In this document: piece after piece, positions 1 to 51,654 of the stretch | Numbering within the stretch: the first letter of the stretch is position 1 | Layout: each line of letters starts with the position of its first letter | From: Hydrotalea sp. | GTDB lineage: Bacteria; Pseudomonadota; Alphaproteobacteria; JASGCL01 | Assembly: GCA_030054115.1 (NCBI GenBank) | Contig: JASGCL010000003.1 | Coordinates: 18,134 to 69,787 of the forward strand | Reading direction: 5' to 3' | DNA: 51,654 bases | Notes under the pieces: model-generated | What the model saw: the letters and a program-made list of their open reading frames with translations, nothing else | Database searches by the model: none | Told to the model about the DNA's origin: nothing | Program-made: the position numbers and the translations under genes

Positions 1-91
1 CAAGTAACGAAGTGATAGGGCAAATAAATTGCCCTCAAGTAACGAAGTGATAGGGCAAATAAATTGCCCTCAAGTAACGAAGTGATAGGGT
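1..91. repeat. Palindromic repeat array A (35-bp period, 3 copies)
   Basis: Three head-to-tail copies of a 35-bp unit; the first is cut by the window edge. Each unit is a 26-bp imperfect palindrome that starts GCCCTCAAG and ends TAGGGC, plus a constant 9-bp AT spacer (AAATAAATT). Copies lie at 1-21, 31-56 and 66-91, and the last ends TAGGGT. The GCCCT/AGGGC ends can pair, with a small inner hairpin around CGAAG. The same element recurs at 3501-3596, 28400-28494 and 51563-51588. It lies downstream of the reverse-strand gene ending at 215. Confidence 0.9.
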
Positions 92-107
92 AAATAAATT
101 GCCCCTC

Positions 108-214
108 AGCAAAGTCTTATATGGCTGTTGCCTCGACTGCGGAAGCCCCCCTTAGCGGAATCTTAAAACACCTTTGCTCACTTGCGGTAGCAATAAAGTG
201 CTTAGTGCAAACGC
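108..214. repeat. Intergenic inverted repeat and second repeat family
   Basis: AGCAAAG (108-114) and CTTTGCT (172-178) form widely spaced inverted ends. Next to them, 181-214 carries a sequence beginning CTTGCGGTAGCAATA and containing CTTAGTG. A diverged copy sits at 3751-3783 (CTTGCGGCAGCAATACAGTC, then CTTAGCGG), with a shorter relative near 3673. Both full copies run directly up to the stop codon of a reverse-strand gene (215 here, 3784 for kup), so they lie in the 3' untranslated region. CACTT/AAGTG inside this copy can form a hairpin. A terminator or RNA-processing role is inference. Confidence 0.5.
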
Positions 215-1726
215 TTACAAATGAAAGAAATACCGCGTGATATCAAGCCGCGATTGAAACGAATGGAACGAATGAAATTCGCTCAAGTGAAATTTGTAAA
301 GCCGCTCGTGGTGTTCCTCGCCAAATGCTTTTTTGGCAAAGGCCGATTGGTGAAAATTCTCAATCGCCTGATACCAATAGAAGGGGAAATCCGGTTTGTT
401 ATCCATGCCGCGCCCTTGCTCGACCTTGGCCTTGGCCGGTGGAACAATTTTGTTTTCCAGGCCATCCTTAACCGCGGCCAGCAAGGCGGCGCAAACAAAG
501 TAAGGGTTAGCGTCCGACCCGGCGATGCGATATTCAAGCCGTGTGTTTTTTGCGTTGGATAATGGAATGCGGAAGGCAACCGACCGGTCGTCAATATTCC
601 AAGATGAATTGATGGGGGCGTAGGCACCATAAAGCATGAAGCGACGATAAGAATTGCTGGTCGGGCAGAGGAGCACCATCAAATCCTTGGTGTGTTTCAT
701 CGCCCCGCCGATGGTGTGGAGCAATTGGTCGTTAACCAGCGGGCGGCCTTTTTCATCCAACCCCTTTTCAAATATATTATTACCCTGTTCGTCGAACAGG
801 CTGATATGGACATGCAACCCCGAGCCAGCAAAACCCGCAAAGGGTTTGGCCATGAAGGTTGCGTTAAGCCCGTGTTTTTTTGCCACCGCCTTGATAACGC
901 GGCGATAGAGCAAGGCCTGGTCGCACAGGCGCATCACGTCGGTATCGTATGGCAGGTTGATTTCATATTGCCCGGGGGAATATTCCTTGGTGGCGCACAG
1001 CGCGTCCATGCCCTGCGCCTTTAACGTGGCGGTCATTTCAGACAGGACGGCGTCAAAACTATCCATGTCGGTCATGTCGTTGCAATGAATATCAATCGGC
1101 GGGTGGCCCGATTTGCTGTAGGACGCCATTTGTGGCCGACCTTCCTTATCCAATGCCATTCTGCAGAGGTAAAATTCAAATTCCAACGCCATGGCGGGGC
1201 GCAACCCCAATTCGGCGAAGGAAGCAATTTGCTTGGCCAGCACATGGCGCGGGTCACCCGGGGCGGGGGTGCCGTCGGGCATGGTGTGACGTCCCAAAAT
1301 TTGCGCCCGTTGGCCGCCCAGCGAAATCTCGCCCTTACCATTATCGATATATTCATTGGCCCAGGGCACGATATTCATGGTGCCGGCGATTGGTTCCCAC
1401 AGGCAATCGGGGTCGGCGTCTTCGTTCCCTTGGGGTAAAAAGGTGCAATTGGCACCGGCAAAATCAAGCAACGAAATCGAAATGGGAATATGCACGTCGC
1501 CGGCGGCCAATGATTTTACATCATGGATGGCGATACGTTTGCCGCGTAAATGCCCAGAGTAACCAGGGAATAAAACATCGATAGACGATAGGCGAGGGTA
1601 TTTTTGTCTGAAGGTTTCAATCTCGGCCGAGACAGCTTGGTGATTGGCTTCTATGATATTGGGAATCTCTTTATTATTTTTAAAATAAATCTGCCAAAGA
1701 TCGCCGCCGTTTTTCTGTTTTGTCAT
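215..1726 (-). CDS. Glutamine synthetase family protein, PuuA-like gamma-glutamyl ligase
   Basis: The family ligates glutamate to ammonia or an amine with ATP in the cytoplasm. At 503 residues this resembles gamma-glutamylputrescine synthetase (PuuA) more than GlnA: the beta-grasp N-terminus reads IDVLFPGYSGHLRGKRI (about residues 49-65), and the catalytic domain has LEFEFYL (181-187, metal-binding E182/E184), KEYSPGQYEINL (247-258), MAKPFAGFAGSGLHVHISL (about 292-310) and a late EYRIAGSDANPY. The end of the protein is shorter on acidic residues than PuuA but aligns. The gene diverges from the MttB-like gene across 217 bp. An ornithine decarboxylase at 14.3 kb makes polyamine use plausible. 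Gamma-glutamylmethylamide synthetase is the main alternative, given the MttB neighbour. The ATG at 1726 gives family length. Confidence 0.85.
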   Translation of the reverse strand: MTKQKNGGDLWQIYFKNNKEIPNIIEANHQAVSAEIETFRQKYPRLSSIDVLFPGYSGHLRGKRIAIHDVKSLAAGDVHIPISISLLDFAGANCTFLPQGNEDADPDCLWEPIAGTMNIVPWANEYIDNGKGEISLGGQRAQILGRHTMPDGTPAPGDPRHVLAKQIASFAELGLRPAMALEFEFYLCRMALDKEGRPQMASYSKSGHPPIDIHCNDMTDMDSFDAVLSEMTATLKAQGMDALCATKEYSPGQYEINLPYDTDVMRLCDQALLYRRVIKAVAKKHGLNATFMAKPFAGFAGSGLHVHISLFDEQGNNIFEKGLDEKGRPLVNDQLLHTIGGAMKHTKDLMVLLCPTSNSYRRFMLYGAYAPINSSWNIDDRSVAFRIPLSNAKNTRLEYRIAGSDANPYFVCAALLAAVKDGLENKIVPPAKAKVEQGRGMDNKPDFPFYWYQAIENFHQSAFAKKAFGEEHHERLYKFHLSEFHSFHSFQSRLDITRYFFHL

Positions 1727-1943
1727 TTTTTAATTTACCCTCGTGTTTTTTTCCGAAAACTGGTTTCGCATTATAACATACGACTTCATCAACCGCAAAC
1801 AATAAGTAACGAAAGCTTAGAAAATATATTTTATTTCGCTAAAAAAATAAATCATTGCTATAAAATTTTATAACACTCTTGGTAGTTTTGGTTTGCAATT
1901 TTTTGCTCTTGCATTTTTCTTTAAACTATAGCAAAACACCCGT

Positions 1944-3488
1944 ATGAGTGATGTTGAAAACAAAAGACGGGGACGGGGGGCACGCACCGCCGCCCGCGCC
2001 GCTGGCTCGGCACTTTCCTATCCGGCCTATATCACCCGCGCGGTGCCAACCTATGACCCATTTTCCGATGAAGTGCTGACAATTATCGAGGGCAATGCCG
2101 ACAAAATTTTAAAAGAACTGGGTATTGAATTTCGCGACGACCCCGAAAGTTTGGAGCTTTGGAAAAAGGCCGGTGCCGATGTGAAGGGCGACAAGGTTCA
2201 TTTCGAGCCTGGCTTTTTAAAGGGCATTATTCAAAAAACCGCCCCCAAGGAATTTACCCAATATGCCCGCAACCCGGCGCGCAATGTGCAAATCGGCGGC
2301 AAAAACATGGTGCTGGTGCCAAATTATGGCTCGCCATTTGTGCGTGATTTGGATAAGGGGCGGCGTTACGGCACGATTGAGGATTTTCGCAATTTTATAA
2401 AACTAGCTTACCTGTCGCCGGGCATCCACCATTCGGGTGGCACGGTGTGCGAACCGGTTGATTTGCCGGTCAATAAACGGCACCTCGACATGGTTTACAG
2501 CCATATGAAATACAGCGACAAACCATTCATGGGATCGGTAACGGCGGGCGAGCGTGCCGAGGATACGGTCGAGATGTGCAAAATTTTATTCGGCGCGGAT
2601 TTTGTCGATAAAAATTGCGTCGTTATTAACCTTATCAATGCCAATTCACCGCTGGTGTTTGATGGCACCATGTTGGCCGCGTTAAAAGTTTACGCCAAAA
2701 ATAACCAGGCAACGGTCATTTCGCCATTTATTTTATCGGGCGCGATGAGCCCGGTCACGGTGATGGGCACGTTAACGCAACTTTACGCCGAATGTTTGGC
2801 GGGTATAGCCCTGACGCAATTGGTGCGGCCGGGTGCACCGGTGGTGTTTGGCACTTTTTCCTCGACCATTTCGATGCAATCGGGCGCGCCGACGTTTGGC
2901 GGGCCGGAATCGTCCCTGGTGCTTTATGGTGCGGCGCAATTGGCGCGGCGGTTGGGCGTGCCGTTCCGTTCGGGCGGTGGTCTGAATGGTTCAAAAATCA
3001 CCGACGCCCAGGCGGGTTACGAATCGGCCAACACATTGCAAACCGCCATGTTGGCCGGGGTTAATTTCATGCTCCACACGGCTGGTTGGTTGGAGGGCGG
3101 GCTGTCGGCATCATACGAAAAATTTGTGATGGACGCCGACCAAGCCCTGATGATGGTTAAATTTTCGCAAGGCATCACCCCCGATGATAACCAACAGGCG
3201 ATGGGCGCGATTTACGAGGTCAAACACGGCGGCCATTTCTTAGGTTGTGAACATACGCAAAATAATTATGAAACGGCGTTCCACCGCTCACCGATCGCCG
3301 ACAATAATAGTTTTGAACAGTGGCTGGCCGAGGGCGAACAGGATATGACGCAACGCGCCAACAAATTGGTAAAAAAACTTTTAACCGAATACCCTGACCA
3401 TGCGCCGGTGTTGGATAAGGCCAAGGACGAAGCCATCTTGGCCTTTATCAAGCAGAAAAAAGACGCCGTGCCGGATTCGAATATCTAG
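1944..3488 (+). CDS. Trimethylamine methyltransferase (MttB) family protein, non-pyrrolysine
   Basis: This 514-residue protein belongs to the MttB superfamily, which transfers methyl groups from quaternary or tertiary amines to a corrinoid protein. The N-terminus is Arg-rich and disordered (about 1-25), then comes a TIM-barrel-like body with features typical of bacterial homologues (GTVCEPVDLPVNKRHLDMVY; FRSGGGLNGSKITDAQAGYE; LHTAGWLEGGLSASYEKFVMD). There is no in-frame TAG before the terminal TAG at 3486, so pyrrolysine is absent and the substrate is probably not trimethylamine; glycine betaine or related methylamines are typical for characterised non-Pyl members such as MtgB. No corrinoid protein gene is adjacent. 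No clear Shine-Dalgarno precedes the ATG. A TATAAAATTTTATA palindrome lies at 1859-1872 in the divergent promoter region. Confidence 0.85.
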   Translation: MSDVENKRRGRGARTAARAAGSALSYPAYITRAVPTYDPFSDEVLTIIEGNADKILKELGIEFRDDPESLELWKKAGADVKGDKVHFEPGFLKGIIQKTAPKEFTQYARNPARNVQIGGKNMVLVPNYGSPFVRDLDKGRRYGTIEDFRNFIKLAYLSPGIHHSGGTVCEPVDLPVNKRHLDMVYSHMKYSDKPFMGSVTAGERAEDTVEMCKILFGADFVDKNCVVINLINANSPLVFDGTMLAALKVYAKNNQATVISPFILSGAMSPVTVMGTLTQLYAECLAGIALTQLVRPGAPVVFGTFSSTISMQSGAPTFGGPESSLVLYGAAQLARRLGVPFRSGGGLNGSKITDAQAGYESANTLQTAMLAGVNFMLHTAGWLEGGLSASYEKFVMDADQALMMVKFSQGITPDDNQQAMGAIYEVKHGGHFLGCEHTQNNYETAFHRSPIADNNSFEQWLAEGEQDMTQRANKLVKKLLTEYPDHAPVLDKAKDEAILAFIKQKKDAVPDSNI

Positions 3489-3500
3489 GCAATTTGGTTT

Positions 3501-3596
3501 GCCCTCAAGTAGCGAAGCGATAGGGCGAATTTATTGCCCTCAAGCAACGAAGTGGTATGGCAAATTTATTGCCCTCAAGCAACGAAGTGGTAGGGC
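3501..3596. repeat. Palindromic repeat array B (35-bp period, 3 copies)
   Basis: Three copies of the 26-bp palindrome at 3501-3526, 3536-3561 and 3571-3596, exactly 35 bp apart, separated by 9-bp AT spacers (GAATTTATT, AAATTTATT). The first copy is closest to the form AAGTAGCGAAGCGATAGGGC; the next two carry AAGCAACGAAGTGG. The array begins 12 bp after the mttB-like stop and occupies the convergent interval with kup. It may serve as a transcription end or RNA-stabilising structure, but no T-run follows. Confidence 0.9.
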
Positions 3597-3605
3597 AATA
3601 AATTG

Positions 3606-3783
3606 TGCCTAGTGCAAGCGCAAAAACCTGTATTCTCTACCACTTATTTTAAAGAAAAATAACCTTTTCTTACACTTGCGGCAGTAATCTGCCCTTAAAT
3701 CTAGAAGCGTGCGAACATCGCTTGAGATAAAAACTATAAAGATTATCTCGCTTGCGGCAGCAATACAGTCCTTAGCGGAAGCG
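3606..3783. repeat. Convergent interval with second repeat family copies
   Basis: No gene is visible between array B and the kup stop. The interval carries two relatives of the element at 181-214: a partial copy at 3673-3695 (CACTTGCGGCAGTAATCTGC) and a fuller one at 3751-3783 that abuts the kup stop codon. GAGATAA (3724-3730) and TTATCTC (3743-3749) form a 7-bp stem with a 12-nt loop. CGCTT (3750-3754 region) pairs with the AAGCG at the end of the fuller copy. A bidirectional 3'-end structure is possible. Confidence 0.45.
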
Positions 3784-5673
3784 CTATATCTGTATCCGCG
3801 AGCCGAGAATGACAACCTGACTTGGCGGAATATCGAAATATTCAAAAATCGAATTGGAATTGCGATACATCCAAGAAAAAACCTGTTCGCGCCAATAGGC
3901 CATGCCATAAATATGGGTCGAAACAATTGTTTGATGGCTCATGAAGTAGGATGTCTTGGTGGGGTCAACATCCAGGCCGCGCTCCTTCATAATTTCCAAC
4001 ACCGGGTGAATATCGGGGTGTTCCATAAAACCATAACGCACCTTGACTTGCCAAAACCCCGGGATGATTTCTTTCATTTCCAAACGATGAGAAATTGGCA
4101 CGGTCGATGCGGTGGTGAATTCAACGGTTAAGAAAATATTTCGGTCGTGCATCACCATGTTGTGTTTTAGGTTATCGACGAAAGCCGACGGCACCGAATC
4201 GGGATTTTCCACCAAATAGACCGCCGTGCGGTTAACGTTGGGGTATTTTTTGCGCTTCATAAGATTCTTGATGTAGGGCTCCAGGTAGAAGGCCTCGCTC
4301 CGCATCACCCGCACCAAAATGGCCTTGCCTTGCCGCCACGTCGTCACGATAATCATCACGAATGCCGCAATCGCCAGGGTGAACCAGCCACCGTGCCATA
4401 ACTTACTCAAGCAAGAAAGGGCAAAGGAAAAATCAAATAACAAAAAGAAAGAAATAACCGGCAGGGCTATCCATTTTTTCCAATGCCAGCGTTTGGTCAC
4501 GACTTGATACATTAAGATAGAAGAAATAATCATGGTCAGGGTTACCGAAATACCATAGGCCGAGGCAAGGTTGTGGGAGCTTTGAAAAATAATGGTCGTC
4601 ATAAAAACCAAAAAGAATAGCAACCAATTGATAAGCGGGATATAAATTTGCCCGATAACATTGGGCGATTTGTGAATGATGTTTAGACGCGGCAACAACC
4701 CCAGTTGCACCGCCTGGCGCGTCATCGAAAATGTTCCTGAAATAACTGCCTGCGACGCAATAATCGTGGCAAAGGTAGCCAGAATAACCGCCGGCAAAAT
4801 ATAAGGCTCAGGAAAAAGATGGTAGAAAGGATTTTTGATAGCCTCTTCAGGATTAAGCAGGAGCTCAGCCCCCTGGCCAAGATAATTAAGGGAGAGGGCC
4901 GGAAAGACCAGCAATGTCCAAGCAAAACGAATAGGGTTCCTGCCCAAATGCCCCATATCAGCATAAAGCGCCTCGACGCCGGTCACGGCCAGCACAATAC
5001 CGCTAAGGGCGACAAATAATATTTTGCCATCGCCACATAAAAAACGTATGGCGACTACCGGGTTAAGGGCGGCTAATATAGCTGGGTTCTTGGCGATGCT
5101 CAAAAAACCAAAAAACCCCAATGTCACAAACCACAATACCATGATGTAGCTAAAATAATTGCCAATTTTTGCGGTGCCGCTACGTTGGGCGTAAAACAAC
5201 ACAAGCAAAATTAAAACCGCTATACTCACGACGTTAAAACGGATATCTTGTAGCGCTGGGGCGTAATTCAACCCCTCCAACGCACCCAGCACCGAAATTG
5301 CTGGCGTGATAACGCTTTCGGCCAAAAACAAGGCCGCCCCCAACATGCCCAAGGCGAGGAAAATGCCGTAACTACGGCTATTGCTTCGGGTGATAGAAGA
5401 GACAAGCGTGAGTAGCGCAAGGATACCACCCTCGCCACGATTGTCGGCGCGAAGCACTATCATTACGTATTTTAGCGACACGGTGATAATCAATGCCCAA
5501 AAAATAGCCGAGATTGCACCGAGGATATTAACCGGCGTTAAGGCAATGCCCGTGATATTATTAAATATGCCATTGATGGTATAAAGCGGGCTGGTGCCGA
5601 TGTCGCCATAGACAATCCCCAACGAAAGAAAGCCTAAGCCAAATAGGCCAGATTTTTTATGAGCTTTTGACAT
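3784..5673 (-). CDS. kup: Kup-family low-affinity potassium transporter
   Basis: Inner-membrane K+ uptake protein (KUP/HAK/KT family, proton-coupled). The start MSKAHKKSG is followed by the hallmark LGIVYGDIGTSPLY, then about twelve hydrophobic segments through residue ~430 and a cytoplasmic C-terminal domain (about 430-629) with YFMSHQTIV and a final IPPSQVVILGSRIQI. The open frame extends to a TTG at 5730, but the ATG at 5673 gives 629 residues, close to the E. coli Kup length (622), so I prefer it. No strong ribosome site is visible for either start. The gene converges on the MttB-like gene. About 225 bp of AT-rich sequence separates it from the next gene upstream. Confidence 0.93.
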   Translation of the reverse strand: MSKAHKKSGLFGLGFLSLGIVYGDIGTSPLYTINGIFNNITGIALTPVNILGAISAIFWALIITVSLKYVMIVLRADNRGEGGILALLTLVSSITRSNSRSYGIFLALGMLGAALFLAESVITPAISVLGALEGLNYAPALQDIRFNVVSIAVLILLVLFYAQRSGTAKIGNYFSYIMVLWFVTLGFFGFLSIAKNPAILAALNPVVAIRFLCGDGKILFVALSGIVLAVTGVEALYADMGHLGRNPIRFAWTLLVFPALSLNYLGQGAELLLNPEEAIKNPFYHLFPEPYILPAVILATFATIIASQAVISGTFSMTRQAVQLGLLPRLNIIHKSPNVIGQIYIPLINWLLFFLVFMTTIIFQSSHNLASAYGISVTLTMIISSILMYQVVTKRWHWKKWIALPVISFFLLFDFSFALSCLSKLWHGGWFTLAIAAFVMIIVTTWRQGKAILVRVMRSEAFYLEPYIKNLMKRKKYPNVNRTAVYLVENPDSVPSAFVDNLKHNMVMHDRNIFLTVEFTTASTVPISHRLEMKEIIPGFWQVKVRYGFMEHPDIHPVLEIMKERGLDVDPTKTSYFMSHQTIVSTHIYGMAYWREQVFSWMYRNSNSIFEYFDIPPSQVVILGSRIQI

Positions 5674-5898
5674 GGTGAGAGCAACGTTTTCTAAAGGAAA
5701 GGTGGACGATGGTTGCAAGCTAAGAAGCAACTATCGTATAAGTGGAAATAAAATAATATAATTAATAAAAGATAAAATATCTTAGCATTTTATGCGATGC
5801 GCTTGTGTTGTGGGGGGAAGAATGCTTCGATGGGCAATTGTAATAGCAAGCCGTGATGGTTGCTGTCAAGCCCGCGCAAGCAGTAAAAAAGACATAAT

Positions 5899-6930
5899 TT
5901 AGTCGACAAAAAAACGTTGCTGGGTCAGGCGGCAATAAACCAGTCGCAACAATTGACGCGGCACGGCCATAACCGACGCAATAATGAATCGCACCGGCTG
6001 ATGGTGCAACAATGTAATATAAAATCGCCCTAACAGCGGCAGGTTGTTGATAAAAACCAGCGGCGTTTTTAATAACGAATAATATTGCCCAATGACAAAA
6101 CGATTGATAAAAACCTTATGCACGTGCTGTAGTTTTTTTTCACGCAAGAAAGGGATAAAGGCACTTGGCAAATCGCGCGCCGCCAACAATTCGTCGTTAT
6201 GAAAATGCAACAGGTCGCGCGCCAAGTTTTGCCGGCTGTAGGATGAATAGCGCACCAATTCGCCATAAAGCAACGATAGAAAATGAAAACCAGTGGTTTG
6301 CCCGCCGGCGCGCCGATAATGGTAAAGCGATTGATGGATAATGCCGCATTGATGTTTTTGTTCGCGCAAACGATAAAGCAGGTCGATGTCTTCACCAATC
6401 GGCAAGGGGCGACAATAGGGCGGGGCGAGCGATAATAATATATTTTTTTTAAACATCAGGCTGGGGCAAAATAGTCTTTGGCGATGCAACCATGAATCTT
6501 GTGGGCTTGCTGTGCCGCCCCGCACGATGGAAATTTTTTTATCATCTTGGTTGATGACCATCATGTCGCTGGCCACCAAATCATAAGCTTTGTTTTTTTG
6601 TAAAAAATCTAGTTGTTTGGCGATGCGGGTTTTATCGGCCATGTCGTCGGCATCTTGCCAGGCAATATAATCGCCGGTTGCGGCGGCCAGCCCCACATTG
6701 CGCGAAAACCATTGCTTGCTGTTTTTTTTGTTTTTAATATATTTTACGCGTTTATCGCTTGCTTGGTATTTTTTAACCATGGTCGCCGTGCCGTCGGTCG
6801 AACCATCATCGACAATAATTAATTCCAGTTGTTTATAGGTTTGTTGCAACACCGAATCGATGGCGCGCGCAATATATTGCTCACCATTGAACACCGGCAT
6901 GATAATCGAAACAAGTGGGGTGCTGGGCAT
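5899..6930 (-). CDS. Family 2 glycosyltransferase
   Basis: GT-A fold inverting transferase using a nucleotide-sugar donor, probably in cell-surface polysaccharide or LPS assembly. The N-terminus has VSIIMPVFNGEQYIARAID, the nucleotide-binding IIVDDGSTDGT (about 38-48), the metal-binding WQDADD (91-96) and an acceptor-side GEDIDLLYRLRE (catalytic Asp region, about residue 180). The last 130 residues are basic and moderately hydrophobic with no clear transmembrane anchor, consistent with a membrane-associated cytoplasmic enzyme. It diverges from the GT10 gene across 88 bp, and the two probably modify the same glycan. The sugar cannot be predicted from sequence alone. Confidence 0.88.
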   Translation of the reverse strand: MPSTPLVSIIMPVFNGEQYIARAIDSVLQQTYKQLELIIVDDGSTDGTATMVKKYQASDKRVKYIKNKKNSKQWFSRNVGLAAATGDYIAWQDADDMADKTRIAKQLDFLQKNKAYDLVASDMMVINQDDKKISIVRGGTASPQDSWLHRQRLFCPSLMFKKNILLSLAPPYCRPLPIGEDIDLLYRLREQKHQCGIIHQSLYHYRRAGGQTTGFHFLSLLYGELVRYSSYSRQNLARDLLHFHNDELLAARDLPSAFIPFLREKKLQHVHKVFINRFVIGQYYSLLKTPLVFINNLPLLGRFYITLLHHQPVRFIIASVMAVPRQLLRLVYCRLTQQRFFVD

Positions 6931-7018
6931 GGTGGTGGGTGCATAAAAATTCTTGGGAATCGGTTTGGAATCTGTTGGGAAGCCCTTGTGAAGCTAATGC
7001 GAAAGATATAAAAGAATT

Positions 7019-8056
7019 ATGATGAAAAAACAACCAAGCAAGCCGGCTCATAGGTTAAAAACAACGACGCGGGTAAATATACTGACCGAGCATCTGGCGT
7101 CGGCCAGGGTATTGGCGCGGCAAGCCCCACAACGGGGTAGGGATGGTGTGTTATGGAAAAACTTACATTTTGTTTTCAACCAAGCGATTTTGCCCGATGA
7201 TATTGTGGTGGTGTGGCATTACCCGCCCTATAAAAAAAACCTGTGGCATAGCATTGCCAAAAAACTTTCCATTCCCTATTGGCCATTGGTGATTAACCAT
7301 CCACGCCGGCGCAAAATACATATTCAAACCGAACCGATGGTTTTGCCCTTCGCGCGGGTGGTTTATGGTAAAAAATTTCTGTCGCAATTTGGCATCGTTG
7401 TCGCGCAACGGCCAAGACCAACATGGTATCGCGATGGCAAATGGGTCGAATCGCACGGCGGGTTGGAATGGTGGTATGGTTTTGCCCAGGACAAGCAAAA
7501 ATCAAGCGAACGAGTCATCACCAAAAATTGGCAAGATTTGTTGCAATCGCCCCATAAAAACAAATCACCAGAAAAAATCCTATCGGTGATTGCGTCGCGC
7601 CAGCATCGCACCGCGCAACAACAATTGCGCGTTGCCTTCGTCGATGAATTGGCGAAGGATAAGGAATTGGGCGATATGCTGGATATTTTTGGCAGCAAGC
7701 GGCAATTCATCGCCGATAAAGCCGCCGGGTTGGAAAAATATAAATATCATATCGCGCTGGAAAATTCGCTCATCCCCCATTATTGGACCGAAAAATTGGC
7801 CGACCCATTGCTCGCCGAATGTTTTGTTTTTTATGCCGGCGCACCAAACGTCGCGGATTATTTCGACACCGCGTCGATAACTGCCATCGATATCAGCCGG
7901 CCGAGGGATGCCATCGCCCTTATCAAACGCACCATCAAATCGGGGGCATACGAAAAAAACTTGCCAGCGATTAAAGCCAACAAAAAACGCCTGATGATGG
8001 CGGAGAATCTGTTCAACCTGATATGGCGAATTTGTCATAAATATGGTATGGCTTAA
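7019..8056 (+). CDS. Family 10 glycosyltransferase (fucosyltransferase-like)
   Basis: The C-terminal half contains the alpha-1,3/1,4-fucosyltransferase signature: KYKYHIALENS (about 240-250) and YWTEKLADPLLAECFVFYAG (256-273), the GDP-fucose-binding region of GT10. The N-terminal ~200 residues form the variable acceptor domain and are hard to align. There is no signal peptide, and the very basic N-terminus fits a cytoplasmic, membrane-peripheral enzyme. The family transfers L-fucose (sometimes another sugar) to GlcNAc on O-antigen or other glycans. Two ATGs (7019, 7022) compete; an AAAGA tract precedes them. ispG follows after 56 bp on the same strand, though function suggests a separate unit. 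No GDP-fucose synthesis genes are in the window. Confidence 0.8.
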   Translation: MMKKQPSKPAHRLKTTTRVNILTEHLASARVLARQAPQRGRDGVLWKNLHFVFNQAILPDDIVVVWHYPPYKKNLWHSIAKKLSIPYWPLVINHPRRRKIHIQTEPMVLPFARVVYGKKFLSQFGIVVAQRPRPTWYRDGKWVESHGGLEWWYGFAQDKQKSSERVITKNWQDLLQSPHKNKSPEKILSVIASRQHRTAQQQLRVAFVDELAKDKELGDMLDIFGSKRQFIADKAAGLEKYKYHIALENSLIPHYWTEKLADPLLAECFVFYAGAPNVADYFDTASITAIDISRPRDAIALIKRTIKSGAYEKNLPAIKANKKRLMMAENLFNLIWRICHKYGMA

Positions 8057-8112
8057 AACATCATTTGCGCAATAATTTTTTAAGGCAGAAATAGAATAAT
8101 CATAAAATAATC

Positions 8113-9252
8113 ATGGAAAACCATCGCCCGTTTCGCACCATCCATCGCCGCCCATGCCGAACCATCAAGGTCGGGGCGATATCGGTTGGTGGCAACGCGC
8201 CGATAGCGGTGCAAACCATGACCAACAGCCTAACCACCGACACCACCGCCACGTTGAAACAAATCGAGGCCTCAGCCGAGGCCGGGGCCGATATTGTTCG
8301 CGTCTCCTGCCCCGATGAAGCCTCCAGCGCCGCCCTGAAAGAAATCACCAAATATTCGTCGGTGCCGATAGTCGCCGATATTCATTTTCATTATCGCCGA
8401 GGGATAGAGGCGGCGAAAAACGGCGCGGCCTGCCTGCGCATCAACCCCGGCAACATTGGGCCGATAGACCGCGTGAGGGAAGTGGTGCAGGCGGCGCGTG
8501 ATAATGGCTGTTCGATGCGTATCGGCGTCAACGGCGGGTCGTTGGAAAAACACCTGCTTGAAAAATATGGCGAGCCATGCCCCGAGGCCCTGGTCGAATC
8601 CGCCCTTCACCACGCAAAAATATTACAAGATTTGGATTTTCATGAATTTAAAATTTCGGTCAAGGCCTCCGACATTTTTTTGGCGGTGGCGGCCTACCAA
8701 CAATTGGCGGAACAAATCGATTGCCCCCTGCATCTGGGGATTACCGAGGCCGGCGGGTTGATGAGCGGTTCGATTAAATCGGCCATCGGTATGGGTAATT
8801 TATTGTGGGCGGGAATTGGCGATACGGTTCGCGTGTCGCTGTCGGCTGACCCGGTGGAGGAGGTTCGCGTTGCCTACGAAATTTTAAAATCCCTGAGCAT
8901 AAGAAGCCGTGGCGTCAAAATTATTTCCTGCCCCAGTTGCGCGCGCCAGCAATTTGACGTGATAAAAATCGTCGGCGAGTTGGAAAAACGCCTGGCGCAT
9001 ATCAAGGAAGAAATCACCCTGTCGGTCATCGGCTGTGTGGTTAACGGCCCGGGCGAGGCGCGCGAAACCGACATTGGCTTTACCGGCGGCGGCAAGGGGG
9101 CAAGCGGCCACGCCACCCACCAAATATATTTGGGCGGCATTCCGGCGCACCGCTTCCAAGATGATAATATCGTTGATTATTTGGTCGGTTTAGTGGAAGA
9201 AAAATTGGCGGCGCGGCATAACAGCGGCGCATCAGCAAGCGGCCACAAATAA
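8113..9252 (+). CDS. ispG: 4-hydroxy-3-methylbut-2-enyl diphosphate synthase (flavodoxin/ferredoxin)
   Basis: [4Fe-4S] enzyme of the MEP isoprenoid pathway that reductively opens methylerythritol cyclodiphosphate to HMBPP in the cytosol. At 379 residues it has the two-domain bacterial form: a TIM barrel ([38 protein letters not shown]) and the C-terminal Fe-S domain with SCPSCARQ (C273, C276) and [15 protein letters not shown] (C308, E315). All three cluster cysteines and the glutamate ligand are present. It opens a forward cluster with hisS 29 bp downstream. Confidence 0.97.
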
Positions 9253-9281
9253 CCAGACCAGTAATAATAAAAACCAAAATC

Positions 9282-10577
9282 ATGAGCAATATTCAATCGG
9301 TGCGTGGCACCCAAGATTTTATTGGCAAAAGATCGGCCAAATTGGCCACCGTGGTGGCGCGGGCGCGGCGCATCGCCGAGCTTTATAATTATCAAGAAAT
9401 CATCACACCGCTTATCGAATCGGTGCAGGTTTTTACCGAATCGCTGGGCCAGGAATCGGATATTATTCACAAGGAAATGTTTGTCTTTGAGGATAGGGGC
9501 GGGGATAAAATCTGCCTGCGCCCCGAAAACACCGCCGGCGTCATGCGGGCATTTGTTGAAAATGGTTTGCAACAACAATTGCCCTGCAAGTTTTTTTATC
9601 ACGGGCCGATGTTTCGTTACGAACGGCCGCAACGTGGTCGTTATCGCCAATTTCACCAATTTGGCGTCGAGTATTTACACGCGCCGCAATCATCGGCCGC
9701 GACCGCGATGGTCGACGCCGAGGTCATCACCCTCGGCCATGGTTTTTTAACTGGGCTTGGCATTGGTGATTACCGCTTGGAAATAAATTCCTTGGGGAGC
9801 CGCGAATCGCGCGTCGCCTACCGCGCCGCCCTGGTCGATTATTTTAATCCCTACAAAAACGATTTGTCGGCCGATTCAAAAATGCGTTTGCAACAAAATC
9901 CCCTGCGCATATTGGATTCAAAAGATGAGGGCGATAAAAAATTGGTGGCCGGCGCGCCGCATTTAAAAAACTATTATGATAAAGAATCGGCCGAGAAATT
10001 TGCCGCGCTACAGGCTTTATTAACCGACGCCAAGATTCCCTTCGCCGTTAACCAACAATTGGTGCGCGGATTGGATTATTATTGCCACACGGCGTTTGAA
10101 TTTGTCACCCAACAATTGGGGGCGCAGGGCACCATCTTGGCCGGCGGGCGTTACGACGATTTGCCGGCAATGTTCGGGGCAAGGGACGTGCGCGGCGTTG
10201 GCTTCGCCGCCGGCCTGGAGCGTTTGTTGGAGCTATTGCCGGATGATGCGGTTCAGGAATCGCCCTTATTGTTCCTCTGCCCGATAGGCGATAAATCATT
10301 GGCCAAGGTCGCCGGCGTGGCGATGCAATTGCGCAACGCCGGTTTGCGGGTTGAAATTGGCCTCAGCGGCGATATCAAAAAATCCCTGAGCCGCGCCAAC
10401 AAATTAAACGCCGCGGTGGCCATCATTTTTGGCGATGACGAGTTGGCAAAGAATCAATTTCAATATAAAAATTTACAACAAAATACCGAACAAAGCACTC
10501 AGGAAAACCAACAGGCAACCAAGCAAGAAACCATGGGCTTAAGCGATATCATCGCCAAAGCAAAAAAAATAGCGTAA
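9282..10577 (+). CDS. hisS: Histidyl-tRNA synthetase
   Basis: Class II aminoacyl-tRNA synthetase that charges tRNA-His. 431 residues, close to the E. coli enzyme. It begins VRGTQDF, has motif 2 in the stretch HGPMFRYERPQRGRYRQFHQ, the histidine-specific RGLDYYCHTAFEF (His-A region, about 261-273) and the motif 3 AAGLERLLELL preceded by AGGRYDDL. The C-terminal anticodon-binding domain runs from about 325. The last ~40 residues are Gln/Asn/Lys-rich. The cognate tRNA-His gene lies in the same window at 42.1 kb. It lies between ispG and prfA with short gaps (29 and 17 bp), so co-transcription is likely. Confidence 0.97.
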   Translation: MSNIQSVRGTQDFIGKRSAKLATVVARARRIAELYNYQEIITPLIESVQVFTESLGQESDIIHKEMFVFEDRGGDKICLRPENTAGVMRAFVENGLQQQLPCKFFYHGPMFRYERPQRGRYRQFHQFGVEYLHAPQSSAATAMVDAEVITLGHGFLTGLGIGDYRLEINSLGSRESRVAYRAALVDYFNPYKNDLSADSKMRLQQNPLRILDSKDEGDKKLVAGAPHLKNYYDKESAEKFAALQALLTDAKIPFAVNQQLVRGLDYYCHTAFEFVTQQLGAQGTILAGGRYDDLPAMFGARDVRGVGFAAGLERLLELLPDDAVQESPLLFLCPIGDKSLAKVAGVAMQLRNAGLRVEIGLSGDIKKSLSRANKLNAAVAIIFGDDELAKNQFQYKNLQQNTEQSTQENQQATKQETMGLSDIIAKAKKIA

Positions 10578-10594
10578 AGGATAAATAAAAAAAA

Positions 10595-11716
10595 ATGAGC
10601 GACGCAAAAAAAACCACCAACCCATTTGACAATTATGTCAACCAACGATTGGCCTATTACCAAGAATTGCAGGACAAAATGGTCAAGGGCGACACTACCG
10701 GTTTCAAGGGTATGGGCGGCCTGGCCAAGGAATTATCGTCGCTGGCCAAAATTGTGCCCGACATGGAAAAATACCTGCGCATGGTAAAATCACTGCAGGA
10801 TTGCGACGAGATGTTAGCCGATAAAACATTAGACCAGGAGATGCGCGCCGTGGCGACTCAGGAAAAAGAGGAATTAACGCCGCAATTGCCGGTTCTGCGC
10901 CACGAGCTCGAATTGGAATTGATTCCCAGCGACGAAGACGACAATATCGATTCCTTAATCGTTGAGGTGCGGGCCGGCACCGGCGGGTTGGAGGCGGCCT
11001 TGTTCGCCGGCGACCTCCTCGCCATGTATCGCCGTTACGCCGAAAAAAATGGCTGGCGGTTTGAAACCATCGATATCAGCGAAAATGACCTGGGCGGCTT
11101 GGCGACCGGTTCGGCCTCGATAAAGGGGGAGGGAGCTTTCGAGCGGATGAAGTTCGAGGGCGGCGTGCACCGCGTGCAACGGGTGCCGGTTACCGAAAAC
11201 GCCGGGCGGGTTCATACCTCAACCGCGACAGTGGCGATTTTGCCCGAGCCGGAGGAGGTCGAAATCACCATCAGCCCCGAGGATTTGCGGGTCGATACCT
11301 ATCGGTCGCAAGGCGCCGGCGGCCAACATGTTAACACGACGGATTCGGCGGTGCGGATTACCCACTTGCCGTCGGGCGTGGCGGTGGCCTGCCAAACCGA
11401 AAAATCGCAACATAAAAACCGGGCGCAGGCGATGCGCCTCCTCCGCGCGCGGTTGTTCGAGCATCAGCGCGAGGAAAAAATGAAAAAACGCACCGCGGCA
11501 CGCCGTTTGATGGTCGGGTCGGGCGAACGGGCGGAAAAAATTAGAACCTATAACTTCCCCGAGGGCCGCGTCTCCGACCATCGCATTAAATTAACCCTTT
11601 ACAAATTAAATGAAATCATGCAGGGTTCGGCGCTGGATGACGTCATCGAGCCGTTGATAAAAACCGATAAGGAAGAAAGACTATCAAGTTTCTTAACCCA
11701 GTTGGAAACGCAATAA
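10595..11716 (+). CDS. prfA: Peptide chain release factor 1
   Basis: Reads UAA and UAG stop codons and triggers peptide release on the ribosome. The codon-recognition tripeptide is PVT (198-200, in VHRVQRVPVTENAGRVHTS), the PxT form of RF1 rather than the SPF of RF2. The catalytic GGQ is at 242-244 within RSQGAGGQHVNTTDSAVRI. The N-terminal helical domain is complete. 373 residues is slightly longer than E. coli RF1 (360), with a short N-terminal extension. In many proteobacteria the methyltransferase gene prmC follows prfA; here lepB follows after 30 bp instead. Confidence 0.97.
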   Translation: MSDAKKTTNPFDNYVNQRLAYYQELQDKMVKGDTTGFKGMGGLAKELSSLAKIVPDMEKYLRMVKSLQDCDEMLADKTLDQEMRAVATQEKEELTPQLPVLRHELELELIPSDEDDNIDSLIVEVRAGTGGLEAALFAGDLLAMYRRYAEKNGWRFETIDISENDLGGLATGSASIKGEGAFERMKFEGGVHRVQRVPVTENAGRVHTSTATVAILPEPEEVEITISPEDLRVDTYRSQGAGGQHVNTTDSAVRITHLPSGVAVACQTEKSQHKNRAQAMRLLRARLFEHQREEKMKKRTAARRLMVGSGERAEKIRTYNFPEGRVSDHRIKLTLYKLNEIMQGSALDDVIEPLIKTDKEERLSSFLTQLETQ

Positions 11717-11746
11717 GCAAAAAATAGTTTTTAAAGGGCACAACCA

Positions 11747-12583
11747 ATGCATTTATCGATAGTTATTTATCTTTTATTATTTCTGGTGCTAGTTGATTTC
11801 GCGGTGCGGCATGTGCGCGGCCACGGGTTTTTTTCAAAAAAAATCGAACAAAAATACGACCTCGGGTTTTTTTTCGCGCAAATTTTTCTTTTGGTCATGG
11901 CGTTTCGCGCCCTGTTGTTTGAACCGTTCGTTATTCCCTCGTCATCGATGGTGCCAAACCTATTGATTGGTGATTATATTTTGGTTAATAAAATGAGCTA
12001 CGGCTATGGCAAATACAGCCTGCCGCTAGAACCGGTGGATTTTGCCGGCCGCATTTTTGGCACCGAGGTTAAACGCGGCGATGTGGTGGTGTTTCGCTTC
12101 CCCCCCAACCCGAAAGAAAGTTACGTCAAACGCATCGTCGGCCTGCCCGGGGATACGTTGCAGATGAAAAAGGGCATCCTATGGGTAAATGGCAAACCAT
12201 TGCCACGCACGGCGATTGAAGATTATGGCATGGACGATAATAATGACATGAGCGTTCAACAATTTAAGGAAACCATTCCCCGCAATTATAAGGATAATGG
12301 CCTCGTAAAATCCTATAACGTCATCCAACTAAACGGTAACCAGGGGGAATTGGCCAATACCGCCCCCTATGTGGTGCCGGCAGGCCAGTATTTTGGCGTG
12401 GGTGATAATCGTGACAATTCGCTTGATAGCCGCGTTCTGCCGCCCTTTGGCGTTGGTTTTATTCCGCGCGAAAACATCATCGGTCGCGTCGCCTGCGTGT
12501 TATTTTCCACCAATAAAAATGATAACAAAACATCGTTTGGCTGGTCGTTGCGCTTCAAGCGATTTTTTTCGGTGGTGCAATAA
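11747..12583 (+). CDS. lepB: Signal peptidase I
   Basis: Membrane-anchored serine protease that removes Sec/Tat signal peptides on the periplasmic side. An N-terminal transmembrane segment lies at about 4-20 and a second at about 40-56. The catalytic Ser67 is in FVIPSSSMVP, the general base Lys128 in SYVKRIVGLPGD, and the conserved GVGDNRDNSLDSR motif near residue 220. 278 residues is normal for alphaproteobacteria. The gene is followed by rnc and era, the common lepB-rnc-era order, with gaps of 58 and 13 bp. Confidence 0.96.
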   Translation: MHLSIVIYLLLFLVLVDFAVRHVRGHGFFSKKIEQKYDLGFFFAQIFLLVMAFRALLFEPFVIPSSSMVPNLLIGDYILVNKMSYGYGKYSLPLEPVDFAGRIFGTEVKRGDVVVFRFPPNPKESYVKRIVGLPGDTLQMKKGILWVNGKPLPRTAIEDYGMDDNNDMSVQQFKETIPRNYKDNGLVKSYNVIQLNGNQGELANTAPYVVPAGQYFGVGDNRDNSLDSRVLPPFGVGFIPRENIIGRVACVLFSTNKNDNKTSFGWSLRFKRFFSVVQ

Positions 12584-12641
12584 TTAAAAGGCAAATAGGT
12601 TATGAGCCATCGTTGTCCCCAAATCATGAAGCAATATAACA

Positions 12642-13334
12642 ATGAAAGATAAAGTTTTTCTGGAGCTAATAAACCTCGCCATTGGTATCGATTTCAATAT
12701 AGACCACGAGCCGCTGTTGCGCCAGGCCTTCACCCACCCCAGCGCAAAGCATGAGGGCAATTACGAACGATTGGAATTTTTGGGCGACCGCGTGTTGGGG
12801 TTGGTGATGGCGCGTTGGCTGTATGAACTATACCCCGAGCAAAAGGAGGGTTTTTTATCCATTGCCTCGGCCCGCATGGTATCGACCGACACATTATATA
12901 GCGTCGCCAGCAAATTGGGTTTGGCGGCGTTGCTGGAAACGAAAATTCCAAACAAACTTGGCGAGCGCGCCATCGAATCGGCGATGGTGAATAGCCTTGA
13001 AGCCTTTTTGGCCGCGCTCTATATAAGCAAGGGGATGGAGGTGGTCGAATCCTTTGTCAGAAAACATTGGCAAGAATTTTTGGTCGAGGCCGAGGGGACA
13101 ATCAACAACCCACGCGGCCAATTGCAAGAATGGTTGCAGGCAAGGAAGTTACCGCCGCCGAGTTACAAATTATTGTCGACCGGCGGTAGCGACCATGAGC
13201 CAACCTTTGCCGTTGAATTGGAAACGGGGGTGCCGTCGGTTGGCGTTATCACCGCGACCGCCAAAACAAAAAAATTGGCCATGAGCAAGGCGGCAACCCA
13301 AGCCATGACGATTATTAAAAAACTAGATTTATAA
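12642..13334 (+). CDS. rnc: Ribonuclease III
   Basis: Double-strand-specific endoribonuclease for rRNA and mRNA processing. The endonuclease domain has the signature YERLEFLGDRVLG (catalytic E45, D49) and VNSLEAFLAALY (E120). Asn117 takes the place of E. coli Asp114, a substitution common in the family. The C-terminal dsRNA-binding domain starts near 155 with NPRGQLQEWLQARKLPPPSY and contains the late ATAKTKKLAMSKAATQAM helix. 230 residues, full length. It sits between lepB and era in a forward cluster. Confidence 0.97.
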   Translation: MKDKVFLELINLAIGIDFNIDHEPLLRQAFTHPSAKHEGNYERLEFLGDRVLGLVMARWLYELYPEQKEGFLSIASARMVSTDTLYSVASKLGLAALLETKIPNKLGERAIESAMVNSLEAFLAALYISKGMEVVESFVRKHWQEFLVEAEGTINNPRGQLQEWLQARKLPPPSYKLLSTGGSDHEPTFAVELETGVPSVGVITATAKTKKLAMSKAATQAMTIIKKLDL

Positions 13335-13347
13335 TGAAAGAAAAAAA

Positions 13348-14301
13348 ATGATAAAGGATAAAAATTCTAATCAAGAAGCGGATAAAAAAACTGATAGCAA
13401 CAGCGATAAACAATTTGGCGTGGTAGCGTTGCTGGGCGCGCCCAACGCGGGGAAATCAACCCTGGCCAATGTTTTGACCGGCCAAAAAGTTTCCATCGTC
13501 AGCCGCAAACCACAAACCACACGTTTTCGCCTGACGGCGATTGTCGAATCGGGCGGGGCGCAGATGGCGCTTATCGATACGCCGGGTATTTTTAACGCCA
13601 AGGATAGTTTTGACCGGCAAATGGTCAAGGCGGCATGGCAGGCCTTGGAGCGGGTCGATTGCGCGGTGTTGCTTATCGCCGCCGACAGCGGCCTGACGCC
13701 CAATGTGTTGCATATTTTATCGCAGTTGGAAAAAAACAAGGCGTCGGTTATCGCGGTGCTGAACAAAATTGATAAGGTAAAAAAAGAACAATTGCTTTCC
13801 TTGGCCGAAAAAATAGAAAAAGAATCATCGGTCGAACGGGTGTTGATGATATCGGCCTTGAAAAAAGATGGCACCAGCGATTTGTTAAAATTGTTGGTTA
13901 GCCGATTGCCGCAGGGGGCATGGCATTACGACAGCGACCAAGCCAGCGACCTACCTGACCGATTATTTGCCGCGGAAATTTTGCGCGAGCAATTGTTTAA
14001 TTATTTGCATCAAGAATTACCCTATCGCTTGGGGGTCGAAACCGAAAGTTGGAAGGTCGAAAAAAATAATAAAACAAACAAAACCACCCTCCATATTCAT
14101 CAAACAATTCACATCGAAAAGGAAAATCACCGGCCGATGATATTGGGGCGTGGTGGGCAGAATATGAAAACCATCGCCAGTCGCGCGCGCCAACAGATGG
14201 AGGAGCTATTCGAGCAAAAGGTTTTTCTAAAAATCTTCATCCGCCTGACGCCCGATTGGCGCGAAAAACACGACGCCACCGAATTTGGCTTTGGCTTGTA
14301 A
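13348..14301 (+). CDS. era: GTPase Era
   Basis: Ribosome-associated GTPase needed for 30S maturation and binding the 3' end of 16S rRNA. G1 is GAPNAGKS (30-37), the switch region KPQTTRFR, G3 DTPGIF, G4 NKIDK; a C-terminal KH domain carries LGRGGQNMKTIASRARQQM. A 20-residue Lys/Asp/Asn-rich N-terminal extension precedes the G domain. 317 residues against about 300 in E. coli. It ends the forward cluster; recO, often next in related genomes, is absent and the gene converges on the ornithine decarboxylase with only 24 bp between them. Confidence 0.97.
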   Translation: MIKDKNSNQEADKKTDSNSDKQFGVVALLGAPNAGKSTLANVLTGQKVSIVSRKPQTTRFRLTAIVESGGAQMALIDTPGIFNAKDSFDRQMVKAAWQALERVDCAVLLIAADSGLTPNVLHILSQLEKNKASVIAVLNKIDKVKKEQLLSLAEKIEKESSVERVLMISALKKDGTSDLLKLLVSRLPQGAWHYDSDQASDLPDRLFAAEILREQLFNYLHQELPYRLGVETESWKVEKNNKTNKTTLHIHQTIHIEKENHRPMILGRGGQNMKTIASRARQQMEELFEQKVFLKIFIRLTPDWREKHDATEFGFGL

Positions 14302-14325
14302 AGGCGACCAAGGCCAGCAACGATA

Positions 14326-15480
14326 TTAAATGGTGTAGATATGAATCGGCGCGAAGCCGTTAAAATTGAGCGACGACATGCTACCGCTGTAACTGCCGGT
14401 ATTGATAAACACCAATCGGTCGCCAGGTTTTAAATCGCGTGGCAGGTCATATTTCGCCTTGCTATAAAGCGTATCCCAGCTATCACAGGTCGGCCCGGCC
14501 AAAATCATCGGTTCGGTCGGCCCAGGAATTGGTTGTAGCGGCGCAATAACATGTTGCGCCGTTGGGTCGATGGCCTCAAACAAGCCGTTATAAACCCCAA
14601 GGTCGATATACAACCACTCGCCGCTGTTTTCTTTGTGGCTTTTTAAAATAACCTCGGCGACTGAAATGGCGGCCTCGGCCACCAGGGCGCGGCCAGGTTC
14701 GATAAGGTAATAAATTTTTTGGTCGCCGAATAGTTTTTTTATTTCGGCGGCGATATCGGCACCGATGGCGTCGATGCTCATGGTGTTTTCATCGTTGCGA
14801 TAACGGGCGGGGTAGCCGCCACCCAGGTTGATAAGGTCAAGCATGATGCCGCGCGCCGCCAGGGCATCAAAAATTTCCTTTACCGTTTTCAAGGCATTTA
14901 GCCACGGGGCGGACAACCGCGCCTGCGACCCCACGTGGAACGAAACGCCGCGCGGCACCAGGCCCAATTCACGGGCGCGGCTTAATAATTCAATCGTTTC
15001 GGCGGGGGTGGTGCCAAATTTGTGGTTTAGCGGGTAGCCCGAGCCCGTGCCATCATGCAGAATGCGGCAATAAACGCCGACATCGGTCAGCCCGAGGGCT
15101 TTGGCTTCATCCGCAATTTTTTTTAATTCCATATCTGAATCCATCGCGAACAGGCGGATGCCCTTCGCCAGGGCGGCCTTAATCGCCGATGATTTTTTTA
15201 TCGTCGAGCCATAGGATAATTTGTCGGGCGTTGCACCATGCGACAACACTTGGTCGATTTCTTCGATAGAGGCAGTATCAAAATAACTCCCCAAGGAGAC
15301 CAATTTCTTAACAACCTCATCATTGGGGTTTGATTTGACCGCGTAATAGATATTGGCAAAGGATAAATGGTCGCGAAATTTTTTATACTGCTCGGCCACC
15401 AGTTCAAGGTCGATAACTTGGAACGGCGTGGGGAGTTTTTCGTTTCCCAGAAGGAATTTTTTTTGTTTTTCGCTTAACAT
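14326..15480 (-). CDS. Type III PLP-dependent ornithine/lysine decarboxylase
   Basis: Fold-type III (alanine racemase-like) decarboxylase making putrescine from ornithine, possibly also cadaverine from lysine. The PLP Lys49 lies in IYYAVKSNPN, followed by FDTASIEEID, GVSFHVGSQ (178-186), the glycine loop NLGGGYP (218-224), IEPGRALVAEA (260-270) and the catalytic AGPTCDSWD with Cys332. The CDS motif and 384-residue length match bacterial ornithine decarboxylase and not LysA, which is separately encoded at 45.1 kb. It diverges from the serine hydrolase cluster across 156 bp containing two TATAAT hexamers (15544-15549, 15555-15560). It may supply putrescine to the PuuA-like enzyme at the window start. 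Confidence 0.9.
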   Translation of the reverse strand: MLSEKQKKFLLGNEKLPTPFQVIDLELVAEQYKKFRDHLSFANIYYAVKSNPNDEVVKKLVSLGSYFDTASIEEIDQVLSHGATPDKLSYGSTIKKSSAIKAALAKGIRLFAMDSDMELKKIADEAKALGLTDVGVYCRILHDGTGSGYPLNHKFGTTPAETIELLSRARELGLVPRGVSFHVGSQARLSAPWLNALKTVKEIFDALAARGIMLDLINLGGGYPARYRNDENTMSIDAIGADIAAEIKKLFGDQKIYYLIEPGRALVAEAAISVAEVILKSHKENSGEWLYIDLGVYNGLFEAIDPTAQHVIAPLQPIPGPTEPMILAGPTCDSWDTLYSKAKYDLPRDLKPGDRLVFINTGSYSGSMSSLNFNGFAPIHIYTI

Positions 15481-15636
15481 TTCGCTCTCATAGCATTTTT
15501 GACATTCAAAAACAATATAACAATAACGAAAAGATTCTGCTTGTATAATAAAACTATAATGCTAGATTTAAATAGTTGTGGGTCAAATAAATAATGACCA
15601 TGATTAGATTAGAACAATATAGGGAGGACAAACTAT

Positions 15637-16929
15637 ATGATAAAAAAAATAGAGAATGACATAATGAATAACACAACAAACAATGCGAAACTTGGCGGGG
15701 GCGCAATGGACACAATAGCGGCCTACGCCAACGACCGGCCGCAACCGCCCATCATGCAGGGCAAGCCAATTCCGCAAGAATGGCGAATCAATTTAAAAAA
15801 TTGGGATATGCCGCCCTATAACCGCTGGTCATTTAATCATTGCAGTGAAATTATTCCCTCGGCGGTAATTGCGCGCGATGAAAAAAATGCTTTATTTTTT
15901 CCGACGGCACCACAAAACCTTGAAGGGTTAACCTTTACCAATAGCCGCGGCGTCAAGACCAGCATGCAGGATTATTTGGAAAAGGGTTTTGTCGATGCCT
16001 TTTTGGTTTATCACAAGGGTAAAATTATTTTTGAAAAATACTTTGCCTTCACCAACCAGCGCAGTTGTCATTTGATGCAATCGATGGGCAAATCGATTGT
16101 CGGCGCGATCGGCCAAAAATTAAAAGACGATAAGATATTGCATGGCGACATGTTGGTGGAAAAGGTTTTGCCCGAGCTTAAAGGAACAGCCTACGGCGGC
16201 GCGACCATCCAGCATCTGATGGACATGAGAAGCGGCATAAGTTTTTCTGAAAATTATGATGAGATGGACGACATCGCAAGCGATTGTTACGCGCTTGATG
16301 CCGCCAATGGGTGGAAGCCAAATGATGGTCGCCACCCCAAGGACAATTATAGCTTGATGCAAACTTATAAAAAGCTAATATCACCCCCCGGGGAACAAGT
16401 AGTCTATCGTTCAACCGATACCGACGTCGCCACCCACTGCTTCGAAAAACTAACCGGCAAAAAAATTGCCGAATTGATTTCCGAATTTTTTTGGCGACCA
16501 ATGGGGGCGGAGGCCGATGCCGCCATCGCCGTTGACCCGATGGGTTATGGCATCGGTTGCGGTGGCATGTCGGCACGGGCGGTTGATATGTTAAAATTTG
16601 GCGTTATGATGACCGAGGATGGGGTTGTCAACGGCAAGCAATTGTTATCGGCGGCGCGGGTTGCCGAATGTTACGACCCGTCACCTTACCCATTTGATAA
16701 AAAAAATGAGGAGATAACCCCGTGCGGTGGTTATAAAAACTTTTTTTGGATAAAGGATGTTGCGCCGCCGGTTATTATGTGTAGCGGCGTGTTTGGCCAA
16801 AATGTCATCATGGATAAAGAAAAGGACATGGTGATAGTGCAATTTGCCACCAGCCCAACCTATTACAATGTCGACGAATGGCACGATGTAATGTTGTTGA
16901 GCGAGGCCATCAGCAAAAACCTTGCTTAG
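15637..16929 (+). CDS. Serine hydrolase, beta-lactamase class C / NylB-like, copy 1
   Basis: PF00144-type serine hydrolase resembling 6-aminohexanoate-dimer hydrolases (EII/NylB). The nucleophile motif SxxK is SMGK (S149-K152), the second-motif tyrosine is Y257 in VVYRSTDTDV, followed by FWRPMGAEADA and a GVFGQ stretch at the position of the KTG motif. There is no signal peptide, so it should be cytoplasmic, unlike AmpC. The true substrate is unknown: amide, ester or peptide. The ATG at 15637 has a strong AGGGAGG (15621-15627); a downstream in-frame ATG would remove only a nonconserved leader. Compared with copies 2 and 3 it has about 25 extra N-terminal residues before the shared QPPIM(x)GKP motif. 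First of three tandem paralogues. Confidence 0.85.
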   Translation: MIKKIENDIMNNTTNNAKLGGGAMDTIAAYANDRPQPPIMQGKPIPQEWRINLKNWDMPPYNRWSFNHCSEIIPSAVIARDEKNALFFPTAPQNLEGLTFTNSRGVKTSMQDYLEKGFVDAFLVYHKGKIIFEKYFAFTNQRSCHLMQSMGKSIVGAIGQKLKDDKILHGDMLVEKVLPELKGTAYGGATIQHLMDMRSGISFSENYDEMDDIASDCYALDAANGWKPNDGRHPKDNYSLMQTYKKLISPPGEQVVYRSTDTDVATHCFEKLTGKKIAELISEFFWRPMGAEADAAIAVDPMGYGIGCGGMSARAVDMLKFGVMMTEDGVVNGKQLLSAARVAECYDPSPYPFDKKNEEITPCGGYKNFFWIKDVAPPVIMCSGVFGQNVIMDKEKDMVIVQFATSPTYYNVDEWHDVMLLSEAISKNLA

Positions 16930-16953
16930 GCGTGTCTATGGTTTTTTTTATAA

Positions 16954-18174
16954 ATGACGATGAAAAAAATTTTTACTAATAACCAACCGCAACCGCCCAT
17001 CATGCGGGGCAAACCCGTCCCGCAGGAATGGCGGGTCAATCTGGAAAATTGGGATTCGCCGCCCTATAACCGCTGGGCATTTAGCCATTGCAACGAAATC
17101 ATGCCGTCGGCGATAATCGCGCGCGATGAAAAAAACGCGTTGTTTTTTCCAAAAAAATTGCAAGATTTATCGACGGTGCCTTTTACCGATAACCAGGGGC
17201 AGGCCATGACCCTGGAGGCTTACCTTAGCAACGGCTTCACCGACGCCTATGTGGTTTATCATAAGGGGGCAATTGTTTTTGAAAAATATTTTGCCTTCAC
17301 CACCGCCACCAGCCGGCATTTGATGCAATCGATGAGCAAATCATTGGTTGGCGCGGTGGCGCAAAAATTAAAGGCCGAAAAAATCTTGCGTGGCGACATG
17401 TTGGTAGAAGACATCTTGCCCGAGATGAAAAAAACCGGCTACGCCGGCGCGACAATGCAACAGGCGATGGATATGCGCACCGGCATCGATTTTAAAGAAA
17501 CCTATTTTGAAAACCCATTGCAGGGCGATTGTTTTGATTTGGACGTCGCCAGCGGTTGGAAACCGAACCCTGGCAATATTGCATCGGATAATTTTTCATT
17601 ACTCCAAACCTACAAAAAACAAATCTTCGCCCATGGCCACGACATGATTTATCGTTGCGTTGAAACCGACGTGGTGACCCATTGCATCGAAAAACTAACC
17701 GGTAAAAAAATTGCCGAATTGGTTTCTGAATTTTTCTGGCGACCGATGGGGGCGGAGGGTGACGCCTTCTTCACCGTCGATTCCCACGGCTATGGCATCG
17801 GGTCGGGTGGGGCCTGCGCCCGCGCGGTTGATATGTTAAAATTCGGCGTTATGATGGCGGAGGGCGGGGTTATCAACGGCAAACAACTACTGCCCGAATC
17901 ATTGGTCGCCGAATGTTACAACCCGGCGCCTTACCAATTTGATAAAAAACACCCGGAGTTAACCCCCTGCGGCGGTTACAAGAATTTTTTCTGGATTAAT
18001 GACCAATCGCCGCAGGTGATTTTATGCTCGGGCGTGTTTGGCCAATTGGTTTACATCGACAAAACCAACGACGTAGTGATTACCGCCTTTAGCAGTTGGC
18101 CGACCCACGGCACCGATAATGGCTGGGTCGATTCGCTTCTGGCAAGCGAAGCCATCGTTAATGCGCTATCCTAA
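16954..18174 (+). CDS. Serine hydrolase, beta-lactamase class C / NylB-like, copy 2
   Basis: Paralogue of the preceding gene, 24 bp downstream. It shares the N-terminal QPPIMRGKPVPQEWRVNLEN block, the nucleophile motif SMSK (S126-K129), Y233 in MIYRCVETDV, the FFWRPMGAEGDAF block and the GYGIGSGGACARAVDMLKFG segment, plus SGVFGQLVYIDK near the end. 406 residues, no signal peptide. The conserved catalytic residues suggest an active enzyme. No clear Shine-Dalgarno is seen; two nearby ATGs (16954, 16960) compete. By eye, well over half of aligned residues match the other two copies, with the variable part in the central segment around residues 180-210, which could tune the substrate. Confidence 0.85.
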   Translation: MTMKKIFTNNQPQPPIMRGKPVPQEWRVNLENWDSPPYNRWAFSHCNEIMPSAIIARDEKNALFFPKKLQDLSTVPFTDNQGQAMTLEAYLSNGFTDAYVVYHKGAIVFEKYFAFTTATSRHLMQSMSKSLVGAVAQKLKAEKILRGDMLVEDILPEMKKTGYAGATMQQAMDMRTGIDFKETYFENPLQGDCFDLDVASGWKPNPGNIASDNFSLLQTYKKQIFAHGHDMIYRCVETDVVTHCIEKLTGKKIAELVSEFFWRPMGAEGDAFFTVDSHGYGIGSGGACARAVDMLKFGVMMAEGGVINGKQLLPESLVAECYNPAPYQFDKKHPELTPCGGYKNFFWINDQSPQVILCSGVFGQLVYIDKTNDVVITAFSSWPTHGTDNGWVDSLLASEAIVNALS

Positions 18175-18209
18175 ATTACTTGTCCTAAATTATTTGTCAT
18201 CAATAAAGA

Positions 18210-19445
18210 TTGCCAACCTCATTGCCCAATATTTTTCCTAATAATCTAGCGCAACCACCCATCATGGCGGGTAAACCGGTGACAAATGAGTTGCAGGTCA
18301 ATTTGGAAAATTGGGATAGCCCGCCGCAAATGCGCTGGGCATTTAATCATTGCAATCAATTCATGCCAACCGCGACCATCGCCCGCGATGAAAAAAACAT
18401 GTTGCATTTTGCCGAACAGAAGCAGGATATAGAGGCGATAAATTTTACCGATAGTAAGGGCAGGGCGACCAGCGTGAAGCAATACCTCGACCATGGGTTT
18501 GTTGATGGTTTTTTGGTTTATCATCGCGGCAAAATAATTTTTGAAAAATACCATAGCTTCACCAACGCCGCCAGTTGTCATTTATTGCAATCTGTCACCA
18601 AATCAGTTATCGGCGCGGTCGGCCAGAAATTGAAGGCCGAAAAAATCCTGCGTGGTGATATGTTGATAGAATCCATTTTGCCCGAGATGAACAACACCGG
18701 CTATGCCGGTGCCACCGTGCAACAGGCGATGGACATGCGCAGTGGCATCGAGTTTAAGCAAGATTATTATGAATTTCCCATCGACGATACCAGCGGCGAT
18801 AGCTACGCGCTTGATATCGCCAATGGATGGAAGGGGAACGACGGCTCCTACCCCCGCGACAATTTTGCGCTGTTGCAAACATTAAAAAAAATAAGCTTTC
18901 CCCATGGCGAGCAAATGGTTTATCGCTGTGTTGAGGCCGATGTTGTTACCCATTGTTTTGAAAAACTAACCGGTAAAAAAATTGCTGACCTGATTTCTGA
19001 ATTTTTATGGCGGCCGATGGGCGCCGGTGCCAATGGCTACATCACACTTGACCCCAGCGGCTTTGGCATCGGTTCTGGCGGTTTGTGCGCGCGGGCGCGC
19101 GATATATTGGCATTTGGTGTTATGATGGCGGAGGACGGCTTCATCAACGACAAGCAGGTATTGACGGAATCGTTGGTCGCTGAATGTTATAACCCCGCGC
19201 CATACAAGTTTGACAAAACCAACCCCGCCCTGGCGCCGGGCGGCGGTTATAAAAATTTCTTCTGGATAAATGATGTAACGCCGCCGCATATCAGCTGCTT
19301 CGGCGTTTATGGCCAAATGGTGTCGATAGATAAAAAAAACAATTTGGTGATGGTCATGGTTTCGACCTGGCCCACGCCGGAGCATGACGATGGTTGGAAA
19401 AACCCATTGCTAATGACCGCCGCCATTACCCGCGACATTGCTTAA
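18210..19445 (+). CDS. Serine hydrolase, beta-lactamase class C / NylB-like, copy 3
   Basis: Third tandem paralogue. QPPIMAGKPVTNELQVNLEN opens the shared region, the SxxK is SVTK (S128-K131), the tyrosine Y238 in MVYRCVEADV, then FLWRPMGAGANGY and FGVYGQMVSIDK. It is the most divergent copy: the PxQEW block is changed to TNELQ and the SMxK motif to SVTK, yet the catalytic Ser, Lys and Tyr are kept. The apparent start is TTG at 18210; no ATG lies in frame upstream of the conserved block, and a weak AATAAAGA precedes it. A second TTG (18222) is possible. 411 residues, no signal peptide. Confidence 0.83.
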   Translation: MPTSLPNIFPNNLAQPPIMAGKPVTNELQVNLENWDSPPQMRWAFNHCNQFMPTATIARDEKNMLHFAEQKQDIEAINFTDSKGRATSVKQYLDHGFVDGFLVYHRGKIIFEKYHSFTNAASCHLLQSVTKSVIGAVGQKLKAEKILRGDMLIESILPEMNNTGYAGATVQQAMDMRSGIEFKQDYYEFPIDDTSGDSYALDIANGWKGNDGSYPRDNFALLQTLKKISFPHGEQMVYRCVEADVVTHCFEKLTGKKIADLISEFLWRPMGAGANGYITLDPSGFGIGSGGLCARARDILAFGVMMAEDGFINDKQVLTESLVAECYNPAPYKFDKTNPALAPGGGYKNFFWINDVTPPHISCFGVYGQMVSIDKKNNLVMVMVSTWPTPEHDDGWKNPLLMTAAITRDIA

Positions 19446-19523
19446 TGGGCGCGCCTAAGGCTATAATATCACCTGCATCGCAACCTTGTTTTTTACTTGA
19501 TAATTTGATAACCAATAATCGCC

Positions 19524-20108
19524 ATGGCAAAAATTTCAAACATCGGTTGGTCGATTTTTTATATTTATAAAAATTCTTTTCTTGGGTTTCACCGTTACAG
19601 CGGCCGGACCAGCCGTTTAGAATTTTGGTCATTTCAAATCGTTTATGGCCTCCTGATGTATCTTTTGGTTACGGCCAATGACATGGCGTTGTTATTGACC
19701 TTGGTGGCGACGGGGGTGCTTTTACCCTCCATCGTGGCGTGCCATGTGCGCCGCCTGCATGATGTGGAGCATTCGGCGTGGTTTCTTTTGCCGAAGTTTT
19801 TTTATGTGCCGTGGTTTTTGCTTGGCGTGCGCGCGCTGTTGCAACAGGGGGTGATGTTGAATGATTTTTTATTTCAACCATCGGGTCAACCGCTTCAATG
19901 GGCAACCCAATTTAGGGTGCTTAGCCTTTTTTATTGCAGTTTGATTTATGAAATTATTTTGCTGGTATCTTATTGCCAACGCGGCACCAACGGCGATAAT
20001 ATCTATGGCAAGGATGCCATCGTTGAATTAAAAAACAACATAAAAATATTTATCGCAACCCATGGCGCAACCGCCAAGCCAGGGCAAAAACCCGCAAGCA
20101 AAAAATAG
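19524..20108 (+). CDS. DUF805 membrane protein, copy 1
   Basis: DUF805 inner-membrane protein of unknown function (YhaH-like). The family motif is visible as FHRYSGRTSRLEFWSFQ near the N-terminus and VACHVRRLHDVEHSAWFLLP (about 76-95), with about four hydrophobic segments and a Lys-rich C-terminus. It is the most divergent of three DUF805 genes in a row and lacks the NLxxSIKTCF leader of the other two. The gene follows the serine hydrolases by 78 bp on the same strand. Confidence 0.8.
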   Translation: MAKISNIGWSIFYIYKNSFLGFHRYSGRTSRLEFWSFQIVYGLLMYLLVTANDMALLLTLVATGVLLPSIVACHVRRLHDVEHSAWFLLPKFFYVPWFLLGVRALLQQGVMLNDFLFQPSGQPLQWATQFRVLSLFYCSLIYEIILLVSYCQRGTNGDNIYGKDAIVELKNNIKIFIATHGATAKPGQKPASKK

Positions 20109-20355
20109 CGGCCTGCTGGCTAAGAAAGCCAGCCAAAAAATACAAAAGTCAAAAGGGGCAGGCATCGCGGTTAGCAAGGCCGTGAATCCCGAGCCAACGG
20201 CCATATAACCCAAGGCCGGCACAGACAGCCATAAAACAATATCGGCCAAAAACCATGCAAAATGGCCGTGGTTGGCAATAACAAAAAATACAAAATACCC
20301 TATAAAATGTCTCAGGACAGACAATAACAGAAATGTAATAAAAAGAGGGACAATA

Positions 20356-20916
20356 ATGAACCTATCCGATTCTATAAAAACTTGCTTTGGCAAATATATC
20401 ACTTTTTCTGGCCGCGCTAGCCGTTCAGAATTTTGGTGGTTCCAAGTATTTCGCTTTGTCATTTGGTGGATGCCGCTTATCGGCTGGCTGTTTTGGCTGG
20501 CCAGTATTCTGCCCGCCATTGCGGTGACGGTGCGGCGATTGCACGACACCAACCATTCGGGTTTTTATCTTTTGCCGTTGATATTCGTGCCGGTGTGGCC
20601 GGTCGCCATGGCCTTTCCGCTGTTAAACCTGCAGGGGGTGTTGATGGGCATGGTGGGTAGCACCATGATGGGTGTGGCTGGCATCTCGCACGTTATTAAT
20701 TACAGCACCGCCATAATGAATTATATTTCGCGTAAGGTGCATTACGTCCTCACCCACGACAATATTTCCTTGACCATAAGGCTGGACCAACCAACCCATA
20801 ACCTGGGGGCATTCGCTATCCTGTTGACCATGATGGTGGCGATTTATAGCCTGGTGTTGCTGTGGTGGTTGTTGAAACGCGGTAATAAGGGCATTAATAA
20901 TTATGGCTTGCGATAA
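20356..20916 (+). CDS. DUF805 membrane protein, copy 2
   Basis: The reading frame is open from 20272, but the ATG at 20356 has AGAGGGA at 20344-20350 and gives MNLSDSIKTCFGKYITFSGR, nearly identical in layout to copy 3, so I use it (186 residues). FSGRASRSEFWWFQ and VTVRRLHDTNHSGFYLLP are the DUF805 motifs. Four hydrophobic segments are visible, with a long loop (about residues 105-145) between the second pair that copy 3 replaces with a Gly/Phe/Asp-rich loop. The function is unknown. Confidence 0.82.
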   Translation: MNLSDSIKTCFGKYITFSGRASRSEFWWFQVFRFVIWWMPLIGWLFWLASILPAIAVTVRRLHDTNHSGFYLLPLIFVPVWPVAMAFPLLNLQGVLMGMVGSTMMGVAGISHVINYSTAIMNYISRKVHYVLTHDNISLTIRLDQPTHNLGAFAILLTMMVAIYSLVLLWWLLKRGNKGINNYGLR

Positions 20917-21009
20917 AAATTAAAAGATAGTTGAAACTAATAATGACAAACCCTAGCGGTTAGTGTATGTTGACGACACAAAATAACAGCGCATAACAAA
21001 TTAACGAAC

Positions 21010-21501
21010 ATGAATCTTGCTAACTCCATTAAAACCTGCTTTAGCAAATCGATAGTCATTTCGGGCCGCGCCAGCCGCTCAGAATTTTGGTGGTTTCAAT
21101 TTTTTCGCACCATTCTATGGCTGATACCGATGGTTGGCTGGGTAATTGCCATCCTCACCATTTTGCCATCCATCACCGTAACAATCCGTCGGCTACACGA
21201 CACCAATCGTTCAGGATTTTTTCTGTTGCCGATGTTGTTGTTGCCGACCTTGCCCTTTACGCTTTTTGCCTCGCTATTGGATTCATCCAATATGATGGGC
21301 AGGGGCGATGGTTTTGGTATGATGGATTATGGTTTTTGCCACGATGGTTTTTCCTTTTTTTCCAACCTGCCGGTCGACAATTTTGGGCCCGCCGCGGTGT
21401 TGGTGGGTATGGTCTGCGCGCTTTACAGCCTGATGTTGTTGCTGTGGTTGGTCAAGCCTAGCGATAAGGGCATCAACCATTACGGCGCGCCACAAAACTA
21501 A
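21010..21501 (+). CDS. DUF805 membrane protein, copy 3
   Basis: 163-residue DUF805 protein: MNLANSIKTCFSKSIVISGR, SGRASRSEFWWFQFF, then VTIRRLHDTNRSGFFLLP and about four transmembrane segments. Very close to copy 2 in the first 85 residues and in the final WLxKxxxKGINxYG tail, but its central loop is shorter and Gly/Met/Phe-rich. The gap to copy 2 is 93 bp, so each may have its own promoter. It converges on the NifU-like gene over 85 bp. The function is unknown. Confidence 0.82.
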   Translation: MNLANSIKTCFSKSIVISGRASRSEFWWFQFFRTILWLIPMVGWVIAILTILPSITVTIRRLHDTNRSGFFLLPMLLLPTLPFTLFASLLDSSNMMGRGDGFGMMDYGFCHDGFSFFSNLPVDNFGPAAVLVGMVCALYSLMLLLWLVKPSDKGINHYGAPQN

Positions 21502-21586
21502 TAAATAATAACCAATTATATGGTTGCTTCGCGCTTTTTTTGGCAAGCGGGCCAGGGGCATAAACCCTTGCAATTCCTATAAGATT

Positions 21587-22171
21587 TTATAAGGATTGCC
21601 GAACCTCCGTAACCTCGGGGATAAAATGTTTCAACATGTTTTCGATGCCGGCCTTCAAGGTCGCGGTTGACGATGGGCAACCCGAGCAAGCGCCCTGCAT
21701 CGCCAGGTAAACAATGCCCTTATCAAACCCCTCAAGCACGATGTTGCCGCCGTCGCGTGCCACGGCCGGGCGAATGCGGGTTTCGATTAATTCTTCTATT
21801 TTTTCGACGGTCGGTGCGTCCTTCGGGTCGTGCAAAATGACCTTTTTACTTTCCGTCGCGACATTGCCCGTGGTTTCGATAATAATCTTCTCACCGCGTG
21901 CAAAATTGTCGATGATATTGCTGATAATAAGCGGTTTCATCGTCGCCCATGATTGCTCGGGCGATTTCATCACCGAAATAAAATCGGTGCCCAAAAAAAC
22001 CTCGCGCACACCGTCGATACCAAAAATATGATAGGCGAGGGGTGATTTTTCCTTGGCCAGTTCTTTGCTGGGAAATGAAAAAACGCGCGGCAGGGCCATG
22101 CCACCGCCGTCGATATGCGGCCGAAAGGTTAGAACCTCGGGGTTTGGGGTGGTTTCGGTTTCGATAAACAT
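21587..22171 (-). CDS. NifU-like Fe-S cluster scaffold/carrier with Nfu N-terminal domain
   Basis: Delivers [4Fe-4S] clusters to apo-proteins in the cytosol. The N-terminal Nfu domain is clear (MFIETETTPNPEVLTFRP), and the C-terminal NifU domain has GACSGCPSSTATLKAGIE with the cluster-binding pair C162 and C165. 194 residues, normal for the alphaproteobacterial and mitochondrial NFU1 type. It differs from E. coli NfuA, whose N-terminal domain is a degenerate A-type scaffold. Clients encoded in this window could include IspG and Nth. The gene has its own promoter region, which is very AT-rich. Confidence 0.93.
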   Translation of the reverse strand: MFIETETTPNPEVLTFRPHIDGGGMALPRVFSFPSKELAKEKSPLAYHIFGIDGVREVFLGTDFISVMKSPEQSWATMKPLIISNIIDNFARGEKIIIETTGNVATESKKVILHDPKDAPTVEKIEELIETRIRPAVARDGGNIVLEGFDKGIVYLAMQGACSGCPSSTATLKAGIENMLKHFIPEVTEVRQSL

Positions 22172-22488
22172 GGTTTTTTTTTGGTTCTTTCGGGGTGAAT
22201 TCTTATAGGAGTAATATAGTCCTTATTTATGCGAAAATCAATCGGTAACATATTGGGGTAATCCACCGCGTTCGGTTATCAGCCGAAAACTAAAAAAAAA
22301 TTGCAAAAATAAAATTAACAACTAAGCATAATTAATACTTGCGATATTTATATAAAATTGTAATAAAAAATAGCATATCTAAGAAAAAAACAGATAAAAA
22401 TATTGACTTATTTTGCCTAATACTTTATAATAGCAGTTATTGATGGGCAAGAAGTCATATCAATAAATATTATTTTAGGGGGACAACA
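22172..22488. other. AT-rich divergent intergenic region
   Basis: 317 bp separating the NifU-like gene from the small membrane protein gene; no gene seen. It contains the promoter at 22403-22431 and a hairpin TTCGG/CCGAA near 22270-22286 followed on the + strand by an A-run, so not a terminator for either neighbour. Near 22208 a TAGGA...TCCTTA pair could be an operator for the NifU-like gene; this is weak. Confidence 0.4.
22403..22431 (+). promoter_or_regulatory. Sigma-70-type promoter of the small membrane protein gene
   Basis: TTGACT (22403-22408) and TATAAT (22426-22431) are separated by exactly 17 bp, a near-consensus housekeeping promoter in a very AT-rich region. Transcription would start near 22438, leaving a ~50-nt leader before the ATG at 22489, which also has a strong AGGGGGA ribosome site at 22477-22483. 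Confidence 0.7.
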
Positions 22489-22806
22489 ATGGGGACACAT
22501 CGCAACAATGCAAGTGGCAAAACGACTATTGCCGAAATTATTTTAATGATTTTGACAATGAGCATGCTGGGCTCGGTCGCCGGTGTGGCGATCGCCGAAT
22601 TTAATTCACGCATCGATATTTTAAATGAGGGGATTCGCCAAGATATTCGTGAATCACAAGCGGCGCGCATTAACAATAAAAAATTCAGCGATACGCGCCG
22701 CCAGTTGCAAAAAAATAATGAAAGAATGGAGGCCGATATGTCGCCGCCGCATACCATGGATGGCGATGGTGAGTTTGAGAACGCCTCTCTATTGGGGCGG
22801 CGTTAA
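22489..22806 (+). CDS. Small single-pass membrane protein, unrecognised
   Basis: 105 residues. A hydrophobic segment (about 14-38, TIAEIILMILTMSMLGSVAG) is followed by a charged, probably helical stretch (about 44-85) rich in Arg, Gln and Glu, likely a coiled coil, then an acidic tail. The N-terminus MGTHRNNASGK is short and polar, so the helical part probably faces one side as a single-pass protein. A strong promoter and ribosome site support a real, well expressed gene. I recognise no family. Confidence 0.6.
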   Translation: MGTHRNNASGKTTIAEIILMILTMSMLGSVAGVAIAEFNSRIDILNEGIRQDIRESQAARINNKKFSDTRRQLQKNNERMEADMSPPHTMDGDGEFENASLLGRR

Positions 22807-22910
22807 TCACGTTTTTTGATAGTTAGGACATTTATTGGGACATTTATTTAGGTTTATAGTTTTCGGCGAGCCTCCTAAAAACAACAACTAACTCGGCTCG
22901 TTGTTTTCTC

Positions 22911-22944
22911 CTCCCCCTTTGCCAATTTATTGGCAAAGGGGGAG
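22911..22944. repeat. 16-bp perfect inverted repeat
   Basis: Left arm CTCCCCCTTTGCCAAT (22911-22926), spacer TT, right arm ATTGGCAAAGGGGGAG (22929-22944). As RNA it forms a very stable hairpin downstream of the small membrane protein gene and may act as a 3'-end stabiliser. Arm symmetry is perfect. Confidence 0.8.
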
Positions 22945-23185
22945 AAGACAAACCATTCTTTATTATTATTGCCCTTATCCCAAAAAAGCGGGGCAGGGCC
23001 ACCATAAGGGTAAAATCGGCGGCATTTTTTATCGAATCGCCGCTTACCCCGGTATTGTATCAACCATATTGTAAGATGACGGGAGGCGTCGCGCCATCAC
23101 GCGCGTGAAATAAAAAATTATAACCCATTTTATAAAACTATTAGTTGTTTTTATTAATTCAAAGATGAATATATTAAAAAAACGC

Positions 23186-23214
23186 TTGCATAAACATCTT
23201 TTCCTCTTTATATA
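23186..23214 (+). promoter_or_regulatory. Candidate promoter of the ankyrin/outer-membrane pair
   Basis: TTGCAT (23186-23191), a 17-bp spacer and TATATA (23209-23214) lie about 70 bp before the ankyrin gene. A purine-rich ribosome site (GGAGAGAAG) directly precedes the ATG at 23282. Confidence 0.5.
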
Positions 23215-23281
23215 GAAATTAAAAATAAAACACCTGGATAAAAAACTAGGGAAGAAAAGATAGAAGGAAGACGGAGAGAAG

Positions 23282-24058
23282 ATGAAGAATATGTCATATA
23301 ATTCGATAGCGCGGCGATTGTTTGTCAGCGGTGCGGCGATTGCGATTTCCGTTGTTTTATCTCAATCGGCAATCGCCAGTGCCTTGACCGACGCAATATC
23401 CAGCAATGACCAGGTGACGGCGCGTGGCCTTATTGCAACTGGCAAAGATATAAATAAGCGCGATGTCAACGGCGACACGCCCTTGATTATTGCCAGCGGC
23501 AAGGGCTTTACCAGCATGGTGCAAGACCTGCTGGATAAAAAAGCCAAGCTTAACAAAAATGACAAAAGTGGCATCACTGCCCTGATGGCCGCGGCCTATA
23601 ATGGGCACACCAAAATTGTATCGCTGTTATTGGCGCAAAAGGGGATTGACGTGAATGACGACGATACCATCGGTTGGACAGCCTTGATGTATGCCAGCAG
23701 TGGTGGCGATGAAGAAATCGTGAAATTGTTGCTCGCGGCTGGCGCGAAGGTTAATAAAAAAGATAAAAGCAAAGGCACCGCCCTTATTTGGGCCAGTAGC
23801 ACCGGTAAAACCGGCATTATCCCCCTGTTGCTTGCGGCAAAAAATGGCAACAACCTCAATCAGCAAGATAAAGATGGCTGGAGCGCGCTGATGTGGGCGG
23901 CGTCGCGCGGTAACGACAGCACGGTGCGGATGTTATTAAACAAGGGGGCTAACCCCAACATGCGGGCAAAGGACGGCGAAACCGCCCTAAGCCTGGCGAT
24001 GAAAAACGACCATCAAGAATCAGCCGATTTGTTGCGGCAAGCGGGCGCGCAGAAATAA
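23282..24058 (+). CDS. Exported ankyrin-repeat protein
   Basis: 258 residues: a Sec signal peptide (about 1-33, RRLFVSGAAIAISVVLSQS, cleavage near SAIASA) followed by about six to seven ankyrin repeats of ~33 residues with recurring xGxTALMxAAxxG and xxLLxxGAxxN patterns (for example GITALMAAAYNGH, GWTALMYASSGGD, GWSALMWAASRGN). Ankyrin repeats bind proteins; this one should be periplasmic. It precedes the outer-membrane protein gene by 31-37 bp, suggesting co-transcription and perhaps a shared envelope role. There is no membrane anchor or catalytic domain. The exact partner is unknown. Confidence 0.85.
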   Translation: MKNMSYNSIARRLFVSGAAIAISVVLSQSAIASALTDAISSNDQVTARGLIATGKDINKRDVNGDTPLIIASGKGFTSMVQDLLDKKAKLNKNDKSGITALMAAAYNGHTKIVSLLLAQKGIDVNDDDTIGWTALMYASSGGDEEIVKLLLAAGAKVNKKDKSKGTALIWASSTGKTGIIPLLLAAKNGNNLNQQDKDGWSALMWAASRGNDSTVRMLLNKGANPNMRAKDGETALSLAMKNDHQESADLLRQAGAQK

Positions 24059-24095
24059 CAAATGATATTTTTTAACTTTCGGGAGGGTAATGTTT

Positions 24096-25529
24096 ATGCA
24101 AAAAATATATACAAAAAAAACGGGGGTTGATTTTTCAACCAAGAAAATAGGACTTGGCCTAGCCAGCATGGCATTGGCGACCTTATTATTTACCCCGACG
24201 CTGGCCACGGCCGCTACCAATATCAATTCGGTGCAAAAATTAATCGTCAACAAATCTCTGGCCACCAGCCCAACACCGGTCGAAAAAAACACCAACCTAT
24301 TGGCTTACGACATCGATGGCAAATTGATGCTAACAGGCAATTTTGGTTATATCTATAATTTTGCGGGGGGCGTGTTGCAACGGAACGATGGTTTAAACAC
24401 CGCCGGCGATGGGCAATCAACCTTTGGCTATGGGGCGTCGTTTATTTATCAACATATTTCGGGGTTTGGCATCGGGTTTGATTATGCCGGCTTTAACCAC
24501 GGTTGGACAACCACCAACGGGGCAGAGGCACAAACCGCCGCCGGCAGTTATGATTACAACGTCAATATGAATGTTGTGTCCTTGGTGCCAAGCATTAATT
24601 TTAACCTTGATAAGGGCGGTTATTGGGGATTAAAATTTGGTATTGGGGTCGGGGTCGGGCTGTCCAGCCTGAGCATCACGCCAAGTGCCAGCCAGCCCGG
24701 GGCGAGCAATATTTTGGTGTCGAGCGGCGCGGCCTATCGCTACGTTGTTGACCCACACACCGATTTGACTGACCCAACAACTGGTAATAAATGGAATCCC
24801 TACGCCAGTTGTAATAACGCAAACTCTAGCGTTGGTCTATATATTACCGATTCAAATGGCTGGGCATTACCGCAGGGCAATGCTTATCTTCCCAATTTTT
24901 ATTATATTATTCCGATCAAATCAAATGCAAACACCTATATTGATAACACGGTTGGCAATCGTAAGCTCGCGGCGAATCAATGTTTTAGCGGCGGTTATTC
25001 AATCAGTGCTTTCGGGGTAATTACCTCCGCCACCAATCCTGCCTCCCCCCTTACCGATGCTCAAATTAAGGCGGGGTTGCAAAATGGCACTATCGTTTAT
25101 GTTGGCGGCGCGATTGCTCCGGATGCTGACCCAACCAACCAAGGGAAGCTATTGCCACCTACCAATTCGGGTATTCCGGTTTCCCCAGGGAATCCTGACC
25201 CAACCCAGCCAGCCACGCCAACCACACCAACATCAGTTGGCAAAACGCCGGTGATTGGCAACGCCGGGGCGATTCTAACCGCCGCCAATTATACCGGCGG
25301 CATCGGGTTTGTTTTGTCGCCGCAAATTACACTCAGTTATGATAATGGCCTTTTTCATACCGATATTAATGTAAAATATATACATTCGTTGCTGAAAACA
25401 GCCTATACCAGCGGTCTGGCCGATAACGTGCTTATCAACGGTATAATTACTTCAGATAATTATAAATACACCGTGCCAGCCGGGCCATTGGCGGTCTTCA
25501 CCGGCCTTGGCCTGGGGGTAAATTTCTAA
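24096..25529 (+). CDS. Putative outer-membrane beta-barrel protein
   Basis: The ATG at 24096 is preferred over 24090 because the GGGAGGG at 24081-24087 is 8 nt away from it and only 2 nt from the first. A signal peptide (about 1-40, GLGLASMALATLLFTPTLATA) leads into alternating aromatic/Gly-rich strands (LTGNFGYIYNF; FGYGASFIYQH; GYWGLKFGIGVGVGLSS), and the protein ends in GLGVNF with the terminal Phe expected of BAM-inserted barrels. A Pro/Thr-rich segment (about 365-395) and an Asn-rich middle interrupt the barrel-like parts, probably surface loops. I do not recognise a specific family. Probably co-transcribed with the ankyrin gene. Confidence 0.65.
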   Translation: MQKIYTKKTGVDFSTKKIGLGLASMALATLLFTPTLATAATNINSVQKLIVNKSLATSPTPVEKNTNLLAYDIDGKLMLTGNFGYIYNFAGGVLQRNDGLNTAGDGQSTFGYGASFIYQHISGFGIGFDYAGFNHGWTTTNGAEAQTAAGSYDYNVNMNVVSLVPSINFNLDKGGYWGLKFGIGVGVGLSSLSITPSASQPGASNILVSSGAAYRYVVDPHTDLTDPTTGNKWNPYASCNNANSSVGLYITDSNGWALPQGNAYLPNFYYIIPIKSNANTYIDNTVGNRKLAANQCFSGGYSISAFGVITSATNPASPLTDAQIKAGLQNGTIVYVGGAIAPDADPTNQGKLLPPTNSGIPVSPGNPDPTQPATPTTPTSVGKTPVIGNAGAILTAANYTGGIGFVLSPQITLSYDNGLFHTDINVKYIHSLLKTAYTSGLADNVLINGIITSDNYKYTVPAGPLAVFTGLGLGVNF

Positions 25530-25656
25530 GTATTTATGGCAAATTGACCGCCGATAAAATAAAACCGCATTATCGCTTGACATGCTGGTTTTGCTGGGGT
25601 AGGAAGGTTACATAGAATTTTTAAGGGTTCGTCCTGAATCTTATATTTAATTCGCA

Positions 25657-25680
25657 ACAACCGCTATGTCGGTTTTTGTT
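25657..25680 (+). terminator. Hairpin with T-rich tail in the rho leader
   Basis: AACCG (25659-25663), a 6-nt loop and CGGTT (25670-25674), followed by TTTGTT. It sits 130 bp after the outer-membrane protein stop and 50 bp before rho. It could end the upstream transcript or act within the rho leader; rho is autoregulated by attenuation in E. coli. The stem is short. Confidence 0.35.
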
Positions 25681-25728
25681 CTAATCTAAAAAAATCATTA
25701 TAAGAAAATTATTATAGGAAAAAAAAAC

Positions 25729-26991
25729 ATGCATCTCAAGGAATTATCTTCCAAAAACACCGGCGAGCTTTTATCGCTGGCTGAAAAACACGGGGTCGAA
25801 AACCCCGCCGCCATGCGCCGTCAGGAAATGATGTTCGCGATATTAAAATCAATCGCGCTCAAGGGGGAATCGATTTCGGCCCACGGCGTGCTCGAGGTTA
25901 TGCAAGACGGCTTCGGTTTTCTGCGCTCGACCGGCTCCAATTATTTGGCCGGCCCCGATGATATTTACGTAACGCCGGCGACCATTAAATCGCTGTCGTT
26001 GCGCACTGGCGATACCATCAGCGGTAACATTGTCGCGCCAAAGGAAGGCGAACGTTACTTCTCGCTGGAAAAGGTTGAGGAGGTCAATTTTGACGACCCG
26101 GCCATGTGCAAAAATCGCGTTAATTTTGATAACTTGACGCCGCTTTACCCGACGCAAAAATTAAAATTGGAAATCGAAATGGATAAGGACGGCAAACGTG
26201 ATTTCACCACCCGCGTTATCGAACTTGTTGCGCCATTGGGCAAGGGGCAACGGGCATTGATTGTCGCGCCGCCGCGCACCGGTAAAACCGTTATCATGCA
26301 AAACATCGCCCATGCGCTCGAAAAAAATCACCCGGAAATTTACCTCATCGTGCTGTTGATTGACGAACGGCCGGAGGAAGTGACCGACATGCAACGTTCG
26401 GTCAAGGGCGATGTTATTTCATCAACCTTTGACGAACCGGCCACCCGCCACGTGCAGGTTGCCGACATGGTAATTGCCAAGGCCAAACGTTTGGTCGAAC
26501 ATAAAAAAGATGTGGTTATTCTGCTCGATTCCATCACGCGCCTCGGCCGTGCCTATAACACCGTGGTGCCCTCGTCAGGTAAGATTTTGACCGGTGGGGT
26601 TGACGCCAATGCCTTGCAACGGCCAAAACGATTTTTTGGTGCCGCCAGAAATATTGAGGAAGGCGGCTCGCTGACGATTATTTCAACCGCGCTGATTGAT
26701 ACCGGTTCGCGCATGGATGAGGTGATTTTTGAAGAATTCAAAGGCACCGGCAACGCCGAAATCGTGCTTGACCGCAAAATTTCTGACAAACGGATTTTCC
26801 CCGCCATCGATGTTGTGAAATCGGGCACGCGGAAAGAGGAAGTCTTGGTCGACAAAAACACCCTATCAAAAATGTGGGTTTTACGCCGCGTGCTAAACCC
26901 GATGGGCAGTGTTGAGGCGATGGAATTCTTAACCGAAAAATTAAAATCAACCAAAAGCAACAACGACTTTTTTGATACCATGAACCAATAG
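25729..26991 (+). CDS. rho: Transcription termination factor Rho
   Basis: Hexameric RNA helicase/ATPase that ends untranslated transcripts. 420 residues: N-terminal helical and cold-shock-like RNA-binding domains ([16 protein letters not shown], about 52-67), Walker A APPRTGKT (180-187), Walker [11 protein letters not shown], and the Q/R-loop regions through [20 protein letters not shown]. Complete and without insertions, like E. coli (419). An AGGAA site lies before the ATG. plsC follows almost at once. Confidence 0.98.
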
Positions 26992-27005
26992 CGGTGGTAA
27001 CGATA

Positions 27006-27710
27006 ATGGCGGCGGTAAGGCAATATAGTTATTATGTGTTTGCTGTCGTGTGGACATTGTTGTTAGGTTTAATTTTTTCGCCGCTTTATATTATCAAAAA
27101 ACAATATTGGGTTTACCTGCTTTCCAAATGGTGGGAGGGTGGATTGCTGTGGGCATTGCGCCACATTGTCGGTTTATCCTATCATGTGACAGGGCGTGAC
27201 CATTTGGCCAAGCCGCCCTATGTGTTGGCGATGAAGCATCAATCGATGTTTGAAACGATGTTGCTATCGGTTGAGTTTTACAACCCCTGCATCATTTTGA
27301 AAAAGGAATTGCTGGCCGTGCCGATAGTTGGTGGATTTTTAAAGGCGGCGGAGAATATCGCCATCGACCGCGCTGCCGGCGCGGCGGCGATGCTGACCAT
27401 AATAAAATCGATGAAGAAGCAATTGGCAAAAAAACGCGTGTTGGTGATCTTCCCCGAGGGGACGCGGATGAAGGTTGGCAAAACCCGGCCATATCAACCC
27501 GGGGTTTACATGATGGCGCGGTTGGGCGCGCCGGTTTATCCGGTGGCGGTTAACACCGGTTGTTTTTGGAACAAAGATTATATGAAAAAGGGCAGGGCGG
27601 AAGTGGCGATTTTGCCGGCCATGCCGAGCGGGTTGACGAAAGAGGATTTTTTAAAAGAACTGCAACAGCGTATCGAAACAAAAACCCGCGCGCTGGAAAA
27701 AAATACTTAG
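27006..27710 (+). CDS. plsC: 1-acyl-sn-glycerol-3-phosphate acyltransferase
   Basis: Inner-membrane acyltransferase converting lysophosphatidate to phosphatidate. The N-terminal transmembrane segment (about 8-30) precedes the acyltransferase motif KHQSMFETM (in place of the usual HxxxxD pattern, His and Glu kept), then block IIDRAAG and the motif FPEGTRMKVG. The frame also opens at GTG 26994, but ATG 27006 has GGTGG 8 nt upstream and matches family length (234 residues). It lies 14 bp after rho. The tail converges on nth across a repeat region. Confidence 0.9.
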   Translation: MAAVRQYSYYVFAVVWTLLLGLIFSPLYIIKKQYWVYLLSKWWEGGLLWALRHIVGLSYHVTGRDHLAKPPYVLAMKHQSMFETMLLSVEFYNPCIILKKELLAVPIVGGFLKAAENIAIDRAAGAAAMLTIIKSMKKQLAKKRVLVIFPEGTRMKVGKTRPYQPGVYMMARLGAPVYPVAVNTGCFWNKDYMKKGRAEVAILPAMPSGLTKEDFLKELQQRIETKTRALEKNT

Positions 27711-27732
27711 GTTTTATTTGCAACGAAAATAG

Positions 27733-27799
27733 TCGCACTATAATTTGTGGGTGCGATAAAAATCGCACTATTATTTATTGGTGCGATAAAATTCGCACC
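27733..27799. repeat. Alternating GTGCGA/TCGCAC hairpin repeats at the plsC/nth convergence
   Basis: TCGCAC (27733-27738), GTGCGAT (27751-27757), ATCGCAC (27762-27768) and GGTGCGA (27780-27786)/TCGCACC (27793-27799) create several mutually exclusive stems, the cleanest being GTGCGATAAAAATCGCAC. The 7-bp stem at 27751-27768 is followed on the + strand by TATTATTTATT and could end plsC transcription. The last stem overlaps the final codons and stop of nth on the other strand, so it may end nth as well. Confidence 0.6.
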
Positions 27800-28511
27800 A
27801 GTTGGTCAAAAAACAATTAGTGCATTGTGGATTTTGGCTTTTGCAAATATAGCGGCCATGCAAAATAAGCCAGTGGTGCGCGTGCGATAAAAATTCTGTT
27901 GGAATGATTTTTAATAATGCTTCCTCGGTTTTTTCAGGGTTGGTGGTGCGGCATAGGCCCAATCGGTTGCTGACGCGAAACACATGGGTGTCAACCGCGA
28001 TGGTCGGCTGACCAAAGGCAATATTCAATACGACATTGGCGGTTTTGCGGCCGACGCCCGGCAATTGCCGCAACTCATCCATCGTTTGCGGCACCACGCC
28101 ATTATGTTTTTCAACCAAGATGTGGCAGGTTTTCATGATATTGCTGGCCTTGGTTTTATAAAGCCCGATGCTCCGCACCGCGTCGGTAAATTTTTCCAAA
28201 CCCATATCAATCACATCTTGCGGTGTGGCAATTTTGTCGAACAACGGCCTGGTGGCTTTATTCACGCCGGCATCGGTCGCCTGGGCCGACAATATTACCG
28301 CCAGCAACAGGGTAAAATTGTTGGTGTGGTATAGTTCGCCCTTGGGCTCGGGGTTATGTTGGCGAAAGGCCGCAAAAATTTTTTTTACCAATTTGGTTTG
28401 CCCTACCGCTCCGCTACTTGAGGGCAGGTTGGTTTGCCCAAAATTTTGTCCTACCGCTGACGCTACTTGAGGACGCGCTTCGCTACTTGAGGGCGATTTC
28501 GGACGCGTCAT
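27771..28511 (-). CDS. nth: Endonuclease III with a repeat-derived N-terminal extension
   Basis: DNA glycosylase/AP lyase excising oxidised pyrimidines. The helix-hairpin-helix LPGVGRKTAN (150-159) holds catalytic Lys156, Asp174 lies in AVDTHVFRV, and the [4Fe-4S] cysteines are C223, C230, C233 and C239 (C-x6-C-x2-C-x5-C), so the enzyme should be active. Against E. coli Nth (211 residues) the 246-residue frame has about 36 extra N-terminal residues rich in Ser, Pro, Gln and Gly, encoded by three copies of the palindromic repeat at 28400-28494. A TTG at 28391, preceded by GGTAGGG, would remove the extension. The ATG at 28511 lies only 8 bp after the folD stop, so a repeat insertion downstream of the original start is likely. 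Confidence 0.93.
   Translation of the reverse strand: MTRPKSPSSSEARPQVASAVGQNFGQTNLPSSSGAVGQTKLVKKIFAAFRQHNPEPKGELYHTNNFTLLLAVILSAQATDAGVNKATRPLFDKIATPQDVIDMGLEKFTDAVRSIGLYKTKASNIMKTCHILVEKHNGVVPQTMDELRQLPGVGRKTANVVLNIAFGQPTIAVDTHVFRVSNRLGLCRTTNPEKTEEALLKIIPTEFLSHAHHWLILHGRYICKSQNPQCTNCFLTNWCEFYRTNK
28400..28494 (-). repeat. Palindromic repeat element inside the nth 5' coding region
   Basis: On the minus strand, two complete copies of the GCCCTCAAG...TAGGGC family (28400-28425, 28448-28474) and one truncated copy (28475-28494) sit in frame with nth. The middle copy reads GTCCT...AGGAC in place of GCCCT...AGGGC, a paired change that preserves base-pairing. The encoded residues recur as SPSSSEARPQ, VASAVGQ and LPSSSGAVGQ. 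The copies lie 48 bp and less apart, unlike the strict 35-bp arrays elsewhere. Confidence 0.85.
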
Positions 28512-28519
28512 TTTATGGG

Positions 28520-29404
28520 CTAAAGTTGTGGCTCGGGCAATCCATGTTGCCGCGCGGTCGCGACGAGCGTGTTGCGCAGGAGGCAGGCGATGGTCATTGG
28601 CCCGACGCCACCCGGCACCGGTGTAATGGCGGCGGCAATCCCCATGGCTGATGCCGTGTCAACATCGCCGACGATAATTTTTTTGCCGTTACGTTCGATG
28701 CGGTTGATGCCGACGTCGATAACCACCGCGTCTTTTTTCAACCACGCGCCCTTGACCATTTCGGGCACGCCGACCGCCGCGACCACGATATCATATTGCG
28801 CCAATTCCTTTTCCATGTTTTTTGTTTTGCTGTGCAAAATCGTCGGCGTCGCGTTGGCCGACAATAATAATTGAAACATCGGTTTGCCGACAATGTTCGA
28901 ACGGCCGATAACCGCGGCCTTGCGCCCAGCCAAATCTTTGTTTTTAAAATAATCTTGCAACAACAATAAACAGCCATAGGGGGTGCAGGGCACCAGCGCG
29001 TTTTTGCCGCCGGTCGACAGCAACCCAACATTGGTCAGGTGGAAACCATCGACATCTTTTTCGGCCGAGATGGTTTGGATAACCTTATGCTCGTCCAACC
29101 CTTTTGGTAATGGCAATTGCACCAAAATACCATTGACCGATGGGTCGCGGTTTAATTTGTCAATCAGGTCAAGCAAATCTTTTTCCGATGTCGCGGCGGG
29201 CAGGCGATGTTCGCGACTTTCCATGCCGGCGGCAATGGTGGTTTTGATTTTGTTTTTGACATAAACTTCCGACGCCGGGTTGTCGCCGACCAACACCACC
29301 ACCAGGCATGGCTTCACGCCCTTGGCGATAATTTTTTTTGCCTCGCGCGCGATGTCGTTTACGAGGTTTTCAGCAAATACTTTGCCGTCGATAATTGTTG
29401 TCAT
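28520..29404 (-). CDS. folD: Bifunctional methylenetetrahydrofolate dehydrogenase/cyclohydrolase
   Basis: NADP-dependent one-carbon enzyme interconverting 5,10-methylene-, methenyl- and 10-formyl-tetrahydrofolate in the cytosol. YVKNKIKT holds the catalytic Tyr/Lys, NGILVQLPLPKGLDE the folate-binding loop, GRSNIVGKPM the nucleotide-binding site and PVPGGVGPMT the C-terminal family signature. 294 residues, normal. It lies between yggT (14 bp upstream) and nth (8 bp downstream). Confidence 0.98.
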   Translation of the reverse strand: MTTIIDGKVFAENLVNDIAREAKKIIAKGVKPCLVVVLVGDNPASEVYVKNKIKTTIAAGMESREHRLPAATSEKDLLDLIDKLNRDPSVNGILVQLPLPKGLDEHKVIQTISAEKDVDGFHLTNVGLLSTGGKNALVPCTPYGCLLLLQDYFKNKDLAGRKAAVIGRSNIVGKPMFQLLLSANATPTILHSKTKNMEKELAQYDIVVAAVGVPEMVKGAWLKKDAVVIDVGINRIERNGKKIIVGDVDTASAMGIAAAITPVPGGVGPMTIACLLRNTLVATARQHGLPEPQL

Positions 29405-29418
29405 TTTTTGTCTCTAGT

Positions 29419-29754
29419 TTAGTGTTGGGTTAGCATCGTAACGATTTTTGCGACTATAGCATAAACCATCGGTCGAAAGAAATAGAGAAAGACGATGAAC
29501 AGCATCGGTCGAAAATCGAACATCGCTATCATGCCGCCGCCAATCGGCCGCAAGAATTGATGTATCCAATCATATATCGGCATCATAAGTCGATTAACGC
29601 CGAACACAATTTTTGCCGCAATGCGGTTTTGCACGTCGATGATGTTGAAGGCCAATAACCACGATAATAAAATATGGACGATGGCCAGCCAATAATAAAA
29701 TTGCACCACCGCGTTAAATATAATCAGGAATATCGCCGCAATATTTTCTATCAT
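29419..29754 (-). CDS. YggT family membrane protein
   Basis: 111 residues with two clear hydrophobic segments (about 5-30 and 78-105) around a conserved middle (VNRLMMPIYDWIHQFLRPIGG, about 53-73; PxxRxxP-type motif in YggT). The family is implicated in osmotic stress response and cell division or photosystem assembly in other lineages; no enzymatic role is known. It starts 4 bp after the uvrA stop, so it is co-transcribed with it. Confidence 0.85.
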   Translation of the reverse strand: MIENIAAIFLIIFNAVVQFYYWLAIVHILLSWLLAFNIIDVQNRIAAKIVFGVNRLMMPIYDWIHQFLRPIGGGMIAMFDFRPMLFIVFLYFFRPMVYAIVAKIVTMLTQH

Positions 29755-29758
29755 GTTT

Positions 29759-32611
29759 TTATTTCCGTTTTAAAATTGGTTTCAAAAATTCACCGGTTAG
29801 GGATTTCGGCGATGCCGCAATATCCTCCGGCGTGCCAATCGCCACAACTTGCCCGCCCTTGTCGCCGCCCTCTGGCCCCATGTCTATCACCCAATCGGCG
29901 CATTTGATAACCTCCAAATTATGTTCGATAACTAACACGGTATTACCTTGCTCGACTAGAGCTTGCAAGACATCAAGCAATTTTCTTACATCCTCGATAT
30001 GCAAACCGGTGGTCGGCTCATCCAAAATATAAATTGTTTTGCCGGTCGCCTTGCGCGACAATTCCTTGGCAAGTTTTATCCGTTGCGCCTCGCCGCCCGA
30101 CAGGGTGGTGGCCGATTGACCAATTTTGATATAACCCAAACCAACCCGTTCGAGGGTTTCGAGTTTTTCCTTGATAAATGGCACGGCGGCAAAAAACTTA
30201 TGGCCTTCCTCGACCGTCATGTCGAGAATGTCAAAAATATTTTTGTCGCGCCAGGTTATATCCAATGTCTCGCGGTTGTATCGTTTGCCACGGCATTGGT
30301 CGCACACCACGTAAACATCGGGCAAGAAATGCATTTCGATTTTTATCATGCCGTCGCCTTGGCAGGCCTCGCATCGCCCGCCCTTTACGTTGAAACTGAA
30401 ACGTCCGGCGTCGTAACCGCGCGCCTTGGCCTCCGGCAAGTTGGTATACCAATCGCGAATCGGCGTGAACAGGCCGGTATAGGTGGCGGGGTTTGACCGT
30501 GGGGTTCGACCGATAGGTGATTGGTCGATGTCGATAACCTTATCAAGGTAAACCGAATTTTCCAATTTGTCGTATGGCAACCCGGGGAAGGTGCTCCCCA
30601 TCAAGGCCTTTGACAGGGCGGGGTAAAGGGTTTCCAAAATCAATGTCGATTTGCCCGAACCCGACACGCCGGTGACGCAGGTTAATGTGCCGAGCGGAAT
30701 CTCCACCCCAACATTTTTTAGGTTGTTTGACTTCGCCCCGCTGATGCCCAATTTTTTGCCATTGCCCTTGCGCCGGTTTTTGGGAATGGTGATTTCTTTC
30801 TTGCCCGATAGATATTGCGCGGTGATGCTGTCTTTCGATTTTAAGACCTCGGCCGGCGTGCCGATGGCGACCAAATGCCCGCCGTGAATACCCGCGCCCG
30901 GGCCGATGTCGATTAAATAATCGGCGTGGCGCATCGCGTCTTCGTCATGCTCGACAACGATGACCGTGTTCCCCAGGTCGCGCAAACGTTCCAGGGTGGT
31001 GAGGAGCCGCGCGTTATCCCGCTGGTGCAGGCCGATGGATGGTTCGTCAAGCACATAGAGCACACCGGTCAGGCCCGAGCCAATTTGCGAGGCCAAGCGA
31101 ATCCGTTGCGATTCGCCGCCCGACAAACTGCCGGCGGGGCGCGACAGGCTTAAATAATCCAAACCCACATTATCCAAAAATTGCAGACGTTCCTTGATTT
31201 CACGCAAAATACGTTCGGCGATGGTTTGGCGTTTTTTATCCAAATGATTTGGCAAATCGCTAAACCATTTTTGCGCCTCGCTAATCGACAGGCCGGCAAC
31301 CTCCGATATATGTTTTTTGTTAATTTTAACCGCCAAGGCCTCGGGCTTTAACCTCATGCCGCCGCATTCGTTGCAGGGCACAACCGACATGTAACGTTCG
31401 ATATCCTCGCGCGCCCAATTCGATTCGGTTTCGCGGTAACGCCGTTCCAAATTGGCGATGACGCCCTCGAATGGTTTCACGCTTTTTACCTTGCGCACGC
31501 CATCATCGAATTGAAAATCGATAGCTTCCTTGGTGCCGTGGATGATGGCCTTTTTGGTTTTGGCCGGCAAATCGCGATAGGGCATGTGCATGTCGCCGCC
31601 GAAGGCCTTGCAGAGAGCCTCCAACGTTTGGCGATACCATGGCGCGGGGTTGGCACCGCCCCAACCTTGCAATGCGCCGTCCTTCAACGACAATTTGTCG
31701 TTCGGCACCAGCAGGGCCTCATCGACCGTGCGTTTTTCGCCGATGCCGCCGCAGGCCGCGCAGGCACCATGCGGGTTGTTGAATGAAAAAAGTCGCGGCT
31801 CGATTTCTTCAATCGTGAAGCCCGACACCGGACAAGAAAATTGCTCGGAGAATATATGCTCCTTGCCACCGGTTGCTTCCTCGACCGTCATCAAGCCCTC
31901 GCTTAATTTTAATGCCTGCTCGATGCTTTCGGCCAGGCGGCGCGCAAATTCTTTTTCGGCGGCATCGTCTTTTTTGCTGACCACCAAGCGGTCGACCACC
32001 ACCGAAATAGTGTGTTTGAGGTTTTTATCGAGGGTTGGAATATCGTCCAATTCATAAAAATTGCCGTCGATTTTTATCCGTTGAAAACCTTTTTTGCGGT
32101 AATCGAGCATCTCCTTGCGGTATTCGCCCTTGCGGCCACGCACCACCGGCGCCATGATAAAAATTTTCATGCCCTCATCCATCTTCATCACGCTGTCGAC
32201 CATTTGGCTGACGGTTTGGCTTTCAATCGGCAAGCCAGTCGCGGGGGAGTAGGGAATGCCAGCGCGCGCCCACATGAGGCGCATGTAATCGTAAATTTCG
32301 GTCACCGTGCCAACCGTCGAGCGCGGGTTGCGCGACGTGGTTTTTTGTTCGATGGAAATCGCCGGCGATAAACCCTCTATCGAATCGACATCGGGCTTTT
32401 GCATCATTTCCAAAAATTGCCGCGCGTAGGATGATAAACTCTCGACGTAGCGACGTTGCCCCTCGGCAAATATCGTGTCGAAGGCAAGCGACGATTTGCC
32501 CGACCCGGAAAGGCCGGTGATAACCACCAATTTGTTGCGCGGTAATTCGAGCGAGATATTTTTGAGGTTGTTCTGGCGCGCGCCCTTGATGATGATTTTA
32601 TCCTGTTGCAT
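29759..32611 (-). CDS. uvrA: Excinuclease ABC subunit A
   Basis: Damage-recognition ATPase of nucleotide excision repair; two ABC modules. Walker A sequences are [10 protein letters not shown] (32-41) and [10 protein letters not shown], signatures [14 protein letters not shown] and [14 protein letters not shown], and Walker B segments [13 protein letters not shown] and [13 protein letters not shown]. The second zinc finger has [10 protein letters not shown] and CDQCRG. The first finger begins CPVSGF instead of CPxC, so one zinc ligand is replaced by Ser; I recall this in other alphaproteobacteria. 950 residues, full length. yggT is 4 bp downstream and pheT 53 bp upstream. Confidence 0.98.
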
Positions 32612-32664
32612 GGTGTAAGCCTTTCGTTGCTGGTGTTGTTTTTTTTTGATGATGGTTGATTTAT

Positions 32665-35061
32665 TTATTGTCGCAATTCGCCGCCGGTTGATTTTATAAC
32701 CTCGGCAATAATTTTATCGCTGAGGTTTTTTATATCGCCATCCGACAATGTTTTGTCGTCGGGGGTGATGGTTACCCGCACCGCCACCGATTGTTTTTCT
32801 GGGGTTTTGGCATCGGCGTAAATATCAAAAATAGTGGCGGCGGTGATATATTTCTTATCGGATTTTTTCACCGCGGCGATAATGCTGGCCGCGCTATGTT
32901 TTTTATCAACCACGAAAGCAAAATCGCGCGTCACCCGTGGTAAATCATTCAACAAAAGCGGCGGGCGGGTGCGGGTGCTTTGCGCGCGGCTGGCCGGGAT
33001 TTTATCGATAAACAATTCAAAACCAAACACCGGCCCATCGACGGAATGATGTTGCAACAGGGCGGGGTGAAGCGCGCCGAAATAACCAATCGTATCGCGC
33101 CCCAAATTCAAACTGGCCGCCAGCCCGGGGTGAAAATGCGCCGGCAAAGCATCTTGTTTGATTTGCAAATTGTCGGGGTTAAAACCAATGGCGGCGATGG
33201 CGGCGGCGACATCGGCCTTCAGCACGAAACTATCCAACGGCAAGTTTTTTTGCCAATGAAGTTGGGTTGGCGCGTAACGCACGCCCGCAATGGCGCGCCA
33301 TTGTTCGTCGGGCGCGACACCGCGAAAGGCCAGGCCTTGCTCGAACAGATTAATATCGTCAAACCCACGGTCTTGGTTGTTTTTGACCGCCAATAATAAA
33401 TTGCATAGCACCGATGGCCGCAGGCTGTTCATGTCGCTATGAATTGGGTTTTGCAGGGTGATGACCTCGGTCGCGCCAAAATCACGCGCCAATTGCTCGG
33501 TGGTGAATGACCAGGTAACGGTTTCATAAAACCCGCGCATGGCCAGGGCGCGGCGCATGACCATTATTCGGCGACCGGTTTCATCCACCACCCGGGTCGC
33601 GACCGCGCGGGGCAGGGGGCATTCCGGGATGTTATCAAACCCATGGAGGCGCAATACCTCCTCCACCAGGCAATGGTCGTTTTCGATATCGCCGCGCCAT
33701 GTTGGCGGGGTTACCAGCCAGCTTTCTTTTTTCTTATCGATGGTAAACCCGAGCGCGGTTAATTTTTGCGCGATGGTGTCATTTGGCAAATCAATCCCGC
33801 CGAGGGTTTTTATAATTTGCGGGTTAAAATTAATTGCGGGTTTCGCCGGTAATGGTTGACCGGCGGTGGTGATGGTTGATGCCGTGCCGCCGCAGATTTC
33901 CAAAATCAATTGCGTCGCGCGGTCAAGCCCGGCCATCAGGCCAGCCGGGTCGACACCGCGTTCAAACCGATAACGCGCGTCTGACAACAGGTTTAACGCC
34001 CTGCCGGTTTTGGCGATTGTCATGGGGTTGAAATAGGCAACCTCCAAAAAAACCTCGTCATCATCCAATTTACAACCGCTATCCATGCCGCCCATAATGC
34101 CGGCAAGCGATTGCACGCCGTGGCCATTGGCAATCACCAACATGTCGTCGCGCAAATCATAGGTTTGCTCGTCCAGCGCAAGCAGGCTTTCACCATTTTT
34201 TGCAAACCGCATGGTCAAATCACCCGCACCTAATTTCTTGCCAGAAAAAACATGGAGTGGCCGCGCCAAATCTTGCGATAAATAATTGGTGATGTCGACC
34301 AGGGCCGAAATTGATTTCAACCCGACCGATTGCAATTTTTGTTTCAGCCAAGCCGGCGATGGTTGGTTTTTTACGCCCTTGAAATAACGGCCAAGCACAA
34401 CGGGGCAGGCCACTGCACAGGCATCTTTTGTATTCCCTTCAATCACCCAATTTATCGGGCTGGCAAAATCGCCCTTCACCGCTGATGGCGCGAATGGCTT
34501 TAATGCGCCCAAACCGGCCGCCGCCAAATCACGCGCAATGCCACGCACCCCCAAACAATCGCCACGATTGGGGGTTAGTTTTATTTCAAACAATACATCG
34601 TCTAAGCCGGCCCAAGCGGCGTAATTTTTTCCAACCGGCGCGTCGCTCGGCAATTCGATAATGCCATCGTGGTCGTCGCCCAGGGTTAATTCATAGGCCG
34701 AACAAATCATCGCCTGCGATTCCATGCCGCGGATGACGCCTTTTTCCAGCACCATGCCGTTGCGCGGAATAGTCGCGCCGATGCGCGCCAGCACAATTTT
34801 TAGCCCCTGCCGCACATTGGGCGCGCCGCACACCACTTGAAATGTTGCGTTGCCGTCTGAAACTTTACACAGCGATAATTTATCGGCATTGGGGTGCTTG
34901 CCGCATTCGGTGACTTCGCCGATGACAAAATCTTTCAGGGCTTGGGCTTTGTCGGTCATTGCTTCAACCTCCAGCCCCAGGGCGGTCAGGCTGTCGGCAA
35001 TTGCCTGCGGCGTGGCCGAGGTTTCCAAATGATCGCGGAGCCAAGAAAAAGTAAATTTCAT
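32665..35061 (-). CDS. pheT: Phenylalanyl-tRNA synthetase beta subunit
   Basis: Forms the (alpha-beta)2 PheRS with PheS. 798 residues: an N-terminal tRNA-binding OB-fold (about 40-150, [20 protein letters not shown]), B3/B4 editing and B5 domains ([15 protein letters not shown] near the centre), and a C-terminal FDX-ACB domain (from about 705, [17 protein letters not shown]) that binds tRNA-Phe. No truncation. The start is 4 bp after the pheS stop. Confidence 0.98.
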
Positions 35062-35065
35062 TTTT

Positions 35066-36166
35066 TTATATCACCAACGATGTAAGTAAAGATGGTTGCA
35101 GGTAGGGCGAAAAACCATAATGCTCCAGCCAGCGCAGGTCAGAATCAAAAAATGTGCGCAGGTCGGGGATGCCGTATTTCAACATGGCCAATCGTTCAAC
35201 GCCAAGGCCGAAGGCAAAACCCTGCCATTCATTGGGGTCAAGCCCCATGTTTTTGATAACATTGTTATGAACCATGCCCGACCCCAAAATTTCCAACCAA
35301 CTATCGCCGGTGCCGATGGTTAATTTGCCGTCCTTGCGGTGGGCGGCAATGTCGACCTCGGCCGACGGTTCGGTAAATGGAAAATAACTCGGCCGAAACC
35401 GCAGGAGCGATTCCGACCAATCGGCGATTTCAAAAAACGAGCGACAAAATTCAAACAGGCAACCTTTCAAATGGCCGAAGTTAATGTTTTTATCAATCAC
35501 CAAGCCTTCGATTTGGTGGAACATCGGGGTGTGGGTCATGTCGCTGTCGGCGCGGTAAACCCGCCCGGGCGCCATGACGCGTAACGGCGCGCCCAGTTTT
35601 TCACCGGCGCGAATCTGCACCGGTGAGGTGTGGGTGCGAAGCACCAGCGGGCGACCCTCCGCGTCGTTTTTATTCACGTAAAATGTATCCTGCATCTGGC
35701 GCGCCGGGTGCGATTCGGGAATATTCAGGGCGGTGAAGTTATAAAAATCGGTTTCAACTTCGGGGCCGGTGGCCATGACAAAATTCATCTCGCCCAAAAT
35801 AGCGATGGCTTCTTCGATGGTTTGGTTGATGGCGTGCAACTTGCCAATCGTCGCCGGTCGCGCGGGCAGGGTGAGGTCAATTTTTTCGGCCGATAATTTT
35901 TTTGCCAAATCGCGCGCGCCGAGCTCGGCCATTTTGTCGCCATGGGCGGCGGTTAAGGTGTTTTTGACACGATTGATGGCCTGGCCGCAGGTTTTTTTAT
36001 CCTCCGCCGACATGGTGGCGATGGCGGTGGCGAATTCGTTTAACTGGCTTTTTTTTCCTAAAAATTTACTTTTCCATTGTTCCAGTGCGACAAGGTTGGT
36101 TATCGCCGTTAGGGCGGCGATGGCATTTTTTTCTAACGATAAAACATCTTCGATGGTAGAGGACAA
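35066..36166 (-). CDS. pheS: Phenylalanyl-tRNA synthetase alpha subunit
   Basis: Catalytic class II subunit of PheRS. The N-terminal coiled-coil arm (about 1-100) precedes motif 1 and 2 (GRVYRADSDMTHTPMFHQIEG) and motif 3 (FGLGVERLAMLKYGI). 366 residues, somewhat longer than E. coli PheS (327). The start codon is TTG at 36166, chosen because a strong AGGAG lies just upstream (TCTCCT at 36175-36180 on the + strand) and the next family-consistent starts are far downstream. Upstream, 165 bp separates it from rplT and holds an 18-bp palindrome. Confidence 0.97.
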   Translation of the reverse strand: MSSTIEDVLSLEKNAIAALTAITNLVALEQWKSKFLGKKSQLNEFATAIATMSAEDKKTCGQAINRVKNTLTAAHGDKMAELGARDLAKKLSAEKIDLTLPARPATIGKLHAINQTIEEAIAILGEMNFVMATGPEVETDFYNFTALNIPESHPARQMQDTFYVNKNDAEGRPLVLRTHTSPVQIRAGEKLGAPLRVMAPGRVYRADSDMTHTPMFHQIEGLVIDKNINFGHLKGCLFEFCRSFFEIADWSESLLRFRPSYFPFTEPSAEVDIAAHRKDGKLTIGTGDSWLEILGSGMVHNNVIKNMGLDPNEWQGFAFGLGVERLAMLKYGIPDLRTFFDSDLRWLEHYGFSPYLQPSLLTSLVI

Positions 36167-36264
36167 AAGTTACGTCTCCTAAAAATAAAAACAATCAACA
36201 ATGAACGATAAAATCGCGGGTGAAAATCTTGAGCGGTTAATAAAAAGCGAACCTATCCCATTGT

Positions 36265-36282
36265 CCCAAATTGTTTTTTGGG
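36265..36282. promoter_or_regulatory. Small inverted repeat in the pheS leader
   Basis: CCCAAA (36265-36270) and TTTGGG (36277-36282) with a 6-nt loop, in the rplT-pheS spacer. No Phe-rich leader peptide was found, so classical pheST attenuation is not supported. Confidence 0.35.
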
Positions 36283-36308
36283 TGGTTTTTGGAATGCTTG
36301 CTTCTTAG

Positions 36309-36326
36309 CGTTCTTGGCCAAGAACG
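36309..36326. repeat. 18-bp perfect palindrome after rplT
   Basis: CGTTCTTGGCCAAGAACG, perfectly symmetrical, 5 bp after the rplT stop on the minus strand, flanked by TTAG and CTAA. As RNA it gives a 7-bp stem with a GGCC loop but has no T-run. It could be a processing site separating ribosomal protein from synthetase mRNA, or an operator for a dimeric regulator. Confidence 0.6.
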
Positions 36327-36331
36327 GCCGA

Positions 36332-36709
36332 CTAAGCCGCCTTGCTATTGGCCTTATCAGCAAACACCTTGGCCTTTTCGGCAAGCTGTTTAAAACCATC
36401 GGCATCGTGGATGGCGATTTCTGACAAAACCTTCCTATCGAGGTCGATATTTGATTTTTTCAAACCGTCGATAAAACGATTATAGGTCAAACCATGCATA
36501 CGCGCCGCGGCGTTGATACGCTGAATCCACAAACCACGCATGACGCGTTTTTTGTTGCGCCGATCGCGATAGGCATATTGGCCGGCCTTTTCAACCGCCT
36601 GCTTCGCAACCCGAATCGTGTTTTTGCGGCGGCCAAAATACCCCTTGGCCTTTTTTAAAACTTTTTTGTGGCGGGCGTGGGCGGTAACACCGCGTTTAAT
36701 TCTTGCCAT
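36332..36709 (-). CDS. rplT: 50S ribosomal protein L20
   Basis: 125 residues: [20 protein letters not shown] at the N-terminus, then the conserved [20 protein letters not shown] and [16 protein letters not shown] blocks. L20 binds 23S rRNA early in assembly and represses its own operon in several bacteria. 53 bp downstream of rpmI. A short alanine-rich tail extends the protein slightly beyond the E. coli length. Confidence 0.98.
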
Positions 36710-36762
36710 GATAATGCTCCTTCTCTTCTATGGTTTTTTATTTTTTGGTTTTCTTGTTTTTT

Positions 36763-36963
36763 TTAGCGAACGACCAAGTAATTTTTTAAAATTTTACGCC
36801 CGTCCTGCGGTTGCATGATTTGCGAGCCGCGATTTTGCCGTTTCATTTGGCTTGGCCGTTTTGATGTGCCGTGGCGCAGGTAAGCGCTGTAAAAACGCAC
36901 CTTGCCGGTGGCGGTGATTTTAAATCTTTTTTTGGCTGATGATTTGTTTTTTAATTTTGGCAT
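36763..36963 (-). CDS. rpmI: 50S ribosomal protein L35
   Basis: 66 residues of L35: MPKLKNKSSAKKRFKITATG at the start and later YLRHGTSKRPSQMKRQ. infC, which often precedes rpmI, is not upstream; the neighbour is hflX on the same strand after 143 bp of AT-rich sequence, so the ribosomal protein unit probably has its own promoter there. Confidence 0.98.
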   Translation of the reverse strand: MPKLKNKSSAKKRFKITATGKVRFYSAYLRHGTSKRPSQMKRQNRGSQIMQPQDGRKILKNYLVVR

Positions 36964-37106
36964 GGTGTGATATTCTTATTTTTTAAGGTTATGATTATCC
37001 CGATAGTGTCATCCGTTTGGCTAGCAAATATTAGAACAAAAGGCAACCCCCAACCATGTTTTTTTTCACTTTTTTAGCCAAATTATCTAACCCATTATCT
37101 CGCCGA

Positions 37107-38435
37107 TTAACTGCCCAATTTATCCATTTCCAGGCGCGATAATTTGACCGTGATATGGCGTTGATGCGGCGGTTCGTCCATCACCTCATCCTTTATCACG
37201 CGGCCAGCATGGTAAAGCCGTTGCGGTAATTGTTCGTCGTTGATGTCGACTTCGTAGGTTTTGGTAACCACCCCCTCCAGCCCGTCCAATTCTTTGTCTA
37301 TCAGCGCGAACAATTGGTCGATGTTTTCACCGGTCACGGCCGAGACATTGATGTCGGTTATCAAATTGGTGGCATGGCCATTTTTCTTGAAAATATCATA
37401 TTTGTTGCCAACCAGAAATTTTTTCTGCGTCGGCGGCAAGTTAAGTTGCGCCAGCACCTTTTCCACCGCATTGACCTTAAAAACAAAATCATCGGCCGAC
37501 AAATCGGCCAGGTGGATGATAATCGCCGCCTCGGCCAATTCCTCCAGCGTCGCGCCGAAGGCGGCAATCAAATGGGTTGGCAGGTTGCTGATAAAGCCAA
37601 CCGTGTCAGAAAATATAACCTCGCGCCGCGACGGCAGGGTGACGCGCCGCACATGGGTATCAAGCGTCGCGAACAGTAAATCCATCGCCAATTCGGTCGC
37701 GCCGGTTAAGCGATTGAACAGCGTCGATTTGCCGGCGTTGGTGTAACCCACCAGGGCGACAATCGGGTAGGGGACTTTCTGCCGCGTTTTGCGATGCAGG
37801 GTGCGGGTTTTGATAACCTTCTCCAATTTCACCTCGATTTTTTTTATATCGTCGGCGAGTTTCCGCTTGTCCAATTCGATTTGCCTTTCACCCGGGCCGC
37901 CGATATTACCAGTGCTCCCACGTTGCCGTTCAAGGTGCGTCCAACTGCGCACCAGGCGCGATTGGTCATATTGCAATCGCGCCATCTTCACCTGCAACCG
38001 GCCTTCCTCGCTGGTGGCGCGTTTCGAAAAGATATTAAGGATGAGGCCTTCGCGGTCTTCGACATAGCAGGCTAGGTTTTTTTCGATGTTGCGTTGCTGT
38101 ATCGCGCTCAGGGCGTAATCGACATAAACAAAGGCAACATCGGGCTTGGTTTCCCATGATTCGCGCGGCGGCGCGGCGGCGTTTATTTTTTCCTTGATGA
38201 TATCGAGCGAGCCCTTACCAATCAGGGTCGCCGGGCTGATGGCGCGGAGTGGCACCGCGTGGTAGCCCAGCACCCGCTCGCCCAGGGCGCGCACCAGCTC
38301 GATTGCTTCCTGCAACCTTTGTGCTTGGTGAGCGCGTTGGTTGGGCAGGTAGGGCAAGACGATAAAAACACCGGCATTGGGTTGTCTGGCGACCGAATTT
38401 AAAAATCCAACATTTGACATATTTTTTATTATCAT
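37107..38435 (-). CDS. hflX: Ribosome-associated GTPase HflX
   Basis: Splits 70S ribosomes after stress and has GTPase and ATPase activity. The N-terminal HflX domain (about 1-190) ends in the glycine-rich GGPGERQIELDKRK, followed by a coiled stretch and the G domain with GYTNAGKST, DTVGFISNLP, and NKYD. 442 residues. Two starts are possible, MIIKNMSN or five residues later at MSNVGF; I keep the longer. Hfq is not adjacent. It diverges from the YfcH-like gene over 49 bp. Confidence 0.95.
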   Translation of the reverse strand: MIIKNMSNVGFLNSVARQPNAGVFIVLPYLPNQRAHQAQRLQEAIELVRALGERVLGYHAVPLRAISPATLIGKGSLDIIKEKINAAAPPRESWETKPDVAFVYVDYALSAIQQRNIEKNLACYVEDREGLILNIFSKRATSEEGRLQVKMARLQYDQSRLVRSWTHLERQRGSTGNIGGPGERQIELDKRKLADDIKKIEVKLEKVIKTRTLHRKTRQKVPYPIVALVGYTNAGKSTLFNRLTGATELAMDLLFATLDTHVRRVTLPSRREVIFSDTVGFISNLPTHLIAAFGATLEELAEAAIIIHLADLSADDFVFKVNAVEKVLAQLNLPPTQKKFLVGNKYDIFKKNGHATNLITDINVSAVTGENIDQLFALIDKELDGLEGVVTKTYEVDINDEQLPQRLYHAGRVIKDEVMDEPPHQRHITVKLSRLEMDKLGS

Positions 38436-38484
38436 AAAGGTTTTTTTGCTTTATTTACAGAGGAATCGATAATAGGATAAACCT

Positions 38485-39441
38485 ATGAAAATTCTAATAA
38501 CAGGTGGCACGGGATTTATTGGCGCATCGCTGGTTGAACATTTTGCCATGGCCGGGCATCAGGTAATTGTCGTGGCCCGTGGCATGAGTTCGCCGCACGG
38601 GCGGCGCGGCCGCAAGGGGGATGGTTTTCTGGCGCCATCGGTGCGGATGATTAATTCGGCCGAATCATTGGACCAAAATGAACAGCTGGATGCGGTTATC
38701 AACCTGGCCGGCGAATCGATTTCAGCAAAAAAATGGAGCAAAAAGCAAAAAGCCATATTGATGGAATCGCGGTTGGTAACAACCCGCCGGTTGGTGGCGT
38801 CGCTTGAAAAATTAAAACACAAGCCGAAGGTTTTTATCTCGGCCTCAGCGATTGGTTACTATGGCGCGCGCGGCTTGGAAATCATCGACGAGCGGGTTAA
38901 TGCCAGTTACGAATTTACCAGCAAATTATGCGCCGCCTGGGAATATGAGGCGCGGCGTGCCGAATCAACCTGCCGCACGGTCATCATGCGTTTGGGGTTG
39001 GTGTTGGGGCGGTCGGTGCAAACCAAAAAACCCGGCGGGTTGTTGGCGCGGCTTATTCTGCCGGCCAAATTTTTTGTCTCGGCGCGCATGGGGCGCGGCG
39101 ATTTTTACATGTCATGGATTCATTTGCGCGATATCATCAACGCCATCGATTTTTTTATCGAACATAAAGATTGCCGTGGCGTTTACAACCTAACCGCGCC
39201 CAACCCGTTGCCGCAAAAGGAATTCGCAAGAGTTTTCGCCCAGGTGTTAAGAAAATTTGAATTGTTTTTCATTCCGGCCTTTATGATAAAATGGATTTTC
39301 GGCGAAATGGGCGACCGGTTGTTGCTTCACGGCCAACGGGTATTACCAAAAAAACTATTGGCGCAATCCTTTACCTTTCAATTTTCTGATATTGAGGCCG
39401 CGTTGCTTGACGTTTTGCAATCTAAACGTCCTGTTGAGTAA
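38485..39441 (+). CDS. YfcH-family NAD(P)-dependent epimerase/oxidoreductase
   Basis: SDR-fold TIGR01777-type protein. GGTGFIG (8-14) is the dinucleotide-binding loop, INLAGESISAKKWSKKQK the family hallmark near residue 75, and SASAIGYYG gives the catalytic Tyr region. The C-terminal DUF1731-like part (LLLHGQRVLPKKLLAQSF) is present. 318 residues, normal. The substrate is unknown; such proteins are linked to cell division or nucleotide-sugar chemistry. Residues 33-53 are an unusually long, basic loop. Confidence 0.85.
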   Translation: MKILITGGTGFIGASLVEHFAMAGHQVIVVARGMSSPHGRRGRKGDGFLAPSVRMINSAESLDQNEQLDAVINLAGESISAKKWSKKQKAILMESRLVTTRRLVASLEKLKHKPKVFISASAIGYYGARGLEIIDERVNASYEFTSKLCAAWEYEARRAESTCRTVIMRLGLVLGRSVQTKKPGGLLARLILPAKFFVSARMGRGDFYMSWIHLRDIINAIDFFIEHKDCRGVYNLTAPNPLPQKEFARVFAQVLRKFELFFIPAFMIKWIFGEMGDRLLLHGQRVLPKKLLAQSFTFQFSDIEAALLDVLQSKRPVE

Positions 39442-39595
39442 TCAAAAACTATAAATTACCCGCGTCGCAGACTCCGCTTGCCTTATGGCGGCGGGGGTGC
39501 TATGACAAAACTTATAAACACGTTGAGGAATAAACCTAATTTTTGGTGAATTTATTTTATCTAACGAATTTTATACAACCTTTGATAAAATAATT

Positions 39596-41410
39596 ATGTC
39601 ACGCAAATTACGAAACATCGCCATCATTGCCCACGTCGACCATGGAAAAACCACCTTGGTCGATAAACTGCTCCAACAATCGGGCACATTCGCCAAGCAT
39701 CAGCAGGTAACCGAACGGGTGATGGATTCGAACGATATTGAAAAAGAACGCGGTATTACTATCCTTGCCAAAAACACCGCCGTTAATTTTGAAGGCACCC
39801 ACATCAACATTGTTGATACCCCGGGGCACGCCGATTTTGGTGGCGAGGTCGAACGAGTCCTCGGCATGGTCGATGGTGTGGTGCTGTTGGTTGACGCGGT
39901 GGAGGGGCCAATGCCGCAAACCCGTTTCGTTACCAAAAAAGCCTTGGCCTTGGGGTTGCGGCCGATTGTGGTGGTTAATAAAATCGACCGCCCGGGGGCG
40001 CGCCCCGATTGGGTGGTGAACCATACATTTGATTTGTTTGTGAATTTGGGGGCGAGCAACGAACAGCTGGATTTTCCGGTGGTTTATGCCTCGGCCATCA
40101 ATGGTTACGCTACGCTGGATATTGATAAACCATCCGACAGCATGAAACCGCTGTTCGAGGTGGTGTTGAAACACGTAAGCCCACCCGACGGCGACCGCAA
40201 CGCGCCATTGCAATTACAAATATCGGCCTTGGATTATTCGTCCTACACCGGTCGATTGGGGGTTGGTAAAATTAAAAATGGCCTGATAAAGGCCGGGCAA
40301 AATGTTGTGGTGATGTATGGCGATAAACAATTGTCGCCAGGCCGCATTAACCAGGTGCTGGGGTTTCGCGGGCTGGAACGGGTGCCGGTGGAGGAAGCCG
40401 AGGCCGGCGATATTGTTATTATCTCGGGCCTTGACGATATCGGCATCGGTGTGACGATAGCCGACCCGAATAACCCGGTTGGCCTGCCGGTGATGGCGAT
40501 TGACGAGCCGACCTTAACGATGGATTTTATGGTTAATACTTCGCCGCTGGCCGGCACCGAGGGAAAATTTGTTACCAGCCGACAAATTCGCGAGCGTTTG
40601 ATGCGCGAGCTGTTGGTTAATGTCGCGCTGAAGGTTGAGGACACGGCCGACGCCGATGTGTTCCGCGTATCGGGGCGCGGCGAGCTTCACCTGACCATCT
40701 TAATCGAAAACATGCGGCGCGAAGGATTTGAATTGGCGGTTGGCAAACCACGGGTGGTTTACCGCGAGGTCAATGGTGAAAAATGCGAACCATATGAAGC
40801 ACTGACGATTGATTTGGAAGATGACACCCAAGGGGCGGCGATGGAAGAATTGGGCCGCCGCCGTGGCGAATTGCAAAACATGGAATCAGACGGCAATGGC
40901 AGAACGCGCTTGGAGTATAAAATACCGGCGCGCGGCTTGATTGGCTTCCAATCGGAATTCATGACCATGACGCGCGGCACGGGTTTGATGTCGCATGTGT
41001 TTGACGAATATGGGCCGGTGAAGGCCGATATTCCCGGACGGCGCAATGGGGTGTTGATATCGTCGGAGCAGGGGGAGGCCGTGGCCTACGCCCTGTGGAA
41101 ATTGCAAGACCGTGGCCGGATGTATTCCAGCCCAGGCGACAAATTATACGAGGGCATGGTGATAGGCATTCACAGCCGCGACAACGACTTGATTGTTAAC
41201 CCCTTGAAGGGCAAGCAATTGACCAATGTGCGGGCGTCGGGCGCGGATGAAGCCGTGCGGTTGATAACGCCGGTGCCATTGACGCTGGAAACCGCGGTCG
41301 AATTTATTGAAGATGACGAATTGGTCGAGATTACACCAAAATGTATCCGCATTCGCAAACGTTACCTGACCGAACATGAACGGAAACGCGCCTCGAAACA
41401 GGTTGCTTAA
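39596..41410 (+). CDS. typA: Translational GTPase TypA/BipA
   Basis: Ribosome-binding GTPase needed for 50S assembly and stress responses at low temperature. G1 is AHVDHGKT (12-19), switch regions [13 protein letters not shown] and [17 protein letters not shown]4 NKIDRPGAR. The family-specific C-terminal domain follows (VASKRRGEL-like [18 protein letters not shown] and [19 protein letters not shown]). 604 residues, like E. coli BipA (607). It has its own 154-bp promoter region. A small GC hairpin AGGTTGC/GCAACCT (41415-41439) lies after the stop. Confidence 0.98.
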
Positions 41411-41466
41411 GGCAAGGTTGCGATAAGGTTAGGCAACCTGTAAATGGATAAGAAGGCCTCAACAGC

Positions 41467-42039
41467 ATGAAAAAAGAACTACGCAGAATCATTCTGGTGA
41501 TTGCGGCATTAAATTTGTTATATTTTGCGGTTGAATTTTTCTACGCCGTTAAGATTAATTCGGTGGCCTTAACCGCCGATTCGATAGATTTTTTGGAGGA
41601 TGCGGCGATGAACCTGCTGGTTTTTTTTGCCGCCCTGTGGTCGGCATTATGGCGGCGGCGGGTTGGGTTGTTTTTGGCCATCACCATGGCCTTGCCGGCG
41701 GTGGCAACCATCTGGGCATTATATCGCCAATTAACCATTCAAATTCCGCCGTCGGGCCATGTGATATCGTGGGTTAGCCTCGGCGCGCTCGCGGTTAATG
41801 TTTTTTGCTCGCTGTTACTGGTGGGGCATCAGCGAAAAAATAAAAAAAATAATCTGTTGCGGGCGACCTATTTATCGTCGCGCAACGACGCCATCAATAA
41901 CATTGCGATTATCGCCACCGGCTTGATTACTATTTTTTACCCATCGATTTGGCCCGACGTGGTGGTGGGGGTGTTTATCGCAATCTTGCATAGCTCGGGC
42001 GCGCTCGAGGTTTATCAAAAATCACTAAAAATTAATTAA
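41467..42039 (+). CDS. Cation diffusion facilitator-like membrane protein, short
   Basis: 190 residues with about five hydrophobic segments; the pattern ALTADSIDFLEDA (about 34-46) and YLSSRNDAINNIAIIATGL (about 136-154) resembles TM2 and TM5 metal-site helices of CDF zinc/cobalt/iron exporters. Full CDF proteins are about 290-320 residues with a cytosolic C-terminal domain, which is absent here, and the usual His ligands are replaced (D/E/N only). A real transporter or a nonconducting homologue are both possible. It starts 56 bp after typA. Confidence 0.6.
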   Translation: MKKELRRIILVIAALNLLYFAVEFFYAVKINSVALTADSIDFLEDAAMNLLVFFAALWSALWRRRVGLFLAITMALPAVATIWALYRQLTIQIPPSGHVISWVSLGALAVNVFCSLLLVGHQRKNKKNNLLRATYLSSRNDAINNIAIIATGLITIFYPSIWPDVVVGVFIAILHSSGALEVYQKSLKIN

Positions 42040-42047
42040 ATATTATT

Positions 42048-42087
42048 GGCGGCGCGGGCACTTCGTGAGGCCTTCCCAAGCACCGCC
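42048..42087 (-). terminator. Hairpin downstream of tRNA-His
   Basis: GGCGG (42048-42052) and CCGCC (42083-42087) close a GC-rich 40-nt structure that includes a CAC-TTC-GTG mini-hairpin. On the minus strand it is 28 bp past the tRNA 3' end and is followed by AATAATATTTAATT. This could end the tRNA transcript; the T-content is modest. Confidence 0.35.
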
Positions 42088-42115
42088 ATACAAATCAAAG
42101 GATAATAATCAAGGA

Positions 42116-42192
42116 TGGGGTGGCTGACCGGATTTGAACCGGCGACCCCCTGAACCACAATCAGGTGCTCTAACCAACTGAGCTACAGCCAC
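42116..42192 (-). tRNA. tRNA-His(GTG)
   Basis: Cloverleaf on the minus strand: acceptor GTGGCTG pairs with CAGCCAC, the D-loop has AGCTCAGTTGGTTAGAGC, the anticodon stem CCTGA/TCAGG holds loop TTGTGGT (anticodon GTG), and the T-arm is GCCGGTTCAAATCCGGT. A G at 42193 gives the extra G-1 opposite the C73 discriminator, typical of tRNA-His, and CCA is encoded. It matches HisS in this window. Confidence 0.97.
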
Positions 42193-42279
42193 CACAATAG
42201 ATATTGAAAAAAAAATTTCAAAAAAAATTATAGCAATTTTTAAAGGAGGCTTACCATAGCCACCATAAAACAGCAATCC

Positions 42280-43521
42280 TTATTTTTTTGTCCGCCTAAT
42301 TTTTGCCTCAACCGGTTGCACGACCGATGGTGCCATCGGTAGCTCGGGCACAAATTTAATAACGGTTCTATCTTGTTTAGTTGGGTGACGCACCCGCAGT
42401 CGGTTAAGCAAGAATAATAATATCAGCGCGCTTTCGGCCAACAACACCATCGAGAATCCCTTGTAACCAAAATGCGCCATAAAGTAAGAGGTCGTCAGCG
42501 GGCCGATGGTTTGGCCAATCGATGCCACCAACAACAATTGCGCGGTAACCGCGGCGCGATGTTGTTCATGAAGCAGGTCGTTGATATGAGCCATCGCCAG
42601 GGGATAAAAATTATAAATCGTCGCGCCGATAAGAACCATCGCCAGCCAAAACCACCGCGTGTCGATGGCCGAAAATATAAGCATTAGGTTGCCGATGGCC
42701 ATGACCACCGCGACCCACAGCATCACCAGTCGCCTATCGACCCGGTTCGATAAATTGCCCAACGGTAATTGCATGACAATGGCCGAGACAAATATCAAGC
42801 TCATCAGGTTAGAAATATACCAGGAATTAAAGCCCATCATTTTACCCAAGATAGCGCCAAGACTGTTGGCCGAGGCACTGCCGATTTGGCTTAAAAATAG
42901 CACAACCAGCGCGGCCGGCGATATTTTATACACCGCGCGAAATGATAAAAAATTGCCAGTTACCGGGCTGGGTTGTTGCAGGGTGGTGGTGAGAAGCGGC
43001 AACATCGACGCCAAAATAAACATCGTGATGTAGCTGTAGTGCGAGAAGCTGAAACTGCTGATATAATTAAAGGCATAATTGCCGATAATTTTACCCAAGG
43101 TTATCATGATAATATACATCGCCATAATTTGACCGCGCCCCTTGTTGTCGGTGGCAAAATTAAGCCAGGTTTCAAACACAACAAACATGCCGCCCGACGC
43201 GATGCCGCAAATACCATAAAGCAGGGACCATGTGACAACCCCCGGGTGGATGGGGAAAAGCAAGGTCGCCAGGCCGTAAATGGTGGTCATCAAGGCATGA
43301 CCGCGGATATAACCCCAAGCCGCGATAAAGCGCTTGGTCAAGATGCAAGAAACAAAATAGCCGATGTAAAAAAAACTATTGATAATCCCGATACCAAGGG
43401 TGCTGATGTTATAATCGCTGGCCTGGATTTGAATGATGACGCCGTGATAGGTCATCGCCGCGATAATAAGCAAAACGCTGAGCTGGATAGCCACGGTGCG
43501 CGATAGAGACGGGTGAATCAT
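42280..43521 (-). CDS. Major facilitator superfamily transporter (YcaD-like)
   Basis: 413 residues with about 12 hydrophobic segments in two halves. A family cue is the FETWLNFATDNKGRGQIMAMY stretch in the loop between helices 4 and 5, similar to the ExWLN...RG motif of YcaD-type MFS proteins. The C-terminal tail is Lys/Arg/Pro-rich and cytoplasmic. The substrate is unknown; the family includes drug, sugar or purine exporters. It follows the M23 peptidase gene by 49 bp on the same strand. Confidence 0.85.
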   Translation of the reverse strand: MIHPSLSRTVAIQLSVLLIIAAMTYHGVIIQIQASDYNISTLGIGIINSFFYIGYFVSCILTKRFIAAWGYIRGHALMTTIYGLATLLFPIHPGVVTWSLLYGICGIASGGMFVVFETWLNFATDNKGRGQIMAMYIIMITLGKIIGNYAFNYISSFSFSHYSYITMFILASMLPLLTTTLQQPSPVTGNFLSFRAVYKISPAALVVLFLSQIGSASANSLGAILGKMMGFNSWYISNLMSLIFVSAIVMQLPLGNLSNRVDRRLVMLWVAVVMAIGNLMLIFSAIDTRWFWLAMVLIGATIYNFYPLAMAHINDLLHEQHRAAVTAQLLLVASIGQTIGPLTTSYFMAHFGYKGFSMVLLAESALILLFLLNRLRVRHPTKQDRTVIKFVPELPMAPSVVQPVEAKIRRTKK

Positions 43522-43570
43522 GTTACGCCTCCGACCTCTTAAAAAAATACTACCAAGGATTATACCTTAG

Positions 43571-45055
43571 CTATTCCTTGGCCATTATCTGCGCGTTTTG
43601 AATGCGAAGCAAGGCGTCTTTTTTAACCAATTCAAAGCGGTTAAGGTCGTTACCACGCAGGGCGCGTAGCGCCGGTAATTTCACGGTGGAGGGATTAACT
43701 TGGTTGTCGCTAATCATAATTTCATAATGCAGGTGGGGGCCGGTGCTGATGCCGGTGTTGCCAACATAGGCAACTATTTGGCCTTGCTTAACCTTACTGC
43801 CCAGCGCAAGGCCGGTGTCATAACGCGACAGGTGGGCGTAGGCGGTGGCATAACCATCGCGGTGGCGAATTTTTAAATAATTGCCATAGCCGCTCTCCCA
43901 GCGCAAGACCTCCACCACGCCATCACCCGACGCCTTGACCTTGGTGCCAATCGGTGCGGCGAAATCTATCCCCCGATGGGCGCGGGTAAAACCGAGGACT
44001 GGGTGCAACCGGTCGCCAAAGCCAGAGGTAATACGCGCCCCGTCGACTGGTGTTGCCAACAACATTTTGCGTTGGCTTTTGCCGTCGCTGTTATAATAAC
44101 CGGCCGAACCACCTTCATCGACAAAGTAGAAGAAGGCGTTGTCGGTGCCGACCTTGGGCGATGAGACAAACACCACCCGCAAGTTACCACCGATTTCGTC
44201 CTTTTGCGCGACGGTGCTTTCGTCAAACAGCAATTGAATCAAATCAGCGGTGTGAATATCGGTTTGCAGGTTGATATCAAGCGATAGCAAGTCGACCATG
44301 TTTTGAATATTTTCTTGTGATAAGCCGGCGGCTTCGGCGCTGGAGGCCAAACTGCCGGTTTTGTCGATTTTAAAGCGATATAACTTAACCGAATTATCGA
44401 CCGCCAATTGGTTCATGGTGGCCTCGAACGTGCCGCCGTCTAATCGTTTGACCAACAATTGCGATGTATCACCCACCCGCACTGAAAATTGTTTTAGGAA
44501 ACGTTGGTTATCCGCGGTGCGACCAAAATCGAGTTTGACCACTTGGTTTTCGCCCAAACTGGAAAGGGGGAATATTTTTCGCGCCTGTTGGGTGGCGAGG
44601 TAAGCCTCCGCCGGGGAGACGCCACCGCGCACCAAGGCCTTACCAAAGCTATCTTTTTGCATAAAACTATATAGGTCATTTTTGCTGATATTGGCGGCGA
44701 CCAAAGGTATTGCGGTGGTTGGCGTTGGCGCGCTGTTGTTCGCTTTTTTATCCTTCGTGGCTGATGGCAGGGTGACGTTGCCCACTATGTTGCCTGTGCC
44801 AGGTAATGCTGATGGGGCATTGCTATTGTCGCCCTGCGGCCCCAAACCGGTTGCGTCAAGGGCGTTATCAATCGAGCTGGTATCGGCGGTTTTGATAGCA
44901 GGGTTGGAGCCGTCAGACGCCAGTTGCAAATTATCTTGAAACCAATAACCCAAAAACAACGCGCCGATGCCCATTAAAATAAAAAAAACAGCCACCGGAC
45001 GAGAAAATTTATTGGCGCGCTTGCCCAAATCATCAAAAGCTGTAACGTTCTTCAT
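43571..45055 (-). CDS. M23 family peptidoglycan metalloendopeptidase
   Basis: One N-terminal transmembrane anchor (about 20-37) with a short cytosolic tail, a Ser/Asn/Pro-rich linker (about 45-118), OapA/LysM-like middle domains and a C-terminal lysostaphin fold. Zinc ligands: H360 and D364 in HRGIDFAAP and H443 in HLHYE; the loop H441-x-H443 is complete. It should cleave peptide cross-links of murein in the periplasm and so help growth or division, like MepM. It lies 18 bp after lysA and 49 bp before the MFS gene. Confidence 0.9.
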   Translation of the reverse strand: MKNVTAFDDLGKRANKFSRPVAVFFILMGIGALFLGYWFQDNLQLASDGSNPAIKTADTSSIDNALDATGLGPQGDNSNAPSALPGTGNIVGNVTLPSATKDKKANNSAPTPTTAIPLVAANISKNDLYSFMQKDSFGKALVRGGVSPAEAYLATQQARKIFPLSSLGENQVVKLDFGRTADNQRFLKQFSVRVGDTSQLLVKRLDGGTFEATMNQLAVDNSVKLYRFKIDKTGSLASSAEAAGLSQENIQNMVDLLSLDINLQTDIHTADLIQLLFDESTVAQKDEIGGNLRVVFVSSPKVGTDNAFFYFVDEGGSAGYYNSDGKSQRKMLLATPVDGARITSGFGDRLHPVLGFTRAHRGIDFAAPIGTKVKASGDGVVEVLRWESGYGNYLKIRHRDGYATAYAHLSRYDTGLALGSKVKQGQIVAYVGNTGISTGPHLHYEIMISDNQVNPSTVKLPALRALRGNDLNRFELVKKDALLRIQNAQIMAKE

Positions 45056-45073
45056 GGCACAAATATTGGTTGA

Positions 45074-46426
45074 TTATATTACAATTGTTGTTTCAAGTTG
45101 TTGTTCTAAAGCAAAAAAATCATCGAATGTCTGGCGCGGGCGTATCAACCTATGTTCTGTCCCCGCGACAACCACTTCGGCTGGCATCATGCGGGTATTA
45201 TAATTTGACATCATCATCGCACCATAGGCACCCACTTGCAACACCGCCAATTTGTCACCGTTATTAAACTTAGGCAAGTTTCGTGCCAGGGCGAGAAAAT
45301 CCCCTGTCTCGCATATGCCACCTACCACATCTTGCGCCGCCATGTCAATTGCTTCGCCCGATGGTTGGTTGCCGCCATCAAGCGGTAATATCGCATGGTG
45401 CGCATGGTAAAGGGTGGGGCGGATAAGGTCGTTCATCGCCGCATCGACCACCGTGATATGCCGGCCGCCACTGGTTTTTTGTAAAATAACGCGGGTTAAT
45501 AACACGCCGGCGCGGGCGATTATCGACCGACCGGGTTCGATGGCAATTTTTTTAAGGCCGATAGCCCCCAGCGGCGCAAACACGCGCCCCACCATGTCAG
45601 CATAATCAGCCAGGGGCAGGGGCGTTTCCTTATCATAGGTTATGGCCATGCCGCCGCCGATATCGGCGGTTTTGATGGTGATGTTTTTCTGGTGCAAGCT
45701 GTTTATCAAATCGGCCAGTTGGCGGTAGGCCTTCTCCACCACCGCCATGTCGGTCAATTGCGAACCAATATGCATGGCGATGGCATGGGGCGCAAGGTAA
45801 GGCGAGGCCGCCAATGATTGGTAAGCCGCAAAACATTCGTTGATGGCGATGCCAAATTTATCCCCAGCTTTGCCAGTTGATATTTTGCCGTGGGCGCCGG
45901 CCGAAATATCGGGGTTGATGCGCACCGCCACATCGATTGGTTTGGCGGGTTTTATTTTTTGCGCCGCCGCGACCAGCATGTTTATTTCGTCAAATGATTC
46001 GACATTCAATTGGCCGATGTTATTATTTATTGCAAATTCGATATCCGCCATGGTTTTGCCGACGCCGGAATAAATAATATCTTGCGGTGCAAAACCGGCG
46101 CGCATGCCCGCCATCATTTCGCCGACCGACACAATATCAAGCCCAATGCCCGAAGCCTTGATAATTTGCAACAGGGCAAGGCGGCTGTTGGCCTTGGCCG
46201 CGTAATGGATGGCGACCTCGGGGGAGGTTGCGCCGGCCGAACGGTTGAAGATGGGCGATTGGGCAAAGGCCGATTTATATTGGTCGATGGCATGAATAAC
46301 CGAGGCCTTAGAATAGCAATAAAGCGGCGTGCCATAATGGTCGGCGAGAGTGCTTAAAGCCACCCCCTCCATCATCAGCTGATGTTGGTCGTAATAAACA
46401 AAATCGTCAAGACAAGAATGAACCAT
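45074..46426 (-). CDS. lysA: Diaminopimelate decarboxylase
   Basis: Last step of lysine synthesis: meso-DAP to L-lysine, PLP fold-type III. The PLP lysine is K78 in IHYAAKANS; the glycine loop is ADIGGGMAITYDKE, the phosphate-binding EPGRSIIARAG, and GGICETGDFLA supplies the active-site Cys and Glu. 450 residues, a little longer than usual, with an N-terminal DQHQLMMEGVAL lead typical of DAPDC. It lies in an argH-lipoprotein-lysA-M23 unit. Confidence 0.96.
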   Translation of the reverse strand: MVHSCLDDFVYYDQHQLMMEGVALSTLADHYGTPLYCYSKASVIHAIDQYKSAFAQSPIFNRSAGATSPEVAIHYAAKANSRLALLQIIKASGIGLDIVSVGEMMAGMRAGFAPQDIIYSGVGKTMADIEFAINNNIGQLNVESFDEINMLVAAAQKIKPAKPIDVAVRINPDISAGAHGKISTGKAGDKFGIAINECFAAYQSLAASPYLAPHAIAMHIGSQLTDMAVVEKAYRQLADLINSLHQKNITIKTADIGGGMAITYDKETPLPLADYADMVGRVFAPLGAIGLKKIAIEPGRSIIARAGVLLTRVILQKTSGGRHITVVDAAMNDLIRPTLYHAHHAILPLDGGNQPSGEAIDMAAQDVVGGICETGDFLALARNLPKFNNGDKLAVLQVGAYGAMMMSNYNTRMMPAEVVVAGTEHRLIRPRQTFDDFFALEQQLETTIVI

Positions 46427-46452
46427 AAAAATAGGTGCAAAAAAACAATTGG

Positions 46453-46626
46453 TTAGCGCTTGATGTAATTATAAACCGGCGCGGTGTAAAACGGCGCCTT
46501 GCCATCGGGGTATTGTGGCGACCCATAGGTGCCGCAGGCCGCCATCAGCACCGCGACCAAAACCAACAGGCCCAAGACCATGGTCACCCGGGTGGCGTGG
46601 CGTAACGCAATCATTAATTTATTCAT
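46453..46626 (-). CDS. Small LptM-like lipoprotein
   Basis: 57 residues: a basic N-terminus (MNKLMIALRHATR), a hydrophobic signal and the lipobox LMAAC, then a short mature part GTYGSPQYPDG and a Tyr/Pro-rich tail. This resembles LptM/YifL-type lipoproteins often beside dapF or lysA; LptM stabilises the LPS translocon LptD/E in E. coli. The ATG at 46626 overlaps the last argH codons and has an AAGGAA ribosome site; an upstream ATG in the same frame would sit deep inside argH. It starts within argH and ends 26 bp before lysA. Confidence 0.75.
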   Translation of the reverse strand: MNKLMIALRHATRVTMVLGLLVLVAVLMAACGTYGSPQYPDGKAPFYTAPVYNYIKR

Positions 46627-48013
46627 AGTGCATTTCCTTTTTAATTCTTGCCAATTGTTGCAGGATTGATTGTTTGCCGGTTGAACCAAAGGATTGTTTC
46701 ATCGCCAGCGAATTATCGGGGGTGAGGTTTTTAACCATCGCCGGTGATAGGTTGCTGTCGATGGCTTGCAATTCATCGCCTGGCATATTGCACAAATCGC
46801 ACCCCAGGGCAATGGCGCGTTTTACGACTCGCGCGGTTAGTTGATAGGCGGTGCGAAAATCCATGTTTTTTTCCTGCACCAATTTATCGGCCAGGTCGGT
46901 GGCGGTGGCAAAACCGATATTGGCCATTTTTTTCATTGCTTCCTTATTAATCGTGATGGTGCTTAACATACCGTGCACCGCCTGTTGCATCAGGGTTATT
47001 GCCCGCGCGCCGGCGAACAGGCATTCTTTATCCTCCTGCATGTCCTTGGCGTAGGCCAGGGGCAGTGCCTTCATCACGATGGCCAATTGATTGAAGCAGG
47101 CAATCACCCGCGCCGATTTGCCGCGCACCAATTCGGCGGCGTCGGGGTTTTTTTTCTGTGGCATGATGGAGGAGGTCGATGACCATTCGTCGGCGATGGT
47201 GATATAGCCAAAATGGGGCGATGCCCACAGCACCATTTCCTCCGCCATGCGCGACAAATGCACCGCGTGGATGGCGGCATCGGCCAAAAAATTCATAAAA
47301 AAATCGCGCGATGAAACGGCGTCGAGCGAATTGTTGCTGGGGCGGGCAAAGCCCAAGGCCCGGGCGGTCATGGCGCGGTCGATATTAAAACTGGTGCCGG
47401 CCAAGGCACCCGACCCAAGCGGGCAATCGTCGTGCAACGACAGGGTATTTTCAAAACGTTTTTGGTCGCGCGAAAACATTTCGTCATAGGCCAAAAAATA
47501 ATGGGCGAGGGATATGACCTGCGCCATTTGCAAATGGGTATAACCCGGCATGATGGTATCAACATGGTTTGACGCCAAGTCAAACAATACCCGCCGCAGG
47601 TTTTTAACCTGGCCGATGGTCGCCGTGATTTTTTTGCGCAACCATAATTTGCTGTCGGTCATTACCTGGTCGTTGCGACTGCGCGCGGTGTGTAATTTGC
47701 CGGCGGTCGCACCGATAAGTTCATGCAGGCGGTTTTCGATATTGATGTGAATATCCTCCAAATCGTCGCGCCATTTGAAATCGCCATTTTCGATTTCTTC
47801 CTTGATTTGCTTTAACCCCTCGGCAATTTTTTGTGCATCAAGTTTGGTGATGATGCCTTGCGCCGCCAGCATGGCCACATGGGCTAGGGACCCGGCAATA
47901 TCCTCCTCATACAAAACCTTATCAACCGCGAGGGAGGAGTTTAGCTCGCTCATGCCGTCGGCCATGTCGTTTAAAAAACTGGTGCGTAAAATGTTATCCT
48001 GCTTGTGGGCCAT
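46619..48013 (-). CDS. argH: Argininosuccinate lyase
   Basis: Final step of arginine synthesis, cleaving argininosuccinate to arginine and fumarate. SLAHVAMLAAQG, the conserved SSxMPxKKNP-type signature (SSIMPQKKNPDAAELVRG) and LPLAYAKDMQEDK are present. 464 residues, like other bacterial ArgH. It heads a unit argH-lipoprotein-lysA-M23. The 105-bp divergent region to the aminotransferase gene holds its promoter. Confidence 0.97.
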   Translation of the reverse strand: MAHKQDNILRTSFLNDMADGMSELNSSLAVDKVLYEEDIAGSLAHVAMLAAQGIITKLDAQKIAEGLKQIKEEIENGDFKWRDDLEDIHINIENRLHELIGATAGKLHTARSRNDQVMTDSKLWLRKKITATIGQVKNLRRVLFDLASNHVDTIMPGYTHLQMAQVISLAHYFLAYDEMFSRDQKRFENTLSLHDDCPLGSGALAGTSFNIDRAMTARALGFARPSNNSLDAVSSRDFFMNFLADAAIHAVHLSRMAEEMVLWASPHFGYITIADEWSSTSSIMPQKKNPDAAELVRGKSARVIACFNQLAIVMKALPLAYAKDMQEDKECLFAGARAITLMQQAVHGMLSTITINKEAMKKMANIGFATATDLADKLVQEKNMDFRTAYQLTARVVKRAIALGCDLCNMPGDELQAIDSNLSPAMVKNLTPDNSLAMKQSFGSTGKQSILQQLARIKKEMHYE

Positions 48014-48118
48014 GAATTTTTATATCAAACATCGCCAAAAAAAGAAAGATATAAGAGGGCGTAATAAAATCACATTGCCAGATTGTGTTGGCACAGAAAT
48101 TGAGTTAATAAAGACCCA

Positions 48119-48976
48119 ATGTCGGTTTTCGCCCATAACCTATACCAACCATTTTCAACCGCCGTGGTGTCGATGCACGACCGCGGCCATGGTTTGGGCG
48201 ATGGGGTTTATGAATATATCCTGGCGTGGCATGGCCGGCTTATCGACCTGGAGCCCCATCTTGACCGGCTTTATCGGTCGTTGCAGGAAACCGACATCAG
48301 CAACGCCATCAGCCGCGCGGCGTTGCGTTTAAAAATTATCGATTTTTGCCGCCAAAACCAATTGCGCCACGGCGGGTTATATTTGCAAATAACCCGTGGC
48401 ACCGCGCCGCGCGACCATTATTACAGCCACGATTTAAAACCCAACCTTAGCATGATGGTGAAACATTACCGCATTGACGACCGCGCCACGATTGAAAATG
48501 GCGTGGCGGTAAAATCGCACAGCGATTTTCGTTGGCAACGGCGGGATATTAAGGTCATATCGCTTATCGCCAATTGCATGGCCAAACAATGGGCGCGCGA
48601 TAACGGCGGGGCGGAGGTTGCTTTCCACAATGACCAAGATATTATCAGCGAGGGTGGTTCGTCGAACCTGTGGCTGGTGGATAAATCGGGCGTGCTTCGC
48701 ACCCATATTGCCGACCATGAAATTTTGAACGGCATCACCAAATTAATGGTGGAGAAGGTGGCGCGTGATAATGATATTCCGCTGGAATGGCGGGCATTCA
48801 CCCGCGCCGAATGTTACGCCGGTCGCGAAATGTTTTTAACCAGCACGTCGCAAATCGGCGTGCCGATAACCATGCTTGATGATAAAAAAATCGGGCAGGG
48901 AACACGCGGGCCAATCACGAAAAAAATTCAAGCGGCCATTACCGCCGAAATGCTTAAGCAACCAATTATATTATGA
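48119..48976 (+). CDS. D-amino acid aminotransferase-like class IV PLP enzyme
   Basis: Fold-type IV transaminase, 285 residues. MHDRGHGLGDGVYEY (about 19-33) is typical of D-amino acid/branched-chain class IV; the catalytic Lys145 is in RRDIKVISLIANCMAKQ, and E178 in SEGGSSNLWLV binds the cofactor nitrogen. The DIKS-type context favours D-alanine aminotransferase over IlvE, so it may make D-Ala or D-Glu for peptidoglycan. The downstream HAD gene starts 9 bp after its stop. Confidence 0.82.
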   Translation: MSVFAHNLYQPFSTAVVSMHDRGHGLGDGVYEYILAWHGRLIDLEPHLDRLYRSLQETDISNAISRAALRLKIIDFCRQNQLRHGGLYLQITRGTAPRDHYYSHDLKPNLSMMVKHYRIDDRATIENGVAVKSHSDFRWQRRDIKVISLIANCMAKQWARDNGGAEVAFHNDQDIISEGGSSNLWLVDKSGVLRTHIADHEILNGITKLMVEKVARDNDIPLEWRAFTRAECYAGREMFLTSTSQIGVPITMLDDKKIGQGTRGPITKKIQAAITAEMLKQPIIL

Positions 48977-48985
48977 CCTTACTTC

Positions 48986-49639
48986 ATGACGAACATTTCA
49001 CGCCCGAAATTAATTATTTTTGATTGGGACAATACATTGGTCGATAGTTGGGATATTATCCACGATTCGATGATGGCGACATTTGACCGGTTGCGGATTA
49101 AACGCCAGTGGGAGAGCAAGGCCGAAACCCAATTGAACGGACAACATTCGCTACGCGATAGCTTTCCCAAAATTTTTGGTTGCCAATTTATGAAGGCGCG
49201 GGATGTGTATTACGAGGAATATATCAGCCGGCACCTGCGCGAATTAAAACCACTTACCGGCGCGGCGGAAACCCTGGCCGCGCTCCATGACCAACAAATA
49301 ACCATGGCGGTGGTCAGCAATAAAAATCACCCGGTGTTGTTGGCGGAGGTCGCCCATGTTGGTTGGGGCAAATTTTTTTCGGCCGTGGTGGGGGCGGGGC
49401 ATGCGGTGCGCGACAAACCCGACCCGGCACCATTTGCCGCCGTCATGGAAAAAATTTACGGCGCGGAAAAAAATTGGCCAGCGCGCAACCAGATTTGGTA
49501 TGTCGGCGACATGAATGTTGATGTTACCTTCGCCCGCGCCATCGGCGTTGTCTCCATCATGATTCCCATCGAACCATTAAAACAACCAGCGGACAGGGAG
49601 CTTAAGCAGGTGGCGGAGTTGGTGGGGTTGGTGGGGTAG
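48986..49639 (+). CDS. HAD superfamily hydrolase (phosphatase)
   Basis: 217 residues: motif I FDWDNTLVDS (nucleophile D13, acid/base D15), motif II MAVVSNKNHP, motif III lysine in RDKPDPAPF and motif IV YVGDMNVDV, with an alpha-helical cap between about 20 and 90. Similar to phosphoglycolate phosphatases, but the true substrate is unknown. The last ~35 residues, from the ARAIGVVSIMIPIEP stretch on, are encoded by sequence duplicated at 50025-50139. The end of the protein has ELVGLVG, part of a 9-bp repeat. Confidence 0.85.
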   Translation: MTNISRPKLIIFDWDNTLVDSWDIIHDSMMATFDRLRIKRQWESKAETQLNGQHSLRDSFPKIFGCQFMKARDVYYEEYISRHLRELKPLTGAAETLAALHDQQITMAVVSNKNHPVLLAEVAHVGWGKFFSAVVGAGHAVRDKPDPAPFAAVMEKIYGAEKNWPARNQIWYVGDMNVDVTFARAIGVVSIMIPIEPLKQPADRELKQVAELVGLVG

Positions 49640-49674
49640 CGGAAAAGTTGTTAGTGTATTTTCTTCTACCGGTA

Positions 49675-49703
49675 TTGACAACGCATTTAGATTGTGCTAT
49701 AAA
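49675..49703 (+). promoter_or_regulatory. Consensus sigma-70 promoter of a candidate small RNA
   Basis: TTGACA (49675-49680), a 17-bp spacer and TATAAA (49698-49703). The -35 is perfect and the -10 matches five of six. No ORF with a ribosome site follows within 200 bp on this strand. Transcription should start near 49710. Confidence 0.7.
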
Positions 49704-49709
49704 AAAATT

Positions 49710-49774
49710 GTTGGAGAGAGATAAGATACGATTATCCTGCCCCTTCCACAAGGGTTTGCGGGTCGTTTTTTTTT
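49710..49774 (+). ncRNA. Candidate ~65-nt small RNA with an intrinsic terminator
   Basis: From the promoter start point a short purine-rich 5' part (TTGGAGAGAGATAAGATA) leads to a two-part hairpin: CCTGC (49736-49740) pairs with GCGGG (49758-49762), and CCCTT (49741-49745) pairs with AAGGG (49750-49754), loop CCAC, with a TTT bulge. Three bases (TCG) later a run of nine T (49766-49774) ends the unit, an intrinsic terminator. AGATAAGATA (49719-49728) is also perfectly complementary to TATCTTATCT (49774-49783), so a longer read-through product could fold differently. I do not recognise a known RNA family. The GGAGAG motif may be an anti-Shine-Dalgarno target site; this is inference. Confidence 0.55.
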
Positions 49775-49783
49775 ATCTTATCT

Positions 49784-49804
49784 GCAAGGCTTCCACCCCC
49801 TTGC
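49784..49804. repeat. Hairpin after the candidate small RNA
   Basis: GCAAGG (49784-49789) and CCTTGC (49799-49804) with a 9-nt loop CTTCCACCC. The CTTCCAC sequence also occurs in the small RNA terminator loop. A TATAAT hexamer lies 5 bp beyond (49810-49815 region). Confidence 0.5.
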
Positions 49805-49893
49805 TAGCTATAATGTGTTAAGTATTTGAAAGGTGACTTGCATATTATAGTTACCGACGATTTGTATACGAGACAATTATAAGAAAAGCAACC

Positions 49894-49986
49894 AAAAAAA
49901 GGACGAAATTTTTATAAAAAAAGGACAAAATTTTTATAAAAAAAGGACAAAATTTTACAAAAAAAGGACAAAATTTTACAAAAAAA
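49894..49986. repeat. 22-bp AT-rich tandem repeat, four copies
   Basis: Four copies of a unit AAAAAAAGGACAAAATTTTT, with GGAC at 49901, 49923, 49945 and 49966 (periods 22, 22, 21). The first copy has GGACG; the third and fourth end TTTTAC rather than TTTTTAT. Slippage is a likely origin; a protein or RNA binding array is possible. Confidence 0.9.
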
Positions 49987-50024
49987 CAACCTTTCCGCCC
50001 GCTCATGGCAATAAGTTAAAGTGG

Positions 50025-50139
50025 CCGCGCCATCGGCGTTACCTCCATCATGATTCCCATCGAACCATTAACCCAACCGGCGGACAGGGAGCTTAAGCAG
50101 GTGGTGGAGTTGGTGGAGTTGGTGGAGTTGGTGGGGTAG
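50025..50139 (+). pseudogene. Duplicated 3' end of the HAD gene
   Basis: This stretch matches 49534-49639 of the HAD gene, in the same orientation and frame through to the TAG, with about six substitutions in ~85 nt plus one extra 9-bp GAGTTGGTG unit. It would encode RAIGVTSIMIPIEP...ELVELVELVG but has no start. The 5' border is sharp at CCGCGCC. The antisense strand of this copy encodes the tail of the neighbouring gene. Confidence 0.9.
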
Positions 50140-50749
50140 CTATTTTTTTCTGCAATTGCGCTTTTTCTTCCTCTGCTTTCTTCTTTGCATCTTCTTTTAC
50201 TTGCTTTTCTTTTCCATAAAGAAAAAGCGCAACTTCTATCTCTCGCAACTCCATCTTTTCTATTCTTGCCGCTCTTTTTATTGCACGGGTATAGAGAATA
50301 AAATCATCAGCATTATATTCATCAAGATTCAATGCCTTGCCAACCCTGCTGTCAAAGATAGCGTATTCATTAGGATAGCAAAAATGTAAGACTTTCGAGG
50401 TCGCTGCTAACAACTTATCATCAGTGCAATTTATATTATCAGCAATATCTTTTATAGTATCTGCGCTTTTTAATATATCGCAATTCTCCATTTTTTTTAT
50501 TAAACTGTTTGATTTTATTTTTGAATTTCCTATAAGTTGATAGGGCATCCAGCTATATATGGGGTAGACAATTAAATCACGCCTATTTTCTTTTATTAAA
50601 ATTTTGGCAATTTCTAGCAAATGCTCATAGGCCTGAGGTGCTACGTCAGGATGGTCTGCAAGGCTTGGCAAATAATTATTACTTCGCTTAACCTTGTCAT
50701 ATATCTCCTCAATAACATCGGCAATAGTCTTAATTTTATCATCTGTCAT
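50093..50749 (-). CDS. Unrecognised protein with a Pro/Thr tail from the HAD-tail copy
   Basis: 218 residues, mostly alpha-helical, AT-rich in codon use. The core (about 90-150) has ATSKVLHFCYPNEYAIFDSRVG, a pattern seen in some uncharacterised proteins, but I cannot assign a family. A charged helix (about 170-200, KEKQVKEDAKKKAEEEKAQ) is probably coiled coil, and the final ~17 residues are ATPPTPPTPPTPPPA, read from the antisense strand of the duplicated HAD tail (50093-50139). No signal peptide. Upstream is the lipoprotein gene 27 bp away on the same strand. Possibly a recently acquired gene whose original stop was lost or replaced. Confidence 0.6.
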   Translation of the reverse strand: MTDDKIKTIADVIEEIYDKVKRSNNYLPSLADHPDVAPQAYEHLLEIAKILIKENRRDLIVYPIYSWMPYQLIGNSKIKSNSLIKKMENCDILKSADTIKDIADNINCTDDKLLAATSKVLHFCYPNEYAIFDSRVGKALNLDEYNADDFILYTRAIKRAARIEKMELREIEVALFLYGKEKQVKEDAKKKAEEEKAQLQKKIATPPTPPTPPTPPPA

Positions 50750-50776
50750 AAAAAACCCTTATCTCTCATGCATATA

Positions 50777-51229
50777 TCACCAATTGCGATGCGATCCATC
50801 AACAATTATCTGCCCTGATAAATTGACGAGATTTGATTTTAAAATGCTAAAACAAATTCCTGTTAAAGAATAACGATAATCCGAATCCTCATCGTTTTCA
50901 AATTGGATTATTCCGTTAACATCTACGTAATAAATAAATGATTGAAAACCAACATATGCATCAAAACGATTTTTTGCGTTCAATTCACCACATAGGAATT
51001 TTCTTTTGAATTTGGTTATCACTAGTAAATTCTCAAACTGCACAGCTTTTGGATCGAATGTGATACCTCGAATACCTCTTAAAGCGTCTGCTTGAAATTG
51101 CGCATTTGGTCGTTTTTCAACATAGCCAGTATAAGTTTTTGGATTAAACGGAACACCATATAACTCGTCCCTCCATGCCGCGCATCCAGTCAATAAAATA
51201 ACGCTTGCTAATAATAAATATTTTTTCAT
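50777..51229 (-). CDS. Small lipoprotein, unrecognised
   Basis: 150 residues. The frame opens earlier (51280), but ATG 51229 has a strong GGAG (TTTAAAGGAGCGAAG) just upstream and begins a lipoprotein signal MKKYLLLASVILLTGC with lipobox LLTGCA. The mature part is soluble with several aromatic residues and two later cysteines (FLCGEL, TGICFS) that could form a disulfide. No domain is recognised. Composition is strongly AT-rich, like its neighbour and unlike the rest of the window, which suggests acquisition. The Asp after the lipobox position +2 is Ala here, so outer-membrane sorting is likely. Confidence 0.65.
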   Translation of the reverse strand: MKKYLLLASVILLTGCAAWRDELYGVPFNPKTYTGYVEKRPNAQFQADALRGIRGITFDPKAVQFENLLVITKFKRKFLCGELNAKNRFDAYVGFQSFIYYVDVNGIIQFENDEDSDYRYSLTGICFSILKSNLVNLSGQIIVDGSHRNW

Positions 51230-51391
51230 CTTCGCTCCTTTAAAGTAGATAAATTCATAAAAGAATACTATGCATAACAAAAGATAGAGTCAAGAAAAAA
51301 TTAACGGAAAAAGCGATTAAATTAGGCATTTCGCCCCTCATACCAGTCACCCCAGCCGCAAGTTCTCCGCCCTCTAAAATCCTCTCCCGTC

Positions 51392-51428
51392 ATTCCCGAA
51401 ATGTTGCCTTAGCAACATTGTCGGGAAT
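51392..51428. repeat. Palindromic repeat with 16-bp stem
   Basis: ATTCCCGA then AATGTTGC (51392-51407), loop CTTA, then GCAACATT, a bulged G and TCGGGAAT (51412-51428). Every arm base is paired except the single G. It resembles dispersed intergenic palindromes. Not copied elsewhere in this window. Confidence 0.8.
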
Positions 51429-51432
51429 CCAC

Positions 51433-51551
51433 TTCCGAGGCATCGCCAGTTAAAGGAAACGAAAGGGCAATAGAAAAGGAATCTGCAAGCCATCCAAGCG
51501 AAATTTTTGCACCAAAACCCTTTCGCAGTTTTCCATTGCGACGCCTCGGAA
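51433..51551. repeat. 119-bp element with inverted ends
   Basis: TTCCGAGGCATCGC (51433-51446) and GCGACGCCTCGGAA (51538-51551) are inverted ends with 13 of 14 positions matching. The interior is unique in this window and does not encode a protein with a start site. A small nonautonomous mobile element is possible; target-site duplications are not clear. Confidence 0.5.
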
Positions 51552-51562
51552 ACAATATACTT

Positions 51563-51588
51563 GCCCTCAAGTAGCGGAGCGGTAGGGC
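51563..51588. repeat. Solitary copy of the GCCCTCAAG palindrome
   Basis: GCCCTCAAG, then TAGCGGAGCGG and TAGGGC: one copy of the family seen at 1-91, 3501-3596 and 28400-28494. This one has the GGAGCGG variant found in the first nth copy. No 35-bp array is visible before the window ends. Confidence 0.85.
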
Positions 51589-51654
51589 GAACCAAGGGCT
51601 ATTTTCGGACGGCGGGGGAGGCGAAAACGCGACCCGCCGAATCGGCTTGGGTTG

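Follow-up and report, generated by a model that had tools for sequence, protein, structure and literature searches.

A short hairpin repeat, apparently of an undescribed family, probably inserted in frame in an alphaproteobacterial endonuclease III gene

The palindromic elements of Rickettsia and Wolbachia (RPE and WPE) lie between genes and also in frame inside conserved genes, where the frame is kept and the sites are exposed (PMC3767692, PMC10969869). REPs are hairpins of 20 to 40 bp present in high copy number; most are intergenic, with some in open reading frames and many in DNA repair genes, and the 2013 catalogue of these repeats notes that N-terminal copies in other bacteria may often be untranslated (PMC3733652). 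Small repeats, MITEs among them, can add peptide to host proteins (PMC10969869), and the palindromic amphipathic repeat is reported as another such element (PMC2996958). MITEs are 70 to 300 bp long (PMC3733652). In the sources cited here, in-frame palindromic elements are chiefly those of Rickettsia and Wolbachia, with scattered REP cases elsewhere. The family described below is compact, is read mainly in one frame, and comes from a different alphaproteobacterial order. The case at hand concerns nth, which lies in a window of 51,654 nucleotides (the whole stretch of DNA that was analyzed). We consider it likely that a composite of one half copy, one 27-nt copy and one 26-nt copy of a hairpin was inserted after codon 5 of this gene and that the product is translated from ATG 28511; its glycosylase domain is intact.

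The nth locus and its start codon

The features of the locus, given in window coordinates, are as follows.

27771 to 28511, minus strand: nth, endonuclease III, 246 aa from ATG 28511 (NCBIfam TIGR01083 at 272.9 bits; Pfam HhH-GPD)
27774 to 28388, minus strand: conserved glycosylase core, from V42 (profile match, alignments)
28520 to 29404, minus strand: folD, upstream neighbor of nth (NCBIfam PRK14188, above cut-off), whose stop codon lies 8 nt upstream of the nth ATG
28497 to 28511, minus strand: probable original first five nth codons, ATG ACG CGT CCG AAA (MTRPK), at offset -4 after excision
28389 to 28496, minus strand: in-frame insert, 108 nt or 36 codons, SPSSSEARPQVASAVGQNFGQTNLPSSSGAVGQTKL, residues 6 to 41 of predicted Nth, its left edge uncertain by 1 to 3 nt
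28475 to 28494, minus strand: 20-nt half copy that lacks the 3' stem arm of the hairpin
28448 to 28474, minus strand: 27-nt copy, GTCCTCAAGTAGCGTCAGCGGTAGGAC, with a GNNA (GTCA) loop and a GTCCT/AGGAC outer stem; an identical 27-mer lies in rsmG
28400 to 28425, minus strand: 26-nt copy, GCCCTCAAGTAGCGGAGCGGTAGGGC, with a GNA (GGA) loop and a GCCCT/AGGGC outer stem
28389 to 28399, minus strand: element tail, AAACCAAATTG, which contains TTG 28391 to 28389; similar tails follow most copies

The sequence-only reading had described the N-terminal codons of nth as two and a half copies of a palindrome, placed the ATG 8 bp after folD, and considered the glycosylase core intact, and we found the same. 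The insert at 28389 to 28496 consists of a half copy and two whole copies, the latter separated by a 22-nt spacer, followed by a tail, and the reading frame from 28511 to 27771 begins 8 nt past the folD stop. The TIGR01083 match starts at residue 42 and scores well above the cut-off of 211.7 bits. In the core, inspection of the sequence and alignments identified the catalytic motifs LPGVGRKTANVVLN and VDTHVFR and the four Fe-S cysteines, so that the profile, the HhH-GPD domain, the motifs and the cysteines that mark the endonuclease III family are all present in Nth. These intact features, the unbroken reading frame, and an identity to relatives of up to 59% over ~200 residues (a contig scan of genomes gave two MAG loci, with Nth at 58 to 59% identity) argue against the idea that nth is decaying, with the repeat as part of that decay and neither start codon of any consequence. 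The small genome (1.68 Mb) and the presence of repeats in several repair genes fit such a decay, but the other genes that carry the element are intact as well, and we regard it as exceedingly improbable.

When 28389 to 28496 is excised from nth, the result is MTRPKVKKIFAAFRQHNPEP and the protein begins MTRPKVKKIF, with its start at offset -4. We compared this with 59 homologous loci from the same class, a few of them duplicates: 45 have their nearest start codon at -4 and another 4 have it at -5. The uncertain left edge of the insert would move the nth start to -5 at most, and the empty site is reconstructed from distant homologs of at most 59% identity. Since the start offset after excision equals that of 45 of the 59 loci, ATG 28511 is probably the ancestral start, with the element having entered after codon 5. 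The proposal that the element was absorbed into a working protein, much as RPEs are, gains support from this restoration of a family-typical N-terminus in the alignment with distant homologs.

The alternative is that the old N-terminus was displaced and translation now begins at TTG 28391 in the element tail, in which case the repeats would be 5' untranslated sequence and their open frame a matter of luck. The TTG is preceded by a Shine-Dalgarno-like AGGG supplied by the element tail, with a predicted duplex of -6.2 kcal/mol, while ATG 28511 has none; the product (MVKKIFAAFR...) would retain the whole profile match; and N-terminal REPs elsewhere are often untranslated (PMC3733652). However, starts in the window, picked by a crude procedure, show no preference for such a motif over random positions (median of -1.7 versus -2.1 kcal/mol), and window genes mostly start with ATG. 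The TTG product would also miss four residues that most homologs have before that point. Of the three phases in each direction, one forward and one reverse phase of the insert are free of stops, and the phase in which it sits is the open forward one. If translation began at the TTG, which we judge unlikely, it would be a coincidence that a stop-free, in-frame insert directly follows an ATG that keeps the ancestral distance. Translation from ATG 28511 is predicted to yield the peptide SPSSSEARPQVASAVGQNFGQTNLPSSSGAVGQTK, and the repeat is probably translated in the cell as a harmless Ser-rich peptide. An AlphaFold model of Nth, built on 3 sequences, has a mean pLDDT of 58.9, with residues 1 to 39 mostly below 40; the low confidence of this segment is consistent with disorder.

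The loop of the 27-nt copy in nth is one base longer (GTCA), which shifts the frame, so this copy is read differently, as PQVASAVGQ. The paired change in its outer stem (GTCCT/AGGAC) had been taken as a sign that structure is selected. The change is real, but the 27-mer is identical to one in rsmG (C2:18965), so that the pair was probably inherited with the copy, and it does not stand as proof of selection within nth.

The hairpin family in the genome

Using a covariance model built from 24 copies of the element, we searched the 1.68-Mb genome (91 contigs, 95.5% complete) and obtained 121 matches at an E value of at most 1, of which 117, in 65 clusters, were analyzed. The element has the form NNNNT-CAAG(T/C)A-(G/A)C-GNA-G(C/T)-G(A/G)T-ANNNN, in a unit of 26 to 27 nt followed by a tail of ~9 to 11 nt. 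All five outer stem pairs are present in 104 of the 117 copies, as GCCCT/AGGGC, GCGCT/AGCGC, GCACT/AGTGC, GTCCT/AGGAC or CCCCT/AGGGG, while the inner stem is mainly GC/GC or AC/GT and also AT/AT or GT/AC. In the 24-sequence alignment both stems covary (0.406 versus 0.128 when shuffled, with 97.6% of cells paired), and the covariation disappears when the alignment is slid. Nearly all 26-nt copies have a GNA loop, and each of the 15 copies of 27 nt has a GNNA loop; these fit d(cGNAg) and d(cGNNAg), which are known as unusually stable DNA hairpin loops. No Rfam family fits the element.

In the window there are 8 matches to an 18-nt consensus, with 0.07 expected from shuffled sequence. The palindrome had been said to lie between genes elsewhere; the other copies in the window are at three places without a coding frame.

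1 to 94, plus strand: three more copies spaced 35 nt, the first cut by the window edge; no open coding frame
3501 to 3596, plus strand: three more copies, again at a spacing of 35 nt, in an array that no coding frame crosses
51563 to 51588, plus strand: single copy, not flanked on both sides by a coding frame

We also observed that many contigs end at or near arrays of the element (C6, C23, C30, C31, C34, C35, C41, C43, C58, C59, C61 and C72) and that scaffold gaps of 100 N lie within arrays. Because contig ends and gaps coincide with arrays, some of these are probably incompletely assembled and the true copy number is probably higher.

The window holds other repeats. A different inverted repeat, GTGCGA...TCGCAC, lies at 27720 to 27800, at and past the convergent ends of a plsC-like gene and nth. 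At 15718 to 19351 there are three tandem units of ~1.25 kb that are 69 to 75% identical and probably paralogous genes, and at 49873 to 49980 there is a short tandem array of a 21- to 22-nt unit, AAAAAAAGGACAAAATTTTTAT.

In-frame copies in other genes and the wider distribution

A genome-wide search for the element inside other reading frames found it in the genes for Mfd, MutY, ArgC, RsmG, an FlbD-like regulator and a HemH-like protein. In the first five of these it is flanked by conserved protein on both sides. Mfd carries four copies, with 62 residues between two aligned parts compared to 18 in Escherichia coli; MutY has at least seven, in a stretch that spans a scaffold gap, and the sequence downstream is MutY-like and contains the Fe-S cysteines; ArgC has three, with the conserved NLGKGASGAALQNV end downstream; RsmG/GidB has four; and the FlbD-like sigma-54 regulator has two, between its N-terminal part and the AAA+ domain. 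In the HemH-like protein (C6) the element lies near the N-terminus, and in a family of secreted or outer-membrane-like paralogs it is either close to the N-terminus or within the signal-peptide region. One scanned member of the latter family has no match in Pfam or NCBIfam. At six of the paralog loci (L178, L170, L172, L179, L181 and L162) the element follows the signal peptide, and two paralogs (C69 and C46) have an extra SRSNSEAIAQ copy inside the n-region of the signal peptide. Three of the hosts are DNA-repair proteins: MutY (L153, C18:7645-7969), Mfd (L157, C23:17227-17360) and Nth in the window.

In coding hosts the element reads PSSS(E/G/N)A(I/V)GQ or a near variant, and the remaining two forward frames contain TAG in most copies. 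Copies are spaced 36 nt in coding arrays (48 in nth) and mostly 35 nt elsewhere. Spacings are divisible by three in 17 of 18 cases in coding arrays versus 4 of 19 elsewhere, a comparison that is partly circular since the arrays were sorted by open frame. The sole exception among the coding spacings is one of 35 nt in rsmG, where the extra loop base of the 27-nt copy restores the frame. The proposed absorption in frame is in line with these spacings and with the same element and frame inside the five other conserved genes. These five, identified by homology, are a firmer argument for translation than the spacing statistic. The element sits in mid-protein in Mfd, MutY, ArgC, RsmG and the FlbD-like regulator, so a downstream start cannot account for it there, and the fact that its frame is certainly coding in these five genes also argues against a TTG start in nth.

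Another possibility is that the element has been adopted for use, with the tail or the mRNA or DNA hairpins regulating the repair genes for Nth, MutY and Mfd. That three coding hosts are repair proteins, that REPs in repair genes have been reported before (PMC3733652), and that the stems covary would all agree with this. However, the other hosts are unrelated (ArgC, RsmG, the FlbD-like and HemH-like proteins, and secreted proteins), copy number differs between hosts, and the nth segment folds only modestly better than shuffled sequences in thermodynamic predictions. We therefore think such adoption very unlikely, and favor insertion in frame into nth with continued translation from the ATG.

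We infer how this insertion may have come about, be translated from the ATG and be tolerated, as follows. The element would be a small hairpin repeat, probably non-autonomous and mobile or selfish, that spreads through the action of some enzyme or through replication slippage and expands in tandem. In nth it would have entered in its single stop-free forward phase and with a length divisible by three, so that translation would still begin at the original ATG 28511 and Nth would carry, ahead of its first helix, 36 additional residues that are rich in Ser, Pro, Gly, Ala and Gln and probably disordered. Such insertions may be tolerated when they enter in the phase whose product is a short peptide, hydrophilic and flexible, and when the site is exposed, as are the N-terminus, an interdomain linker or a loop, while those that break the frame would be removed by selection.

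Beyond this genome, we applied the covariance model to 384 others of the class, and 19 of them contain the element at an E value of at most 1e-5. An exact 13-mer showed no enrichment in 57 relatives from the class; restriction of the element to this genome was considered and rejected on the strength of the 19 covariance-model genomes. There are 11 plasmid records with the element, all from Rhodobacterales genera, and in Phaeobacter it occupies the ~34 nt that separate two phage tail genes. No phage record matched in a short-query BLAST, although IMG/VR contains 107 stretches with an exact 22-nt core versus none with a reversed control pattern. Most IMG/VR copies are outside clear coding frames. 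The PSSS frame is found in a viral P2-type terminase, a ParB-like protein, a phage lysozyme and a GP46 protein, and in the terminase and the ParB-like protein PSSSEAVGQ is inserted within the Pfam domain match. The terminase, ParB-like and lysozyme loci are at L227:9820-11901, L296:10743-12875 and L271:2-643, and the lysozyme has a four-unit in-frame array on its C-terminal side. In a crude codon-position test, forward and reverse coding frames at viral loci are about equal (6 to 7), so we claim the single-frame rule for this genome only. Several viral frames look spurious, such as an Arg-rich frame in L278.

A broader, tentative idea is that an undescribed hairpin element is common to alphaproteobacteria and their phages and that phages may be what spreads it. 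The one forward frame that is usually free of stops would yield a benign, linker-like PSSSEAVGQ, so that it could spread in coding as well as intergenic DNA and could repeatedly have entered DNA-repair and phage packaging genes, and its conserved C-GNA-G or C-GNNA-G loop, which matches motifs known for exceptionally stable mini-hairpins of single-stranded DNA, would point to movement through single-stranded DNA.

Comparison with known elements

The element is found inside enzymes with assayable function, and this genome shares the family with Rhodobacterales plasmids and phage contigs. With assayable hosts, one dominant frame and such sharing, it becomes directly testable how selfish DNA gives rise to parts of proteins. 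The family is also a warning for gene annotation, as a start codon placed downstream of such repeats by trimming may be incorrect. In the literature searched, nothing relevant turned up for the core sequence or the peptide of the element.

Like REPs, the element is a short hairpin repeat with tens to hundreds of copies, mostly extragenic. Unlike REPs, the listed copies have no constant GTAG or CGTC tag flanking the stem, and the inner GTAG varies (CAAGCAG, CAAGTAA). REPs mobilized by RAYT differ further, since no Y1/RAYT transposase (PF01797) was found in this genome (95.5% complete assembly) in a search that gave matches in control genomes. Compared to MITEs the element is far shorter, with no terminal inverted repeats or target duplications recognized. 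As in RPE and WPE, it is palindromic, repeated throughout the genome, and found in frame within conserved protein genes. However, RPEs are 100 to 150 bp long and, in the sources cited here, limited to Rickettsia and Wolbachia, while this hairpin has 26 to 27 nt and a loop of the form C-GNA-G or C-GNNA-G, its tandem arrays have a period of 35 or 36, and Rhodobacterales plasmids and phage contigs contain it too. The element is apparently not a Rickettsia element; it resembles RPEs in behavior and differs from them in length, structure and host range, and the hairpin family is apparently a different, new and undescribed one.
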